Notes: generated by a model not told the origin, from the letters alone. 64,000 bases of DNA from a candidate division FCPU426 bacterium (GCA_027366525.1 DAHXKG010000006.1:1-64000); one strand, 5' to 3'; numbered from the stretch's first letter, positions 1 to 64,000 are shown. Program-made: numbers and translations.

Positions 1-345
1 CTCCGACGAACACACCAACCAACACACCGACGAATACATCAACTACTACACCAACCAATACACCCACGAATACGCCAACCAACACCCCGACGAATACTCC
101 GACGAACACACCAACCAACACACCGACAAACACGCCAACCAACACCCCAACAAATATACCCACGAATACACCGACCAAGACACCGACAACCACACCAACC
201 ATCACACCGATGAATACGTCAACCTATACACCCACACATACGCCAACCAGTACATTTACAAGCACACCGACGAATACGCCGACCCTCACACCAACGAATA
301 CACCAACAAATACGCTTACTGACACACCAACTGCTATTTTATTGA
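1..345 (+). repeat. Degenerate 12-bp tandem repeat encoding PTNT
   Basis: About 28 units of a 12-bp repeat of the form acaccaaccaac or acaccgacgaat, continuing off the left edge. All units are in frame and encode P-T-N-T with N replaced occasionally by S, T, K or H. Third-position changes differ between units, so the array is old and not a recent slippage product, but it could still vary in length. Confidence 0.9.
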
Positions 346-1688
346 CTCCAACACCGACACTAACTCCGATCATAACTTTGCAATTAACAACTCAATCAAA
401 CTTTGTACATCCATTAGATCAAGTTGTTTACTATTTGATATATACAAATTCTGGGAGTAGCACTGCTATTAATGCAGTTCTCACGGATAATTTACCTGAA
501 TCTTCAACTATGAGTTATGTGGCTGGAACGGCTACTAATGGCGGAATTTATAATTCCTCAAATAATAGTTTATCGTGGAATATCGGCTCAATTTCTCCAG
601 GCGCTTCTGTAACAGTGAGTTATGAAGCGAGTGTTGTACTGGGTGATTCTGCAGGGATGACATTAACCACTCAAGCAAATTTAAAAGATTCGAATCAAAG
701 TATTAATGCACTAAATTCTGTTGTAGTTGTTGGAGGATATCAAATTACAATTTCAATTTACAATGATTCAGGGGAGTTGGTTAAAACAATAAATGAGTTT
801 ACGATGTCAAGTGATATTTCTAATTTTACTACTGAAATAAATGGCATTATTGGTGATAGTATTTCTTCTTATCAAGATAATGTGAGTTTTGAATATAATG
901 GGAATATAATTGGCTCTTGGAATTTAACAAATAGCGCAGGTGGTACAGTTATTAATGGTACATATTTTGTTAAAATCGATAGTACCAATGCATTTGGAAG
1001 TACAACTAGTATTACAAAATCATTAACTGTTTTAGCACAACAAGAAACATTGCAAATAAGTGTTTATAATGAAGCAGGAGAAGAAGTTAAACTTTTTAGT
1101 ACTGCAGAAATTAATCAACAATTAGGGTCTCCATTAGAACCATCAGATTTTCAAGTATCCACTATTCATATTTCTCCAAGTATAATTCATCCTTCATATA
1201 CACAACCATTGGGAGTGGGAAATTATACAATTATTACTCTCGGATCTGGAAGAAGCTTAACTTGGACTGGACGTTCAAATACTGGAATAATTGTTAGTAA
1301 TGGCCAGTATTTTATTGAAATTCGAGCAATTAATGGAAGCGCTGTTGATGGTGCAATGATTTTGCCAATAAGCGTATTGAGTACAGGATATAATTTTATG
1401 GATCAAGTTTTAGTGGCTCCAAATCCAATTCATTTAAATAGTACTTATCAAGCAAGGATATTGGTGCCACCCAACGGAAATGTATTTAATCATGTAAACG
1501 TAAAAATCTATACAGTGGATGGAGAATTAATAGAAACTTTAGAAAATGCTCCAGGGACAATGAATGTAATTTGGCCTATTAAAGGAGTCAGTCCTTTAGC
1601 GGTGGGAACCTATCTTATTGATGTTGAGCTTAGATATAACAATGCATTAGTTCAACGAAAAATTTTAAAAGCATTTATAATTCCGTAA
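3..1688 (+). CDS. Secreted PTNT-repeat protein with DUF11 and FlgD-like Ig domains (5' partial)
   Basis: The frame is open from the left edge of the window, so the start and any signal peptide lie upstream; the ATG at 210 is only an internal methionine. The first 110 or so visible residues are a PTNT-type tetrapeptide repeat. A DUF11-type domain follows (about nt 375-700). Two or three FlgD-like Ig domains come next, recognisable by the GELV...tW..........G.Y pattern, and the last ends at the C-terminus (about nt 1385-1688). By family knowledge, Thr/Pro linkers with FlgD-like C-terminal domains are typical of large extracellular proteins, and the last domain resembles sorting domains of the type IX kind. 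Function is not recognisable; surface exposure is inferred. A terminator hairpin follows directly. Confidence 0.8.
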
Positions 1689-1700
1689 GCGAATAACTGT

Positions 1701-1729
1701 ATTATTCACATAGGAATAATAACTTTTTT
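1701..1729 (+). terminator. Rho-independent terminator after the repeat protein
   Basis: The arms attattc and gaataat pair over 7 bp (8 with the flanking T-A) around a 6-base loop and are followed by a run of T at 1724-1729. It lies 13 bases after the stop codon, and the next gene is on the opposite strand. Confidence 0.75.
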
Positions 1730-1803
1730 AGGATTCACAAGAGGTTTATTAACCAACTTATTTTTATAGTTGAATTTTTAAAAACTTAATAAGTATTTAA
1801 AAA

Positions 1804-2868
1804 CTAGGCAATAGTTACATCTTTTGAAAGATAAATATCTTGGATAAGGTTTAGAAGTTGAATGCCTTCTTTCATAGGACGTTGAAAAGCCTTACGACCA
1901 CTAATTAAGCCCATACCACCAGCACGCTTATTGATAACTGCAGTTTTGACAGCTTCAGCAAAGTCATTCTCTCCAGAGGCTCCACCAGAATTTATCAAAC
2001 CTGCTCGTCCCATATAGGAATTAACAACCTGATATCGTGTATATTCAATTGGATTATCAGGGCATAAATCACTATAAATTCGTTTATCAGTTTTCCCGTA
2101 AGAAGATTCAGTGTTTAAATATAGATAGCCACCATTGTTTTCAGGGAGCTTTTGTTTGATAATATCGGCTTCAATAGTTACTCCTAAATGATTAGCTTGA
2201 CCTGTTAAATCTGCTGAAAGATGATAATCTTTTTCTTTGGTTTTAAATGCTTTGTTTCGAAGATAACACCACAAAACAGTAAACATTCCAAGAGAATGTG
2301 CTTCTTTAAACGCAAGAGTAGTTTCTTCAATTTCTTTTTGTGAATTTTCAGATCCAAAATAAATTGTTGCACCAATAGCTGCTGCACCCATTTCATATGC
2401 TTGTTTAACATGTCCGAAGTAAAATTGAGAAGCTTTATTAGGATAAGTAAGCAATTCATTGTGATTTAATTTTACAATAAAAGGTATCTTAGGGGCATAT
2501 TTCCGAGCAACGCTACCAAGAACTCCTAAAGTGCTTGCAACTGCGTTACAACCACCTTCAATTGCAAGCTTAACTATGTTTTCTGGATCAAAATAGATAG
2601 GATTTTTTGCAAAGGATGCTCCTGCAGAGTGCTCAATGCCTTGATCAACTGGCAAGATTGACAGATAACCAGTTCGGTTTAATCGTCCATGATTGAAAAT
2701 TCTTTCAAGTTGTTGGAGAACGCGAATAGATCGATCACTTGGAATGAAAACGTGATCTAAAAAATCTGGACCGGGCAGATGTAACTGCTCTTTAGCAATT
2801 CCCTTGCATTTATAATTTAAGAGTTCCGATTGATTCCCAAGATAAGTTTCGATTTTTGCTAGATCCAT
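1804..2868 (-). CDS. fbaB: Class I fructose-bisphosphate aldolase (FbaB/DhnA type)
   Basis: Cytoplasmic glycolytic/gluconeogenic enzyme that cleaves fructose 1,6-bisphosphate to dihydroxyacetone phosphate and glyceraldehyde 3-phosphate. The 354 residues match the length of E. coli FbaB. Visible family features are LPVDQGIEH near residue 72, KLNHNE near 133, and ADIIKQK around 234-240, which holds the candidate Schiff-base lysine. A Gly-rich phosphate site (INSGGASGE) and [12 protein letters not shown] sit near the C-terminus. The start is the ATG complementary to 2866-2868, preceded by an AAGGAAGG Shine-Dalgarno. It is divergent from the phosphofructokinase gene, so two adjacent glycolysis genes share one intergenic region. 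Confidence 0.93.
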
Positions 2869-3011
2869 TGTTTACCTTCCTTTAAAAAATTTAAAAACTT
2901 AATTTAATGATCTGAATGACTCAGGTTATAAGGCTAATCTATTTTGATTTAAAATCTTATGAGGAATACCATATTTTAAAAAAATGTAAAGCTTTTTTTA
3001 AAATAATAAAA

Positions 3012-3040
3012 TTGAAAAAAAGATGACTTATGATATTGTA
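3012..3040 (+). promoter_or_regulatory. Candidate promoter of the phosphofructokinase gene
   Basis: TTGAAA at 3012-3017 with a weak TATTGT at 3034-3039, 16 bases apart, in the 234-base divergent intergenic region. The -10 match is poor, so this is tentative. Confidence 0.3.
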
Positions 3041-3102
3041 ATAATATTTTATATCTGCTCAAATTAATATACCAAAATCAAACTACTTTTGAGGAGTTTT
3101 TT

Positions 3103-4134
3103 ATGAGATTAGGCGTGCTAACAGGTGGTGGGGATGCTCCAGGATTAAATGCAGTGATAAGAGGTATTGTGATTAAAGCAAACCAATTGGGGTATTCCGT
3201 TACTGGATTTTTATCAGGGTGGAGGTCTATGCTGGATGGGAAATCCATTCCATTAGGACTTGAAGATGTAGAAACAATAGTAAGAAAAGGTGGAACTATA
3301 TTAGGAACTAGTAGAACAAATCTTGCCAAAATAGAAAATGGTATGGAAAAAGCCAAGGTAACTTTAAAATCGAAAAATATTGATTGTCTTATTGCTATTG
3401 GCGGAGAAGATACGCTTGGAGTAGCTGCTAAATTATTTAAAAGTGGGGTTAATACTATAGGTGTTCCGAAGACAATTGATAATGATTTGGAATCCACGGA
3501 TTATACGTTTGGGTTTGATACGGCTATAAATATTGCTATGGAATGTTTAGATCGATTGCACACTACAGCTGAAAGTCATCATCGAGTGATGGTTGTAGAA
3601 TTAATGGGGAGACATGCCGGATGGATTGCATTAGAAGCTGGAATTGCAGGAGACGCTCATATTATTTTAATCCCAGAACAAAAATTTGATGTGGATGAAA
3701 TTTGCAATATGATTCAAAAAAGGGTGGATTCTGGAAAAACCTATACGATTATTGCAGTATCAGAAGGCGCTTTACCAAAATCATTAGATCAAAATTTGAC
3801 TAAAGATAATGAGGTTGATAGCTTTGGACATATTAAGCTAGGTGGAATTGCAGAATGGTTAGCTAAACAAATTGAACAGAAAACAAAACAGGAAACGCGA
3901 CACACGGTTTTAGGACATATTCAACGTGGTGGAGCTCCTTCAGCATTTGACCGTGTTTTAGGAACTAGGATGGGATTAAAAGCAGTTGCATTAGCTGAAG
4001 AAAAAAAATTTGGCCAAATGGTTTCATTGCGTGGGACCGAACTGTTTAGTGTTAGTTTAGAAGAAGGAGTTAAAAAATTAAAAACAGTTTCTGAAGAACG
4101 ATATGCAGAAGCTCGTATCTTAATGGGAAAATAG
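3103..4134 (+). CDS. pfkA: 6-phosphofructokinase, group III, probably PPi-dependent
   Basis: Phosphorylates fructose 6-phosphate to the 1,6-bisphosphate in glycolysis. The 343 residues contain GGGDAPGLNA (8-17), the GGEDT motif at 100-104, PKTIDND (122-128) and MGRHAGWIA. In this family the position that is Gly in ATP-dependent enzymes (GGDGS or GGEGT) is Asp in PPi-dependent ones (GGDDT, or GGEDT as in Amycolatopsis methanolica). D103 together with K123 of PKTIDND therefore points to pyrophosphate as phosphoryl donor and a reversible reaction. That inference rests on motif residues only. The ATG at 3103 has a GAGGAG site 9 bases upstream. It stands alone, followed by a new promoter for rpsF. 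Confidence 0.92.
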   Translation: MRLGVLTGGGDAPGLNAVIRGIVIKANQLGYSVTGFLSGWRSMLDGKSIPLGLEDVETIVRKGGTILGTSRTNLAKIENGMEKAKVTLKSKNIDCLIAIGGEDTLGVAAKLFKSGVNTIGVPKTIDNDLESTDYTFGFDTAINIAMECLDRLHTTAESHHRVMVVELMGRHAGWIALEAGIAGDAHIILIPEQKFDVDEICNMIQKRVDSGKTYTIIAVSEGALPKSLDQNLTKDNEVDSFGHIKLGGIAEWLAKQIEQKTKQETRHTVLGHIQRGGAPSAFDRVLGTRMGLKAVALAEEKKFGQMVSLRGTELFSVSLEEGVKKLKTVSEERYAEARILMGK

Positions 4135-4185
4135 TATAAATACATATATATCAATCCAAGTGTAATTTTCAAATTAATTTTTTTC

Positions 4186-4214
4186 TTGAGTTTATGTAAA
4201 ATTAAATATACAAT
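4186..4214 (+). promoter_or_regulatory. Promoter of the rpsF-dnaB operon
   Basis: TTGAGT (4186-4191), a 17-base spacer, then TACAAT (4209-4214). It lies 110 bases before rpsF and is the best sigma-70-like match in that gap. Confidence 0.55.
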
Positions 4215-4300
4215 AACCGTTTATAATTATTAGATTAGAAATGGTTTTTTTCCTGCTTCTTTGATTAGGTTTGAAAGCAAAGAAGCTACATAGCTAAATG

Positions 4301-4315
4301 CTATGAATACCATAG
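4301..4315 (+). promoter_or_regulatory. Small hairpin abutting the rpsF ribosome-binding site
   Basis: CTATG-AATAC-CATAG forms a 5-bp stem immediately before the AGGAGG of rpsF. In many bacteria S6:S18 represses its own operon through a leader RNA here. I cannot match that motif's conserved bases, so a regulatory role is only suggested by position. Confidence 0.25.
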
Positions 4316-4324
4316 GAGGCTTAA

Positions 4325-4771
4325 ATGCAACTTTGGAAATATGAAATAATTTATATATTAGATCCCACCTCTACAACTGAAGATATGCAAGCAGTTGCTT
4401 CGAAAATCGAACAAATCGTTAATGCATCCAAAGGTGCTATTCTGAAAAAAGATGAATGGGGAAAAAAACGATTAGCTTACCAGATAAAGAAGCATCGAGA
4501 AGGTTTTTATGTTTTTTTTCACATTGCATTGGGTTCCCAATTTATCCAAGAAATAAACAGAAATTTACGATTAATGGAAAAGGTAATCAAATTTCAAATT
4601 GTTAAAGATGTTGTCAGTCACCGAAAAATAAAAAGTACTCCCAAACGCACTAGAACTAATTCATCCGAGCATTCTTCTGGAACACCTAAAAACATAGTTC
4701 GACAAACCAATGCAATATCTGAAGTAAATGAAAATGTACCTGCAACAGATTCGACAAGTGCAGCAGGTTAG
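4325..4771 (+). CDS. rpsF: 30S ribosomal protein S6
   Basis: Primary binding protein of the small subunit platform, pairing with S18. The N-terminal 100 residues are the S6 fold (WKYEIIYILDPT at the start, KKRLAYQIKKHREGFYVFF in the middle). The remaining 45 or so form a Ser/Thr/Asn-rich tail with no recognised domain, which makes this longer than the usual 95-135 residues. Start ATG 4325 has a strong AGGAGG. It is the first gene of the conserved rpsF-ssb-rpsR-rplI-dnaB order, with 28 bases to ssb. Confidence 0.95.
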   Translation: MQLWKYEIIYILDPTSTTEDMQAVASKIEQIVNASKGAILKKDEWGKKRLAYQIKKHREGFYVFFHIALGSQFIQEINRNLRLMEKVIKFQIVKDVVSHRKIKSTPKRTRTNSSEHSSGTPKNIVRQTNAISEVNENVPATDSTSAAG

Positions 4772-4799
4772 TTTGTTTAACCTGGGATAAGGAGCCTAT

Positions 4800-5228
4800 A
4801 TGGCTAGTTTAAATAAAGTATTATTAATTGGTCATCTTACTAAAGATCCTGAACTAAGATATATTGCAAACGGCTCTGCAGTTGCGAACTTAAGAATGGC
4901 AATCAACCGTACTTATAAATTGGTATCAGGAGAGCAAAAGGAAGATGTTTGTTATGTTACAGTGGTTGTGTGGAGAAAGCAGGCAGAAGCTGCTGGAGAA
5001 TACCTTAAAAAGGGAGATCCTCTGTTTGTGGAAGGCAGGCTTCAAAGTCGTTCTTGGGAAACAGAAGATGGTCAAAAGCGCAATGTTTTAGAGGTGGTAG
5101 CAGAACGTATTCAATTTTTATCAAAAGCTAAAAATTCAGGTAATATAGAAAATGTCGATACAGCAAATTCGGCTGATATTGGATCACCTGAAGTGCCAAC
5201 TCCGAGTGATGAAGATATACCGTTCTAA
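4800..5228 (+). CDS. ssb: Single-stranded DNA-binding protein
   Basis: Binds ssDNA during replication, recombination and repair and recruits partners through its C-terminal tip. The 142 residues contain one OB fold (LNKVLLIGHLTKDPELRY at the N-terminus, FVEGRLQSRSWE mid-protein). A disordered linker leads to the acidic tip DEDIPF, which matches the canonical D-D-D-I-P-F. The start ATG has an AAGGAG site. It lies between rpsF and rpsR, as in most bacteria. Confidence 0.97.
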   Translation: MASLNKVLLIGHLTKDPELRYIANGSAVANLRMAINRTYKLVSGEQKEDVCYVTVVVWRKQAEAAGEYLKKGDPLFVEGRLQSRSWETEDGQKRNVLEVVAERIQFLSKAKNSGNIENVDTANSADIGSPEVPTPSDEDIPF

Positions 5229-5263
5229 GTAAGTTATACTAAATTTTATGAGGAGTGCTTATA

Positions 5264-5536
5264 GTGACAGATGAAATAAAGGTTGAGAAAAAAACATTTG
5301 ATCGTGCTGGGGCGTCACGGTTTCGACGTCCTCACCGCAAATCATGTAAGTTTTGCATGGATAAAATAAACTATATTGACTATAAAGAGTATAACCGATT
5401 AAAAAATTTTATTACTGATCGGGGAAAAATCATTCCTAGTCGAATTACAGGAACCTGCTCTCGACATCAGCGAGCGTTAACTTTGGCTATAAATCGAGCG
5501 CGTAATATTGCATTACTGCCATTTATGGTTAGTTAA
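5264..5536 (+). CDS. rpsR: 30S ribosomal protein S18, zinc-ribbon form
   Basis: Small-subunit platform protein, partner of S6. I place the start at GTG 5264 because GAGGAG at 5250-5255 is 8 bases upstream; a GTG at 5255 would overlap that site. This gives 90 residues. CKFC near the N-terminus and CSRH near the C-terminus are the four putative metal ligands of the cysteine-containing form of S18. The conserved block [18 protein letters not shown] is intact. Confidence 0.95.
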
Positions 5537-5545
5537 TTTTTTCAA

Positions 5546-6343
5546 ATGGTATCTTTTCCGAAAATATTGCTTGGCCTTATCTATCAATTTTTTTTTGTGG
5601 CGATTATTTTAGGCATCGCCGGAATTTCAGAATCCTTAATTCTCATTAAGGGAAGAAAATTTTGGGCGGCCATTTTACTAGGAACTTTGACAGCGGCTCT
5701 GTTTTTAGGTGGAACGATAACAATACTTAATAAGGGTCACAATCAAAATATTTTTTTGCAGTTCCTTAATCGTTTTGATGCGCATTGGAAACAAGAAGTT
5801 CCTGTTTTTTTAAAAGCAGGGATTTCTCTTGCAGAGATTCATGCATTAAAGCAATTTTGTATTCGTTATTTTATTTTTGCTTTTCCAGCTTGGCTTTTAC
5901 TTGGATGTTTAATTTTAAGTATTTTGGCATATTATTTGATTTCCTTGGTTTTTTTAAAAACTTCATTTAAAATCAATTCTCCAGTAGCATTTCAAAATAT
6001 CGTCATCCCTGAACCTTTAATTTTTGGATTAATTTTGGGCGGAGTATTAAAGTTACTCGAATTAAGCCATTTTAAGGGTCTATTTTTGAACTCCGCATTA
6101 GGTATTATTGATAATAATCTTCTTGTATTATTTCTTGGGATTTATTTTATTGGTGGTTTAACAATTATCTTTTTCTTTCTTAAGCGTTTTAAAGCGCCAT
6201 GGTTTCTTAGAATCATTGTATATCTTTTAATAATTTATTGGATGAATGCAACAATTGTTTTCGCATGTGCACTAGGAATTTTTGATGTGTGGTTTGATTT
6301 TCGTAAAATTAAATCTCCATTAAAACCAAAGGCTTCAGCATGA
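5546..6343 (+). CDS. DUF2232 family polytopic membrane protein
   Basis: 265 residues with about seven hydrophobic segments. The C-terminal half has the DUF2232 pattern: a NNLLVLFLGIYFIGGL segment, a further helix, then the closing ALGIFDVWFDFRK. In many bacteria a DUF2232 (YybS-like) gene sits in exactly this slot between rpsR and rplI. Its function is unknown; proposals link it to sporulation or envelope processes in Firmicutes. The stop overlaps the rplI start (ATGA), so the two are translationally coupled. Confidence 0.7.
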   Translation: MVSFPKILLGLIYQFFFVAIILGIAGISESLILIKGRKFWAAILLGTLTAALFLGGTITILNKGHNQNIFLQFLNRFDAHWKQEVPVFLKAGISLAEIHALKQFCIRYFIFAFPAWLLLGCLILSILAYYLISLVFLKTSFKINSPVAFQNIVIPEPLIFGLILGGVLKLLELSHFKGLFLNSALGIIDNNLLVLFLGIYFIGGLTIIFFFLKRFKAPWFLRIIVYLLIIYWMNATIVFACALGIFDVWFDFRKIKSPLKPKASA

Positions 6344-6786
6344 AAGTGCTTTTACTTAAAAATGTTAAAACTGTGGGGGAAAAGGGAAAAATTTATGAAG
6401 TGAAAGATGGGTATGCTAGAAATTTTCTTTTTCCAAATAATTTAGCCTGTGAAGCTAATGATGGTGTATTACGACAACTTGAAATGCAGAAACTTTCTAT
6501 GCAGAAAAGGGAAACCCATCAAAAAGAGGAATCAATAAAAATTGCAGAAAAGCTTAAAAATTTAACTTTGATTTTAAACCACAAAGCTGGTAATGAAAAT
6601 AAACTATTTGGTTCTATTACATCACATGAAATTGTAGAGGCTTTGAAGATGAAAGAGATTTTTGTGGATAAAAAACAAGTTATTTTAGATGAACCCATTC
6701 GATTTCTTGGGAATTACACGGTGAAAATAAAGTTGGAATCTGGTGTTATGGGTGTGATTTCATTAAGTATCCAGAAATTAAGTTAG
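6340..6786 (+). CDS. rplI: 50S ribosomal protein L9
   Basis: Large-subunit protein that binds 23S rRNA near L1 and helps maintain reading frame. The 148 residues begin MKVLLLKNVKTVGEKG and continue with VKDGYARNFLFP, the signature of the N-terminal rRNA-binding domain. A charged helix (residues 45-75) links to the C-terminal domain with LFGSIT. Length is typical. The start ATG overlaps the previous stop by four bases. Confidence 0.96.
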   Translation: MKVLLLKNVKTVGEKGKIYEVKDGYARNFLFPNNLACEANDGVLRQLEMQKLSMQKRETHQKEESIKIAEKLKNLTLILNHKAGNENKLFGSITSHEIVEALKMKEIFVDKKQVILDEPIRFLGNYTVKIKLESGVMGVISLSIQKLS

Positions 6787-6831
6787 GTCTCGATTATTTT
6801 TTAGGTTTTAAACATGAGAGAGGTAGTTGAT

Positions 6832-8217
6832 ATGGACTCCGAATTTAAGCGTGAGACTCCCTCCAATCAATTGAGTGAAGTTCGAATTCCTCCGCAAAAT
6901 TTAGACGCTGAACAATCTGTAATAGGCGCAATGCTTTTATCTAAAGAGGCCATTGAGATTGCTGTTCAAATTTGCCGCGAAGAAGATTTTTATAAAGAAA
7001 TTCATCGAAAGCTTTTTAAAATAATGGTGGATTTGTCAGATCGAGGTGCCCCAGTTGATGTCATTACATTAGTTGAGGAACTTCGGCGTACCGCATCATT
7101 GGAATCATTTGGTGGAATTTCTGAACTAACGGCTTTTATGGAGCGGGTTCCTACGCCTGCAAATATTGAATATTATGCGACTATTGTGCGAGAAAAATCG
7201 GTTGCTCGTCAGTTGATCGTTGCTGCCTCACAAATCGTTTCTGAAGCATATTCAGGTTCTCAACCTTTAGCTGAATTATTAGATCAATCGGAAAGTTTGA
7301 TTTTTAAGGCGACTGATCTGCGGAAAGTTAAAGATTTTGCATCGATGCGTGATTTAATCGGAAATAGTTTTGAATATGTTCATAACTTGGCACAGCATCA
7401 AATTCATTTAACAGGAGTTCCAACGGGATTTAGTGATTTGGATGAACTTACGGCAGGTTTTCAAAGGGGAGAGTTAATTGTTTTAGGAGCTAGACCATCT
7501 ATGGGTAAAACTTCTCTCGCGTTAAATATTGCACAACATGTTAGTATGGGGTCTACAAGTGATGGGCGTAAACGAACAGTTGGTTTTTTCTCGTTGGAAA
7601 TGACAGCGGAGCAGTTGGCCTTAAGATTATTGTGCTCTGTAGCAAAAATCGACTTGAAACGTGCTCGATCAGGGTATTTAAATGACCCTGAAAAGGTACG
7701 ATTAAATAATTTGTCAGGAAAGCTATATGAAACAAAATTATTTATTGACGATACATCTTCGATGACTGTTTTAGAATTAAAGGCAAAGGCTAGACGTTTG
7801 GAAAAAAAAGAAAAAATTGATTTGATAATTGTTGACTATTTACAATTAATCCAAGCGGGTATTCGTGCAGATACTCGCGAGCAAGAAATTGCCTATATTT
7901 CTAGACAATTAAAAGCATTAGCAAAGGATTTAAGCGTACCGATTTTAGTTTTGTCGCAACTCTCGCGTCAACCAAAAGGGCAAGAAGATAGAAGACCCAT
8001 TTTATCGGATTTAAGAGAATCTGGTGCTATTGAACAAGATGCCGATGTAGTTATTTTTATACATCGTGAGGTTTCTAAAGAAGATTTTAATTCTCCAAAA
8101 TATGAACTTGTTCTTTCTAAACAAAGAAATGGGCCAACTGGTGAAGTACCAATTATTTTTAAAAAAGAATATACAACGTTTGAACCAATGTCCAAAATAT
8201 CGTCGGAACCTCATTAA
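6832..8217 (+). CDS. dnaB: Replicative DNA helicase
   Basis: Hexameric 5'-3' helicase of the replication fork. I choose ATG 6832 (461 residues) because GAGAGG at 6818-6823 sits 8 bases before it; the upstream ATG 6814 would place that site inside the gene. The N-terminal domain begins PPQNLDAEQSVIGAML. Walker A GARPSMGKTS is near residues 218-227 and Walker B LIIVDYLQL near residue 335. The arginine-finger region RESGAIEQDADVV follows. No intein is present, unlike in many dnaB genes. It closes the S6-S18-L9 block, and alr follows after 11 bases. Confidence 0.96.
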   Translation: MDSEFKRETPSNQLSEVRIPPQNLDAEQSVIGAMLLSKEAIEIAVQICREEDFYKEIHRKLFKIMVDLSDRGAPVDVITLVEELRRTASLESFGGISELTAFMERVPTPANIEYYATIVREKSVARQLIVAASQIVSEAYSGSQPLAELLDQSESLIFKATDLRKVKDFASMRDLIGNSFEYVHNLAQHQIHLTGVPTGFSDLDELTAGFQRGELIVLGARPSMGKTSLALNIAQHVSMGSTSDGRKRTVGFFSLEMTAEQLALRLLCSVAKIDLKRARSGYLNDPEKVRLNNLSGKLYETKLFIDDTSSMTVLELKAKARRLEKKEKIDLIIVDYLQLIQAGIRADTREQEIAYISRQLKALAKDLSVPILVLSQLSRQPKGQEDRRPILSDLRESGAIEQDADVVIFIHREVSKEDFNSPKYELVLSKQRNGPTGEVPIIFKKEYTTFEPMSKISSEPH

Positions 8218-8228
8218 GGGAATCACGC

Positions 8229-9356
8229 ATGGATAATCCTGTCCGTTTTCCATGGGCTGAAATTTCTTTAACGGCACTTCAAAAAAATTTTAAAACTCTT
8301 CAAAAAAAAGCTAATAATTCAAAAATTTTACCAGTTGTAAAAGCTAATGCTTATGGTCATGGATTAATTCCCATTTCTAAAGCGCTTGTTCAATTTGGTG
8401 CGCAAATGTTAGCAGTTGCATATGTCCAAGAAGGCATTCAATTGAGAAAAAATGGGATTCAATGTCCAATATTAGTTTTAACACCTACGCTAAATTTTGA
8501 GATACCGGATTTATTGGAATATAATTTAATTCCGCAAATAAGTTCATTGCAAGGCGCTTTGGAAATTTCGAAAATTGCCAGGCGTTTTAAAGCCAAACCG
8601 ATTATTCATTTGAAAATTGACACGGGGATGCGACGAGTTGGTTTTTCGATAAGAAACTGGAAAACAGATTTAAACCAACTTTTTCAATTACCTAATATAC
8701 AAATTCGTGGAATTTATACCCATCTAGCAACTGCTGACATGGATAATAAAAAATATACGTATAAACAAATTGATGATTTTTATCATTTGATAGAGCAAAT
8801 TCGGAAAAATTTCAATCGAAACCTAGAAATTCATATTGCAAATAGTGCGGCGATATTATTTCATTATTCTCAAGTAGGAGGCGATTGGGTTCGCCCGGGG
8901 TTGAGTTTGTATGGAGTTTATCCACGTATGGAATTATTGGAAACTAATTTATTGGATCCTGTAATGTGCTTAAAAACAAGGGTTATTCATCTTAAAACTA
9001 TTTTAAAAAATGAATCAGTTAGCTATGGGAGGACTTTTTTAGCTAAAAAAAGAACAAGAGTTGCGACGATTGGAATAGGATATGCAGATGGGCTTTTGCG
9101 TAGCTTGTCTAATCGCGGTACTTGCTTAATTCATGGGAAAATGGCCCCAATTATTGGTACGATTTGTATGGACATGACTATGGTTGACATCTCGAAAATT
9201 TCAAAAGTTCAAATTGGCGATGAAGTGGTATTATTTGGTCGTGGAAAAAACGCGTATCTTCCAGTTGAGCATCAAGCTAAAGCTGCGGGCACAATTGCTT
9301 ATGAACTTTTGTGCGCTATTGGAGAACGTGTTTCCAGATTTTATTATGAGGGCTGA
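8229..9356 (+). CDS. alr: Alanine racemase
   Basis: PLP enzyme making D-alanine for peptidoglycan. The 375 residues carry the PLP lysine in VVKANAYGHG (Lys38) and KIDTGMRRVGF in the barrel. The second catalytic residue, a tyrosine, is in SVSYGRTFLA, followed by GIGYADG and GTICMDMTMVD. Start ATG 8229 has an AAGGGA site. dnaB-alr adjacency recurs in other genomes. The stop abuts the next gene, the first of an Mla-type operon. Confidence 0.95.
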   Translation: MDNPVRFPWAEISLTALQKNFKTLQKKANNSKILPVVKANAYGHGLIPISKALVQFGAQMLAVAYVQEGIQLRKNGIQCPILVLTPTLNFEIPDLLEYNLIPQISSLQGALEISKIARRFKAKPIIHLKIDTGMRRVGFSIRNWKTDLNQLFQLPNIQIRGIYTHLATADMDNKKYTYKQIDDFYHLIEQIRKNFNRNLEIHIANSAAILFHYSQVGGDWVRPGLSLYGVYPRMELLETNLLDPVMCLKTRVIHLKTILKNESVSYGRTFLAKKRTRVATIGIGYADGLLRSLSNRGTCLIHGKMAPIIGTICMDMTMVDISKISKVQIGDEVVLFGRGKNAYLPVEHQAKAAGTIAYELLCAIGERVSRFYYEG

Positions 9357-9359
9357 GTG

Positions 9360-10148
9360 ATGAAATTTTTTTTTGAAAAAATAGGGAACGTAACTCTCCA
9401 ATTTTTTGGAGAAATGGGTGAGATATTTTTTTTAATTCTTGGAATTCACCGCTGGATGTTTAAAAAGCCGTTTGAGCCTAATTTGATTTTCCAACAAATG
9501 GTAAAAATTGGAGTGGATACACTTCCGGTTTCATTAACAACTGCCTTATTTACAGGTATGGTTTTGGCTCTTCAGACGGGTTTTACTCTAGAAACCAAAT
9601 TGAAGGGCGCAACGCAATTTTTAGGAGCAGTTGTTTCGCTTTCTATGGTTCGAGAATTGGGACCAGTATTAACTGCCTTGATTGCTGCGGGTCGCATTGG
9701 ATCATCGATTGCTGCAGAGATAGGAACAATGAAAGTGACCGAACAGCTTGATGCCTTGAATACACTTGCCGCAAATCCCGTGAAGTATTTAGCGGTACCT
9801 AGATTTTTAGCGTTTACTTTTATGCTCCCATTCTTGACAATTTTTTCTGATTTAACGGGATGGTTTGGTGGATTAGTTGTATCCGTTTATCGTTTAAAAA
9901 CTCCATCTGTTTTTTATATTGATAGTACACTTCAAGATCTTAAATACACCGATATATTAGGTGGGCTTTTAAAAGCGCTGGTTTTTGGAGCTGCAATAGC
10001 AATCGTTTGTTGTCAAAAAGGATTTTCGACTGAAGGCGGGGCTGAGGGAGTAGGAAAATCAACAACGAGTGCAGTGGTAGTTTCATTTATGGTTGTTTTA
10101 ATAGCCGATTATTTTATTACTGCAATTTTGACTGCCTTTCATCTTTGA
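9360..10148 (+). CDS. mlaE: MlaE-family lipid ABC transporter permease
   Basis: Integral inner-membrane permease of an MCE-type system that moves phospholipids between the inner and outer membranes. About 262 residues with five or six hydrophobic segments. The family signature LSMVRELGPVLTALIAAGRIGSS is followed by the coupling stretch AAEIGTMKVTEQLDAL. ATG 9360 is preferred over GTG 9357, which overlaps no better Shine-Dalgarno. With the next two genes it forms a complete permease-ATPase-MCE set, which strongly implies a diderm envelope. Confidence 0.92.
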   Translation: MKFFFEKIGNVTLQFFGEMGEIFFLILGIHRWMFKKPFEPNLIFQQMVKIGVDTLPVSLTTALFTGMVLALQTGFTLETKLKGATQFLGAVVSLSMVRELGPVLTALIAAGRIGSSIAAEIGTMKVTEQLDALNTLAANPVKYLAVPRFLAFTFMLPFLTIFSDLTGWFGGLVVSVYRLKTPSVFYIDSTLQDLKYTDILGGLLKALVFGAAIAIVCCQKGFSTEGGAEGVGKSTTSAVVVSFMVVLIADYFITAILTAFHL

Positions 10149-10164
10149 ATTGGGGAATAAAAAA

Positions 10165-10911
10165 GTGGAAGAAAAAAAAGTGATTATTCAATTACGCGAT
10201 GTTTGTAAAAGTTTTCAAAATCATATGGTTTTAAAAGATTTGAGTTTAGATATCTACAAAGAAGAAACTTTTGTCATTATTGGACCATCCGGTATTGGTA
10301 AGAGTACAGTTTTAAAACATTTAGCCGGCCTCCTGTTGCCGGATTTTGGTTCCATTTGTATTGAGAATCTAGAAATTACACAATTAGGTGAGTTGGAATT
10401 AAATGAACTGCGAAAAAAAATGGGGTTTGTTTTTCAATCTGCTGCTTTATTCGACTCATTAAATGTTTTTGAAAATGTGGCCTTTAGACTTTTGAGAGAT
10501 TACCAAATACCAGTTTCTGAGGCAGAAAAAATAGTTTTAGAAAAGCTGGAATTGGTTGGATTAAAACCAGAAATTATTAATAAAAAGCCAGCTGAATTAT
10601 CGGGTGGCATGAAGAAACGCGTGGGATTGGCTCGAGCTATTGCGGTTAATCCCGAATTTGTTTTTTATGATGAACCGACCTCAGGCTTAGATCCAATTAG
10701 TGCAAGAGCCATTAATGATTTAATACTCAACCTTCAAAAAAAATTAAAGGTAACGTCGATTGTTGTGACTCATGATTTATCGAGTGCCTACAGAGTAGCA
10801 AATCGAATTGGGATGCTATATGATGGAAAAATCATCGGTTTGGGAACTCCGGAGGCGCTTCAACAAAATACCGATCCCAGAATACAGAAATTCATTTATA
10901 GTACTTTGTAA
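10165..10911 (+). CDS. mlaF: MlaF-family ABC transporter ATPase
   Basis: Cytoplasmic ATPase driving the MCE lipid transporter. Walker A GPSGIGKST lies near residue 40, the Q-loop in VFQSAALFDSL, the signature is LSGGMKKRVGLARA, and Walker B is FVFYDEPTSGLDP, followed by the H-loop VTHDL. GTG 10165 is chosen because GGGG at 10152-10155 lies 9 bases before it; the TTG at 10150 would place that site inside the gene. About 248 residues, typical for MlaF. Confidence 0.92.
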   Translation: MEEKKVIIQLRDVCKSFQNHMVLKDLSLDIYKEETFVIIGPSGIGKSTVLKHLAGLLLPDFGSICIENLEITQLGELELNELRKKMGFVFQSAALFDSLNVFENVAFRLLRDYQIPVSEAEKIVLEKLELVGLKPEIINKKPAELSGGMKKRVGLARAIAVNPEFVFYDEPTSGLDPISARAINDLILNLQKKLKVTSIVVTHDLSSAYRVANRIGMLYDGKIIGLGTPEALQQNTDPRIQKFIYSTL

Positions 10912-10939
10912 TGACCATGGATGAAGAGGACATCAAACT

Positions 10940-11797
10940 ATGAAGTGGAGTCCAGAATTAAAAGTAGGCATTATGGTCACCATTGCTTTGGTGATCTTAA
11001 TGGGAGCAATTTTTCTTTTAACTAATGTACAGTTAATGGAACCAGGATATTCTGTGACTGCAACGTTTAATTTTCTGGGCGATTTGCGTACAGGGGCCTC
11101 TGTTCGATTTGCGGGTGGTCCTGTAGTCGGTCAAGTTACTCATATTTATCCACTTAATGGAAAAGTGGCAGTTCAATTTGAAATTACTGATAAGCATTTA
11201 AAGCTTCGACGCGACTCGAAAATTGAAATTTATACTGCAGGTGTTCTTGGTCAAAAATATGTAAATATTGACCCCCAGCTTGGCCATGGTCCATTTTTAA
11301 AATCAGGTGAAGTGATCTGTGGGGAAGATCCAGCAAATATGGATGAAACATTTGTTGCTCTAGGAAATTTTTTGAAAAGCATCGATGAAGTATTGGGTAC
11401 ACCACAAACAGCAGCGCATTTAGAAAATATTTTTAAAAATGTAGATCATACTACTCAGATGTTATTGACCTTGACGCAGACAAGTTCTTTGAAAATCAAT
11501 TATCTTTTAAATAGTCTAATTCAATCAAGTTCAAACATTCACACGATTATTCAAAATTCAAAAAATATTTCTACTAACGTTAATAATTTTGTTCAAATGC
11601 TGTCAAAGTCGAATTTAAATATGGCCATTGAAAACTTTAATACTACAATGGGATCGCTCAATCAAATGATGAATAATGTTAATCAAGGCAAAGGACTCTT
11701 GGGTGTCTTACTAAAAGATCAACGAGCAGCTAATGAATTCAAATCAACAATTCGTGATTTACAATTACATCCTTGGAAATTGCTTTGGAAAAATTAA
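10940..11797 (+). CDS. mlaD: MCE domain periplasmic lipid-binding protein (MlaD family)
   Basis: Substrate-binding subunit of the Mla-type transporter, anchored by one N-terminal TM helix (residues 8-30). The MCE domain follows at 38-115 with GASVRFAGGPVVGQV and VLGQKYVNIDP. The C-terminal 140 residues are Asn/Gln/Ser-rich and helical, longer than in E. coli MlaD and closer to the tails of other MCE proteins that form a hydrophobic tunnel. No MlaB or MlaC gene is nearby. Confidence 0.88.
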   Translation: MKWSPELKVGIMVTIALVILMGAIFLLTNVQLMEPGYSVTATFNFLGDLRTGASVRFAGGPVVGQVTHIYPLNGKVAVQFEITDKHLKLRRDSKIEIYTAGVLGQKYVNIDPQLGHGPFLKSGEVICGEDPANMDETFVALGNFLKSIDEVLGTPQTAAHLENIFKNVDHTTQMLLTLTQTSSLKINYLLNSLIQSSSNIHTIIQNSKNISTNVNNFVQMLSKSNLNMAIENFNTTMGSLNQMMNNVNQGKGLLGVLLKDQRAANEFKSTIRDLQLHPWKLLWKN

Positions 11798-11811
11798 ATT
11801 AAGTTAATTCT

Positions 11812-13194
11812 ATGGCAAAATTAAAAACCTATTTTGTGTGTCAGACATGTGGATCAAAATCTCCTCGGTGGTTGGGCAAGTGTACGGTTTGCAATGAATG
11901 GAATACTTTTATGGAAGAAACCGCTACCCTTGAGGAAAATGACCATGGTCGAACGTTAATCAAATCGAAAACAACCACCCCTGGCAAACCGATTGCATTA
12001 AATCAAATTGATGGCTCAAAAAGTAATCGTTTTGCTTCAAAGATTGCGGAGTTTGATAGGGTTTTAGGTGGGGGAATTATTCCGGAGTCTTCAATACTTA
12101 TTGGGGGTGATCCTGGTATAGGAAAATCAACGCTCTTGTTGCAAATAGCTGGGGCAGTGGCTTCGTCCAGCAATAAAAAATGTCTTTATGTTAGTGGTGA
12201 AGAATCTTCTGAACAGATTCACCATCGCGCAAAACGATTATGTGTTGATACATCTGAAATTTATATTTACCCTGAAACCAATGTATTTGCCATTGTGGAA
12301 ACTGTGCAAAAATACAATCCTGATCTTATTATCATTGATTCCATTCAAACATTATATTTTCCAGAGTTAAATTCAACTCCTGGAAGTTTATCTCAAGTTC
12401 GTGAAGCATCTGCTCGTATGATTTATATGGCAAAACGCGAAAAAATTCCTGTATTTTTAATTGGACACGTAACTAAGGATGGGATGCTTGCTGGCCCGAT
12501 GGCTTTAGAGCATATGGTAGATGTTGTAATTTATTTTGAGGGTGAGTTTCAAAGAAATTATAGAATTGTTCGGGCAACAAAAAATCGATATGGAAGCACT
12601 CAAGAAATGGGAATTTTTGAAATGACAGGCCACGGGTTAATTGAAATTCCAGATGCATCGCAGTTTCTGTTGGATTCCAGAGATTCTAAAAATTCCGGAT
12701 CAACGGTTACTGCGGTGGTAGAGGGATATCGACCAGTATTATTAGAAGTTCAGGCGTTGGTTACTCCTACAACATATGGTATTGCTCAACGACGATCAAC
12801 TGGATTGGATGTGAATCGACTGGCGTTATTATTAGCTATTTTAGAGAAAAGACTAGGGCTCGCTTTATCGAAATATGATGTTTTTTTAAATTTAGTTGGT
12901 GGACTTAAAATTATAGAACCAGGAATTGATTTAGCTATTGCGGCTTCAATTATTTCATCTTTTAGGAATATCATAGTGGATCCCCAAACGCTGTTTTTTG
13001 GAGAACTGGGATTATCCGGAGAAGTTCGAGCTGTTGCTCAATTTGAAAAAAGAATTTCAGAAGCGGTTCGTTTGGGATTTAAGCAGATTTTAATGCCTGA
13101 ACAAAATTTACGAAGAGAACATGATAATAATTTCAAGTCCACTCAAATTATTGGGTTAAAAAATTTATATGAATTATCAGATTTTTTAAAGTAG
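11812..13194 (+). CDS. radA: DNA repair protein RadA
   Basis: RecA-like branch-migration ATPase used in recombinational repair. The 460 residues open with a four-cysteine zinc finger (C10, C13, C24, C27). Walker A GGDPGIGKST is near residue 98, the RadA-specific KNRYGS motif near 257, and a Lon-protease-like C-terminal domain follows (ALLLAILEKRLG, FFGELGLSGEVRAV). Length is typical. radA followed by a PIN/TRAM gene, ispD and ispF is the same order as in Firmicutes, but without clpC and disA. Confidence 0.95.
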   Translation: MAKLKTYFVCQTCGSKSPRWLGKCTVCNEWNTFMEETATLEENDHGRTLIKSKTTTPGKPIALNQIDGSKSNRFASKIAEFDRVLGGGIIPESSILIGGDPGIGKSTLLLQIAGAVASSSNKKCLYVSGEESSEQIHHRAKRLCVDTSEIYIYPETNVFAIVETVQKYNPDLIIIDSIQTLYFPELNSTPGSLSQVREASARMIYMAKREKIPVFLIGHVTKDGMLAGPMALEHMVDVVIYFEGEFQRNYRIVRATKNRYGSTQEMGIFEMTGHGLIEIPDASQFLLDSRDSKNSGSTVTAVVEGYRPVLLEVQALVTPTTYGIAQRRSTGLDVNRLALLLAILEKRLGLALSKYDVFLNLVGGLKIIEPGIDLAIAASIISSFRNIIVDPQTLFFGELGLSGEVRAVAQFEKRISEAVRLGFKQILMPEQNLRREHDNNFKSTQIIGLKNLYELSDFLK

Positions 13195-13252
13195 AATTAT
13201 AGGTATAATCGTGCTTGGGTTGGGACTTAATATATTTTGGAGTTGGGGATAA

Positions 13253-14224
13253 ATGAATATTAATTTTTTAAGAATATTATTTATTTTAATTTGTTCAATT
13301 GCTGGATACATCACTACAAGTGTCCAAGATGGATATCCACGTATGCAAGGCCTTATGATTGGACTTTTTTTATCGCTTTTAATTTTAATGATTGAATTTA
13401 TTATTAAAAAAATAAAAATTCAAAATCTCTTATTGGGAATAATCGGGTTAATAAGTGGCTTGATTATAGCTGAATTGGTTTTCATTCCAGTTTTTTTCCT
13501 AATCCCAGCTACGGTGGATCGAAAAATATTTTTTGAATCCATTTTTTTAATGTTCCCATATTTAGGACTAGTTTTGATGATAAAACGGAAAAATGAACTT
13601 TGGAAAATTGCACCTCAAAAAACGGATATAGTAGAACGAACGACTAAAAAAATCTTGGATACAAGTGTGATTATTGATGGAAGATTATTAGACATTTGCC
13701 GAGCGCATTTTTTAGAAGGTGTTTTTATTGTTCCGCGATTTGTTTTGAGTGAATTACAGGGAGTGGCTGATTCAGAGGATGCTTTGAAGCGAGAGCGCGG
13801 AAGACGTGGTTTGGATATATTAAATGAACTGCGAAATCAAAACTTTAATTTTCAAGTAATTAATGAGGATCTATCGGGAGAGCATAATGACTTCAAACTT
13901 ATTCAATTAGCTCAAAAGCTTCATGCAAAAATTTTAACGACAGATTTTAATTTAAATAAATTAGCTGCATTACATAAAGTTGAAGTGTTGAATTTAAATG
14001 ATTTGGCAAATGCCTTGAAAATCCCAGTAATACCTGGCGATGAAATGCATGTAAAAGTTATTCGTGAGGGTAAAGAACCCAACCAAGGATTAGCGTATTT
14101 GGACGATGGTACAATGATTGTAATTGAAAATGGGAAACAACTCATTAATCAGAAAATTCAAATAACTATTACAAGTGTATTTCAAACCTCGGCAGGTCGT
14201 TTGATTTTTGCAAAAAAAATATGA
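13253..14224 (+). CDS. PIN/TRAM domain membrane protein (YacL type)
   Basis: 323 residues: about four TM helices (residues 5-125), then a PIN nuclease domain starting LDTSVIIDGRLLDI (about residue 134). Its acidic residues recur in VLSELQGVADSED and ILTTDFNLNKLA. A TRAM-like RNA-binding domain (about 260-323) ends in TSAGRLIFAKK. Family members are presumed membrane-tethered RNases, but the substrate is unknown. The PIN acidic residues look intact, so activity is plausible. The stop overlaps the ispD start by four bases. Confidence 0.88.
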   Translation: MNINFLRILFILICSIAGYITTSVQDGYPRMQGLMIGLFLSLLILMIEFIIKKIKIQNLLLGIIGLISGLIIAELVFIPVFFLIPATVDRKIFFESIFLMFPYLGLVLMIKRKNELWKIAPQKTDIVERTTKKILDTSVIIDGRLLDICRAHFLEGVFIVPRFVLSELQGVADSEDALKRERGRRGLDILNELRNQNFNFQVINEDLSGEHNDFKLIQLAQKLHAKILTTDFNLNKLAALHKVEVLNLNDLANALKIPVIPGDEMHVKVIREGKEPNQGLAYLDDGTMIVIENGKQLINQKIQITITSVFQTSAGRLIFAKKI

Positions 14225-14916
14225 ATTTTAAAAATCGATCATGGGCACTGATTATATTAGCGGCTGGAAAATCTCAACGAATGAATTTGAAGATTCCTAA
14301 GCCGTTTTTAAAGCTTCAGGGACAGCAAACAATGTTAGAAATGAGCATAATGCCCTTTTTATCTATTCCGGGGTTGCAACAAATTATTATTGTTACTTCA
14401 CAAGAATTTCAAAAAAAAGTTCAGCATATTTTGAAGCAAAAAAAGATAGTCGGTGAAGTTGTTAATGGCGGAAAAGAACGCGAAGATTCTGTTCATTGTG
14501 CTTTAAAGAGTATTCATTCAAATATTGCCGGAGTACTCATTCATGATGCCGCAAGACCATTTGTAACTAAAAAATTAATTCAAGCAGTTCTTCAAAAAAT
14601 GTTTCAGAGGGGTGCTGCTATTCCTGTGGTTCCAGTAAAAGATACGATTAAGCAAATTAAACACGCTGTAGTTCAAAAAACTATCCCTCGTCAATCGGTG
14701 ATGATTGTTCAAACACCTCAAGGATTCAAGGTTTCGCATATTAAAAGTGCTTTTGAAAAAATTGGAAAGTCTGCCTCACAATTAACAGACGATGCATCGG
14801 TTTTGGAAAAGGCAGGCATGCGTGTTAATAGTGTTTTAGGCTCGATGGACAATATTAAGATTACGACACAACAGGATTTACAGTGGGCGAAAATTTTTAT
14901 AAAGAGCAAAGGCTGA
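14221..14916 (+). CDS. ispD: 2-C-methyl-D-erythritol 4-phosphate cytidylyltransferase
   Basis: Third step of the MEP isoprenoid pathway: CTP plus MEP gives CDP-ME. The 231 residues contain the nucleotide loop ILAAGKSQRM, with the usual G-x-G-x-R region reading AAGKSQRMN. GGKEREDSV, VLIHDAARPFV, VVPVKDTIK and TPQGF are all present. Length is typical. It overlaps the PIN/TRAM gene at ATGA and is followed immediately by ispF. Confidence 0.94.
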   Translation: MNFKNRSWALIILAAGKSQRMNLKIPKPFLKLQGQQTMLEMSIMPFLSIPGLQQIIIVTSQEFQKKVQHILKQKKIVGEVVNGGKEREDSVHCALKSIHSNIAGVLIHDAARPFVTKKLIQAVLQKMFQRGAAIPVVPVKDTIKQIKHAVVQKTIPRQSVMIVQTPQGFKVSHIKSAFEKIGKSASQLTDDASVLEKAGMRVNSVLGSMDNIKITTQQDLQWAKIFIKSKG

Positions 14917-14918
14917 AA

Positions 14919-15398
14919 TTGAAATTTAGAATAGGAATCGGCTATGATGCTCATCCCTTGGTTCAAAATCGACCATTAATTTTAGGTGGAGTCATGATTG
15001 ATCATTTTAAAGGACTGTGGGGACATTCCGATGCTGATGTTTTAACACACGCAATATGTGATGCGCTTTTGGGAGCGGCTGGTTTAGGCGATCTTGGATT
15101 GTTTTTTCCCGATAAGGATCCTCAATGGAAGGGAGTCAAGAGCTTGACATTACTTGAAAAATGTTTTGAAAAAATTTGTCAATTAAATTGGGAAATTCAA
15201 AATATTGATAGTATTATTATTTGTCAAAATCCAAAACTAGCTCCTTATTTTCCAGAAATGATTGAAAATTTGTCAAAAATACTTCAACTACCTAAGAATG
15301 GAATACAAGTTAAGGCCAAAACAACAGAAAAATTAGGATTTGAAGGACGGGAAGAAGGTATTGCTGCGCAAGCGATTTGTTTAATTGGTAAATTATAA
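14919..15398 (+). CDS. ispF: 2-C-methyl-D-erythritol 2,4-cyclodiphosphate synthase
   Basis: Fifth step of the MEP pathway, cyclising CDP-ME 2-phosphate. I set the start at TTG 14919 because AAAGG lies 7 bases before it. The resulting 159 residues begin at the conserved RIGIGYDAHPL, whereas a GTG at 14883 would add an unrelated N-terminal extension. Zinc ligands are in GYDAH and WGHSDADVLTHA; KAKTTEKLGFEGREEGIA closes the protein. It follows ispD by two bases. Confidence 0.94.
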   Translation: MKFRIGIGYDAHPLVQNRPLILGGVMIDHFKGLWGHSDADVLTHAICDALLGAAGLGDLGLFFPDKDPQWKGVKSLTLLEKCFEKICQLNWEIQNIDSIIICQNPKLAPYFPEMIENLSKILQLPKNGIQVKAKTTEKLGFEGREEGIAAQAICLIGKL

Positions 15399-15429
15399 AA
15401 TTCCATAGCGCAACGGATAATTATATAAA

Positions 15430-15468
15430 TGCACATGATCCGCAGTATATATCGAAGTATGATGTGCA
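15430..15468. repeat. Inverted repeat between ispF and the methyltransferase
   Basis: Perfect 7-bp arms TGCACAT and ATGTGCA around a 25-base loop, with partial pairing further in. No T-run follows, so it is not a standard terminator. It may be a regulatory hairpin for the downstream gene. Confidence 0.35.
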
Positions 15469-15517
15469 CTTAGAATATTAGTGAACTTTTATGAGGGTAT
15501 TTGTTGAAAAAATTTAA

Positions 15518-16192
15518 ATGAATTTTAAAAATTTGCGTAAAATTGATAGATATAAAAATAAAAGGACGCATGAATTCCAAAGTGAATTTACTTGGAAAAC
15601 TGCAGAACCCACATGTGCGCACAAGTATCTTTTACCAACTATTTTCAGTATTTTGAAGCACACTGAAGCCAACAAAATTTTCGACTTAGGTTGTGGAAAC
15701 GGCAGTGTAGATTACTTGTTGCATCAACAGGGTTATCAAGTGATTGGAGTGGACCCGTCAATTACAGGAGTTCAACTTGCAAAAAAAGCTTATCCAAAAT
15801 TAAAATTTTATCTGGGTTCAGCTTACGACAATCTTCAAAAAAAATTTGGACAGTTTCCTGTAGTAATGAGTCTAGAAGTTGTGGAACATTGCTTTCTTCC
15901 GAAAGTCTATGCAAAGACCATTTTTAATCTTTTAGAACCGGGTGGAAAAGCAATTCTTTCTACTCCCTTTCATGGATATTGGAAAAACTTCATCATTGCT
16001 TTGACAGGCAATTTTGATCGACATGTTGATCCACTTTGGGATTATGGGCACATCAAATTTTGGTCTGTGAAAACTATTTCTCGGCTTTTGATGGAATCTG
16101 GATTTGAATCAGATATTCGATTTAAACTTGTTGGCCGAGTACCATGGTTGGCCAAAAGTATGGTGATTATTGCAAAAAAACCGTGGGTTTAA
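15518..16192 (+). CDS. Class I SAM-dependent methyltransferase
   Basis: 224 residues with the SAM-binding motif I FDLGCGNGSVDYLL (about residues 54-67), the acidic residue of motif II in VIGVDPS, and motif IV-like VVMSLEVVEH. The overall pattern is UbiG/methyltransf_23-like. The substrate cannot be read from the sequence. It stands alone between ispF and gltX, separated by 119 bases upstream and 365 downstream, which suggests an inserted gene in an otherwise conserved array. Candidate substrates in this class include quinones, lipids and sugars. Confidence 0.8.
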   Translation: MNFKNLRKIDRYKNKRTHEFQSEFTWKTAEPTCAHKYLLPTIFSILKHTEANKIFDLGCGNGSVDYLLHQQGYQVIGVDPSITGVQLAKKAYPKLKFYLGSAYDNLQKKFGQFPVVMSLEVVEHCFLPKVYAKTIFNLLEPGGKAILSTPFHGYWKNFIIALTGNFDRHVDPLWDYGHIKFWSVKTISRLLMESGFESDIRFKLVGRVPWLAKSMVIIAKKPWV

Positions 16193-16557
16193 ACTATCAA
16201 ACTTAGATATCCGACCAATATTTACTTAATTCTTAAAGCTTTTCCTGATTTCAAATCAACAATTCAAAAAAAGGATTTTCCAATAAATATAAATACAAAT
16301 AGACAGTAGTGGTATACGCCAAGTCAGTGAATAGTTTTAAAATTCTGTCAAGAAATATGTATTAGCAGTTTAAAATCCATTAATCAAAGTTCTTGGTTGG
16401 AATATCTCGTGGGTGTAGTTTTTTTTAGTTATGAATATGTTTAGTCAAGACGGATTTTGTAGAAGTATTCAAAAACCAACTTTAAATTCAAAAATAAAAT
16501 GCTAAAATTGTTCTTTTAAAGTTTTTTAAAATACATACTACTTTACGGATACAATTT
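16193..16557. other. Intergenic region without a recognisable gene
   Basis: 365 AT-rich bases. I see no ORF with coding character on either strand, no tRNA and no strong terminator. It presumably holds the gltX promoter, but no clear -35/-10 pair stands out. Confidence 0.5.
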
Positions 16558-18042
16558 ATGACAATGCCTGAAAAAAATCTGCAGCAAGAAATTAGAGTTC
16601 GATTTGCGCCATCGCCAACAGGGGATTTGCATCTTGGAAACGTTCGAACGGCTTTATATAACTGGCTCTTTTCAAAGCATTTTGACGGAAAGTTTATTTT
16701 GCGCGTGGAAGATACCGATAAAGTTCGATCAACAGAGCAAGCTTTTGAAAATCTTTTGCAAATTATGAAGTGGCTGGATTTAAAATGGGATGAAGGGCCA
16801 GTTATTGGTGGACCTTTTGAACCGTATCGACAATCTGAAAGAACCGAAATATACAAAAAATATTTAAATCAATTAGAGAAAATGGAATTAGTTTATCCAT
16901 GTTTTTGTTCTGAAGAGGAATTGGAATTAGAACGGAAACGGCAGCTCGGGCGGGGGCAAATGCCTAAATATGGAGGGAAATGTTTCCATTTGACGGAACA
17001 AGAAAGAGCCAATCTTAAAAATCAAAAAAAACCCTTTGTATTGCGATTTCAAGTACGTACTGGTGAAATCAGGTTTATGGATGCGATCCGAGGCGAAGTA
17101 GTTTTTCCTCAAGATCAAATCGGTGATTTTGTATTAACGCGTACGGATGGAAGTCCAACATATAATTTTACGGTGGTTGTAGATGATGCTTTAATGAAAA
17201 TAACCCATGTCATTCGGGGCGAGGATCATCTTTCTAACACACCGAAGCAGATATTGATTTATGAAGCACTAGGTTTTAATCCACCAAAATTTGCTCATCT
17301 TTCGATAATTAAAGGTGCGGATGGTCAAAAACTTTCAAAACGACATGGTGAAACTAGCGCTGAGTTTTATCGTTCAAAAGGATACCGTTCAGATGCTTTT
17401 TTGAATTATTTAGCACTTTTAGGTTGGTCACCTGCGAAAGGAGAAATTCTATCGTTGGATGAAATGATTCAAGAATTTGATTTATCACGCATGGGCAAGA
17501 GTGGTGCGATTTTCGATCATCAAAAATTACGGTGGATGGGCGGACAATACATATCTAAAATGCTATTGGACGAATTGACTAGATGTGTTTTACCGTTTTT
17601 AGAAGATGCGCATTTGTTAAATCGAACTTGGGTTAGAGATCAGTTTGAGTGGCTGAAGGAAGTGGTGGACTTAGTTAGAGGTCATCTGTGTTGTTACTCT
17701 GATATTATTTATGAAACGTTTTATTTTTTTTCAGATGAATTGAACTTTTCGCCCGAACAATCGGAAGAACTTCAAGCACAAAAAGAATTGCTATTGAATT
17801 TTTATAACGAATTTCAAGAAGTTTTTGAAAAAGAAGCATTGAATCAAGAAAATTTTTTTAAAGTTATGAAAAGTGTTTCAACAAAAACAGAGAAAAAAAG
17901 ACAAGCACTTTATCATCCATTAAGATTAGCACTAACTGGACGAAATGATGGGCCAGAGTTGATTAAAATTGCTATTCTTTTAAAAAACAAGAAAATACTT
18001 GAACGATTGAATTTATGGATAACTGAAACAGATTCTGTTTAA
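16558..18042 (+). CDS. gltX: Glutamate--tRNA ligase
   Basis: Charges tRNA-Glu, and tRNA-Gln too if the enzyme is non-discriminating. The 494 residues are typical. The class I HIGH-like motif is [13 protein letters not shown] near residues 17-30 and KLSKR near 258. A second in-frame ATG at 16564 is an equally possible start; neither has a strong Shine-Dalgarno. It begins the gltX-cysE-cysS-rlmB run also seen in Firmicutes, with 10 bases to the next gene. Confidence 0.95.
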
Positions 18043-18052
18043 AAGGAAAAGC

Positions 18053-18688
18053 ATGTTCTCATATTTTCGGTCTATTTTAGATAGAGATCCTGCAGCCAAA
18101 TGGGGCGAAATCCTTTTTTACCCCAGTCTTTATGCATTAGGAACCCATCGGATTGCTCATTTGCTTTGGAAATTGCAAATACCAGTTGTCCCTAGAATTA
18201 TTTCTCAAATTTCTCGTTTTTTTACTGGGATTGAAATTCATCCAGGAGCAAAAATTGGTAAAAATTTTTTTATTGATCATGGAATGGGAACAGTTATCGG
18301 TGAAACCGCAGAGATTGGAGACAATGTTACCCTGTTTCAAGGTGTAACATTAGGCGGAACTGGAAAAGAAAAAGGGAAAAGGCACCCCACATTGCAAAAT
18401 AATGTGGTTGTTGCCGCGGGAGCGAAAGTGCTGGGCAATATTCAAATAGGAGCTTATTCCAAAATTGGCGCTAATGCTGTTGTTATTACTTCAGTACCAC
18501 CTTATTCAACCGTTGTAGGAGTGCCTGGACAAATTGTTACTGTTCGAGGGAAACGCTTGGCAGAGGTTAATTTGGATCACACAAATTTACCGGATCCTAT
18601 TTTGAAAAGATTAGAACGTTTAGAAAAAGATTTATCTAGGTATGTTGGTGCTTATGCACTTCGTCAGAATCGAAGGATTCAAAAATGA
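18053..18688 (+). CDS. cysE: Serine O-acetyltransferase
   Basis: Makes O-acetylserine for cysteine synthesis. 211 residues, the short EpsC/SAT form: an N-terminal helical region ([15 protein letters not shown]) then a left-handed beta-helix of hexapeptides with [16 protein letters not shown] and [16 protein letters not shown], where the catalytic histidines lie. The C-terminal 35 residues are a charged tail. AAAAGG precedes the ATG. Its stop overlaps cysS at ATGA; cysE-cysS pairing links cysteine synthesis to its aminoacylation. Confidence 0.93.
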
Positions 18689-20109
18689 TAAAAATTTTCA
18701 ATACATTTACCAACCAAAAAGAAAATTTTGAACCACTCAATTTTCCAAAAGTGAAAATATATGTATGTGGGCCCACAGTATATGATGATATTCATGTTGG
18801 TAATGCGAGATCTGCTGTGAATTTTGATGTTATTAGGAAATATTTAATTGATCAAGGTTACGCGGTGACGTATGTGGTCAATTTAACAGATATTGACGAT
18901 AAAATTATCAGTAAGGCGTTAAAGGAAAAAAAAGATTTCAAAGAAGTATCGGAGCAATATATCAATGCCTATTTTCAGGTTATCGATGATCTGAAAATTA
19001 AAAGAGCGGATTTGTATCCTAAAGCCACCGATCATATTGGTGAAATGATTTCATTTATTCAAGATTTATTGAGTTGTCAAGCGGCTTATGTGTCTGAAGG
19101 TGATGTCTATTTTTCAACAAAAAAATTCGAAACCTATGGAAAACTTTCAAAAAAGAAAGCGGAATTTTTAATGGAAGGAACGCGTGCTGAAAAAAGTGAG
19201 CTTAAGAAATCACCCGCGGATTTTGCTCTGTGGAAATCTTCAAAATTGGGCGAGCCTTTTTGGTTATCACCATGGGGTAATGGAAGGCCTGGATGGCATT
19301 TGGAATGTTCAACCATGATACGGAGGCATCTTGGCAATTCGATTGACATTCATGGTGGTGGTATTGACTTGATTTTTCCGCATCATGAAAATGAACGAGC
19401 ACAATGTGAAATTTTAACAGGGGTGCCTTTTGTAAAATATTGGGTCCATAATGGGTTTCTCATTATGGATGGAGAAAAAATGAGTAAATCCATTGGTAAT
19501 ATTTTGAAAGCTAAAGATGCGATACGCCAATTTACCCCTGAAGTACTAAGGTACTTTTTTTTAAGCGCTCATTATCGCGCACCTCTTAATTATACATACG
19601 AGGCAATTCAAGCATGTCAAGTAGGGTTGGATGAGTTTCAAATGACTTTTGCAAGAATTGAAGAGGTGTTAAAATATGCTTCTCAAAATCAAGGCGAGAA
19701 TCTGTTAACTTTAAAAATATTTATTGAAAAGGCTGAAGAACAATTTCATAGTGCGATGCAAGATGACTTTAATACACCTCAGGCACTAGCGGTACTTTTT
19801 GATTTGGCAAAAGAAATTAGACGGCTATTAAGTAAAACTAGCAGTGCGGTCTCACCAGATGTGAAGATTTGGTTAATTAAAGCACGTGAATTTTTAATAA
19901 AATTTGGAACTTTACTGGGTATTGTGAAAGAACTATCGGAAGATATTCCTCAGGAGATTTATGAACAGGCTTTTATGCGTGCTTGTTTTAAAAAGGAAAG
20001 TAAATATCAACAAGCTGATCAAATACGAGAAAAAATTTCGAATATGGGTTTTTTGATTGAAGATTTACATGATGGCAAGTTCCGTATTTTTTCGAAGGGA
20101 AAAAAATAA
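18685..20109 (+). CDS. cysS: Cysteine--tRNA ligase
   Basis: 474 residues. C28 in YVCGPTVYD is a zinc ligand, HVGNARS (37-43) is the HIGH motif, GWHLECSTM and [10 protein letters not shown] give further zinc ligands, and KMSKS is near residue 265. The anticodon-binding C-terminus is complete. The start overlaps cysE by four bases and the stop shares a base with the rlmB start, so the three genes are tightly coupled. Confidence 0.96.
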
Positions 20110-21089
20110 TGGGACAAAAAATTTATGGTCGAAAACCAGTTTTGGAAACCTTGAAATCGGGTCGTAGAAAAATAAATCGCATTTTTTTATTGCATGGATC
20201 GAAAGATTTTATTCTGAATCAAATTCAAACGCATGCCTACGCTAAGGGCATCGAAGTGATTTTTGAATCGAAACGAAAACTGGATGCCTTAGTGAATAGT
20301 GAAAATCATCAAGGCGTGGTTGCGCTAGAAGCTGATTTTGAATATGAGGATTTAGATTCATTGTTTTACGCATCTCAAAAAAAAAGCGAAGCTGTTTTTG
20401 GCGTTATGTTGGATGAGATTGAGGATCCTCAAAATTTTGGAGCAATTGTCAGATCCGCGGATGCATTTGGTGTGCATGGCGTGATTATTCCCAAGCATCG
20501 GGCGTCTGGAGTTACGCCAACTACTTTTAAGGCATCTGCAGGCGCAATCGAAAATATTCCAATTATTCAGGTTGGCAACCTCAATGAAACTATTCGCGAT
20601 TTAAAAAAAAGGCAAGTGTGGGTTATTGGGACTTCGCCTGATGGCGAAAGGAATTTTTTTGAATGGGATTTTAAACAACCCAGTGTTTTAGTATTTGGCA
20701 ATGAGGGCCGAGGTCTAAGACAGCTAGTTAAAACCAATTGTGATGTTCTAGTGAAGATTCCAATGAAGGGCACAATTAATTCATTAAATGCTTCTGTATC
20801 AGCCGCAATTCTTATGTCAGAAGTTTATCGGCAACGTGAATGGACTACAAAATTTTCAGAGCAATCATCGTTTGAGGAAATGTATAAATTTAAAAGTGAA
20901 AACCGTCTGCTGGATGAGTATTCTGATAGATATTTTTTTCGTTCAAGCCCTACTTCGAGTTTTAAAAATTCGAATGAGGGCGATCCTCAAAAAAAACATT
21001 CTTCAGTAAGTCGTTTAAGTGCTTATCAGGAAACTTCAATAATTCCGGATCCTCCTGGAAAAAATAGAGGCGGAAAATTTCATTGGTAA
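20109..21089 (+). CDS. rlmB: 23S rRNA 2'-O-methyltransferase RlmB (TrmH/SpoU family) with long tail
   Basis: Methylates the 2'-O of G2251 (E. coli numbering) in 23S rRNA. YGRKPVLETL opens the substrate-binding domain. SPOUT knot motifs are EDPQNFGAIVRSADAFG, VFGNEGRGLRQL and NSLNASVSAAI. The canonical protein ends near residue 255. Here about 70 more residues follow, rich in Ser, Arg, Asn and Pro, probably disordered. The tail has no recognised domain and could bind RNA. Confidence 0.92.
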   Translation: MGQKIYGRKPVLETLKSGRRKINRIFLLHGSKDFILNQIQTHAYAKGIEVIFESKRKLDALVNSENHQGVVALEADFEYEDLDSLFYASQKKSEAVFGVMLDEIEDPQNFGAIVRSADAFGVHGVIIPKHRASGVTPTTFKASAGAIENIPIIQVGNLNETIRDLKKRQVWVIGTSPDGERNFFEWDFKQPSVLVFGNEGRGLRQLVKTNCDVLVKIPMKGTINSLNASVSAAILMSEVYRQREWTTKFSEQSSFEEMYKFKSENRLLDEYSDRYFFRSSPTSSFKNSNEGDPQKKHSSVSRLSAYQETSIIPDPPGKNRGGKFHW

Positions 21090-21107
21090 TTCTTAAGGTT
21101 ACATTGC

Positions 21108-21135
21108 TTGACGAGCATAAAAGTTACGATATAAT
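21108..21135 (+). promoter_or_regulatory. Promoter of the tRNA-Thr gene
   Basis: TTGACG (21108-21113), a 16-base spacer, then a perfect TATAAT (21130-21135), 48 bases before the tRNA. It is among the strongest promoter matches in the window, as expected for a stable RNA gene. Confidence 0.7.
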
Positions 21136-21183
21136 CGAAAGCCTTTTAATATTTAAAAACTTTGTTAGAATTGGTTTATACTA

Positions 21184-21259
21184 GCTGGCGTAGCTCAGTT
21201 GGTAGAGCAGCCGCCTTGTAAGCGGCAGGTCACCGGTTCAAATCCGGTCGCCAGCTCCA
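21184..21259 (+). tRNA. tRNA-Thr (UGU)
   Basis: Complete cloverleaf: acceptor GCTGGCG/CGCCAGC, D arm GCTC...GAGC, anticodon stem GCCGC/GCGGC with loop CTTGTAA (anticodon TGT), T loop TTCAAAT, and an encoded CCA end. Confidence 0.97.
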
Positions 21260-21292
21260 TGATGTCTGGGAATTAAAATTATGAATTTATAG

Positions 21293-21320
21293 TTGACTTG
21301 TAGGAAGGGTTTGATTAATA
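21293..21320 (+). promoter_or_regulatory. Possible promoter before tRNA-Tyr
   Basis: TTGACT (21293-21298) and TTAATA (21315-21320), spacer 16. The -10 match is moderate. Read-through from the upstream tRNA promoter is an alternative. Confidence 0.35.
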
Positions 21321-21344
21321 AAAATTGTGAGAATTAATTTGATT

Positions 21345-21432
21345 GGGCAGGTGCCCGAGTGGTCAATGGGAGCAGACTGTAAATCTGCCGGCCGTCCGGC
21401 CTACACAGGTTCGAATCCTGTCCTGCCCACCA
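21345..21432 (+). tRNA. tRNA-Tyr (GUA)
   Basis: Acceptor GGGCAGG/CCTGCCC, anticodon stem GCAGA/TCTGC with loop CTGTAAA (anticodon GTA), a long variable arm typical of bacterial class II tRNA-Tyr (CGGCCGTCCGGCC), T loop TTCGAAT, and an encoded CCA. Confidence 0.97.
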
Positions 21433-21482
21433 CTATTAATTAAGTTTATCATTGGTTGAAAAACAGTTTGATTGTTTTCGTG

Positions 21483-21509
21483 TTGATAGCGTTGTTAAGT
21501 TGATATAAT
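21483..21509 (+). promoter_or_regulatory. Possible promoter before tRNA-Gly
   Basis: A perfect TATAAT at 21504-21509 with TTGATA at 21483-21488. The spacer is only 15 bases, so the -35 assignment is uncertain. It suggests that this tRNA can be transcribed on its own. Confidence 0.45.
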
Positions 21510-21535
21510 TATAAACAGTTTAATTGTAGAATTAA

Positions 21536-21610
21536 GCGGGAGTAATTCAGGGGTAGAATGCCACCCTTCCAAGGTGGACGTCGCCGGTTCGAATCCGGTC
21601 TCCCGCTCCA
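21536..21610 (+). tRNA. tRNA-Gly (UCC)
   Basis: Acceptor GCGGGAG/CTCCCGC, anticodon stem CCACC/GGTGG with loop CTTCCAA (anticodon TCC), T loop TTCGAAT, encoded CCA. In many bacteria the Thr-Tyr-Gly order continues into tuf; here it does not. Confidence 0.96.
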
Positions 21611-21649
21611 TTGTATTTGACTTAGAAAGAAGCTGAAGCAATTTTTCTG

Positions 21650-23482
21650 TTGAAAACTGAGGATTTCATAAAAAATATGGATAAACAATTTCTTGATCCA
21701 GTTACAGAAATAAATACTTTTACCGATGCCCGAGTTTTAATTTATAGTTCAAGTGGATTATGTCAGACATCGGAAGAACTCTTATCATCTAGTGGATTCC
21801 AATTAGTTTTGGAGCAGTGTTTAAAGAAAATGATTTTTCATCAATCTCCGATTTTAGAGTGCCTTCAAGAGTTTTTAACAACACCTCAAGACAAAGATAA
21901 CAATTATGATATCAAGAAAATTATATTTTTTTTAAAACAATTATTAGTTAAACAATTATTTGACATACCGCCCTTGAAATTATCGGAATTAAAAAGTCCC
22001 TCGCGCGATAGTGTGGTTTGGAAAGATTTTATTGAGGAGTTGTACGCTTTTTGGAGAAAACGGGAACGATTTATTATTTTTGAAAATCCAGCTGACAATC
22101 AAATTACTGGGCTTAATGTGGAGCATGAAAAATTCATAAAAGAAAATGAGCAATTTAAGTCCCTGGTTCTGACTACTTATAGGCAAATTTGTGCAAATAT
22201 AACAGGTGATTTGTTTTATGTTTATCGACAACTTCCGGTTGGAGGCCATATTCATCTTTCAATTCGAAAAATCAACTGGAAAATTCCAGGGAGCATGTAT
22301 CAAAAACTTTTAGACATTCCAATGATTCAAATGGTTTTAATGTTTCCGCCTATTATTTATTATACGAAAAGCTCCAAACGCACTGGAAAGTTTGATAAAT
22401 TAAAACGCAATCCAGTCGAATTTACAAAGCTTGATTCCTCAAAATGGTTATGCTATCCAGCCAAAGTCGGTCCATTGCTGATCTTCATTTATTTTCATAA
22501 AGATTTTATGGGACATGTAGCTGGATTATCCAATCTTTTTGAATTGGCCCGCATTCATGAAATTGAAAATAAGCAACCAGATGGCATCATGTTGTTTGGC
22601 GTAGATGCATCGATTATGGATAATGCAAATGTTGGTTACTGGGAAGATGCGCCTAATCGTGTCGTGGTCGGATCAGTTTCCTATAAAAATGAAGTGGATT
22701 ATTTTGGATATTTTAAAAAAACCGCTTTGACGATTCACAATTTAATTATGATTTCCAGAGGAAGATTACCTATCCATGGCGCAATGGCTAAGATTGATTT
22801 GAAATCAGGTAAAAGCGCACATGTGGTTTTAATGGGAGATTCTGGTGCCGGAAAATCTGAGTCTTTGGAAGCTTTCCGCGTTTTGGCAGAACAGTACATT
22901 CGTCAACTAACAATTATTTTTGATGATATGGGGTCTTTAGGTATCATGCCGGATGGCCAAATTACGGCTTGGGGAACAGAAATCGGAGCATTTATTCGTT
23001 TAGATGATTTAACTCCGGGATATGCTTATACTGAAATTGATCGTGCTATTTTTATGAATCCTAATCTAAAGAATGCAAGATTGGTTTTACCGATTACAGA
23101 ATATCGCCAAATTATAACGGGGTATCCGGTCGATATGTTTTTATATGCGAATAATTATGATAATGTTGATGATGAACATCCACATTTGGAAATAATAACG
23201 GATAAAAAAAACATACTTGAAATTTTTTCAAGTGGAGCCCGATTAGCCAAAGGCACGACGGATGAGATGGGCATTTCACATACGTATTTTGCAAATCCGT
23301 TTGGTGCGATTCAAAAGCGAGAAGCACATCAGAAGTTAGCAGATCAAATGGTTGATCAGTTTCTGAAATTGGGCAAGCCAGTGGGGCAACTCCGAACTCA
23401 GTTGGGCATTGCCGGCTTTGAAATGAGTGGTCCACAACAGGCTGCAAAAGCACTTTTTCAATACATTAGTACGAGTCTTTAA
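21650..23482 (+). CDS. PEP carboxykinase/HPr kinase-like P-loop protein
   Basis: 610 residues. The N-terminal 350 have no domain I recognise. The C-terminal part has HVVLMGDSGAGKSE (about residues 391-404), a P-loop nearer to HPr kinase (GDSGxGKSE) than to ATP-PEPCK (GLSGTGKTT). IIFDDMGSLGI (about 422) is Walker-B-like, then TEIDRAIFMNPNLKNARLVL. This arrangement is known from a Firmicute/Spirochaete family loosely annotated as PEP carboxykinase; its reaction is not established to my knowledge. The start is uncertain (TTG 21650 or ATG 21677). The gene ends in a 4-base convergent overlap with nagZ. Confidence 0.65.
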   Translation: MKTEDFIKNMDKQFLDPVTEINTFTDARVLIYSSSGLCQTSEELLSSSGFQLVLEQCLKKMIFHQSPILECLQEFLTTPQDKDNNYDIKKIIFFLKQLLVKQLFDIPPLKLSELKSPSRDSVVWKDFIEELYAFWRKRERFIIFENPADNQITGLNVEHEKFIKENEQFKSLVLTTYRQICANITGDLFYVYRQLPVGGHIHLSIRKINWKIPGSMYQKLLDIPMIQMVLMFPPIIYYTKSSKRTGKFDKLKRNPVEFTKLDSSKWLCYPAKVGPLLIFIYFHKDFMGHVAGLSNLFELARIHEIENKQPDGIMLFGVDASIMDNANVGYWEDAPNRVVVGSVSYKNEVDYFGYFKKTALTIHNLIMISRGRLPIHGAMAKIDLKSGKSAHVVLMGDSGAGKSESLEAFRVLAEQYIRQLTIIFDDMGSLGIMPDGQITAWGTEIGAFIRLDDLTPGYAYTEIDRAIFMNPNLKNARLVLPITEYRQIITGYPVDMFLYANNYDNVDDEHPHLEIITDKKNILEIFSSGARLAKGTTDEMGISHTYFANPFGAIQKREAHQKLADQMVDQFLKLGKPVGQLRTQLGIAGFEMSGPQQAAKALFQYISTSL

Positions 23483-24951
23483 TTTTTATGAATTTTTAAC
23501 AATGATTGGTTCAGAAGATGGAGAAGGTGATGTTGTTTCAATTGTTGTTTCGAAACAATTCCATAATTAAGTTTCATTTGAAGTAAGTGCCGATCAGCCT
23601 TTTTAATTGTATTGATGGATATTTTTCCTTGAAGTACAGCTTCAGTTAAAATATTTAGCATTTGTATTTCAACATTATCAGTAATTAAAAGTAGATCAAT
23701 GCCGGCGTTAACGGCTTGAATTGTTGATGCAGACAATGAATAATGTTTTCGAATAGCATTCATTTGCAAATCGTCAGAAATGGTAATTCCGCGAAATCCT
23801 AATTTTTTTCTCAAGAGATTCTGAATAATTCGAGACGATAACGCAGCGGGGAAATATGGATCGACGTTTTTATAAATCACTTCGGAAATCATGATCGCAT
23901 CTAAAAGTTTTCTTTTAATAAGAAATTGATAAGGATAAAGATCCTCATGGATCAATTGATCCATAGAAACCGAACTAACGGCTATATGTTTAATGGGGTT
24001 TTCTGAAGCAACCGATTCGCTTGGAAAGTGTTTAGCGGTTGCCAGAATACCTTCAGATTTCATTCCGAGGATGATTTGTTCAGCCATATGCGCCACTTGG
24101 ATTGGATTTGATCCTAAAGATCTGCGCCATTGATTAATAGCACAATTAGGTAAATGGTGATTAAGGTCAACCACTGGAGCCAAATTCATATTGGCGCCAA
24201 TTTCTTTCAACTGATGTCCGGATAATTGCCCAAATGTATAAGCGAGAGCCAGATTGTTGGTTTTACCCAAAGCTTTTAATGATGGTAAATATTGAAAACC
24301 TTGTGCGCGTCGTAATCTTCGAACTTCACCGCCTTCTTGATCTAAAGCAATGAAAAGTGGAATTTTAGAATCGCTTTGAATCTTTTGGATGTATTGCTTT
24401 ATCTGTTTCTTGGATTCAATGTTTTGATCAAAAAGAATAATGCCTCCAGCCCACCCATTATTTAATGTTTTTTCCTTTTCTTGAGATAATTGAGTTCCCG
24501 GAACGATAATCATTAACATCTGACCAATTTCCAGCTGCAGTTGATGAAGTTTTTGAGGTGAAATTGCTGAAAATGGAATAAAGGGTTTTAATGCATCTTT
24601 CATGAAATCCTTTAAGAAAGGTGGCATGTGTTTGGATGAAGGATTTAATTTGAGAGCTTGTGAATAATTGAATCGGGCTTGTTCATTATGCCCTTGAAGA
24701 TAAAAGCAATTTCCGGATAAAATCCATGGTGAGGGAGAACGGGGATCTTGGAGCCTGCTCAAATTTGAATAATAAATGCATTTAGTGAATTCTTGTTGTT
24801 GAAAAAAATATTTTGCTCGTTCAAAATCTAGCTTGGCTGTATTTATAGATCGTTTAATACTAAAGTTTGGAATTTCAAGAATTACGATAAACAATAAAAA
24901 TATCAGGAATGGATTTTTCATAATTAATTTAAATATTATCAACAATGTCAA
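23479..24951 (-). CDS. Glycoside hydrolase family 3 (NagZ-like) with N-terminal TPRs
   Basis: Probable beta-N-acetylhexosaminidase acting on peptidoglycan fragments. The 490 residues start with a signal or membrane anchor (about 8-25) and two or three TPR-like helices (to about residue 110). The GH3 domain follows, with FIALDQEGGEVRRL, NLAPVVDLN, ILATAKHFPSE and ISDDLQMNAI; the Asp of the last motif is the expected nucleophile. Standard NagZ is about 340 residues and cytoplasmic, so the TPR fusion and export signal suggest a periplasmic, membrane-bound variant. The KHFPGHG motif is altered to KHFPSES, so the usual catalytic His dyad may differ. Confidence 0.78.
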   Translation of the reverse strand: MTLLIIFKLIMKNPFLIFLLFIVILEIPNFSIKRSINTAKLDFERAKYFFQQQEFTKCIYYSNLSRLQDPRSPSPWILSGNCFYLQGHNEQARFNYSQALKLNPSSKHMPPFLKDFMKDALKPFIPFSAISPQKLHQLQLEIGQMLMIIVPGTQLSQEKEKTLNNGWAGGIILFDQNIESKKQIKQYIQKIQSDSKIPLFIALDQEGGEVRRLRRAQGFQYLPSLKALGKTNNLALAYTFGQLSGHQLKEIGANMNLAPVVDLNHHLPNCAINQWRRSLGSNPIQVAHMAEQIILGMKSEGILATAKHFPSESVASENPIKHIAVSSVSMDQLIHEDLYPYQFLIKRKLLDAIMISEVIYKNVDPYFPAALSSRIIQNLLRKKLGFRGITISDDLQMNAIRKHYSLSASTIQAVNAGIDLLLITDNVEIQMLNILTEAVLQGKISINTIKKADRHLLQMKLNYGIVSKQQLKQHHLLHLLNQSLLKIHKN

Positions 24952-24964
24952 TACGGAACGGCTT

Positions 24965-24994
24965 TTGAAATAAATTTAGTGGATTAAATAAAAT
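24965..24994 (+). promoter_or_regulatory. Candidate promoter of the gamma-carbonic anhydrase-like gene
   Basis: TTGAAA (24965-24970), an 18-base spacer and TAAAAT (24989-24994) in the short divergent gap. Confidence 0.4.
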
Positions 24995-25015
24995 TTTAAT
25001 ACCCGAGGATATTAA

Positions 25016-25525
25016 ATGATTCAAAACTATGAGGGATTTCAGCCGCAAATCGGCCAACGAATTTATATGCATGCTTCATCAGTAATTATAGGAAAAGTTT
25101 TTTTGGATGATGATGTAAGTATTTGGCCTGGGGCCATATTACGTGCAGATTTGGAGTCCATTCGGGTTGGGAAAAGAACAAATGTTCAGGATGGATGTGT
25201 ATTTCATACAGATCGTGCATATGAAACGATTGTCGGCTCCGATTGTGTTATTGGCCATCAAGCATGTGTTCACGCATGTAAAATTGGAAATTGCTGTTTA
25301 ATTGGCATTCAAGCTATTGTGCTTACGGGTTCAGAAATAGGCAACGAATGTATTATTGGAGCTGGGACTTTAATCACTGAAGAAACCAAAATACCGGATC
25401 GGTCATTAGTAGTTGGTGTTCCGGGACGTATAATCCGCAAAGTAACGGATGCAGATGTTCAATCAATTCTTAAAGGTGTTAATGAGTATCTCCATTTGCG
25501 TCAGCAATTAACACGTTACAATTGA
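25016..25525 (+). CDS. Gamma-carbonic anhydrase-like hexapeptide protein
   Basis: 169 residues of left-handed beta-helix repeats. The family core is present: WPGAILRADLESIRVGKRTN, VQDGCVFHTD, IGHQACVHACKIG and GAGTLI. The three metal-binding histidines expected in gamma-class proteins are seen in VFHTD, IGHQA and CVHAC. Members include carbonic anhydrases and YrdA/PaaY proteins of undefined activity, so catalysis is not certain. The C-terminus has a short helix. CGAGG precedes the ATG. Confidence 0.85.
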   Translation: MIQNYEGFQPQIGQRIYMHASSVIIGKVFLDDDVSIWPGAILRADLESIRVGKRTNVQDGCVFHTDRAYETIVGSDCVIGHQACVHACKIGNCCLIGIQAIVLTGSEIGNECIIGAGTLITEETKIPDRSLVVGVPGRIIRKVTDADVQSILKGVNEYLHLRQQLTRYN

Positions 25526-25577
25526 TCAGTATCTAGAAACAACTTATTTTTTTAAAAACAGGGAAATAATTCTTGAT

Positions 25578-26711
25578 ATGACTTTTCAAGACGATGTTGA
25601 TTTTTTAAAACGATATACTGAAGTTGATATACTTTCTATGAATGAAAGTTGTCATATTATCGTTTCCCCTCGTTTACAGGGAAGAGTCTTAACGAGTACT
25701 TTTAATGGATTGGATGGGACAGGTTTGGGATGGATTAATTATGAACTTTTGAAATCAGGGGCAGTGCTGTCCCATTGTAATGCTTATGGCGGGGAAGATC
25801 GTTTTTGGATGGGCCCCGAAGCAGGCCAGTTCGGATTGAATTTTACTCCCGGAACCCCGTTCGATTTAGAGCATGCATATGTTCCAGATCCATTTGATAA
25901 AGAACCATTTGAAGTAATTAAAAAAGATAAAGCAAGCATTACTTTTCAAAAGGAAACGAGGGTACAAAACTATTCCGGATCTAAATTTCATATTAATCTA
26001 AACCGGAATATTCGTTTTTTAAATTTAGATAACATTTTCCCGGATTTGAAACTAAATCAATATCGCGTGAAAGGAGTAGGCTTTGAATCAATCAATCGTG
26101 TTAAAAATTCAGGAAATCAATCGTGGACTTCACAAACTGGATTAATCTCGATTTGGATCTTAGGGATGTTTCCAGCATCAGATCAATCGCGGGTAGTCAT
26201 TCCACTCAACAAAGTCATAAACTCCAATCAAAAACGAGCCATCAATGATTCATATTTTGGAAAAATCTCAACCCATCGGTTAAAGGTGAGTGATTCGGTT
26301 GTGATTTTCAAAGCCGACGGAAAATTAAGGAGCAAAATTGGCGTTGCACCTGCTTATGCTCAACCAATATTTGGAGTATGGGATGCAAGTAGAAAAATTA
26401 TAACAATTATTAAATATTCTTTGCCGAAACCCTTAAAATTATATGTTAACTCCATGTGGGAAATACAAGAAAAGCCTTTCGAGGGTGATGTTATAAATAG
26501 TTATAATGATGGACCCGATGATGGAATCGAAAGTAATTCGAGCACCTTTTTTGAATTAGAGACATCTTCTCCGGCATTAGACTTAAATCCAGGGGAATCC
26601 TGGGAACATATTCATCAAACGATACATTTATCAGGTGATGGTGAAGCGCTGGATCGAATTTTCAAAAACATATTTGACATTTCTATTTCACAAATAGAAA
26701 GTTTTATGTAA
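25578..26711 (+). CDS. DUF6786-like protein
   Basis: 377 residues with no signal peptide or TM helix. The N-terminus resembles the DUF6786 family: VSPRLQGRVLTSTFNG, LGWINYELL, GGEDRFWMGPEAGQF and TPFDLEHAYVPDPF. The rest is beta-rich and ends with a conserved-looking GESWEHIHQTIH segment. The fold looks galactose-mutarotase-like (inference). The function is unknown, and family naming is from memory of the motif pattern. It is flanked by short intergenic gaps and may be transcribed alone. Confidence 0.6.
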   Translation: MTFQDDVDFLKRYTEVDILSMNESCHIIVSPRLQGRVLTSTFNGLDGTGLGWINYELLKSGAVLSHCNAYGGEDRFWMGPEAGQFGLNFTPGTPFDLEHAYVPDPFDKEPFEVIKKDKASITFQKETRVQNYSGSKFHINLNRNIRFLNLDNIFPDLKLNQYRVKGVGFESINRVKNSGNQSWTSQTGLISIWILGMFPASDQSRVVIPLNKVINSNQKRAINDSYFGKISTHRLKVSDSVVIFKADGKLRSKIGVAPAYAQPIFGVWDASRKIITIIKYSLPKPLKLYVNSMWEIQEKPFEGDVINSYNDGPDDGIESNSSTFFELETSSPALDLNPGESWEHIHQTIHLSGDGEALDRIFKNIFDISISQIESFM

Positions 26712-26789
26712 TTAACAAGTAAGATTCAAACAAAATATTTGCAGGTTTTAAAAATATTAAAAACTAAACGATGAGCCGAATTAAAAATG

Positions 26790-26795
26790 TATAAT
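26790..26795 (+). promoter_or_regulatory. Possible -10 of the pyr operon
   Basis: A perfect TATAAT 31 bases before the pyrK start; no good -35 lies 16-18 bases upstream. No PyrR-type attenuator was seen. Confidence 0.35.
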
Positions 26796-26826
26796 ATAAA
26801 AATTAAAAGGAAAGCGAATTCGAAAT

Positions 26827-27648
26827 TTGTATATTCAAGATGAAAAAGTCGTTATTTTGGAAAATGGTCCTACTGGGAACTATTTCAAATTAATTTTCGA
26901 ATGTCATGGGGCACTAACGCGAGCTTTGCCAGGCCAGTTTATTAATATTCGCATTTCAGGGGAAAGAGAAGCATTCCCGTTATTACGAAGACCTTTTTCA
27001 ATTGCCCGAATGTTATCAAGCACAAATAAAAAATCCAAACGCATTGAAGTCTTATATTCTGTATTGCAAATTGGAACTAAATTATTGTCCTTAAAAAGAA
27101 AGGGGGATTTTTTATATGTATTAGGACCATTAGGGCATTCCTTCCCGCTGCCTGAAAAAAATGAAGAAACCATAATTGTTTCTGGGGGGATTGGCATTGC
27201 TCCTTTGATTTTTCTTTTTGAATCTTTGGACCCACAGATTAAATTATCTATTTTTCTTGGAGCCAAAACTAAAAGAGAAATTGTTCATCGAGATGTTTTT
27301 AAAAGAAAAAATTTGAATCTCCAAATCGCGACAGAAGATGGGACTTTGGGAACCAAGGGTTATGTTACAGCTATTTTATCTCGATATCTTGAGGCACATC
27401 GAACAACGCGCTCTATCTTATATGCATGTGGACCTCGCGCTATGTTAAAAGCTTTAGATGGGATTTGTGACCAATGGGGGTTACGCGGATATTTTTCTTG
27501 GGAAGAAAAAATGGCATGTGGAATCGGGATTTGTTTGACGTGTGCTTGTCCAGTTAAAACGGCTAATGAAGGGACGAATATGGTGCGGTGCTGTACAGAG
27601 GGCCCTATTTTTGAAACATCGAAAATTGATTGGGATTATTTTGTATGA
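26827..27648 (+). CDS. pyrK: Dihydroorotate dehydrogenase electron-transfer subunit
   Basis: FAD/[2Fe-2S] subunit passing electrons from PyrD to NAD+. About 273 residues. LRRPFSIA is the FAD-binding motif, SGGIGIAPL the pyridine-nucleotide site, and MACGIGICLTCACPV plus the downstream RCCTEGP supply the cluster cysteines. The start is TTG 26827; the Shine-Dalgarno AAGGAAAG is rather distant (about 13 bases). It overlaps pyrD at ATGA, which forms the class 1B heterodimer unit. Confidence 0.92.
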   Translation: MYIQDEKVVILENGPTGNYFKLIFECHGALTRALPGQFINIRISGEREAFPLLRRPFSIARMLSSTNKKSKRIEVLYSVLQIGTKLLSLKRKGDFLYVLGPLGHSFPLPEKNEETIIVSGGIGIAPLIFLFESLDPQIKLSIFLGAKTKREIVHRDVFKRKNLNLQIATEDGTLGTKGYVTAILSRYLEAHRTTRSILYACGPRAMLKALDGICDQWGLRGYFSWEEKMACGIGICLTCACPVKTANEGTNMVRCCTEGPIFETSKIDWDYFV

Positions 27649-28631
27649 GTTCTAAAAAAAGAAAAAAAGTCAAATCAAAGTTTACAAAGTTGTTTAAACC
27701 CAATTTATCCGTTCGTATTGGACGTCTATTGATGAAAAATCCTGTGATGGTTGCGTCGGGGTGCTTTGGATACGGTGAAGAAATGTCAAAATTTTATTCT
27801 TTAAATCATTTGGGGGCGATTGTCGTAAAAGGAACGACCTTAGAGCCACGATTAGGAAATCAATTGCCGCGCATGGCTGAAACTCCATCTGGGATGCTGA
27901 ATTCAATTGGTCTTCAAAATGTTGGTGTTGAAAAATTCTTAAAAGAAAAGCTTCCATTTTTGAAAAAACAAAAAGTTCCTATCGTGGTCAATATTAATGG
28001 GAAAACGAAAGAAGAATATGTTCTTTTAGCTAAAAAATTGGATTCCTGCGATGATATCAAGGCTTTGGAGATTAATATTTCATGTCCGAATGTTAAAGAG
28101 GGTGGAATTGAATTCGGGTCGAGTGCTCTTTCGGCCTTTAAAATAGTCCAAGCAATTCGCAAAGTTACGAAGCATACGCTAATTACTAAATTATCACCGA
28201 ATGTTTCAAGTTTACAGTTAAAGGAAATTGCCCAAGCTTGTGTAGAAGCGGGATCCGAGGCACTGTCAGCGATCAATACCGTTTTAGGAATGGCGGTAGA
28301 TTTAAAAAACTATCGACCAGCTTTACGATCTACTACGGGAGGCCTTTCAGGCCCAGCAATTAAGCCAATAGGGCTTCGTGTTATTTACGAACTTCATCAA
28401 GTGGTTTCAGTTCCTCTTATTGGTATGGGTGGAATTTTAAGTGTCGGCGATGCGCTAGAATATTTACTTGTTGGATCCGCAGCTGTTGCGATCGGAACAG
28501 GAAATTATATTAATCCGTTTTTAGCTTTTGAAGTTGTTAATGGAATTAATGAGTATTTTCAAACTAACCAAATTGAAACAGGATCTGATTTTAGCAATCG
28601 GTTTAAGGCTTGGGATGATTGCAAATTATAA
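27645..28631 (+). CDS. pyrD: Dihydroorotate dehydrogenase, class 1B catalytic subunit
   Basis: FMN enzyme oxidising dihydroorotate to orotate. ATG 27645 is chosen because it overlaps the pyrK stop (ATGA); 328 residues result. NISCPNVKEGG carries the catalytic cysteine, LITKLSPNVSS and AINTVLGMAVDL follow, and GMGGILSVGDALEYL binds FMN phosphate. There is a basic Lys-rich N-terminal extension of about 15 residues. With pyrK it identifies an NAD-linked, non-quinone enzyme. Confidence 0.95.
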   Translation: MSSKKRKKVKSKFTKLFKPNLSVRIGRLLMKNPVMVASGCFGYGEEMSKFYSLNHLGAIVVKGTTLEPRLGNQLPRMAETPSGMLNSIGLQNVGVEKFLKEKLPFLKKQKVPIVVNINGKTKEEYVLLAKKLDSCDDIKALEINISCPNVKEGGIEFGSSALSAFKIVQAIRKVTKHTLITKLSPNVSSLQLKEIAQACVEAGSEALSAINTVLGMAVDLKNYRPALRSTTGGLSGPAIKPIGLRVIYELHQVVSVPLIGMGGILSVGDALEYLLVGSAAVAIGTGNYINPFLAFEVVNGINEYFQTNQIETGSDFSNRFKAWDDCKL

Positions 28632-29070
28632 AATACGCGGGCTTATTTGGATAGGGCTAGTTCTGGGTTTACAAATTTCATGTGTACCTATTCGTCAAGA
28701 AATTAGGGGTAACTTTTTAACCAACGAGTCCCCTCCAAAATATTTGCATTTTTCAGGACAAGTTCCATGGCGCAACCAATTGGTGGGTATTGCTTCGTGG
28801 TATGGAAATGGATTTCAAGGTCATTTAACGGCTAGTGGTCAAGTTTATGATATGTATAAAATGACTGCGGCACATAAAACATTACCATTGGGAAGTGTTG
28901 TACGTGTTACCAATCTAAGCAATGGGAAATCTGTGGTCGTAACGATTAATGATCGGGGGCCTTATGTTCCTGGAAGAATTATTGATCTTTCCAAAAGTGC
29001 TGCCCAAGCACTTGGAATGCTTCCAACAGGTACGGCTAAAGTTAAGATAACTATTTTAAAAATACCATAA
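28615..29070 (+). CDS. rlpA: RlpA-like septal-ring lipoprotein
   Basis: About 151 residues from ATG 28615, which has AAGG 7 bases upstream and overlaps pyrD by 17 bases. A hydrophobic stretch ends at Cys (ISC), an imperfect lipobox. The double-psi beta-barrel follows: GIASWYGNGFQGHLTASG, AAHKTLPLGSVVRVTN, VTINDRGPY and IDLSKSAAQALG. RlpA proteins bind or cleave denuded glycan strands at division sites. The C-terminal SPOR domain found in many RlpA proteins is absent. It sits inside the pyrimidine operon without an obvious metabolic link. Confidence 0.88.
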   Translation: MIANYKIRGLIWIGLVLGLQISCVPIRQEIRGNFLTNESPPKYLHFSGQVPWRNQLVGIASWYGNGFQGHLTASGQVYDMYKMTAAHKTLPLGSVVRVTNLSNGKSVVVTINDRGPYVPGRIIDLSKSAAQALGMLPTGTAKVKITILKIP

Positions 29071-29091
29071 CAATATAATTTTGGAGGAATC

Positions 29092-29913
29092 ATGTTAGAA
29101 TCTTTTTCAAGTCGTCTTTCAAAAGCCATCCAAAGAACGCGAGGATGCTTGTGCTTGGGTTTAGATGCGGAAATAAGCAAATTACCTTCTGGTTTTCCAA
29201 AAGATTTTTCAGGGATTCGAAAGTTCTATAAAAGCATAATTGAAAGCACACTGTCGCAAGTAGTGGCTTATAAGCCCAATATAGCCTTTTTCGAAATTTT
29301 GGGTAAAGCCGGATGGGAACTTTTAGAAGAAATTAGGACTTGGATTCCCTCGGAAATTTTGCTAATTTTAGACGTCAAAAGAGGCGATATTGGAAATACG
29401 TCTCGACTTTATGCAGAAACTTATTTTGGAAATATAAAAGCAGATGGAGTTACCGTGTCTCCTTATTTGGGAAGAGATGCAGTGCTTCCATTTTTAGCAT
29501 ATGCGAATACATGCACTTTTATTTTATGTTTAACATCCAATGCATCTGCAGCCGACTTCCAATTAGCGGAATTAAAAAGTGGTGAAAAAATATATGAAAA
29601 TGTTGCAAAATATTCATTAGAATGGGAGCAACCTGGAGCAGGTGAGTTGGGATGGGTAATTGGCGCTACGCAAAGTCAGTTTTTAAAAAGCATTCGTAGG
29701 ATTTCAGATAAAGTTACATTGCTTATTCCAGGTATAGGGGCTCAGGGTGGAGATTTAAAGGAAGTTTTGGAATTTGGGCGAAACAACAACGGAGATGGAA
29801 TTTTGGTTAATGTTTCTCGAAGTATTCTTTATGCTTCAGGAGGAACAGATTATCTTTTGAAATCTAACGAAGAAATATTAAAAATACTTTCTCAAATGCG
29901 ATCGTTTTTTTAA
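29092..29913 (+). CDS. pyrF: Orotidine 5'-phosphate decarboxylase, type 2
   Basis: Last step to UMP. The 273 residues carry CLCLGLDAEI, VVAYKPNIAFFE and the catalytic LILDVKRGDIGNTS, which has the D-x-K-x-x-D triad in the long type 2 (mycobacterial-like) form rather than the 230-residue type 1. VIGATQ and LLIPGIGAQGGDL complete the phosphate site. GGAGGA lies 7 bases before the ATG. Confidence 0.95.
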   Translation: MLESFSSRLSKAIQRTRGCLCLGLDAEISKLPSGFPKDFSGIRKFYKSIIESTLSQVVAYKPNIAFFEILGKAGWELLEEIRTWIPSEILLILDVKRGDIGNTSRLYAETYFGNIKADGVTVSPYLGRDAVLPFLAYANTCTFILCLTSNASAADFQLAELKSGEKIYENVAKYSLEWEQPGAGELGWVIGATQSQFLKSIRRISDKVTLLIPGIGAQGGDLKEVLEFGRNNNGDGILVNVSRSILYASGGTDYLLKSNEEILKILSQMRSFF

Positions 29914-29934
29914 TCAATTGAATGGAGTAGGAGA

Positions 29935-30519
29935 TTGATTGAATCTTTTGAAGTGATGAAAATATTTAAAGACAAAGGCGCCCTGCTGAATGGACATTTT
30001 CGTCTTTCATCAGGACTGCATAGTGATCAATATTTACAGTGTGCTCTCCTTTTGCAGTTTCCAGATCTTGCGGAAAGACTCTGTACCGAATTGGCGTTCA
30101 AAATTAGAGAACTGCATCCCTCGGTAATCATTTCTCCAGCGATTGGAGGTATATTGGTCGGGCAAGAGGTAGCACGAGCTTTAAAGATTCGAGCTATTTT
30201 TACTGAGCGGAACCGAGAAACAGATAAGATGGAATTACGTAGGGGCTTTTCGGTTCAATCCAATGACCGTGTTGTTGCGGTCGAAGATGTAATAACAACA
30301 GGCGTGTCAATATACGAAAGTACACAAGTTATTGAACAATTTGGTGCATCGGTGGTGGGTGTTGGATGCTTAGTTCAACGCAATCAACAAGCGGTCAAAT
30401 ACTTTAATAGCCCCATTTATTCGCTTTTACAAATTGCCGTTCAAAGTTGGACGATGGAAGAATGTCCCGCTTGTCAAAAAAATATTCCAATTATCAAACC
30501 AGGATCTCGCGCAAAATGA
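29935..30519 (+). CDS. pyrE: Orotate phosphoribosyltransferase
   Basis: Joins orotate to PRPP, giving OMP. About 194 residues from TTG 29935, which has TGGAG 7 bases upstream. LSSGLHSDQYLQCA, ISPAIGGILVGQEVA and the PRPP signature VVAVEDVITTGVSI are intact. The C-terminal CPACQ resembles a Cys pair seen in some PyrE proteins. The stop overlaps the next gene at ATGA. Confidence 0.95.
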   Translation: MIESFEVMKIFKDKGALLNGHFRLSSGLHSDQYLQCALLLQFPDLAERLCTELAFKIRELHPSVIISPAIGGILVGQEVARALKIRAIFTERNRETDKMELRRGFSVQSNDRVVAVEDVITTGVSIYESTQVIEQFGASVVGVGCLVQRNQQAVKYFNSPIYSLLQIAVQSWTMEECPACQKNIPIIKPGSRAK

Positions 30520-30839
30520 AAACCAAATCCAAAGTTGCGATAAACAAAAATACAAGCAAGATGGATCAAGACAGCGAGGTCGAGACGCTAAAAAATGATA
30601 GGGCGACTTCATTAACAACGTTTCAGGAATATTTCTATGCCAATCTTTTATTTTGGGGATTTTTAATACTTTTAGCCATTGTTTCTTTTTTTACTTGTGG
30701 CGGTATTTGGGATTCGGTCACAGCTGAGATGATGAAATTTATATTTTTAGTGTTTGGAGGCGGGTTTACTTTAGTATCGGTTATGGATTATCTTTATGAA
30801 AAATACGTTGTTGAACCTAATAAAAACAAGCATGATTAA
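30516..30839 (+). CDS. Small two-TM membrane protein of unknown function
   Basis: 107 residues from ATG 30516, which overlaps the pyrE stop. A Lys-rich cytoplasmic N-terminus (about 45 residues) precedes two hydrophobic helices (about 48-68 and 78-95) and a short charged C-terminus. I do not recognise a family. It overlaps the next gene by eight bases, so the two are probably co-translated and may work together. Confidence 0.6.
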   Translation: MKTKSKVAINKNTSKMDQDSEVETLKNDRATSLTTFQEYFYANLLFWGFLILLAIVSFFTCGGIWDSVTAEMMKFIFLVFGGGFTLVSVMDYLYEKYVVEPNKNKHD

Positions 30840-31773
30840 AATTTTTGATGTATTAATTTGTTGGAGCCTCATCGGTTTGCTTGTTTTAGCTCCTGTTCCA
30901 TGTTGGGCAACTCTTCCAGTGGTTTTATCACCAACACCGATGATCGCAGAGACGACACAAGCATTAAATAATTTAATCCATGATGGTTATTTAGGAATTC
31001 CTGCAAAATCGTCCGAAATGCCCAAGACGTCCTTACAACCTGGATTGGTTTTGAAAAAAATATTTAAAACAATTCAATCAAAACAATTTCATTCTTCATT
31101 ATCTTTATCAAATCAGATTTTAGATTTGAAGCAAATTTTTAAACTAGTTCAGTATTATGCGGTGAATCTTCAGAAGTTACATATATCAGTTTGGATGTTT
31201 AAACATGTCATCAAACAAAAGATTCAGCATCTTCAAAACGAACTGACCTTGGTCCCGATTACCTCAAGTCCGACCATTTCAATGTCAAAAAATGTTTCAA
31301 AGACGAGCACCGGTAAAACTTATCAGGATCAGTTAACCAATCAAGTAGGAGTGTTAAGCAATCAAAGTGTGTTTCTAAGGAGGAAGTTAAATTATTTAAA
31401 AAATAATTTTTCAATTATGATGGCAGATCAATCAGCATTGTCGGTAAAATTGCGACTCCTAAATATTATGTTTGAAAATATTAAATTACAGCTCATAAAA
31501 ATCAATAAACAAGATTTGCTTTTTCAGAAGCAGATGGTCGACCAAAAAACAAATTATCAGGAGCTCAATCAGGATTTTGAATTACTTCAAACGAATGTCA
31601 CGAATGATGAAGAAGACATTTCCATACTTAAGCAACAAATGGCAGGGTTATTGGCAAATAAAAAATCTCAAACACCATTAGACTCGTTTTTAAACTCTAA
31701 ATGGATACCTTCGGCTGCTCTCATTGTTGGATTAGCTGCCTTAATTGTTGGAATCACAAAAAGTCAGCCATAA
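30832..31773 (+). CDS. Periplasmic coiled-coil protein with signal peptide and C-terminal TM
   Basis: 313 residues from ATG 30832. The N-terminal 28 residues are a signal peptide (LLVLAPVPCWA). The body is rich in Leu, Gln, Lys and Asn and predicted helical, with heptad-like spacing around residues 165-280. A TM segment (AALIVGLAALIVGI) lies a few residues before the end. The topology suggests a periplasmic coiled coil anchored in the inner membrane by its C-terminus. No family recognised. Confidence 0.6.
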   Translation: MIKIFDVLICWSLIGLLVLAPVPCWATLPVVLSPTPMIAETTQALNNLIHDGYLGIPAKSSEMPKTSLQPGLVLKKIFKTIQSKQFHSSLSLSNQILDLKQIFKLVQYYAVNLQKLHISVWMFKHVIKQKIQHLQNELTLVPITSSPTISMSKNVSKTSTGKTYQDQLTNQVGVLSNQSVFLRRKLNYLKNNFSIMMADQSALSVKLRLLNIMFENIKLQLIKINKQDLLFQKQMVDQKTNYQELNQDFELLQTNVTNDEEDISILKQQMAGLLANKKSQTPLDSFLNSKWIPSAALIVGLAALIVGITKSQP

Positions 31774-31780
31774 CTTATTT

Positions 31781-32233
31781 ATGAAAATCAAATATACAAT
31801 AAGAAATATTCAACCCCGTGACATTGTTCCTTTGAGCTATGTATATCGATGTTATTTTTCACAGGTTACAAGGGGACGGGAGCCATGGCCCCTAGGTCAA
31901 GCTCAAAAGAGAATGACGGAGTTGCTTCGTCAATCGCGTGTGTATGGGTGGGTGGCCGTGGTGTCAGGGTGGCCCATTGGTTTCATTTTTTTTCAGATTA
32001 AAACAGGGTTTAAGGGTGAGTATGTTGAATTATTGGAAACTGCAGTGCATCATTTTTTTGACGGATTGGAAATTCATGAAGCACTTATTGCGAAGTTAAA
32101 AAAATATATTCAGAAGAAAAAAATACATTTAATTTATACCATTCTTTATGATTCTTATGCTCATCATAAAAAACTGCTGACGTCTCAAAAATTCAGGCCA
32201 TCGCGCAGGTCATTAGTATATCGGTGGAAATAG
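31781..32233 (+). CDS. Possible GNAT-fold acetyltransferase
   Basis: 150 residues from ATG 31781. YTIRNIQPRDIVPLSYVY matches the start of GNAT domains. GWVAVVSGWPIGFIFFQI fits beta strands 2-4. The acetyl-CoA loop (Q/RxxGxG/A) is not clear, so this may be a degenerate or non-catalytic member. It is the last gene of the pyr transcription unit and converges on the XRE regulator with a 3-base gap. Confidence 0.45.
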   Translation: MKIKYTIRNIQPRDIVPLSYVYRCYFSQVTRGREPWPLGQAQKRMTELLRQSRVYGWVAVVSGWPIGFIFFQIKTGFKGEYVELLETAVHHFFDGLEIHEALIAKLKKYIQKKKIHLIYTILYDSYAHHKKLLTSQKFRPSRRSLVYRWK

Positions 32234-32236
32234 TAA

Positions 32237-32455
32237 TTAAAAAATGTCATGAAAAAGCTCTGCCGGTGTACATTGTAACGCTTTAGCAATTTGCGCCAGT
32301 TTTTGAATGGTAACGTTCCGTTCACCACGCTCGATATATCCAATGTAGTTTGGATGAATGTCCGCTAATTCTGCAAGTTGTGCTTGCGACCATCCTTTTT
32401 GCTGCCTTAATCGCCGAAGATTTAATCCAACTTTTTCAATGGTTTTATCTTTCAT
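32237..32455 (-). CDS. XRE-family helix-turn-helix regulator
   Basis: 72 residues, almost entirely one HTH_3 domain: LRRLRQQKGWSQAQLAELA, then HPNYIGYIERGERNVT, then LAQIAKALQCTPAELF. The length is like restriction-modification controller proteins and phage-type repressors. It is divergent from the small gene at 32560, and a palindrome between them is a good candidate operator, so autoregulation is likely. Confidence 0.85.
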   Translation of the reverse strand: MKDKTIEKVGLNLRRLRQQKGWSQAQLAELADIHPNYIGYIERGERNVTIQKLAQIAKALQCTPAELFHDIF

Positions 32456-32490
32456 AAGAATTAAATTAAATCAAAAAAAAATTTTTTTAA

Positions 32491-32505
32491 AACATACTAT
32501 ATGTT
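32491..32505. promoter_or_regulatory. Palindrome between the XRE gene and the divergent small gene
   Basis: AACATA-CTA-TATGTT is a perfect inverted repeat with 6-bp arms and a 3-base centre, 36 bases upstream of the XRE start. Its size and position fit an HTH_3 dimer operator. Confidence 0.5.
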
Positions 32506-32559
32506 GTAAAATGATTATGATTGAATCGAAATGATTTTGTGATGTAATTCGAGGTAATA

Positions 32560-32793
32560 GTGGAACCAAAACCAAGAATTTTTAAAAAAATATTTGATAT
32601 GGTTGATTCAAATACGGTTGTTAATAAAGAAGTGAACGAACTTGATAAAAAATATCAGCAATTAATTGAGCGACTCCAGCAAAGTCAACGCATGATTATT
32701 TGGTATCGTGCAAGCACGGCTAAAAATCAATTATATGCTATAAAATTTTTTAAATTTTTAAGAGACCAGAAGTATCATTTTTTTCAAAAGTAA
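32560..32793 (+). CDS. Small charged helical protein of unknown function
   Basis: 77 residues from GTG 32560 with GAGG upstream. It is basic, with a heptad-like middle (LDKKYQQLIERLQQSQRMI) and no TM helix. No family recognised. It lies divergent from the XRE regulator and just before the ilv promoter, so it could be the XRE target. Confidence 0.4.
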   Translation: MEPKPRIFKKIFDMVDSNTVVNKEVNELDKKYQQLIERLQQSQRMIIWYRASTAKNQLYAIKFFKFLRDQKYHFFQK

Positions 32794-32804
32794 TGGAGTT
32801 TTTC

Positions 32805-32833
32805 TTGACAGTCCGACTGATATTGTATATTAT
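32805..32833 (+). promoter_or_regulatory. Promoter of the ilv operon leader
   Basis: A perfect TTGACA (32805-32810), a 17-base spacer and TATTAT (32828-32833), 28 bases before the leader peptide ATG. Confidence 0.75.
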
Positions 32834-32861
32834 TTAGGTTAATTTAATGAAAGAGGTTGCA

Positions 32862-32948
32862 ATGGTCTTCGGGAATGCGAGTTTTTTATTATTGCTTTTG
32901 GTAGTACTTGTACTCGTACGAAACCCGGAGGCGGTGCGCTCCAACTGA
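32862..32948 (+). CDS. Branched-chain amino acid operon leader peptide
   Basis: A 28-residue ORF with GAAAGAGG 6-13 bases upstream. Residues 8-19 read F-L-L-L-L-L-V-V-L-V-L-V, so five Leu then alternating Val and Leu codons are encountered just before a set of alternative hairpins. This is the classical design of ilvB and ilvG leader peptides: ribosome stalling on scarce Leu/Val charged tRNA permits read-through. It ends 157 bases before ilvB. Confidence 0.85.
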   Translation: MVFGNASFLLLLLVVLVLVRNPEAVRSN

Positions 32949-32959
32949 TTTAAGTGTTT

Positions 32960-32996
32960 GCGGAGCCCGCTTCTAAAAGTGGGCTTTGCGCTTTTT
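32960..32996 (+). terminator. Attenuator terminator of the ilv operon
   Basis: GCGGAGCCCGCTT (32960-32972) pairs with AAGTGGGCTTTGC (32977-32989), 13 bp with some G-T pairs and a 4-base loop, followed by a T-rich stretch. The competing antiterminator pairs GCTCC (32938-32942, inside the leader ORF) with GGAGC (32962-32966). An early hairpin GGAG/CTCC (32927-32930 with 32939-32942) would act as the pause/protector stem. Confidence 0.75.
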
Positions 32997-33105
32997 AGCG
33001 TTTTTCCCACCAATGAAACTTAGAAACGATCTCCTGTTTAATTTTCAAAAAGCCTTGTTTTACACTTTTTAGACTCTTGTAGAGTGATTTGATTTTAGGG
33101 AGGAC

Positions 33106-34851
33106 ATGATGCCTGCAAAAAATATATTAAAATCTGGTGCCGATATAGTGGTTGATATTTTATTGGAAGAAGGTGTCACAATAGCGTGGGGCATTACTGG
33201 CGGGGCCATCCTACCTGTATACGATGCTTTATATAAAAAAAGAGATAAAATTCGCCTGATTGATACGAAGCATGAACAAGGGGCCATTCATATGGCAGAA
33301 GGTTTTGCAAAATCAACAGGACAAGTGGGGGTTTGTATTGTTACCTCAGGACCGGGCGCGACTAACATTGTCACGGGATTAGCAGATGCATATATGGATT
33401 CGGTTCCAATTGTTGCTATTACAGGGCAAGTGGCAACAAGCTTGATCGGTACCGATGCTTTTCAAGAAGCGGATGTTGTGGGAATAACGCGGTCATGTAC
33501 TAAACATAATTTTTTGATTCATAATTTGGCAGAATTGCCTCAAATTATGAGAGATGCTTTTTTTATTGCGCGAACGGGTCGTCCTGGTCCGGTGCTTATT
33601 GATCTTCCCAAAGATATCGCAGTTTCAAGTGCGGATCTTTCGATTCCTAAAAAGCCATCGATCGAACTTTCAAGGTTTGTTCCCGAAATTGATTCGAATA
33701 AAATCAAGGTTGTTGCTGATTTAATCCAAAAATCCAAAAAGCCAGTTATTTATGCAGGGGGAGGGATTATTCATGCCAATGCCGCAAGTGAATTGAAGGA
33801 ATTTGTCAAGAAAACGAATATTCCGATTACATTAACGTTGATGGGACTAGGTTCATTTCCTGGAAGTGACAAGCAGTTCATTGACATGTTGGGCATGCAT
33901 GGGTCATATCGGGCCAATATGGCAGTTATGGAATGTGATTTGTTAATAGCCATTGGTAGTCGTTTTGATGACCGCGTGACTGGAAAACTTTCGGAATTTT
34001 CTCCGCAATCCAAAAAAGTCCATATTGATGTTGACCCTACTTCAATAGGGAAAAATGTACCAGTAGATGTTTCCATATTAGGTAATTTGAAAACTATTTT
34101 AAAAAGACTTACTCAATTATCGCATTATCAAGAGTATAAAGAGTGGTATCAACAACTCAATGAATGGAATGCTAAACATCCCTTTGGGTTTGATCAAAAA
34201 CCAAATCAAAAAATTCTACCGCAATTTGCTATTTCGGAGATTTTTCGTATTACGAAAGGCCAAGCTTTTATTACGACTGAAGTGGGACAACATCAAATGT
34301 GGGCAGCTCAATTTTACAAATTTGATTATCCACGGCATTGGATTACATCGGGTGGTCTAGGAACCATGGGATTTGGATTTCCTGCGGCTGTTGGTGTTCA
34401 ATTTGCACATCCGCATGCCAATGTGATTGATATTGCTGGAGATGGCAGTTTTCAAATGACGCTTCAAGAGTTGGCGGTCGTTCGAGAATATAAGTTGCCA
34501 GTGAAAATAGTTATTTTAAATAATCGATTCATGGGTATGGTGAAGCAGTGGCAGGACTTGCATTTTGAAAAACGATATGCTTCTACATCAATTCCGGCTC
34601 AACCTGATTTTGTAAAGTTAGCAGAAGCCTATGGTATTCAAGGCTATCGTGCTTCTACGCCGAGTGAGGCCACTCGAATTTTGGAAAAAACTTTAAACCG
34701 TTCAGAGGCCTGTCTAATTGATATTATAGTAGATGAAAATGAGCATGTTTATCCAATGGTGCCAGCTGGAAAATCTGTGCGTGATATCGTTTTATCTAAA
34801 CAAGAAAATATTTCATCAACGCATGGTGTTTATAAAAGGAGAAAAAAATGA
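33106..34851 (+). CDS. ilvB: Acetolactate synthase, large subunit
   Basis: ThDP/FAD enzyme forming acetolactate or acetohydroxybutyrate, the first common step of Val, Leu and Ile synthesis. 581 residues. ThDP glutamate in IDTKHEQGA, the central FAD domain, then GDGSFQMTLQELA...NNRFMGMVKQW for ThDP/Mg binding. AGGGAGG precedes ATG 33106; ATG 33109 is equally possible. Expression should be controlled by the upstream leader attenuator. The stop overlaps ilvN. Confidence 0.96.
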   Translation: MMPAKNILKSGADIVVDILLEEGVTIAWGITGGAILPVYDALYKKRDKIRLIDTKHEQGAIHMAEGFAKSTGQVGVCIVTSGPGATNIVTGLADAYMDSVPIVAITGQVATSLIGTDAFQEADVVGITRSCTKHNFLIHNLAELPQIMRDAFFIARTGRPGPVLIDLPKDIAVSSADLSIPKKPSIELSRFVPEIDSNKIKVVADLIQKSKKPVIYAGGGIIHANAASELKEFVKKTNIPITLTLMGLGSFPGSDKQFIDMLGMHGSYRANMAVMECDLLIAIGSRFDDRVTGKLSEFSPQSKKVHIDVDPTSIGKNVPVDVSILGNLKTILKRLTQLSHYQEYKEWYQQLNEWNAKHPFGFDQKPNQKILPQFAISEIFRITKGQAFITTEVGQHQMWAAQFYKFDYPRHWITSGGLGTMGFGFPAAVGVQFAHPHANVIDIAGDGSFQMTLQELAVVREYKLPVKIVILNNRFMGMVKQWQDLHFEKRYASTSIPAQPDFVKLAEAYGIQGYRASTPSEATRILEKTLNRSEACLIDIIVDENEHVYPMVPAGKSVRDIVLSKQENISSTHGVYKRRKK

Positions 34852-35393
34852 GACATACCATTTCAGTGTTGGTTCAGAACCACCCAGGGGTTTTATCTCG
34901 CGTTACAAATCTCTTTTCAGCGCGGGGGTACAATATTGACAGTTTAGTTGTCGGGACGACAGAAAATGAGAAATTTTCGAGAATGACCATTGTTGTAGAT
35001 GGTGATGATCGAATTATTGACCAAGTGGAAAAACAATTAAAAAAATTAATAGAGGTAAAAACAGTTGTAGATTTAAGCAAGGAGGATTTTATTTCTAGGG
35101 ATTTAGCTCTGATTAAGATCAAAGCAGAAAAATCTAATAGGAATGAAGTTATGGATATTATTCAGGCTTTTAATGCAAAGATTGTCGACGTTGGACTGAA
35201 AAGTTTTGTAATCGAAGTTACCGGCAAAGAAAGCAAGATAAATGCCATGATTGAACTTTTAAAATCCTTTGGAATTTTAGAGCTAGTGCGAACAGGAGAG
35301 GTGGCAATTGCCAGAGGAAAGCGTTTCTATGAAAATGTTGCGCCAACGAAAATTAAGGTGCAACTAGCAAGTGAAGATCAGATTAATCTTTAG
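34848..35393 (+). CDS. ilvN: Acetolactate synthase, regulatory small subunit
   Basis: 181 residues: an N-terminal ACT domain starting [21 protein letters not shown] with [10 protein letters not shown], then the C-terminal ALS_ss domain ([17 protein letters not shown]). It binds valine and activates and feedback-regulates the large subunit. It overlaps ilvB by four bases and precedes ilvC by 32 bases. Confidence 0.95.
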
Positions 35394-35425
35394 AAGAACC
35401 ATTATTTAAATTTAAGGAGGGTGAG

Positions 35426-36430
35426 ATGTCAAAGATTTATTACGAGCAAGACGCTGATTTGAATGCATTGGTTGGAAAAACCATTGCAATTATTGGATAT
35501 GGAAATCAAGGCAGAAATCAAGCTTTAAACCTTAAGGATTCTGGAGTTAATATTATTATTGGAGCAAGGTCCGAGGAATCTAAAAAAAAGGCCAAGGCGG
35601 ATGGAATTCCAGTTTATGATTCTAGAGAAGCAGCGGCTAAAGCCGATATTATCCAGATTTTGATTCAAGACGATTTGCAAAGTCGGCTATATAAAGATGA
35701 TATTCAACCTTCTTTAAAACCAGGAAAAGCCTTACTGTTCTCTCATGGATTTAATATTCACTTTGGGCAAATTGTTCCACCAGCCGATGTTGATGTAATG
35801 ATGATTGCTCCCAAAGGACCTGGGCATATGGTTCGAACGACTTATTTAGAAGGTAAAGGGGTGCCATGTTTAGTTGCTATTTACCAAAATCCAACGGGGC
35901 AGGCCCTTCGATTAGCCTTAGCTTATGGTAAAGCTATTGGAGCGACTCGTGCGGGTATACTTGAGACCACATTTCGCGAAGAAACCGAAACCGATTTATT
36001 TGGCGAACAAGTAGTTCTTTGCGGAGGATTGACGGAATTAATTCGAGCTGGCTTTGATACTTTAACAACCGCTGGATATCAACCGGAAGTTGCGTATTTT
36101 GAGTGTTTGCATGAAGTTAAACTTATTGTTGATTTGATTTATGAAAAAGGAATTACTGGAATGCGAGAAGCTATTTCAACGACAGCGAAATATGGTGATA
36201 TTACAAGAGGAAAACGCATTATTAGTGAAGAAACACGCAAAGAAATGAAAACAATATTAAAGCAAATTCAAACCGGAGAGTTCGCGAAAGAATTTGTTTT
36301 AGAAAACCAGGCTAATCGTCCAGTATATAATTCAATATTAAGGAATGAGGCTGAACATTTAATTGAAAAAGTTGGGGAACGGGTGCGAGGCATGTTTAGC
36401 TGGATTAAATCAACTGGTAAAAAAGGGTAA
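35426..36430 (+). CDS. ilvC: Ketol-acid reductoisomerase
   Basis: 334 residues, class I short form. The Rossmann motif is [14 protein letters not shown], with [12 protein letters not shown] as the cofactor-phosphate loop (NADPH preference is likely). [13 protein letters not shown] and the C-terminal Mg-binding [15 protein letters not shown] are intact. AAGGAGG precedes the ATG. It follows ilvBN as part of the same operon. Confidence 0.96.
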
Positions 36431-36431
36431 T

Positions 36432-37103
36432 ATGAAAAAAATTCCAATAGTGCGAGATGGATGGAGCATTATCCTGTTTTTTTTGTTTTTATCTTTAACT
36501 ATTGGAATTTGTCTTATTCAATGGAAAACTACTGTTTTGGAAATTTTAGAAATTATATGCATCAGTTGTTTGATATTATCAATTAATTTTTTTAGAGATC
36601 CTGAACGCACTCCGGAGGTACTACTAAAATCCGAACAATTAATTTGTCCAGCGGATGGAGTAGTTGTCGGATTGGAAACAATTCGAGAAGAATATTATTT
36701 AAGAACCAAAATGATAAGGATATCGATATTTATGAACTTATTTAATAATCATGTACAACGAGCGCCTTATGATGGACGTATTATTGCAAAAAAATATTTT
36801 CCCGGAAAATTTTTATCAGCTTTTTCTGAGAAATCGTCTCTTGAAAATGAGCAATGTCATTTGGTTATTCAAGTAGAAGCAAATAAAAAAAAAAAGAAAA
36901 TTGTTTTAAAACAAATTGCGGGTTTGGTGGCTAGACGGGTTGTTACTTTCCCAAACGAAGGAGAAAAAATTTTACGAGGATCAAGAATAGGCAATATTTT
37001 ATTAGGATCCCGCGTTGATCTTTTTCTGCCCTGTGATGTGAAATTACAAGTGAAGTTATATCAAAAAGTTTTAGCTGGGAAGACGATTTTAGGTGAGTTT
37101 TAG
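36432..37103 (+). CDS. psd: Phosphatidylserine decarboxylase proenzyme
   Basis: About 223 residues from ATG 36432, one base after the ilvC stop. Two N-terminal TM helices are followed by the short archaeal-type Psd domain: FFRDPERTPE, CPADGVVVG, ISIFMNLFNNHVQRAP and, near the end, GSRIGNILLGSRVDLFLP. The Ser of LGSR is the expected self-cleavage site, giving the pyruvoyl cofactor. It makes phosphatidylethanolamine and pairs with the following pssA. Confidence 0.94.
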   Translation: MKKIPIVRDGWSIILFFLFLSLTIGICLIQWKTTVLEILEIICISCLILSINFFRDPERTPEVLLKSEQLICPADGVVVGLETIREEYYLRTKMIRISIFMNLFNNHVQRAPYDGRIIAKKYFPGKFLSAFSEKSSLENEQCHLVIQVEANKKKKKIVLKQIAGLVARRVVTFPNEGEKILRGSRIGNILLGSRVDLFLPCDVKLQVKLYQKVLAGKTILGEF

Positions 37104-37150
37104 ATTCACGAATTACAGAAATGGTGTAGATTACGGAGGGCTGCGACATT

Positions 37151-38023
37151 ATGAAATTAAAAGTAAAGGATCGCAATCGATTTCGAAAAACCATATATCT
37201 TTTACCAAATCTTTTTACTGTGGCTAATATGGTTCTTGGAATTATCGCAATTATTCAATCCATTCAAAATGCTTTAAGCTTAGCTCATCCGACAAACATT
37301 TTGCCGTTTGTTTGGCCAGCGCGATTAATTTTAATTTCAATTTTTATGGACTTTATGGATGGCAGAATTGCACGAGCCACACATACGACTAGTAAGTTCG
37401 GAATTGAATTTGATAGTTTGTCCGATTTAGTCAGCTTTGGAGTTGCACCTGCGATCTTGATTTATCTTTCAATCTTGCGCTATTTGAATTTTTGGGGAAT
37501 AACAATAGCGGTTTTTTATGTTATTTGTGTGGCTGTTCGATTAGCTAGATTTAATGTTCAAGTAGATGTTGAAGAAAAGGAAAGTTTTATGGGTCTGCCA
37601 AGCCCGGCAGCAGCTGGACTAATAGCAAGTTATGTATTGCTTTCACGATGGGGCGGGTGGTATGGCAAGGGCATTTTTTTAAATCGAGTTATGGGGTGGT
37701 ATCAGGAAAATATTGAGTTTGTACAATTTATTGTAATTCCTTGTTTAATGATTTTGATATCTTTTACTATGATTTCTGCAATTCGTTATCCTAGTTTAAA
37801 ACGATTAAATCAAGAAAAAATAAAACCAATTACATTAGTCGGGGTTGCTTTAATTATATTTTGGATTTTTTATGCAGCTGAGCTGACCTCTTTTGCACTT
37901 TTGTTTTTCTATTTGTTGTGGGGATATGCACATGAAATTTCAAAAAACCAAATGTTTCAAATAAAAAACAAGAGAAATCAAGGTGAGAAATCTGCAACTA
38001 AGGAAAGTGAGGAAAATGTATGA
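37151..38023 (+). CDS. pssA: CDP-diacylglycerol--serine O-phosphatidyltransferase
   Basis: 290 residues, membrane-embedded with about eight hydrophobic helices. The CDP-alcohol phosphotransferase signature D-G-x2-A-R-x8-G-x3-D-x3-D is seen in FMDGRIARATHTTSKFGIEF followed by DSLSD. It supplies phosphatidylserine to psd. The C-terminus is basic. The stop overlaps the leuA start (ATGA), so a phospholipid pair is embedded in an amino acid operon. Confidence 0.94.
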   Translation: MKLKVKDRNRFRKTIYLLPNLFTVANMVLGIIAIIQSIQNALSLAHPTNILPFVWPARLILISIFMDFMDGRIARATHTTSKFGIEFDSLSDLVSFGVAPAILIYLSILRYLNFWGITIAVFYVICVAVRLARFNVQVDVEEKESFMGLPSPAAAGLIASYVLLSRWGGWYGKGIFLNRVMGWYQENIEFVQFIVIPCLMILISFTMISAIRYPSLKRLNQEKIKPITLVGVALIIFWIFYAAELTSFALLFFYLLWGYAHEISKNQMFQIKNKRNQGEKSATKESEENV

Positions 38024-39588
38024 AATCTATAAAGAATAAAGATCAAATTTTAATTTTTGATACCACATTAAGAGATGGTGAACAAGCTCCAGGAGCAAGT
38101 CTCAATACTGGTGAGAAAATCAAAATTGCGGTACAACTTGAAGAATTAGGGGTGGATATTATTGAAGCAGGATTCCCTGTTTCATCGCCTGGAGATTTTG
38201 AGGCAGTTGAAAAAGTATCAAAAAGTTTGAAAAAAACAGTGGTCGCCGGATTAGCCCGTGCGATAAAAAACGATATTGAAGTTTGTGCAAAGGCATTGAA
38301 GGCCGCCAAGCGTCCACGGATTCATACATTTATATCTTCTTCTGATATTCATTTGAAATATCAATTTAAGAAAACAAGAGCCGAGGCATTAGAAGCGGCT
38401 ATACAAGCGGTCAAACTAGCTAGACAATTATCAGATGATGTTGAATTTTCTGCGATGGATGCATCGCGAACGGAATTGGATTTTCTTTGCCAAATGTTGG
38501 AAAAGGCTATTCATTATGGAGCACGAACTATTAATATTCCCGATACGGTTGGATATACTACGCCAGATGAATTTGCATCATTAATTCAACAAATTAAAAA
38601 TCGTATTCCAAATATTGAAAAGGCGGTTATTTCAGTTCATTGCCATAATGATTTAGGACTTGCGGTTGCTAATTCAATTGCAGCCATTCAAAATGGGGCT
38701 CGGCAGGTGGAATGCACGATTAATGGAATTGGTGAAAGAGCTGGCAATGCTAGTTTGGAAGAAATCGTTATGATTTTAAACACACGCTCGGATCAATATC
38801 CCTATGTGACTAATATTGATACTCAGCAAATCTATAAAAGTAGTCGGCTAGTTTCAAGTTTAACTGGGTTTATGATTCAACCGAATAAAGCAATTGTTGG
38901 AAGTAATGCATTTGCTCATGAAAGTGGAATTCATCAGGATGGAATTTTAAAGTACCGTCAAACTTATGAAATTATCAAACCACAGATGATTGGTATTCCA
39001 TCAAGTCGTTTGATTCTTGGAAAGCATTCAGGGCGGCATGCCTTTTCAAAACGTATTCAAGAATTGGGTTATCAATTGTCTTTTAAAGAAGTAGAAAAAC
39101 TTTTTTTAAAGTTTAAAGATTTAGCTGACAAGAAAAAAGATGTATATGACGAAGATGTTGAATCTCTGGTTGATGAAAATATGTTTTTATCCAATGAGAT
39201 GTTTCAATTGATTTATTTTCATACCACATCGGGCAATAAAACATTACCAACGGCAACATTGAAATTAAAAAAAGGGAATCAAGAAATTCAAGAAGCCGCG
39301 TGTGGGGATGGTCCCGTAGATGCTATATTTAATGCCATTGATCGTGCCACAGGATTCAATGGTAAGTTGGAGAATTATGGATTGAAATCCTTGACGCGTG
39401 GAAGGGATGCACAGGGTGAAGTGACAGTCAGTTTAAGCAATAATGGTGATGAGGTTCACGGGCATGGAATTTCAACCGATATTATTGAAGCCAGCGCTAA
39501 GGCTTATTTGAATGGTGTAAATAAATTTCTGCTAAAACACAAGAAAAAAAATTCAAAAAATGCTTTCCGTGTTATGAAAGGATTATGA
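38020..39588 (+). CDS. leuA: 2-isopropylmalate synthase
   Basis: First committed step of leucine synthesis. 522 residues. DTTLRDGEQAPGASL opens the TIM barrel, with VHCHNDLGLAVANS and GIGERAGNASLEE for metal and substrate. HESGIHQDGILK and GKHSGRHAF lie in the linker, and a C-terminal leucine-sensing LeuA_dimer domain (about 395-515) follows, so feedback inhibition is expected. Confidence 0.96.
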   Translation: MKSIKNKDQILIFDTTLRDGEQAPGASLNTGEKIKIAVQLEELGVDIIEAGFPVSSPGDFEAVEKVSKSLKKTVVAGLARAIKNDIEVCAKALKAAKRPRIHTFISSSDIHLKYQFKKTRAEALEAAIQAVKLARQLSDDVEFSAMDASRTELDFLCQMLEKAIHYGARTINIPDTVGYTTPDEFASLIQQIKNRIPNIEKAVISVHCHNDLGLAVANSIAAIQNGARQVECTINGIGERAGNASLEEIVMILNTRSDQYPYVTNIDTQQIYKSSRLVSSLTGFMIQPNKAIVGSNAFAHESGIHQDGILKYRQTYEIIKPQMIGIPSSRLILGKHSGRHAFSKRIQELGYQLSFKEVEKLFLKFKDLADKKKDVYDEDVESLVDENMFLSNEMFQLIYFHTTSGNKTLPTATLKLKKGNQEIQEAACGDGPVDAIFNAIDRATGFNGKLENYGLKSLTRGRDAQGEVTVSLSNNGDEVHGHGISTDIIEASAKAYLNGVNKFLLKHKKKNSKNAFRVMKGL

Positions 39589-39619
39589 TTTTAAAAAATA
39601 AGTTATTGCGGAGATATTC

Positions 39620-40693
39620 ATGAAATACAATTTGGTAATACTACCAGGTGATGGAATTGGGCCTGAGGTTATGCAAGAAGGCATAAAGGTACTTAAACGG
39701 ATTGAAGAAATTTTTTCTCATAAATTTGAATTGCAATATGAAAAAGCAGGCGGGGCAGCAATTGATAGCTATGGTGTTCCTCTTCCCGATCAAACACTGA
39801 ATTCATGCAAACAGGCCGATGCTGTTTTGAAAGGCCCAATGGGCGGACCCAAATGGGATCAATTAGAAAACAAACTGCGGCCTGAAGCAGGAATTTTAGG
39901 CCTGAGAAAAGAGCTTGGACTTTTCGCAAATTTAAGGCCAATAAAACTATATGAACCATTGAAAGATGCCTCAACATTAAAACCCGAGGTTATTAACGGA
40001 ATTGATTTATTGATTGTTCGCGAGTTAGTGTCTGGAATTTATTTTGGAGAACCTAGGGGCATTTTTGGAGAAGGCGAAAATAAATATGGAGTGAATACCG
40101 AGATCTATCGAACTGGGGAAGTTAGTCAAGTGGTCCGATTAAGTTGTGAACTAGCCCGAGCTAGGCGAAAAAAACTAACTAGTATTGACAAATTTAATGT
40201 ACTAGAATCTTCACGGCTTTGGCATGATGTTGCGGCAGAAGTTTCTAAAAATTTTCAAGATGTTCAATTTGAACATCAAATTGTGGATAATGCAGCAATG
40301 CAATTAATTCGTAATCCCAAACAATATGATGTTTTAGTGACTACGAATATGTTCGGCGATATTCTTTCAGATGAAGCGTCCATGCTAACGGGTTCTTTGG
40401 GCATGTTACCTTCAGCTTCATTGGGCGGTGAGGTTGCTTTATATGAACCGGCTGGTGGTGCTGCTCCTGATATTGCCGGTCAAAATAAGGCAAATCCATT
40501 AGCAATGATTTTATCTATTTCGATGATGTTAAAATATAGTTTTCACCTTGATCGCGAATCTTTGTTAATTGAGCAAGCGGTGGATAAGGTTCTTCGTCAA
40601 GGATTTAAAACGGCAGATTTGACCAATTCAAAGGAGCGTAGTGTTTCTTGTATAGAGATGGGAGATTTAATTACAAAGGAAATAGTTGGGTGA
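39620..40693 (+). CDS. leuB: 3-isopropylmalate dehydrogenase
   Basis: 357 residues. LPGDGIGPEV opens the protein. LGLFANLRPIK, DLLIVRELVSGIYFGEPRG and TNMFGDILSDEASML are the isopropylmalate and Mg sites, and the C-terminal GGAAPDIAGQNKANPLAMI binds NAD. leuC and leuD, which act between LeuA and LeuB, are absent from the whole window. The start ATG has GGAGAT upstream. Confidence 0.95.
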   Translation: MKYNLVILPGDGIGPEVMQEGIKVLKRIEEIFSHKFELQYEKAGGAAIDSYGVPLPDQTLNSCKQADAVLKGPMGGPKWDQLENKLRPEAGILGLRKELGLFANLRPIKLYEPLKDASTLKPEVINGIDLLIVRELVSGIYFGEPRGIFGEGENKYGVNTEIYRTGEVSQVVRLSCELARARRKKLTSIDKFNVLESSRLWHDVAAEVSKNFQDVQFEHQIVDNAAMQLIRNPKQYDVLVTTNMFGDILSDEASMLTGSLGMLPSASLGGEVALYEPAGGAAPDIAGQNKANPLAMILSISMMLKYSFHLDRESLLIEQAVDKVLRQGFKTADLTNSKERSVSCIEMGDLITKEIVG

Positions 40694-41178
40694 CGTGGTC
40701 AAACTTTTTAAAAAGGTTCGTTCAATTATTATTGCTTATTGGTTTTTTGTGCGTTAGTGTTCATAATGCTGATAGCCAAATGATGGGCACTCGGAATTGG
40801 ATTCCAATTCAAAACCATGTATTTAAATCACCAACTTCAACGGTTACCCATGCCAAATCAACGGCGACTTCAAGGATTATTTCATTTTCAGTAGGACCAA
40901 CACCGCTGTACCACTTTGCAAAAATCAAGTGGGATTCAAATATCCAAGCAACTGATATTTTTATTGATATTTATTCTCCAAGTTTTAGACTACTTCGAGC
41001 GTATCATTTGGAAAAAAAAGATACACCAGATTGGTTGACTCCAGGGAAACATTTTTTACCATGGGACGTAACAGATGAAAATGAAAGGCCACTAGAACCA
41101 GGAGAATATTTTTTTGATATAACGATTGATAGTTCTAAAGGCACTTTTACTTCATCAATTTTGGCTAGGGTAAAATAA
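40690..41178 (+). CDS. Secreted protein with one FlgD-like Ig domain
   Basis: About 162 residues from GTG 40690, which overlaps the leuB stop (GTGA). A signal peptide (FVQLLLLIGFLCVSVHNADS) is followed by a low-complexity Thr/Ser/Lys segment and a domain with the FlgD-like pattern: IDIYSPSFRLLRAY, FLPWDVTDENERPLEPGEYFF. The same domain type closes the repeat protein at the left edge. Function unknown. Confidence 0.65.
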   Translation: MTWSNFLKRFVQLLLLIGFLCVSVHNADSQMMGTRNWIPIQNHVFKSPTSTVTHAKSTATSRIISFSVGPTPLYHFAKIKWDSNIQATDIFIDIYSPSFRLLRAYHLEKKDTPDWLTPGKHFLPWDVTDENERPLEPGEYFFDITIDSSKGTFTSSILARVK

Positions 41179-41208
41179 TAGTTAAATTTATTTTCAAAGA
41201 GGATAGGT

Positions 41209-42438
41209 ATGACTTTTTTTAATGATAAAATTGCAAATCGATTAGGTGGAACCTCGTTCGGTCAAACAACGGAAATTTACAAATTTGAGATTATAAAACG
41301 CGCAAAAGCCCGTGCAAAAAAGAAACATCCAGAACTGGAGTTAATTGATATGGGAGTGGGAGAGCCGGACTGGATGGCAGATATGCAAGTGGTTTTGAAA
41401 TTATGTGAAGAGGCCAAAAAAATAGAAAACCGCTGGTATGCTGATAATGGGATTGTTGAATTTCAAGAAGCTGCGGCAAGATATTTGTCCAAAATATATC
41501 ATGTTGATTTAAACCCAATTGAAAATATTGTTCACGGTATAGGCTCCAAATCCATTTTGGCTATGCTTCCTATTTGTTTTATTAATCCAGGAGATATAGT
41601 TTTAACGACTATTCCGGGTTATCCAGTAGTTGCAACATACGCTCGATATTTGGGTGGTGAAATATTTAACCTTCCGCTCTATGAACATAATCAATTTCTA
41701 CCAGATTTTAAGAAAATTCCAAATGAGATTTTAAAAAAATCGAAGCTGCTTTATATAAATTATCCTAATAATCCAACGGGTGCTATTGCAACTAAAGAAT
41801 TTTTTGAAGAAACCGTCGAGTTTGCTTTGAAAAATAATATCATTGTTATAAATGATGCTGCTTATGGCGCTTTAACTTATGGAAATAATAAGCCATTAAG
41901 TTTTTTATCCATTGAAGGAGCGTTGGAAGTGGGTGTTGAAGTTCACTCTCTCTCGAAGGCATTTAATATGACTGGGTGGCGAATTGGTTTTCTTGCAGGA
42001 GGAGAACTCCCAATTCGTGCCTATGCTACCGTTAAAGATAATACTGATTCTGGACAATTTCGAGCTATTCAAAAAGCGGCCATATATGCATTGGAGCATC
42101 CTGAAATTACAGAGAAAACTAGAGCAAAATATTCAAGACGCTTAGATTTGCTGGTTTCAGCATTAAAAGAAATTGGATTTGATATAAAAAAACCAGGTGG
42201 AAGTTTTTTTTGTTATGTAAAATCACCTAAAGGTATTCAAAACGGCATGATTTTTTCTACAGCAACACAGTTTTCAGAATATTTAATTGAAAATTATTTG
42301 ATTTCAACCGTTCCATGGGATGAAACTGGTCACTATTTAAGATTTTCTGTTACTTTTGAGGCTCAAAATGAGGATGATGAAATAAAAGTTATAAGTGAAA
42401 TGAAAAAACGATTAAAAAAATTAGATTTGATTTTTTAA
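41209..42438 (+). CDS. dapL: LL-diaminopimelate aminotransferase-like enzyme
   Basis: 409 residues, fold type I PLP aminotransferase. FGQTTEIYKFEIIKRAKARA and LIDMGVGEPDWMAD match the LL-DAP aminotransferase subgroup seen in spirochaetes and related phyla. NYPNNPTGA and the PLP lysine in SLSKAFNMTGWRIGFLAGG are intact. DapL converts tetrahydrodipicolinate directly to LL-DAP, bypassing the succinylase route, for lysine and peptidoglycan. A related aminotransferase specificity is possible. AGAGGA precedes the ATG. Confidence 0.82.
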   Translation: MTFFNDKIANRLGGTSFGQTTEIYKFEIIKRAKARAKKKHPELELIDMGVGEPDWMADMQVVLKLCEEAKKIENRWYADNGIVEFQEAAARYLSKIYHVDLNPIENIVHGIGSKSILAMLPICFINPGDIVLTTIPGYPVVATYARYLGGEIFNLPLYEHNQFLPDFKKIPNEILKKSKLLYINYPNNPTGAIATKEFFEETVEFALKNNIIVINDAAYGALTYGNNKPLSFLSIEGALEVGVEVHSLSKAFNMTGWRIGFLAGGELPIRAYATVKDNTDSGQFRAIQKAAIYALEHPEITEKTRAKYSRRLDLLVSALKEIGFDIKKPGGSFFCYVKSPKGIQNGMIFSTATQFSEYLIENYLISTVPWDETGHYLRFSVTFEAQNEDDEIKVISEMKKRLKKLDLIF

Positions 42439-42813
42439 ATATATTGTATCTAAAGTGATCAGATTGATTTTGCTCTACCGTGAACAACAACTTTTTTTAT
42501 TTTTGGATGGTTTCGATAAAAACTTGAACATTGATATTATGATTTAACTCTGACATTCATTTTTTTCTAATTCACGCATAATACTGATTTCCTATTTTTG
42601 ATGTAACAAACCTGAACAAATTGGGCAGATGAAACTTTCTTAATTTTCTGTGTATGATTTTTTATGAAGAAAATATCAAGTTGGTCATTACTCCAATTTA
42701 ACATTTGAGGTATATTGCATTTTGTGTCATCGGCAATATCGTAGTTGCAAAGGCTTTCTCACTATAGGCTGAATGCGAAAAATGGTTTAATCCGTAGGAA
42801 AAATCCACGAATA
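42439..42813. other. Intergenic region at the left edge of an accessory segment
   Basis: 375 AT-rich bases with no ORF of coding character, RNA gene or clear repeat. It marks the transition from the biosynthetic block to degraded and acquired genes. Confidence 0.5.
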
Positions 42814-43684
42814 ATGGAACAACCATTTTGGTTGGTAAATCAAAATCAAACATATCGGCACGAGATTAAGGGAGATATTTTTGGTCTCCCAAACGTCGTA
42901 GTGATGGGTTGCGTAATCCTTGCTATGAATTCATGAGAGAAGTTGCTCCGGACGACATGATTCTTTCCTTTATGAATACAAAAATTAGAGGGGTATTTGT
43001 TAAACATACTGTTTTGCCTTTGTCTTTAGCATGGGTGGCCTATGGAGAAAACAATGGAACTGAAAGTCTTTCTCAGCTTCGATATGGCATTGCTGAGTAT
43101 CGAGGGAAAAGCATGAACAAGTACCGAGTGATCCACCTATTGGGTGCACCCTTTTGGCTCAACATTTCTATTGGTCAAGAGAACAGTGTATTCAAGTTTC
43201 TTCGAGTTGGCCAAAGAATATTGTTCGAGGAAAAACTTTGGATTCTGATGATAGTGCCATGTGACAAGAATTATGGACTCGTGTCCACCCTAAATTCATA
43301 AGAGCAATGTCAAGGCTTTCGGCTATGTCAGTGGGATCTGAATCAATCGGAGGTCAGGCAAGATTTGAGAAGACTCAACTTATTCATCCATGTTTGGGAC
43401 AGGTGCATTTCAGGTTTTAGTGACAGACGACTACTGTCACAAATTGTCATTACCGGGGAAAAAACTTTGCCGGTTTTGGAGGCGGCTCATATCAAACCCT
43501 ATTCGGAACAGGGGCTGCATGAAATACAAAATGGCGGCTTCTTCGCTCTGATTTCCATATTCTTTACGATAAAGATTTCTTGGAAGTTGACCAAGATTTA
43601 AAGTCAGAGTTAGCCCTAAGATTAAATAAAAATTTGAAAATGGCAGAGAATATTACATTTATTAAGAGAAATCGCTTAGGATAA
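42814..43684 (+). pseudogene. Decayed HNH restriction-type endonuclease (EVE-like N-terminus plus HNH)
   Basis: Fragments of one protein are spread over all three frames. 42814 onward reads WLVNQNQTYRHEIKGD, and a shift near 42885 gives SPKRRSDGLRNPCYEFMREV, the usual N-terminal EVE-like block of this family. From 43340 IGGQARFEKTQLIHP is in a third frame, then AFQVLVTDDYCH. From 43449 ITGEKTLPVLEAAHIKPYSE is the HNH core. From 43535 RLLRSDFHILYDKDFLEVD continues it. At least five frame changes are needed to read through, so no functional protein is possible. The middle (about 43000-43330) is too eroded to align. Confidence 0.85.
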
Positions 43685-43796
43685 TACCAGAAAAGATAGA
43701 TGATCGACCGTCCCAGGATTACTTGGAATGACACCTTAGGCAACAATTTTTAGCTTAATAACATAAAAAGAGAACTTAATTTTGAAAGGATTCTCC

Positions 43797-44576
43797 ATGA
43801 TTCCTCTAACCCTTACACCTTGGCCGGTGCTTTTGGACGTCATCGATTCTATCCAGTTCACTGAGAACCCTGCCGGAAAATCCGCTTATCGAGTGGATCC
43901 TTCGCCTCAGTTTGTCATGGGTTTCCAACTGGAAGGTCGTCTGCAAGCGCTTAAGTCCGAAGGAGACAAAACTCTCACTCCTTCAGGGGTGACCGGTATC
44001 CAGAACCAAAACCGTCTTTACCAATCCGTGGGCAAAACCCGCTCTATTTTAGTGCATTTCAAACCCTGGGGCGCTGCTTGTTTTCTGACCGGGCCCATGA
44101 GCGAACTGATGGGAGAGAACGTGGGTCTTCGTGATATCTTGGACCCCCAAGAGGTACGCGACTTAGAGGATCAGCTTTACAACACCGAATTCCGACAAGC
44201 GTCTCGCATTTTGCAGGCTTTCTTGGTAAAGCACCGCCTATTCCGGGAATCCGATCCGCTGGTTTTGAATGCTGCCAAGCACATCATGCTCAAGGCTGGC
44301 AACCTCTCGATATCCCGCATGGCCGATAGCCTAGCCACCACTGAACGATCGCTGGAAAGACGCTTCCAACAGTGGATTGGTACTAGTCCCAAGCATTTTG
44401 CAGCGCTCTTGCGGTTCCAGAAGAGTCTGGATCTTTTAAGGCGGGGAAAAGAAGGTACCGAAGTAGCCTATGAATGCGGGTATTTCGACCAGGCCCATTT
44501 CATTCGCGAGTTCAAGCGTTTCACTGGGTCTACACCCGGTGCCTACTTGTTTTCTTCCAAAACCTTGGGGCTCTAA
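43797..44576 (+). CDS. AraC-family transcriptional regulator
   Basis: 259 residues from ATG 43797, which has AAAGGA 6 bases upstream; the TTG 15 bases earlier would overlap that site. The N-terminal 150 residues resemble the DUF6597-type ligand domain of AraC proteins (HFKPWGAACFL, MSELMGENVGLRDIL). The C-terminal double HTH is clear: SISRMADSLATTERSLERRF, then AYECGYFDQAHFIREFKRFTG. GC content, near 50%, and codon use (many C/G third positions) differ sharply from surrounding genes, so recent transfer is likely. Confidence 0.88.
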   Translation: MIPLTLTPWPVLLDVIDSIQFTENPAGKSAYRVDPSPQFVMGFQLEGRLQALKSEGDKTLTPSGVTGIQNQNRLYQSVGKTRSILVHFKPWGAACFLTGPMSELMGENVGLRDILDPQEVRDLEDQLYNTEFRQASRILQAFLVKHRLFRESDPLVLNAAKHIMLKAGNLSISRMADSLATTERSLERRFQQWIGTSPKHFAALLRFQKSLDLLRRGKEGTEVAYECGYFDQAHFIREFKRFTGSTPGAYLFSSKTLGL

Positions 44577-44723
44577 TTTAAGAAAGAGTCTTTAGGCCTT
44601 GTCTAGGTGGGCTTCCTTTTGTCGGATTCTTACAATCAATTCGGTTGACTTAGATCTATCTTAGAAAGTGAGTTGCGAAAATTAATTTGGAAGAATCACA
44701 CAAAAATTTTTAAGGAGGTCAGG

Positions 44724-45383
44724 GTGGAAAACAAGAACAGAGTGGATGTTTTTATCAACGTACACAAAGGGTTGCGTTGGGGTCTTTTTGGACTGTCCCT
44801 CAAGTTGGGAAGTCTTGATTGGACCGATGTGGAGGAAATACAAGCTGTGGAAGTTGATTTTTCCGACATGATAAACTTTCTGCGAGAGCACGCGAAGAAC
44901 GAGGACACAGTCCAAGTACCTTTCTTGGAAGGGCGCGTACCTGGGGCTACTTGTAGGATGACGGAAGACCATCGGAGACTAGAAAAAGAGGTGGATGAAC
45001 TGGAGGAGGCTTGGGCCCAGGTTTACGCCACGCCTTCCTCAAAAGAAGGTTATGCCTTGTACCTGCGTTTTAACCGCTTTCTATCCAACTACTTGGTTCA
45101 CATGGACTTAGAGGAGCGGGAAATAACGGAGGTCATCTACCGCAATTTCATGGATGAGGCGATTCAGATGGAATTTAAAAAGATTGTCGCGCGTACGAAC
45201 CCCCAGGACATGGGTATGATGCTTTCTCAGATGATTCCGGGGATGAACCATTCGGAGAGGTTGGTTTTTTTAGATGGACTCAAAGCTGTTGTCTCGGCAG
45301 CGGTTTTCGAGAACGTCAAGGCCTTGGCCCAGAGAGTATTGACGTCCCGGGACTGGAAAAAATTATTGTCGCAACTGAACTGA
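44724..45383 (+). CDS. Hemerythrin-domain protein
   Basis: 219 residues from GTG 44724, preceded by a perfect TAAGGAGG 5 bases upstream. Candidate di-iron ligands appear in order: H-K-G-L-R near residue 14, REHAKNED, EDHRRLEKEVDELE, and YLVHMDLEERE. This is the four-helix hemerythrin pattern, with a further helical C-terminal 80 residues. Such proteins bind O2 or NO or protect Fe-S centres. High GC like the AraC gene, with which it is probably a transferred pair; AraC may regulate it. Confidence 0.75.
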   Translation: MENKNRVDVFINVHKGLRWGLFGLSLKLGSLDWTDVEEIQAVEVDFSDMINFLREHAKNEDTVQVPFLEGRVPGATCRMTEDHRRLEKEVDELEEAWAQVYATPSSKEGYALYLRFNRFLSNYLVHMDLEEREITEVIYRNFMDEAIQMEFKKIVARTNPQDMGMMLSQMIPGMNHSERLVFLDGLKAVVSAAVFENVKALAQRVLTSRDWKKLLSQLN

Positions 45384-45494
45384 AGCGATCGAACAAAGAG
45401 AGGGATGGGACTATTGGCTACGACTATTCGACGTCTAGAAGATAACCGTCCATGACGGAATGAGAGCCTTTCCCCTGCCGGGATTTTCAGCCAA

Positions 45495-45516
45495 TGCTAA
45501 ATTAAATAATTTAGCA
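45495..45516. repeat. Perfect palindrome at the GC boundary
   Basis: Arms TGCTAAATTA and TAATTTAGCA, 10 bp each, with a 2-base centre. No T-run follows. It lies exactly where base composition changes, so it may be an operator, a transfer boundary or a hairpin. Confidence 0.6.
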
Positions 45517-45631
45517 CCTATAAAAAGTATTAGCGGATATTATTTATAAAATTCACTTCAAATCCTTATTTGCCTCAAATTTGGCGTACATCTTATGTTG
45601 ATATTTATGCATGATCAAATCCTTTCAGTGT

Positions 45632-45684
45632 ACTTCAATAAAATTTAATCAACAAATGATTGGATGAATAAAATTTGTCGAAGT
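45632..45684. repeat. Imperfect inverted repeat upstream of the T4SS-like operon
   Basis: ACTTCAATAAAATTT (45632-45646) and AAATTTGTCGAAGT (45671-45684) pair through ACTTC/GAAGT and AATTT/AAATT with a mismatched internal part. A structured leader or regulator site is possible. Confidence 0.3.
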
Positions 45685-45786
45685 GTAATTTTTTTTTAAA
45701 AAATTATAGAACTAATTCCAATAATTAATTAAAAGTAAAAGAAGTTATTAGAAATTTATTCAATTTTAAAATTGCGAAATAATAAA

Positions 45787-46272
45787 ATGAAAATATTTTT
45801 TGATTGTCTTGTTTTAATTTTAATAGTTAATTCTTCATATGCATCAGTATCTAATGATTTAAATCAGATATATCGAAAATGGGAGGTAATGATTGATCTC
45901 ATCCCAAAGAATCAAATTAATGTTATTAAAAATAACAGACAACGGATAAAGAAAAGTCGAGTGGTTTATTTTCCGAGTTTTTCACCCCGGTATTATCAAA
46001 TTAAAAGTTATTCAGTTTGGGAAAATTTTAAAGCAAATATTATTTGTCGAAGAAGGCAATTTGAATTATTAATTCACTCAAATAGATCTATTGAAATGCT
46101 TAATATTAAAAATATAAAAACAAACCATATGATTTTTTCTGAATTCATTGGAGGAATTAAAAATTTTTTTGTTTTTGTCCATCACCAATATCAAAAACAT
46201 TTAGAAATAAATTTAAAAATAAAGGTGGATGGATTTATTAGCTCTGTTTTAATCCCGTTGCGAGGAAAATAA
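45787..46272 (+). CDS. Secreted protein, first gene of the T4SS-like operon
   Basis: 161 residues from ATG 45787 (an upstream TTG at 45772 is possible). The signal peptide is FFDCLVLILIVNSSYAS. The mature part is basic, with KNNRQRIKKSR and ICRRRQFELL, and has no recognised domain. The stop is 2 bases before the next gene. Position at the head of a VirB-like operon suggests a periplasmic or surface component such as a VirB5-type minor subunit, but this is inference only. Confidence 0.6.
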   Translation: MKIFFDCLVLILIVNSSYASVSNDLNQIYRKWEVMIDLIPKNQINVIKNNRQRIKKSRVVYFPSFSPRYYQIKSYSVWENFKANIICRRRQFELLIHSNRSIEMLNIKNIKTNHMIFSEFIGGIKNFFVFVHHQYQKHLEINLKIKVDGFISSVLIPLRGK

Positions 46273-46274
46273 AT

Positions 46275-47075
46275 ATGCGTTGGTACATTGTGTTATTGAT
46301 ATTTGGAATATGGTCATCGGCATATGCTTATTCAATTAATCAAGATGTATATTATTTTGAAAAAAATTTAGTTGATCACTTCAGGTTGTTTAAAACTGCA
46401 TATAACACAGAATTGGGCAATTATCAGAATTTTCAATTTTTTAATCAATATAAGAATACCTTTTTTAATAATGTTTCAAAAAACAATTCCGAAAGATTAA
46501 AAATTTTGAAAATCTTAGTTGATATGTCAAAAAATTTGTACTTAATTTCTGGAACAAATTTAGGTTTTTCTGTAGCTGTGCAAGAAAAAAAATTATCAAT
46601 TTATTTGTTGAGAAGTAATGATCGAGAATTTAAAAAAATTGGATTTTTGCTTGAGAAACAAGCACGAGAAATTTTAATTGGAAATCGTGAAAAGGCACAG
46701 GAATTAGCAATTCGAATTTCTCGATGTTGGAAAATAATGAATCACAATAATAGCAACACAACTTTAGAGAATTCTAATGGTGGATTAGTCGGTGCCTTTT
46801 TAAAAAGCACTATGCAATTTATCGAATCACTTATAAGTGTTGTGGGTAATAACATATTCGAGAACTTTTTGAATCAACTGGGAATTTCAAATGCAATGAA
46901 TATCTTTTATCCCTTGAGTAATAATGCAATTCAAAACTTGAATTTACAATCTTGGTCCAATTTATCAAGTGAAACTAATATGATTCAAAATTTTAATAAT
47001 TTATCGGGAAATTTTTCCATATCTAATTTAAATTTTTTGAAAAATATTGGGACAGTTCCTGCCCCAATTTATTAA
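46275..47075 (+). CDS. Secreted Asn-rich protein, second gene of the T4SS-like operon
   Basis: 266 residues with a signal peptide (YIVLLIFGIWSSAYA). The N-terminal 150 residues are helical and charged. The C-terminal 110 are rich in Asn, Ser, Leu and Phe with a weak hydrophobic stretch (FIESLISVVGNNIFENFL). No family recognised. VirB5-like pilus-tip proteins are also secreted and helical, so that role is conceivable. It is followed after 15 bases by the pilin-like gene. Confidence 0.6.
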   Translation: MRWYIVLLIFGIWSSAYAYSINQDVYYFEKNLVDHFRLFKTAYNTELGNYQNFQFFNQYKNTFFNNVSKNNSERLKILKILVDMSKNLYLISGTNLGFSVAVQEKKLSIYLLRSNDREFKKIGFLLEKQAREILIGNREKAQELAIRISRCWKIMNHNNSNTTLENSNGGLVGAFLKSTMQFIESLISVVGNNIFENFLNQLGISNAMNIFYPLSNNAIQNLNLQSWSNLSSETNMIQNFNNLSGNFSISNLNFLKNIGTVPAPIY

Positions 47076-47090
47076 GACGGGAGAAAAAGA

Positions 47091-47450
47091 ATGCGAAAGA
47101 CGAATGACATAAAAAAAATGTTACATACGATTGCGTTGGTGTTTTTACTTACTTTGAGAATTGTGAGTGTAGTTTGTGCCCAAGTTACGTTGGGTGGAAG
47201 TTATGGAAGCCAATTGATGAATTATATTCAGGAATTAATGAATTTCGTGTTTTATTTTGCTTTAACAGGTTGTTTGGCATCATTAATTGCAGCGGGCTAT
47301 AAATTTTCACAAGGCGATCAAGGTGGGATGGAAGCCGTTAAGAGGGCAATTATTGGAACGGCCATTGCCACAGGTGCAGCTGGGATTTTTAAATATCTTA
47401 TTTATACTGCTCAGAATCTTGGAGTTAGTGGAAAGGGAAGTTTATTTTAA
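47091..47450 (+). CDS. VirB2-like T4SS pilin
   Basis: 119 residues: a signal sequence or first helix (ALVFLLTLRIVSVVCA), a short loop GGSYGS, then two hydrophobic helices (FVFYFALTGCLASLIAAGYKF and IIGTAIATGAAGIFKYLIY) joined by the polar loop SQGDQGGMEAVKR. This two-helix, AGYK...G...A architecture is that of the T4SS_pilin and VirB2 families. GGGAG precedes the ATG. It sits directly before the VirB6-like gene (2-base gap). Confidence 0.75.
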   Translation: MRKTNDIKKMLHTIALVFLLTLRIVSVVCAQVTLGGSYGSQLMNYIQELMNFVFYFALTGCLASLIAAGYKFSQGDQGGMEAVKRAIIGTAIATGAAGIFKYLIYTAQNLGVSGKGSLF

Positions 47451-47452
47451 GC

Positions 47453-49240
47453 ATGATTTTAATATTTATTTTTTTAATTGGGATTGCTACTTTAGAAATA
47501 CCACAAGCGTATGCTAATAATATTGTCGCACAAGCGCTTCAGCAACCTGTTTTCCTCCCTTATGTTGGAAACTTCTTTGAAAAATCCTTACACAATGTTC
47601 TTTTAGGATTTTTTAATGGATATGATAATATTGCATCATTGATTTTAAAATTCATGAATGGATTGGCAACGATTTGCTTTAACAGTTTGATTTGGATATA
47701 TAGTCAGATTGGCACTATTTTGATTCCAATCCCAAATTTGGCTGATATACAAAATTACTCGAAACTCGCCCAAGTAGTAGTTAAAAATATTTACCAGTTG
47801 ATGAGTGTGCTTGGGCTTATTATTGCTCTCGTGTTTTTTATTATAAATGTGGCAATATCTTCTTCGGGATTTTCCAATAGAAAAACAAGTTTTTTGGCTG
47901 TTTTTAGATTAATAGTTTCTATTGGAATTTTAATTTCTTGGCCTCTTTTTTTTTCATTTACAAGTAATTGGTTAACCTCACTTGGTTTCTTGATTTTTAG
48001 TCAAAATAGAATTGAAGCTTCAGGTGTCTTTCAGGGATTGAAAAATATGAATAAGTTTCCGATGAAGATGGCATCATCAAGCAATTCTAATATTGTAATA
48101 CCTAATACACTTGGCCCCAATTTTTTGATTCAAAGTAAAAAAATTTGGAAAATTATTTTTTATATTGCATCTTTTTTCTGCCTAATCGGAATAATTTATG
48201 CTGGATATAAATATTCTAATGGAAATTCGGAAGCCATTAAGATTTTGTCAGGAGCAATTTTAGGTTTGATTCTGATTTTGAGTGCTAAATTCTTGTTGAT
48301 ATATATATTTCATTTTTCCAAATTATTAACCAGTTATCGGAAGTTATCGTTAATAAGATCAAATAATTCGATAAATAATTTCGGAATATTTTCTGTGCCG
48401 TCGCAATATACGTTCAGCCATTTTTCGGAAAATTCCTTTTTAAATAATCAAAGTTTTCAAATTACAGAAAATTTGGTTGCTAGTTTTTTGAAAATTGTAA
48501 TTAGTTTTTGGGGATTAACGATTTGCATAGGAGTGATTTTGTCGAAATTTTATCAAGTAGTTTCATTAATTATTTTATTTTTTCTAGGGCCAATTTTTGC
48601 TGGATTTATTGCACATCCAAACACAGAACATATTTCATGGTCTGGATTTAATTTGATTTTGAAATTACAGTTATATTCGGTTATTTGGTCAATTGCTTTG
48701 GTCATTTTATATCTAATCGGCTCTATCCGATTTATAAATATTAATTTAGCAACAGAGAACCTGTTTTCTGCATTTGCCATTTTGGCTGGTTTAAAGCTCA
48801 TGCAAAATAGCGATGGGATTGCCCAATTGTTTGTCGGCGGAAATACACATTTAACAGATGCCAAATCAGATTGGAGTCAATTTTATCAGTCAATAATTGC
48901 AGGTGGTGTAATTGAAAATATTAAATCAAATTATCGTTCATGGAATAATTCTAAGGGAAGTACAATTGGCGAGCGAAGTGCAGGCGTAGTAGGTGGAATT
49001 GTTGGGACCATAGTACCGTTTATTGGTCCTGAAGCAGGTTTTGAAAGTGGAAAAAATTTTTTTAAATTTAGTAAATTCATTCTCGGAAATGGAGATAGCG
49101 ATTCTAGCTCATTGCGTAAAAATGAAACAGACGCGAAACTTTCAGAAATTCTTCGTGAACTTTCACGAGGTAAGGAAATTCGACGAATTCAGAGAAATGA
49201 ATTTTTGAAGGATAAAAATGATAATGGGCAAACCTCTTAA
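47453..49240 (+). CDS. VirB6-like polytopic membrane protein with an internal pilin-like segment
   Basis: 595 residues. A signal peptide (FLIGIATLEIPQAYA) is followed by about ten hydrophobic helices to residue 470 and a Gly-rich stretch (GVVGGIVGTIVPFIGPEAG, about 518-536). The C-terminal tail is charged. Topology and neighbours match VirB6/TrbL, the inner-membrane channel component. Residues near 237-282 (GIIYAGYKYSNGNSEAIKIL and on) align with the pilin encoded just upstream, as if a VirB2 domain were built in. The gene overlaps the next by 23 bases. Confidence 0.72.
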   Translation: MILIFIFLIGIATLEIPQAYANNIVAQALQQPVFLPYVGNFFEKSLHNVLLGFFNGYDNIASLILKFMNGLATICFNSLIWIYSQIGTILIPIPNLADIQNYSKLAQVVVKNIYQLMSVLGLIIALVFFIINVAISSSGFSNRKTSFLAVFRLIVSIGILISWPLFFSFTSNWLTSLGFLIFSQNRIEASGVFQGLKNMNKFPMKMASSSNSNIVIPNTLGPNFLIQSKKIWKIIFYIASFFCLIGIIYAGYKYSNGNSEAIKILSGAILGLILILSAKFLLIYIFHFSKLLTSYRKLSLIRSNNSINNFGIFSVPSQYTFSHFSENSFLNNQSFQITENLVASFLKIVISFWGLTICIGVILSKFYQVVSLIILFFLGPIFAGFIAHPNTEHISWSGFNLILKLQLYSVIWSIALVILYLIGSIRFININLATENLFSAFAILAGLKLMQNSDGIAQLFVGGNTHLTDAKSDWSQFYQSIIAGGVIENIKSNYRSWNNSKGSTIGERSAGVVGGIVGTIVPFIGPEAGFESGKNFFKFSKFILGNGDSDSSSLRKNETDAKLSEILRELSRGKEIRRIQRNEFLKDKNDNGQTS

Positions 49241-49514
49241 TATTGAATCAAAGATATTCGGATTTCTAAAAATATCAAACTTGTATTTTTTAATAAGTTC
49301 ATGTTTAGTAATACTGTTTTTTTTATCATTGTTTGAAAATCAAATAGGATTTGGAATGTGTTTTGTTATTTTAATTGTGCTTTTGTCTGTGGAAGTTTCA
49401 TATTTTTTTGTTGCGAATTCACTGCCGGAAAATTTTATTTTTCATTGGGTCAAATTTAAATTAAGCCCTAAATATTTTTATCCTAAAAAACAATCAATAA
49501 AGAGAAGAAAATGA
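49218..49514 (+). CDS. VirB3/TraL-like small membrane protein
   Basis: 98 residues: a short N-terminus with KPLNIESKIFGFLKISN, two hydrophobic helices (about 20-37 and 43-68) and a basic C-terminus (PKKQSIKRRK). Size, topology, the opening pattern and the place immediately before virB4 are those of VirB3 or TraL, which dock onto the VirB4 ATPase. The start overlaps the VirB6-like gene and the stop overlaps virB4, so all three are coupled. Confidence 0.65.
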   Translation: MIMGKPLNIESKIFGFLKISNLYFLISSCLVILFFLSLFENQIGFGMCFVILIVLLSVEVSYFFVANSLPENFIFHWVKFKLSPKYFYPKKQSIKRRK

Positions 49515-51997
49515 AAAAAGTAAGTCCAGTAGCGGATTTGCTAAGAGTGATTCAAATCGGTGATGGCTTTTTATTGATGAATCGGCCTGATCAAATTGTT
49601 TGTGGATATAAGGTATTCGGCGGAGTTGATCCCTGGATTGAAGACGTAGAAGGTATAAAGAATAAAATTAAAAAGTTTGAAAATGCATTGGCGCAGATAA
49701 AAGTCGATGAACAAATTCAAATTATTTTTAAAAAAATTCCAATTAAAGAAAAATGTGAAATTCAACAATGGGAGTTACAGAATAATGTTTTGATTAATGA
49801 GAATTTTATTCGATACAAAAAGTATTATGATCACTGGTTAGATCAATGGATTAAGTCTGGGAAGTTATGTCGCTATGAAACATTTATTTTTTTTAGCATA
49901 CTTAAGTCAAGAAATTTATTTTTAGGGAAAAATAATTCTAATGATCACTGGGATTCACTTATTGATTTAACATCTATCCGAAGTCGAAGTTGGAGTGAAT
50001 ATTTGACCGGATGTGGAATAAAAATTGCTCCAATTCAATCTCATGAAATAATCAAATTATTAAGTAGTGAAATGTGTGGTTCTTCAAATTATTTAAATTT
50101 TTCAAAAATTTTAAATAGCTCTTCAGTTTCTTTTGGGAAAAATTCTTTTCTGACTATTTCTGAAAAATTAGCACGATTGCCTTTGAAGTTTGAAAAAAAC
50201 TATTTTCAAATGGGAGATATTTATGGAAAGACGTTTTTTGTGTCTGAATTTGCTGATGTCGAAGAACGTCCTGCATTTCTTACATATTTTTTAACACAAC
50301 CAAATATCTTTAAAATTAATATTTTTGCTCACGGGATAGACCAAATGAATGCCAAAAAAAATGTTGAGCGTCAGTTAAAGTGGGATTTAAGCTCTTTGCA
50401 AAAAGGGAACTTGATTAATGCAGAAAGCCAAGCACAATTAGAGTTGCGCCAGAGAGCAATGGATGAACTGGCTCGAGGTGAAACTAAACTGATTCAATTT
50501 TCAATGTATATAACGGCCTACTCATCAGATTTACGAAAATTGTTTGAAATTTCTGATAATTTTATGAGTCACATTGGAATTTTTAATGCATTTGATGGCT
50601 ATTTTGAGCAAAAAGAATTGTTTATTTGTACTTTGCCACAAAACAAAAATATTTCAGAGCACGAATTTTTAATAACGACTAAAAGTTTGTCAAATTGTTA
50701 TCCCTTTTTTGAAAATTCACTTTCACAAATTTCTGGAAATTTTTTGGGTGTTAATTTGAATAATGAATTGATATGCCATGATCCATGGTCATCCAAACTT
50801 GAGAATTGGAACGCGATCGTGATAGGTAAGTCTGGAAGTGGAAAATCATTTTTTATTCAACAACAAATTATTCGAGCATTTTCTTGGAATCCATTTATTG
50901 TGATTATTGATCGTTCAAAATCATATGAACTAATTTGTTATTTGTACGGTGGGCAATATGTCTATATCGATTTAAATGGATCCATTCAATTTAATTTATT
51001 TGATACTGATGAAGAATTGCTCAGAAAAAATCAAGGGGTAATTAGTTCAGAGAAAATGAGTGATTTACTGGGATTTTTGACAGTTGTACTCACTGAAGAA
51101 AAGCAAGAACGATTACCAAATGTTGTTGTTGCTTATATTGAAGAAGCGATTCAAATGACTTATAAACGAATTTTTCATGAAAATCCTTTACATCCCATTC
51201 CACTCTTGCGTGACTTGAAAAAAACTTTATTAATGATGGGCGAGGATGTGAAAATAATTTCTGAATATAGAATGTTATGTATTAAATATTCCAAAATGCT
51301 TGATCCTTATACTGAAAACGGAGTTTTTTCTAATTTAACAGATCGTCCTAGTAATTTTAAAATGCAAGCAACTTTTGTTGTATTTGATACAAGTCGATTG
51401 CCTGAAAATTTAGTTAGTTTAGGTGTTTACGTTATTTCACAATTTTGTTTGAACCAAGCAGAAGTCAATAAAAAAAATGGGAAAAAAACATGGTTATTAA
51501 TTGATGAAGCATGGTTCTTAGCAAAATTCGCCGCAGGGATCTATTTATTAATGAATTTAGCCAAACGTAGTCGACATATTGGATTATCTTCCATTTTTGC
51601 AACTCAGCAGTTATCCGATTTTTTAAAAAATGTAGATGTTCGTCCAGTGTTAGATAATGCCACCTGTAAATTTATTTTCAAACCGGGTGAGAATGACCTT
51701 AGTTTATTGCAGGAAATTCTCGCATTTAATTCTCAAGAAATGAACCTGTTAAAGCAGCTACAACAGATACGAGGGCAATATTCCCAGTGCTTTTGTATCT
51801 TGGGAAATTTAGGGAAAGGTATAGCTCATATCGTTGCAGATCCAGTGTCATATTGGATCGCTACAACACATCCCACGGAGGTTTTAGAACGCGAAAACTA
51901 TTTTAAAAAAAACATTAAGGAAATTCAAGGAATGAGTGTTGCAGATCTTTGGAGTTTAGTATTTTCATTTGTGGCAAGTAAATTGGAAGAGTATTAA
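49511..51997 (+). CDS. virB4: VirB4/TraC-type T4SS ATPase
   Basis: 828 residues. The N-terminal 400 match the TraC/VirB4 pattern (VADLLRVIQIGDGFLLMNRP at the start). Walker A IGKSGSGKSFFIQQ is near residues 437-450, and Walker B KTWLLIDEAWFLAKF near 658-672. HIGLSSIFATQQLSDFL with its Q follows, then SQCFCILGNLGKG. All ATPase motifs are intact, so the motor is probably active. VirB4 is the universal hallmark of type IV secretion. No coupling ATPase (VirD4) or VirB11 is nearby. Confidence 0.93.
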   Translation: MKKVSPVADLLRVIQIGDGFLLMNRPDQIVCGYKVFGGVDPWIEDVEGIKNKIKKFENALAQIKVDEQIQIIFKKIPIKEKCEIQQWELQNNVLINENFIRYKKYYDHWLDQWIKSGKLCRYETFIFFSILKSRNLFLGKNNSNDHWDSLIDLTSIRSRSWSEYLTGCGIKIAPIQSHEIIKLLSSEMCGSSNYLNFSKILNSSSVSFGKNSFLTISEKLARLPLKFEKNYFQMGDIYGKTFFVSEFADVEERPAFLTYFLTQPNIFKINIFAHGIDQMNAKKNVERQLKWDLSSLQKGNLINAESQAQLELRQRAMDELARGETKLIQFSMYITAYSSDLRKLFEISDNFMSHIGIFNAFDGYFEQKELFICTLPQNKNISEHEFLITTKSLSNCYPFFENSLSQISGNFLGVNLNNELICHDPWSSKLENWNAIVIGKSGSGKSFFIQQQIIRAFSWNPFIVIIDRSKSYELICYLYGGQYVYIDLNGSIQFNLFDTDEELLRKNQGVISSEKMSDLLGFLTVVLTEEKQERLPNVVVAYIEEAIQMTYKRIFHENPLHPIPLLRDLKKTLLMMGEDVKIISEYRMLCIKYSKMLDPYTENGVFSNLTDRPSNFKMQATFVVFDTSRLPENLVSLGVYVISQFCLNQAEVNKKNGKKTWLLIDEAWFLAKFAAGIYLLMNLAKRSRHIGLSSIFATQQLSDFLKNVDVRPVLDNATCKFIFKPGENDLSLLQEILAFNSQEMNLLKQLQQIRGQYSQCFCILGNLGKGIAHIVADPVSYWIATTHPTEVLERENYFKKNIKEIQGMSVADLWSLVFSFVASKLEEY

Positions 51998-52002
51998 TTA
52001 AT

Positions 52003-52545
52003 ATGGAATTTCCTGAAATTGAAACTTCAATATTCAATAAAGAAAGAAAAATAATATGGAAAGTTGTTTGGTTTGGAATAATGGGCATTGTTTTTTTAAT
52101 GATGTATTTTTCATATCATTTCTTTATTTTGAAACATAGTCAACGAGAGTTTGTTCAAAAAAAAGAAAATATAAGAGATATTGCATTTGCGGAACAAGTT
52201 GTTCTAAGTTTTAACAACATCGATTATAAAAATTTGTCCAATCAAGATCTTGAATTAGCCTCACTGCTTTCTCCCAAGCTTTATCATGCATATGAAAAAT
52301 ATTTTTTAAATCAATCTTTTGTTTCTTTAATAAATACGTATAAAATTTTTATTACATTTCAAAAAATTGGGCACGCTAAAATTTTCAAAAGAAATAAAAC
52401 AGAAGTGGCAATTCAAATGCGTGGGCTTGATGTATTTTATTCTAATCAAAAACATTCGCAGATAGAGATCCCTTTCCGATTCTTGGTTCAAATTTCGAAA
52501 AATCGTCAAGGTAAATTAATTGCGACTAAAATTGAGGAATTATGA
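52003..52545 (+). CDS. VirB8/TraE-like bitopic protein
   Basis: 180 residues with a short cytoplasmic N-terminus, one TM helix (about 20-43) and a periplasmic domain of about 135 residues, predicted alpha helices then beta strands. This is the topology of VirB8/TraE, whose periplasmic domain has an NTF2-like fold. Sequence resemblance is weak, so the call rests on topology, size and position after virB4. The stop overlaps the next gene at ATGA. Confidence 0.55.
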   Translation: MEFPEIETSIFNKERKIIWKVVWFGIMGIVFLMMYFSYHFFILKHSQREFVQKKENIRDIAFAEQVVLSFNNIDYKNLSNQDLELASLLSPKLYHAYEKYFLNQSFVSLINTYKIFITFQKIGHAKIFKRNKTEVAIQMRGLDVFYSNQKHSQIEIPFRFLVQISKNRQGKLIATKIEEL

Positions 52546-53855
52546 GCTTTGATTTTCATATGAAAACAGATATAAATAAATCGAATGAGTTATTACTACG
52601 AGCTGACTTGCATTGGAAATCGGGAAATATTTCTGAGGCAATTCAATCAATTCGCGAATGCCTTAGCTATCATTCCGCAAATGTAGATGCATATTTATTG
52701 GCATGTAAAATTTATTTGGATAATTCATATTTTAATATTGCTTTTGAAGTTTTAAATGAATTGCATTCATTTTCTTTACCGTCTCGGGATAGTTTAATAT
52801 TGAAAGCTAAAGTAGAGCTTAAATTAAAAAAATATGTAGATGCTGAAGCAATAATTAATAATTTTTTAAAGAATGGCATGGAAGATGAAGAAATACTTTT
52901 ACTACTTGCTGATCTTTCCCAACAAACTGGAGAATACAAAAAGTCCATTCAAATTTATGAAAAGCTTCTGGAAAATCAACGTTGGAATATTACAATTTTA
53001 TATAATCTTGCACTAAGTTATTACTTAAGTAGTGAGTGGAATGAAACAATTTTTTATTGCCAGCAAATTATTGAAACCGGACATCGTTCTGCTAAAGTTG
53101 ATAAACTATATCGTCAATCATTAAATAAAAAACGGGAAGAATTAGTTGATAAAAGCAACTCATCTTTATTGGGCTGGATAAAGTTAAAATGGATTGCACC
53201 TATTTCTGAAGAACAGATACTCCTTTTTTCAGAAAATGAGCGACAAATTCGGAAAAAAGAATATCGAACATTCATTGATGAAAGTACGGGAGCTTTGAAT
53301 TTCAGGGCGATGATGGATTATGTACCATCATTTTTATTAAATTCAAAAAAAAGTGTATTTGTTTCACTCGTTGATATTGATTATTTCAAAGCTTTTAATG
53401 AGTTTTATAGTCATCAAGTTGCCGATCAAATATTAAAAGTTTTAGTTTATGCTGGAGAAAAGTTTTTTCAAAAAAATTTTTTCAGAAGAGGCGGAGAGGA
53501 ATTTGTATGGGTAATGGAAACTGAAGTTGAGCTTATGTTAAAACAGGCGCGGGAATTTCGAATTTACACGGAGGAAGTGTTATTGGCTGATGCGAATAAT
53601 TATTTAAAAAAAATGCAAATAGTTCATCCTAGAAAAAAAACTTTATATCAAATTTCTCATTTAATTACCATCAGTCAGGGGATTAGTCAGTATAAAACTG
53701 AGGGCCAAAACATAATGGAGCTTCTTGAAGTTGCAGATGATAATCTCCGATCGGCTAAATTGAGTGGTCGAAATGCTATTTTTTTTAAAAATAAGATGGT
53801 GGATCAAGGACAACTTCCAAAATCGATTCGATTTGATGGTAGAGACGGGAATTGA
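52542..53855 (+). CDS. TPR-GGDEF protein, probable diguanylate cyclase
   Basis: 437 residues, cytoplasmic. Residues 10-185 hold about five TPR-like repeats. The C-terminal GGDEF domain (about 240-425) has SLVDIDYFKAFNEFYSHQ, the active-site RRGGEEF and the closing LLEVADDNLRSAKLSGRNA. The GGEEF signature and metal-binding Asp are kept, so cyclic di-GMP synthesis is plausible. The RxxD inhibitory site before GGEEF is missing, so product inhibition is not expected. Last gene of the T4SS-like operon, translationally coupled to the VirB8-like gene. Confidence 0.88.
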   Translation: MSFDFHMKTDINKSNELLLRADLHWKSGNISEAIQSIRECLSYHSANVDAYLLACKIYLDNSYFNIAFEVLNELHSFSLPSRDSLILKAKVELKLKKYVDAEAIINNFLKNGMEDEEILLLLADLSQQTGEYKKSIQIYEKLLENQRWNITILYNLALSYYLSSEWNETIFYCQQIIETGHRSAKVDKLYRQSLNKKREELVDKSNSSLLGWIKLKWIAPISEEQILLFSENERQIRKKEYRTFIDESTGALNFRAMMDYVPSFLLNSKKSVFVSLVDIDYFKAFNEFYSHQVADQILKVLVYAGEKFFQKNFFRRGGEEFVWVMETEVELMLKQAREFRIYTEEVLLADANNYLKKMQIVHPRKKTLYQISHLITISQGISQYKTEGQNIMELLEVADDNLRSAKLSGRNAIFFKNKMVDQGQLPKSIRFDGRDGN

Positions 53856-53894
53856 AATTTCCATGAGAACACGTGTGTGTTTGGTAGAGCAAAT

Positions 53895-53924
53895 TTTACC
53901 TTTTTAAAATCTCCATGTTAAAAT
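53895..53924 (+). promoter_or_regulatory. Candidate promoter of the cardiolipin synthase gene
   Basis: TTTACC (53895-53900), an 18-base spacer and TAAAAT (53919-53924), 24 bases before the start codon. Confidence 0.4.
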
Positions 53925-53948
53925 TAAACGTAGACACAAAGAAATTTC

Positions 53949-55400
53949 ATGCGAAGATTTGGAGTATTTGTGAATCCAGTGGAAATTATTTTGAAAATCT
54001 GTATTTGGGTGTTCATGATATTTTCTTCTGGACATGCATTGTTAAATAAACGTGATCCTCGAGCTGCGCTGGGCTGGGTAGTAATTTGTTTTCTTTTTTC
54101 TGGAGGAGGCTCCATTTTATATTGGATCTTTGGCGTTAATCGTATTCGAACCCATGCTCAAAAAATGCGTCGAATTGGCCGATGGCAACACCAAACTCCA
54201 ATTGATCGAAGTACACTTAAAAGTAGCATGTCAATCTTCAAAAGCCAAAAATATCTTCGTTCATTTTTGGAATTATCTCAGAAAATTTCACAAAAGCCTC
54301 TGTTGGACAGTAATCACATTACGATCCTTTATAATGGTGATCAGGCTTATACCGCAATGATCAAAGCGATAAATCAATCAAAAAAATTTGTCTATCTTTG
54401 TACTTATATTTATGATTTTGACTCTACCGGACAAAAATTTTTTGAAGTTATTCAAGCTGCTTTTATTCGTGGAGTTAAAATCCGAATTTTACTTGATGCA
54501 ATAGGAGAGATGTATTCATACCCGCATGTTCGAAAAATTTTCAAAAAGAGCAAAATACCAGTTGCTCAATTTTTACCCTTTTCGTTATCATTAAACCGAT
54601 TACACCCCAATCTTAGAAATCATAGAAAAATATTAGTGGTGGATGGTTATAGTGGGTTTACGGGAGGAATGAATATTAGTGATCGTCATATGGTTCAAAG
54701 TCAGGAAAATTCGAAATGTGTTGAGGACGTTCATTTTGAATTCAATGGACCTATTGTTAAAGAAATGGAAGAGATATTTATCAGTGATTGGTACTTTTCT
54801 ACTGGTGAATCTCTTCCATGGGAAGATTGGGGAAGTAAGGTTTCTACTCGCGGGATTGTTTGCCGTGCCATTAATGATGGTCCCGATGAAAACTTTGAAA
54901 AGCTCAATCATATTATTTCGGGAATCTTTTCTTCGGCTAAAAAATCAATTAAGATTGTAACGCCCTATTTTGTTCCCGATAGAATTTTAATTTCGAACAT
55001 CAATATTGCAATTTTAAGGGGGATTAATGTTGAAATTATTGTGCCAGAAAGAAGCAACTTACCTTATGTGGATTGGGCGAGTCGGGCACTACTTTGGGAA
55101 ATTCTTGCACAAGGAGCAAAGGTTTATTTTTATCCAAAGTCGTTTATTCACAGTAAAGTTTTAATTATGGATGATTTATATGTTTTGATTGGTTCAGGTA
55201 ACTTTGATTCACGGTCGTTTAGACTTAATTTTGAATTTAATGTTGAAATTTATGACTTTAAAATCGCTTCCCAACTTACAGCATATTTTAATGCAGTTAA
55301 AGAGGGATCCAAACCAGTGGTTTTAAAAGACGTTCAAAGCTTTCCACTAATAGCTAGATTGCGAAACTCACTAGCGAAGCTTGCATCCCCATATTTTTGA
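53949..55400 (+). CDS. cls: Cardiolipin synthase (PLD superfamily)
   Basis: Transfers a phosphatidyl group between phosphatidylglycerols to make cardiolipin. The 483 residues begin with two TM helices (about 10-60, including GWVVICFLFSGGGSILYWIF), as in Cls. Two PLD domains carry NHRKILVVD (about residue 225) and IHSKVLIMDD (about 398), each followed by the GS/GG...N motif (GFTGGMN, GSGNFDSRSF). Both HKD motifs are intact. It stands alone after the T4SS-like operon. Confidence 0.93.
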   Translation: MRRFGVFVNPVEIILKICIWVFMIFSSGHALLNKRDPRAALGWVVICFLFSGGGSILYWIFGVNRIRTHAQKMRRIGRWQHQTPIDRSTLKSSMSIFKSQKYLRSFLELSQKISQKPLLDSNHITILYNGDQAYTAMIKAINQSKKFVYLCTYIYDFDSTGQKFFEVIQAAFIRGVKIRILLDAIGEMYSYPHVRKIFKKSKIPVAQFLPFSLSLNRLHPNLRNHRKILVVDGYSGFTGGMNISDRHMVQSQENSKCVEDVHFEFNGPIVKEMEEIFISDWYFSTGESLPWEDWGSKVSTRGIVCRAINDGPDENFEKLNHIISGIFSSAKKSIKIVTPYFVPDRILISNINIAILRGINVEIIVPERSNLPYVDWASRALLWEILAQGAKVYFYPKSFIHSKVLIMDDLYVLIGSGNFDSRSFRLNFEFNVEIYDFKIASQLTAYFNAVKEGSKPVVLKDVQSFPLIARLRNSLAKLASPYF

Positions 55401-55429
55401 GTTGAGTAAAACCGATTTAGACTTTTAGA

Positions 55430-55876
55430 TTACGTGGAAATAGCAGGATTGGAATCCATCGAAATTTTGTTTGAGTTTTTATGTGAGCCTTTAGTTAAAC
55501 GATATCCCGCGGCTTCAATGGCTAACTTCCAGCTTCCATATTCTCGTCGAGCTGCTGAATAAAGAGACAATTTTTCCCGATAAATGGTTAAAAGATTTTG
55601 CATTTCGCTTTTTTTAATTTCTTCTAAAACGGATTCTTTGGTCCATTTTGTCAATTTACTTCGTCTTCTTTTTTTCCCTTCTTCAAGAATTTGTTCATAA
55701 TTAATGCCTGCAGATTTTACGGCTAAGCGCCAATTTCCGAAATATCTTTTTGAACAAGAGGCTGTAAACAAAGGTATATAATTCTTAGAAATATTACTAG
55801 CCGAGATATCAATACCAGTTTGATGAAGGTTTTGTATGGTACTTATAATTTTTTCTTTACTCCACTTCTGCTTCAT
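55430..55876 (-). CDS. Protein with two homing-endonuclease-associated repeats
   Basis: 148 residues with two copies of a 60-residue module: KWSKEKIISTIQNLHQTG ... SKRYFGNWRLAVKSAGI and KWTKESVLEEIKKSE ... RREYGSWKLAIEAAGY. The W-[ST]-K-E start, F/YG-[NS]-W, then A-G-[IY] close match the HNH_repeat (homing endonuclease associated repeat), a DNA-binding module. No nuclease domain is attached, so it may be a stand-alone DNA-binding protein. AGGAG precedes the ATG. It is on the opposite strand to both neighbours. Confidence 0.7.
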   Translation of the reverse strand: MKQKWSKEKIISTIQNLHQTGIDISASNISKNYIPLFTASCSKRYFGNWRLAVKSAGINYEQILEEGKKRRRSKLTKWTKESVLEEIKKSEMQNLLTIYREKLSLYSAARREYGSWKLAIEAAGYRLTKGSHKNSNKISMDSNPAIST

Positions 55877-56078
55877 TAGCTTCTCCTTAGAGTTGGATAT
55901 GAAATTAAAAATATATATATAAATATTATGGTTATACGTTAAGATAATTTCAAGGGCATGAATTTTAGATTTCTTAATAAAATAGTTAAATTAAAAACTG
56001 TTTAAAAATTTATGCGATAAAAACGATATTACTTTAGAACGACTCGAAATATTTTAAATTAAGGGATATCAACAATAT

Positions 56079-56858
56079 ATGATCCAAGTTGAAAATTTGT
56101 ACAAAAATTATGGAAAAATTAAAGCAGTTCAAAATTTAAGCTTAGTAATTCATCCAGGAGAAATCTATGGTTTTTTAGGTCCCAATGGTGCAGGAAAAAC
56201 TACAACGATCAAAATTTTAACTGGTCTTCTTTTACCAACGAGTGGGAAAGTAAAAGTAGGTGGGTTTGATATTGTGCATGAAAGCAAATATGCAAAACAA
56301 ATTACGTCATTAATTCCAGATAGACCATATGTATATGAAAAGTTAACACCAATCGAATATTTAAATTTCTTATCAGGTATTTATCAATTAAATAGACATG
56401 ATAGTCAGAATATCTCGTTAAAATATTTAGATTTATTTGGATTAATGCGGTGGAAGGATGAATTGATTGAAGGATTTTCACATGGAATGAAACAAAAAGT
56501 AGTCATGGCGGGAGCTTTATTAACTCAACCGAAAATATTAATTATTGATGAACCCATGGTGGGCCTAGATCCTCAGTCTGCGAAATTGGTAAAGGAAATT
56601 TTTAATCAGCTAGCTAAACAAGGGTTAACCATTTTGCTTTCTACACATACGCTGGACATTGTTGAAGATTTATGTGCTCGAATCGGAATTATTCGTTCTG
56701 GTGAATTAATTGCCGAGGGTTCTTTGAGCGAATTAAGAACACGTGCCAAAAATTCAAACGGAAATCTTGAAGAAATTTTTTTGCAATTCACTGGTGAAAC
56801 AGATATTCAGAAAAAATTAGAATACCTTAACAATCAAACTAGCAATATAAATGTTTAA
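56079..56858 (+). CDS. ABC transporter ATP-binding protein (ABC-2 exporter type)
   Basis: 259 residues. Walker A GPNGAGKTTTIKIL (about 34-47), signature FSHGMKQKVVMAGAL, Walker B ILIIDEPMVGLDP and an H-loop LSTHTL. The opening IQVENLYKNYGKIKAVQNLSL is typical of the DRA/CcmA-like ABC-2 exporter class. AGGG precedes the ATG by about 12 bases. It overlaps the permease gene by eight bases. The substrate is unknown. Confidence 0.9.
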   Translation: MIQVENLYKNYGKIKAVQNLSLVIHPGEIYGFLGPNGAGKTTTIKILTGLLLPTSGKVKVGGFDIVHESKYAKQITSLIPDRPYVYEKLTPIEYLNFLSGIYQLNRHDSQNISLKYLDLFGLMRWKDELIEGFSHGMKQKVVMAGALLTQPKILIIDEPMVGLDPQSAKLVKEIFNQLAKQGLTILLSTHTLDIVEDLCARIGIIRSGELIAEGSLSELRTRAKNSNGNLEEIFLQFTGETDIQKKLEYLNNQTSNINV

Positions 56859-58521
56859 ATTATTATTAAAAACTCAATTTATCAGAATATTTCACTCGAT
56901 TTTTAAAAACCAAGCTAAAAATTGGATCCGTATTTTTGGAGGGGTGGGATTAGGTGTGTTATTTTTGAGTGGCATATATTCATTGGTCTTCTTTGCATTA
57001 AAACACTTTTATTATGTACCAATACTAGGTCCAATATTAATTGGAAAGCTTTTATCGCTCATTTTTTTAACCTTTTTTGCACTTATTCTTTTTTCAAATA
57101 TTATTTACACGATTTCCACGACATATCTGTCTGATGATTTAATGCTTTTAAACAGTCTGCCAATCGATCATAAAGATATTGTATTAGTGAAATTTTTAGA
57201 AACATGGGTTGATTCTTCGTGGATGCCCATCCTTGTTTTTATACCGATTCTTGGAGCATATGGAGGAGTATGCCATGCTTCTATAGCATTTTATTTTTGG
57301 TGTGGAGTAATTTTGTTGTTCTTTTTGATCATCCCTTCAGCTGTTGGATTTACGTTAACCTCGTTGTTAATGTGTTTCTTTTCAGCACGAAAAGTTAGGG
57401 ATCTTCTTTTATTGGTAAGTTTATTAGCATTTTGTTCTGTTTTTGTGATTTTAAGGCTCTCACATCCAGAAAATATTTTAAAAAGTACGCAAGCGATGCA
57501 AAGTTGGGTTCTTTATTTACAAGGATTGAAAGGAGGAACGGCCCCATTTTTACCAAGTGATTGGGCGTCTTCTGCCACTATGGGAGCTTTGTTTGGGCGA
57601 TGGAATGAATTTAAAATAAATTTAATTTTTTTGTTGTTAGCAGCAGTTTTGTGCTTTGGAATGTGCTGGGTAATTAATCCAATTTTTTTCTTTAAAGGTT
57701 GGTGCAATGCCCAAGAGGGAAATCCTGTTTTTAGAAAAAAAGTTAAATATTTTAAAGACGCAAATATTTTAGAAAAACTGTTGCCGAAGTCATTTTATGC
57801 TATGTTAGTAAAAGATTATAAAATTTTTATTCGAGACTCTGCGCAATGGTCACAACTTCTATTATTGTTGAGTTTAGTGGTAGTTTATCTTTACAATTAC
57901 CAAAAATTACCATTGAATGATTATGCTGGCTTGAAAAATGTTGTTTATTTTCTATCTATAGGATTTACCGGATTTATTGTTACTGCAATAACCACTAGAT
58001 ATGTTTTTCCAAATATTAGTTTGGAGGGCAAGGCGTTTTGGATATTAAAAAGTAGCCCGATTTCTGTTAAAGAGCTAATGATTGAAAAAGGAATCATCGC
58101 ATTTTTCCCTATTTTTTTCCTTTCGGAAATTACCATTATATTTTCTGCATGGATTATGAAGGTCGACCATTTTATGTTAATAATATCGCTGATCACAATG
58201 GCGGTTTTTTCGATAGGTTTAACAAGCTTAGGCATTGGCATGGGTGCCACGTTTACATATTTTAAAATAGATAATGCACCTAAAATATCAACAAGTTTTG
58301 GGGGATTGGTTTATATGATGATTTCTGTTACATTTATTTTCCTGAATTTGATAGTAGAAGCTAATCCGGTCAGAATTTATTATTTAAGGAATCCGGATAT
58401 TTTTTTAAAATATCCGTGGGAGTTTTTTATTCCATGTTTGACTCTGATTTTTTTAAATTGCATGTTTATAGTTTTGCCAGTTTGGTGGGGTTGTAAGAAA
58501 CTAAATGAACAAGAGATTTGA
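56851..58521 (+). CDS. Large ABC exporter permease
   Basis: 556 residues with 12 or more hydrophobic helices and one central hydrophilic region (about 290-330, EGNPVFRKKVKYFKDANILE). This looks like the putative ABC exporter permeases of about 550 residues in Firmicutes and other phyla that partner a single ATPase. ILKSSPISVKELMIEKG is a typical cytoplasmic element of this group. Substrate unknown. The stop is directly followed by the ATG of the next gene. Confidence 0.75.
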   Translation: MFKLLLKTQFIRIFHSIFKNQAKNWIRIFGGVGLGVLFLSGIYSLVFFALKHFYYVPILGPILIGKLLSLIFLTFFALILFSNIIYTISTTYLSDDLMLLNSLPIDHKDIVLVKFLETWVDSSWMPILVFIPILGAYGGVCHASIAFYFWCGVILLFFLIIPSAVGFTLTSLLMCFFSARKVRDLLLLVSLLAFCSVFVILRLSHPENILKSTQAMQSWVLYLQGLKGGTAPFLPSDWASSATMGALFGRWNEFKINLIFLLLAAVLCFGMCWVINPIFFFKGWCNAQEGNPVFRKKVKYFKDANILEKLLPKSFYAMLVKDYKIFIRDSAQWSQLLLLLSLVVVYLYNYQKLPLNDYAGLKNVVYFLSIGFTGFIVTAITTRYVFPNISLEGKAFWILKSSPISVKELMIEKGIIAFFPIFFLSEITIIFSAWIMKVDHFMLIISLITMAVFSIGLTSLGIGMGATFTYFKIDNAPKISTSFGGLVYMMISVTFIFLNLIVEANPVRIYYLRNPDIFLKYPWEFFIPCLTLIFLNCMFIVLPVWWGCKKLNEQEI

Positions 58522-58815
58522 ATGAAATATAAAACAATTGTGAGTGGCATATTATTTTTTTTATTATCAATAGGAATTTGGATATTCATGTTGGGATTTT
58601 TACCTCTCGATGAAAGTGGGTTTGGATTATTAATTGAATATCCACATGTGTTAAAAATTTTTTATTTTCCACTTAATCAGATTATCTTTTATTCTAATTA
58701 CATGTTTTTTTTCTTGGGCGTGCTTATGTATACATTAGTTCCAGAACTTGATTTTTTAATGATGAGTACTCTTTGGGTTGGAGTTTATGCATTTTTATGG
58801 ATTGATGTAATTTGA
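58522..58815 (+). CDS. Small three-TM membrane protein in the ABC operon
   Basis: 97 residues with hydrophobic helices at about 5-27, 50-70 and 76-96 joined by short loops. No recognised family. It begins on the base after the permease stop codon, so it is part of the same transcript and may be an accessory subunit of the exporter. Confidence 0.6.
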   Translation: MKYKTIVSGILFFLLSIGIWIFMLGFLPLDESGFGLLIEYPHVLKIFYFPLNQIIFYSNYMFFFLGVLMYTLVPELDFLMMSTLWVGVYAFLWIDVI

Positions 58816-58824
58816 TTTGGAATT

Positions 58825-59157
58825 TTGACCAACCAGCAATGGATTTTAGGGATGCCTTTTTTGGCTGGATTATGTATGATATTAGTATTGTTTTGGATTT
58901 TTAAAAAAATAACCATCCAGAATGAAAACGTATCAAGTAGAAAATCAAAAATATTTCTTTCAATCGGGGCCATAGTTTGGAGTGTTTTTTTTGTTCTGAT
59001 AGCGGGTGTTTTGGTTTATAACTCATTTTATCCAAGGCAAGGCTTTAAGATTTTTTTGGCAATATTTGCACTTTGGATTAGTTTATTTATGATCCGATTT
59101 TATCTGGAACTGCGAAAATTGATGAACAGTGTTGAATCAATAGCAAATGCAAAATAA
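58825..59157 (+). CDS. Small three-TM membrane protein in the ABC operon
   Basis: 110 residues from TTG 58825; an internal ATG at 58852 has no room for a Shine-Dalgarno. Hydrophobic helices at about 7-28, 45-68 and 76-92, with a Lys/Ser-rich loop between the first two and a charged helix at the C-terminus. No recognised family. It closes the four-gene ABC cluster. Confidence 0.5.
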   Translation: MTNQQWILGMPFLAGLCMILVLFWIFKKITIQNENVSSRKSKIFLSIGAIVWSVFFVLIAGVLVYNSFYPRQGFKIFLAIFALWISLFMIRFYLELRKLMNSVESIANAK

Positions 59158-59173
59158 TATATTTATAATCGCA

Positions 59174-59201
59174 ATTGAAACCAAATAAAAATTGGCTATG
59201 T
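59174..59201 (+). promoter_or_regulatory. Candidate promoter of asd
   Basis: TTGAAA (59174-59179), a 16-base spacer and TATGTT (59196-59201), 37 bases before asd. Confidence 0.4.
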
Positions 59202-59237
59202 TTTTAAATTTGATTTGATCTTAAAGGGAATATAATT

Positions 59238-60317
59238 ATGACTAAGAAGAAAGTTGCTGTAATTGGAGCAACGGGAATTGCCGGCCAGCAATTTTTAGCA
59301 TCTTTAATTAATCATCCGATGTTCGAGGTAACTACTTTAGCTGCATCGTTACGATCTGCTGGAAAGATTTATAAAGATGCCATTACGTCAGATAATGGTT
59401 CTTTACAATGGTTTTGTCAGGGGGATCCACCTTCACCATTTTTAAAATTAAAAGTCGAAAATGTTTTGGATATCAATCCTAAAGAATTGGATTTGATTTT
59501 CACAGCCGTGGAATCAGATGCTGCAAAAGAAATCGAGCCTAGATTAGCTCAAAGCACTCCGGTAATTTCAACAGCTTCTGCATTTAGAGGCGATCAGGAT
59601 GTTCCTATTTTTATTCCAGGGGTAAATATGGAACATGAACAGCTTATACCAGTTCAAAAGCTTAAACGTCAATGGAAAGGGTTTATTTCTCCAGTACCCA
59701 ATTGTACTACTACTGGGTTGGCAATGGCTTTGAAACCCATTCAAACCGCGTTTGGTATAAAAAAAGTAATCATGACTTCAATGCAAGCATGTTCTGGAGC
59801 GGGGCGGTCTCCAGGAGTAATAGCTTTAGATATCATGGATAATATTATTCCTTATATTCCTAAAGAAGAAGAAAAAGTCCATTTTGAAACAAAGAAAATT
59901 CTGGGCAAATTTTCTGATAATGTGATTCAACCAGCAGATTTTCTTATATCGACTACATGTACACGTGTTCCAGTTTTAGACGCGCACACAGAAGTTGTTT
60001 ATGCTTCCTTAAGGACTAAGGGAAGTATTGATCAAGTTAAAGCAGTATTAAGAAGTTTCGGAAGTGAATTTGTACAAATGGGATTTCCATCATGCCCCTC
60101 AAAATTAATTGAGGTGCTTGAGGATCCTTTCCGACCACAACCACGTCGAGATAGGGATAATGGAGAAGGTATGACAACGACGATTGGTCGAGTTCGTGAG
60201 GATGAAGCTCTTGAAAATGGGATCAAATTTGTTTTAACTTCGCACAATACTAAGATGGGTGCAGCACGAGGCGCAATTTTGATTGCGGAATATTTAGCAT
60301 ATAAAGGGTATATATAA
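59238..60317 (+). CDS. asd: Aspartate-semialdehyde dehydrogenase (archaeal/fungal type)
   Basis: Reduces aspartyl phosphate on the path to lysine/DAP, Met and Thr. 359 residues. VAVIGATGIAGQQF binds NADP. The catalytic cysteine is in PNCTTTGLAMALKP, followed by QACSGAGRSPGV. The C-terminal HNTKMGAARGAILIAEYL matches the archaeal/yeast-type subfamily rather than E. coli Asd. With dapL 17 kb upstream it contributes to DAP supply. AAAGGG precedes the ATG. Confidence 0.94.
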   Translation: MTKKKVAVIGATGIAGQQFLASLINHPMFEVTTLAASLRSAGKIYKDAITSDNGSLQWFCQGDPPSPFLKLKVENVLDINPKELDLIFTAVESDAAKEIEPRLAQSTPVISTASAFRGDQDVPIFIPGVNMEHEQLIPVQKLKRQWKGFISPVPNCTTTGLAMALKPIQTAFGIKKVIMTSMQACSGAGRSPGVIALDIMDNIIPYIPKEEEKVHFETKKILGKFSDNVIQPADFLISTTCTRVPVLDAHTEVVYASLRTKGSIDQVKAVLRSFGSEFVQMGFPSCPSKLIEVLEDPFRPQPRRDRDNGEGMTTTIGRVREDEALENGIKFVLTSHNTKMGAARGAILIAEYLAYKGYI

Positions 60318-60421
60318 AATTCAGATGTTGGATTTTGTCGAGTAAGACTTGAAAACAAGGTAACGTTTATTTTAAGCTTTAGCAAGATAGGGTGAAAAAT
60401 AATTTTAATTTAGGAGAGATT

Positions 60422-60931
60422 ATGCAAGAACATTATGGAATTATTACTTTTAAAGGCGCACCGTTAACGTTAATTGGTCCTCAACTTAAAGTGGGGGAAA
60501 ATGCTCCTAATTTTAAAGTGCTAAATAATCAACTCCAAGAAGTCACGTTTGATGCATTTAGGGGTAAAGTTTGTTTGATTTCAGCAGCTCCATCTTTGGA
60601 TACTCCGGTTTGCGCTGATCAAACGCGGCGGTTTAACAAGGAACTTCAAAAATTTCCTTCTGTGGAAATTTTGACAATTACAGCCGATCTTCCATTTGCA
60701 CAAGGGAGATTTTGTGGAGCAGAAGGGCTCAAAATTAAAACCTTGTCCGATCATCGAGAAATGTCATTTGGAAATGCATATGGAACGCACATTAAAGAAT
60801 TGCGTCTGGAAGCTAGAGCTATTTTTATTATTGATTCAAATAATAAAATTAAATATATAGAAATAGTAAAAGAAGTAACGAATCATCCCGATTATGAAAA
60901 AGCACTTTCGGTATTGGCAAATAACTTATAA
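60422..60931 (+). CDS. tpx: Thiol peroxidase Tpx
   Basis: Atypical 2-Cys peroxiredoxin reducing peroxides with thioredoxin. 169 residues from ATG 60422, preceded by TAGGAGAG. The peroxidatic cysteine is in SLDTPVCADQTRRF and the resolving cysteine in GRFCGAEGLK. The N-terminal beta hairpin (ITFKGAPLTLIGPQLKVG) is typical. Periplasmic in many Gram-negatives, but no signal peptide is visible here, so it is probably cytoplasmic. Confidence 0.95.
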   Translation: MQEHYGIITFKGAPLTLIGPQLKVGENAPNFKVLNNQLQEVTFDAFRGKVCLISAAPSLDTPVCADQTRRFNKELQKFPSVEILTITADLPFAQGRFCGAEGLKIKTLSDHREMSFGNAYGTHIKELRLEARAIFIIDSNNKIKYIEIVKEVTNHPDYEKALSVLANNL

Positions 60932-60988
60932 TCAAAAATTCAACTTAAGAGGGTGTGAAAAATTTTTTTATTTTTACTTCCATATTTA

Positions 60989-63145
60989 TTGTTTGTATTT
61001 GTAAATTTTATTTACGTTACTACTATTTGTGCAACGTTTAATATAAATGATTCTGGAGAAACGATTACAGTTTGTGATCGAATGACAGTAAGTCATTCTC
61101 CAGGGTATCCGTTGCACATGTTGTGGGGGAGAATTAATTGCCTCCTTCATCTTGGACAACCCATGTTTCGTGTGTCGTTTGCTTCCACATTGACGGCTGC
61201 CGGTGCGGTTGTTTTGTTTTATTTGATCATGAAACTTATTTTGAAAAATGTTTTTTCTAATCGAGATGAAAATGGTGTCTCCCATTTAGCAACCACTCCA
61301 GTTTATTTTTTAGAAATACCGTCTTTATTTGGAGCATTGTGCTTTGCCTTTTCATATCAACAGTGGTTTCAGGCTGATGGAGCCAAAGGTGGTATTTATA
61401 CATTAAATACATTTTTAACCATGCTGATTTTGTACATACTTTTTTTAATGAGAGAACGAGGATGGTTTTTAAAAGGTTTTTTATTAGTAGCGTTCATATA
61501 TGGAGTTAGTTTGACAGATCATTGGCCCAATCAGGTCGTCATTTTTCCAGGATATGTGTGGCTGCTTCTCTCGGCACAAACAAAAGTTCCCATATTAGAA
61601 ATTATGGAGTCGCTATTTAAATTACGGTTTTTGGATTTCTGGGAAAAGTTTAAAAAAGCGATGATGGCCTTTGGGTTAAAAAATTGGATTTTAGCTTTAA
61701 CATTATGTTTTGTGGGTTTTTCTTTATATACGTCATTAGCGATGCGGGCCAATCTGCATCCTGTAATGAATTGGTGGGATCCTGATAATTTAACCCGACT
61801 TTGGCAAACAATAGAAAGAAAAGGATACTCAGGTATAGGCGCTCAGCGGTCTCTAATAACGATTCATAGAAATTTGGTTGAATTCTACCAACAGTCCTAT
61901 GATCAATTTGGTATTGTTTTTTCTTGGGTTATCTTGATTTTAGCAATTTGGGGTCTTTTCTGGTTATTTAAGCGCAATCGTGTTTTGGGATGGGGTTTAG
62001 CCATTTTGGAGTTTTTTGTTTTTTTAACAATTATTGGATTCAATAATCCATTAAAGGGATATCAATGGACATTAGATAATTTTTTTACCCCTATTTATCA
62101 TCTAGCTTGCTTTATGGCTGCTGCAGGAGTTGCAGGCATTTTAGAAGTTAGTTCAAAAAATTTTAAATCCAAAGTAAAAACGGCTAGTATTGGCGGAGCG
62201 GCTTTATTACTAGCTTTTTTACCGCTGAGTTTGAATTATATTCGAGATGACCAGAGCCGATACACGAGCTCATATGATTATGGCATGAATATGTTAAGGA
62301 CAGTTGCTAAAAATGGCGTGATAATCTGTAATGGAGATATTGATATTTTACCGCTCTGGTATTTGCAATATGTTCGAGGTATTCGTCCAGATGTTACTAG
62401 TTTTACTATGCAGTTAATTCCCTATTCTTGGGCAAGAGATCCATTTTTTAAGCGTAATCCATCGTTGTATGTTCCAGTATTTAACAATGTTAATCCAGAA
62501 GTTGTGGTTCAAAATATGATAAATATGCATGGTAATCAACGACCCTTTTATTTTACGAATATTTTTACCGCTCCTTGGATTCGGCAAAAAAATCCAGCTC
62601 TTCCAGAAGGTTTTTTGTGGAGACTAACAAATACTAAAAATATGAATTTTCCATTGACGTCGCGACACCTTAATTTATTATGGAGCGGCTATTGTCTTCA
62701 CGATTTAAATCCTCCAAGACGACGATATTGGGATCCATATACCGATGTAATGAAGGATTCGTATGGAATTGGTTTTGATTTTACTGGTTATTATGCATTG
62801 GCAAATAAGTGGTATCCATTAGCAGTTTGGTGTTTTAAAAATGCGCTTAAATATAGACAGCCCCAAACTTGGCCTAGGCTTTATTTCATGTTGGCACAAA
62901 GTGAAATTCAAGTTCATGATGGGGCGGGAGCTTTGCTGGCCCTGCAAAAAGTTGACAAAATGCAACCTGGAAATCCATTGGTATACGCCAAAATGGGCGA
63001 GGCATATTTGCTTTTGCATCATTTAAACTTAGCTAGTAATGCTTTTCAAACATCATTACGATTAGATCCCAATGAAGCAGAAGCCCAACATGGATTAGTG
63101 GAAATTCGCACGTTGGAAAAAGAAAATCCGAGTTTAATGCATTGA
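60989..63145 (+). CDS. DUF2723 membrane protein with C-terminal TPRs
   Basis: At least 718 residues with about ten TM helices. The N-terminal DUF2723 block has NDSGETITVCDRM and SHSPGYPLHMLWGR. The C-terminal 110 residues contain TPR repeats (GNPLVYAKMGEAYLLLHHLN, ASNAFQTSLRLDPNEAEA). DUF2723 proteins are relatives of TMEM260, a protein O-mannosyltransferase, so a GT-C glycosyltransferase is inferred. The start is doubtful. TTG 60989 lacks a Shine-Dalgarno, whereas GTG 60955 has AAGAGGG close upstream but is in another frame; a one-base indel in the T7 run at 60962-60968 would join them. Confidence 0.82.
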   Translation: MFVFVNFIYVTTICATFNINDSGETITVCDRMTVSHSPGYPLHMLWGRINCLLHLGQPMFRVSFASTLTAAGAVVLFYLIMKLILKNVFSNRDENGVSHLATTPVYFLEIPSLFGALCFAFSYQQWFQADGAKGGIYTLNTFLTMLILYILFLMRERGWFLKGFLLVAFIYGVSLTDHWPNQVVIFPGYVWLLLSAQTKVPILEIMESLFKLRFLDFWEKFKKAMMAFGLKNWILALTLCFVGFSLYTSLAMRANLHPVMNWWDPDNLTRLWQTIERKGYSGIGAQRSLITIHRNLVEFYQQSYDQFGIVFSWVILILAIWGLFWLFKRNRVLGWGLAILEFFVFLTIIGFNNPLKGYQWTLDNFFTPIYHLACFMAAAGVAGILEVSSKNFKSKVKTASIGGAALLLAFLPLSLNYIRDDQSRYTSSYDYGMNMLRTVAKNGVIICNGDIDILPLWYLQYVRGIRPDVTSFTMQLIPYSWARDPFFKRNPSLYVPVFNNVNPEVVVQNMINMHGNQRPFYFTNIFTAPWIRQKNPALPEGFLWRLTNTKNMNFPLTSRHLNLLWSGYCLHDLNPPRRRYWDPYTDVMKDSYGIGFDFTGYYALANKWYPLAVWCFKNALKYRQPQTWPRLYFMLAQSEIQVHDGAGALLALQKVDKMQPGNPLVYAKMGEAYLLLHHLNLASNAFQTSLRLDPNEAEAQHGLVEIRTLEKENPSLMH

Positions 63146-63906
63146 TTTATAAAAATATTCAACTTAAAATTGAATACGATGGAACTTTTTTTTCTGGATG
63201 GCAAAAGCAAAAAAATTCAATAAGTATTCAGTCGGTATTGGAAGACACACTAAAAAAAATAGCGGGGCATTCAGTTGACTTAATTGTAGCTGGAAGAACA
63301 GATGCCGGAGTTCACGCATTAGGTCAGATTTGTAATTTTCAAACTTGTTCTAAACTTTCTCCATTTCAATTTAAACGCATAGCCAATTTATTATTACCCA
63401 AAGACATTCATGTGAAAATGGCAAGAATCGTACCAAAATCATTTCATGCGACTTATGATGCCGTTTCAAAAATTTATCGATATGTTATTCGCCAATCTGC
63501 GGAAGATACAGTATGGGACCGGTTTTATTATTATCGAGAAAGCCGACCATTGAATCTTTTTAAAATGCGAACGGCTGCAAAATTATTAATTGGGAAACAC
63601 GATTTTTCTGCATTCTGTGGGGCATTGGGTCGAAAACGGGCCAATCCGAATAGAATTCTTAAAAAAATTAAAATTCGCCAATGTGGAAACGACATCTACT
63701 TAGAATTTTGTGGAGTTTCTTTTTTACATCAAATGGTTCGAATTTTAAGTGGAACATTATTGTATGCAGGTTTGGGGAAAATTAAACCTCAAGACGTAGT
63801 GGCGATTCTAAAATCGAAAGATCGCAGGGAAGCTGGACCAACACTTCCCGCTAAGGGATTGTTTTTAGTAAAGGTTTTTTATTCTATGAAAGATATTAAA
63901 TTGTAG
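63142..63906 (+). CDS. truA: tRNA pseudouridine synthase A
   Basis: Modifies U38-40 in the anticodon arm of tRNAs. About 254 residues from TTG 63142, overlapping the previous stop. LKIEYDGTFFSGWQKQ opens the protein and the catalytic aspartate is in AGRTDAGVHALGQI. SKIYRYVIR and VSFLHQMVRILSGTLL follow. Length is typical. asd and truA are near each other in several genomes. Confidence 0.95.
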   Translation: MIYKNIQLKIEYDGTFFSGWQKQKNSISIQSVLEDTLKKIAGHSVDLIVAGRTDAGVHALGQICNFQTCSKLSPFQFKRIANLLLPKDIHVKMARIVPKSFHATYDAVSKIYRYVIRQSAEDTVWDRFYYYRESRPLNLFKMRTAAKLLIGKHDFSAFCGALGRKRANPNRILKKIKIRQCGNDIYLEFCGVSFLHQMVRILSGTLLYAGLGKIKPQDVVAILKSKDRREAGPTLPAKGLFLVKVFYSMKDIKL

Positions 63907-63912
63907 TGCAAT

Positions 63913-64000
63913 ATGAAGCCATGGATACGAATTGGACAAATAACTTCGCTTGGCCTAGTCTTATCAATTGGTTGTTTAGTTTCTAGTACACTTAATTCAT
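63913..64000 (+). CDS. Lipoprotein, N-terminal part (3' partial)
   Basis: ATG 63913 opens a frame to the window edge with no stop. The 29 visible residues are a lipoprotein signal: a positively charged start (MKPWIR), a hydrophobic core and the lipobox LSIGC. Seven bases separate it from truA. The mature protein is not in the window. Confidence 0.55.
   Translation, partial: MKPWIRIGQITSLGLVLSIGCLVSSTLNS

Follow-up and report, generated by a model that had tools for sequence, protein, structure and literature searches.

Background

The closest described relatives of the locus reported here are the MPF_FATA type IV secretion systems (T4SSs), found on integrative conjugative elements (ICEs) and plasmids of monoderm Firmicutes and Actinobacteria and marked by a CD1110-type VirB4, and the T4SSs of Patescibacteria, where canonical relaxases are rare and MOBC is the commonest class (PMC12102498). 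MOBC relaxases, represented in CONJscan by the PF13814 family (PMC5357655), are akin to PD-(D/E)XK nucleases (PMC12857230), and CloDF13, which encodes such a relaxase together with its type IV coupling protein (T4CP), can be mobilized by a T4SS in trans (PMC7431656). For Gram-negative bacteria, a 2025 review describes VirB7/B9/B10 outer-membrane core complexes in all T4SSs (PMC12857230); a keyword check of the same review turned up no mention of c-di-GMP.

Here we describe a T4SS-like operon on contig C30 of a candidate division FCPU426 genome (G000; 2.0 Mb, 97.5% complete, of an order common to two relatives); the analysed stretch of this contig, 64,000 nucleotides long, is called the window below. 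We consider it somewhat more probable than an even chance that this operon is the mating-pair-formation core of an FCPU426-specific conjugation system that is derived from monoderms, adapted to diderms and, in this genome, chromosomal and dispersed.

Organization of the operon

The original prediction of a compact eight-gene operon on one strand agrees with our reading of the window, where all eight ORFs are open and intact on the + strand (no internal stops) and tightly packed, being separated by gaps of 2 to 15 bases or overlapping by 4 to 23 bases. As judged from its sequence, the identity of the VirB4 ATPase (49511..51997) is beyond doubt, with matches to PF19044 (TraG P-loop; 2.3e-24), TraC-F (2.9e-50), CD1110 (9.8e-50) and the VirB4 structure 4ag5 (1e-33) and with both motifs intact (Walker A GKSGSGKS, Walker B WLLIDEA); virB4 is single copy in the window genome. 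Candidates for its inner-membrane partners VirB3, VirB6 and VirB8 adjoin it. The VirB3/PrgI-like protein directly ahead (49218..49514) is weakly identified by a PF12666 (PrgI) score of 0.043, two transmembrane segments and the position of its gene. The VirB6-like polytopic channel protein (47453..49240) has eight hydrophobic segments, and two of its homologues match PF04610 (TrbL/VirB6; best 1.3e-6). The VirB8-like bitopic protein (52003..52545) has one transmembrane segment and an NTF2-like periplasmic domain: its family profile finds the IcmL-like structure 5cnl at 0.0016, one family member matches TcpC at 0.0038, and an AlphaFold model of low confidence shows NTF2-like topology (TM 0.62 to 5cnl by target length). 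Together with the VirB2-like pilin (47091..47450), which has two hydrophobic segments and a match to PF04956 (TrbC/VirB2) of 6.8e-5, under the Pfam cut-off, VirB6 and VirB8 are weakly recognized from single sequences and supported mainly through their relatives, which make all three assignments sounder.

The operon opens with two exported proteins. The first, g1 (45772..46272, ca. 160 aa), starts at either TTG 45772 or ATG 45787, has an N-terminal hydrophobic segment and is matched by homologues at the corresponding position in relatives; it is probably a subunit rich in beta structure, located in the periplasm or associated with the outer membrane. The second, g2 (46275..47075, 266 aa), belongs to a family that we saw only together with the FCPU426 T4SS, with its homologues lying between g1 and VirB2. 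PDB profile searches gave TPR matches only for g1, all from long family members, and no match for g2; a weak match of g2 to PxpA was put down to chance. At the other end, the last gene (52542..53855) encodes a TPR-GGDEF protein (PF00990 at 2e-15, TPR models) with the active-site motif RRGGEEF and no I-site seen upstream of it. This gene comes after VirB8 or VirB4 in relatives, and its product is a candidate c-di-GMP regulator of the T4SS. We recognized no VirB1 peptidoglycan hydrolase in the operon, and promoter and terminator scans gave nothing above shuffled sequences.

Surroundings in the window and the host envelope

The codon composition of the operon is close to that of the genome (GC3 0.23 versus 0.26), which suggests a long residence. 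The original prediction had placed it between housekeeping genes, which does not hold for its direct 5' neighbors, an AraC-like regulator and a hemerythrin-like gene (HHE, by eye) at window 43782-45383: this pair, with GC 0.49 and GC3 0.57 where the window has 0.36 and 0.26, is probably recent foreign DNA. No integrase ORF was recognized within the window, and a search of 43-56 kb gave no convincing bounding repeats. Integrase, par and topoisomerase III genes were likewise not seen around the operon in the window genome. The protein encoded on the - strand at 55430-55876 has, with 212 bits, a close relative in an HNH_repeat (PF18780) protein encoded upstream of the T4SS on G003:C47 (L023:5263-5796), and no further match among the fetched loci. 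At the far end of the window (210-1688), a Thr-Pro-rich repeat opens a secreted-looking protein, and comparable TPTPT stretches occur in lipoproteins of relatives.

The host genome encodes one Omp85 (BamA-type) protein (2e-53) and, by reading of ORFs, apparent Mla-type genes at window 9.4-11.8 kb, which together indicate a diderm envelope. An LptD profile matched neither the window genome nor most relatives and is thus uninformative.

Conservation across FCPU426

Synteny comparison bore out the expectation that the genes form a conserved unit, as they recur with their order kept, and often in several copies, in at least seven other FCPU426 genomes. The order in G001, G003, G009, G012, G019 and G031 is lipoprotein(s) where present, an outer-membrane protein (OMP), g1, g2, VirB2, VirB6, VirB3, VirB4, VirB8 and TPR-GGDEF, and G037 follows it up to an interruption by a contig end; in G012 and G009 the OMP gene is not immediately ahead of g1, and we did not recognize g1 and VirB8 in the G012 cluster or VirB8 in G003:C87. 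Several copies each occur in G003 (one of them, G003:C81, truncated, with a VirB4 lacking its N-terminal third), in G019 and in G031, whose two copies are 87% identical across 8.1 kb, one lying amid housekeeping genes of the chromosome (G031:C105) and the other on a small contig.

Some of these clusters keep the company of genes for replication, partitioning or transfer. The 38.5-kb contig G019:C68 combines the T4SS with RepA-like, ParA-like, ParB-like, T4CP and Replic_Relax genes, G003:C87 has ParA/ParB-like, T4CP and Replic_Relax-type (RR) genes, G003:C47 has T4CP and RR genes, and in G031 the par, T4CP and RR genes are found on a contig of their own (G031:C108), apart from the T4SS. In G019 and G009 the GGDEF gene is followed immediately 3' by one for topoisomerase III, which in G031:C106 lies ca. 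2 kb farther on, while in G001 this place is taken by a SpoVG-like gene and a tyrosine integrase homologous to those of T4CP-RR-integrase islands in G002, G003 and G004. None of the relatives' contigs closes on itself, and we regard these contexts as plasmid- or ICE-like, with plasmid status not proven. Since T4CP, Replic_Relax, ParA/B and RepA genes lie on the same contigs as the T4SS in relatives, DNA transfer is the likely role of this family.

A coupling protein and a MOBC-like protein elsewhere in the genome

None of VirB9, VirB10, VirD4 or a relaxase was recognized in the window, in line with the original prediction; for the coupling protein and a relaxase-like gene this absence does not extend to the whole genome. 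A PF10412 search located an intact T4CP unlinked to the operon on another contig (G000:C27:80086-81864; 592 aa; PF12696 at 4e-13, PF10412 at 2e-11), with two N-terminal transmembrane segments and the Walker A motif GGTGSGKT. Its gene overlaps by 4 bases with that of a 273-aa MOBC-like protein (C27:81861-82682), which is homologous to the RR protein of relatives. Profile-profile comparison with the Replic_Relax homologues of G031 and G019 gave 89% (E 2e-6), and the G019 homologue itself matches PF13814 (Replic_Relax) at 1.3e-9; the protein of the window genome has no direct Pfam match, including PF13814, and only chance matches in a PDB profile search. In this family the N-terminus is winged-helix-like, and H101, D156-G and E173-x-E175 come after it; D156, E173 and E175 are conserved, and the D...E-x-E spacing resembles that of the acidic residues in TraX of pAD1. 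Our relaxase searches covered MOBP (PF03432) and MOBF (PF08751) and found neither in any of the 44 phylum genomes, with control carriers positive.

In a tree of T4CPs, the long branch of the C27 protein falls among integrase-associated elements and not with T4SS-linked T4CPs; this protein may therefore serve another element, and its partnership with the window's T4SS is putative. Islands of T4CP, RR in some cases and integrase genes were also seen at L131, L133 and L135 (G002:C17, G003:C82 and G000:C27:183-203 kb), some with restriction-modification-like genes. They occupy one shared chromosomal neighborhood of glycosyltransferase and lipoprotein genes across three genera and look like mobilizable elements with a coupling protein of their own; the window genome keeps just fragments of integrase and T4CP from such an island (C27, ca. 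190 kb).

An outer-membrane module with an independent existence

A porin-like OMP gene and lipoprotein genes stand ahead of the operon in most relatives, and the window genome has an intact pair of lipoprotein (LP2) and OMP at C22:206589-208918. The suggestion of a purely inner-membrane machine is thus doubtful. The OMPs end in F or W following a beta-signal-like stretch; a PDB profile search found no match for them, and an AlphaFold model made without alignment was unusable (pLDDT 30). The OMP is present in 8/8 T4SS genomes and 3/36 others (p 1e-6, with shared ancestry ignored). At the end of C31 (L121:7857-11414), we noted a broken-frame OMP, a collagen-like lipoprotein with GPT/GPS repeats and transposase-like fragments.

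OMP genes occur also where no T4SS was found, and this outer-membrane module leads an existence independent of the T4SS. At L125, L126 and L127 (G001:C1, G006:C129 and G002:C1), OMPs and proteins with g1-like domains are encoded chromosomally without T4SS genes, and the G006 and G002 loci include an LP2-like lipoprotein and C-terminal TPRs too. Since a g1-like domain is seen beside the OMP even at loci where no T4SS was found, g1 is probably part of the outer-membrane module and not cargo.

Absence of VirB9/VirB10 and ancestry of VirB4

The most striking point of our analysis is that VirB10 (PF03743) and VirB9 (PF03524) are absent by Pfam from 44/44 FCPU426 genomes, with controls positive. The original description of a chromosomal T4SS core without them is supported, and the lack of both extends to the full set of phylum genomes sampled. 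In the VirB4 tree, a midpoint-rooted one of a small taxon sample, the FCPU426 sequences form a single clade (100/99 and 100/100) that is sister to the monoderm-type MPF_FATA and FATA-like sequences, two of them from small genomes that look patescibacterial by size, outside the FATA clade proper and apart from F-type TraC, and within which the window VirB4 groups with its own order. This phylogeny, which had been proposed as a check, suggests that the FCPU426 T4SS either arose from the monoderm MPF_FATA lineage or has a common ancestor with it. The family has been found so far in FCPU426 only: in a VirB4 search of 289 genomes, full-length FCPU426 proteins scored 750 to 1170 bits and the best other protein 254; the best PLSDB plasmid VirB4s are about 22% to 25% identical and none reaches 80% coverage; and no matches were found in the viral contigs scanned, nor relatives in genome contigs scanned with the window VirB4 alone as query.

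Across the 44 genomes, T4SS and T4CP occur together in six, the T4SS alone in two (G009 and G037), the T4CP alone in two and neither in 34 (Fisher p 1e-4, with shared ancestry ignored), counts in which contig breaks are able to hide genes.

Alternative explanations

A T4SS domesticated on the chromosome for pilus display, DNA uptake or protein secretion, with the T4CP-MOBC pair belonging to an unrelated mobile element, is an unlikely explanation that nonetheless deserves serious weight. It agrees with the stand-alone chromosomal site without mobility genes nearby, the mostly genome-like codon composition, the comparable setting of the G031:C105 cluster and the grouping of the window genome's T4CP with integrase-linked elements, and it has a precedent in Patescibacteria, where FATA-type T4SSs mostly come without relaxases (PMC12102498). 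The co-occurrence of T4CP and T4SS in the phylum, the sister clusters alongside par, rep, T4CP and Replic_Relax genes and the intact T4CP and MOBC-like pair in the very same genome speak against it.

We find it improbable that the operon is what remains of a decaying ICE, its T4SS block left in place while OMP, T4CP and integration genes were scattered or died: truncated copies in relatives such as the VirB4 of G003:C81 and the remnants on C31 (broken OMP) and C27 (integrase and T4CP fragments) would fit such a history, but the eight genes are all unbroken and keep their ATPase and GGDEF motifs, and T4CP, MOBC-like and LP2-OMP genes elsewhere in the genome are intact as well. Secretion of the two leading proteins as effectors, as raised in the original prediction, is hardly credible; g1 and g2 are exported and head the operon, but they recur beside the T4SS in nearly all relatives, as fits structural subunits, and elsewhere domains like that of g1 are found paired with the OMP.

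A proposed conjugation machinery

Under the favored reading of a dispersed FCPU426 conjugation system, VirB3, VirB4, VirB6 and VirB8 would form the inner-membrane translocon, to which a VirD4-like coupling protein would deliver DNA that a MOBC-type (PD-(D/E)XK-like) relaxase has processed. The periplasm might be bridged by g1, g2 and VirB2, the beta-barrel OMP and lipoproteins may stand in for VirB7/B9/B10 at the outer membrane, and the TPR-GGDEF protein could put the T4SS under c-di-GMP control. The three modules lie apart in the window genome, on C30 (T4SS), C27 (T4CP and MOBC-like protein) and C22 (lipoprotein and OMP), and we infer that they work together on DNA as their substrate with the OMP as the outer-membrane component; given that T4CPs are often far from virB4 (PMC12102498), this dispersal is compatible with function. 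Whether the phylum harbors a distinct class of diderm T4SS, in which a beta-barrel OMP and lipoproteins instead of VirB7/B9/B10 pass the substrate or pilus out under TPR-GGDEF gating, is a tentative proposal that we rate slightly below an even chance.

If true, a monoderm-like T4SS without VirB9/B10 in a BamA-bearing phylum, tied to a new OMP family, would depart from the rule given for Gram-negative species, and an OMP in place of VirB7/B9/B10 would be a new building plan for T4SSs. With the FCPU426 system it would become testable how T4SSs cross from one envelope type to the other, monoderm or diderm, and whether unrelated parts can be assembled anew into an outer-membrane exit; its recurrent TPR-GGDEF gene hints at a switching of DNA transfer by c-di-GMP.

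Comparison with known systems

With MPF_FATA, the FCPU426 systems share VirB3 (PrgI), VirB4, VirB6, VirB8 and a VirD4-type T4CP, the lack of recognized VirB9/B10/B11 and a sister position of their VirB4 clades; they differ in their diderm host, VirB2-like pilin, porin-like OMP and lipoproteins, TPR-GGDEF gene and lack of a recognized VirB1. The T4SSs of Patescibacteria are likewise FATA-related, with a VirB2-like pilin, often chromosomal and usually with a T4CP distant from virB4 (PMC12102498), whereas those of FCPU426 have a host with an outer membrane, a separate VirB4 clade, the OMP module and GGDEF. The Gram-negative MPF_T and MPF_F systems (R388, F) have the VirB2/B3/B4/B6/B8 set and the diderm host in common with FCPU426, which differs from them in having no VirB9/B10 by Pfam in 44 genomes and a VirB4 outside the F-type clade. 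Finally, the arrangement of a T4CP gene with a MOBC-like gene right behind it resembles MobB-MobC of CloDF13 (MOBC1, PMC7431656), though the pair in the window genome is chromosomal and very distant in sequence.
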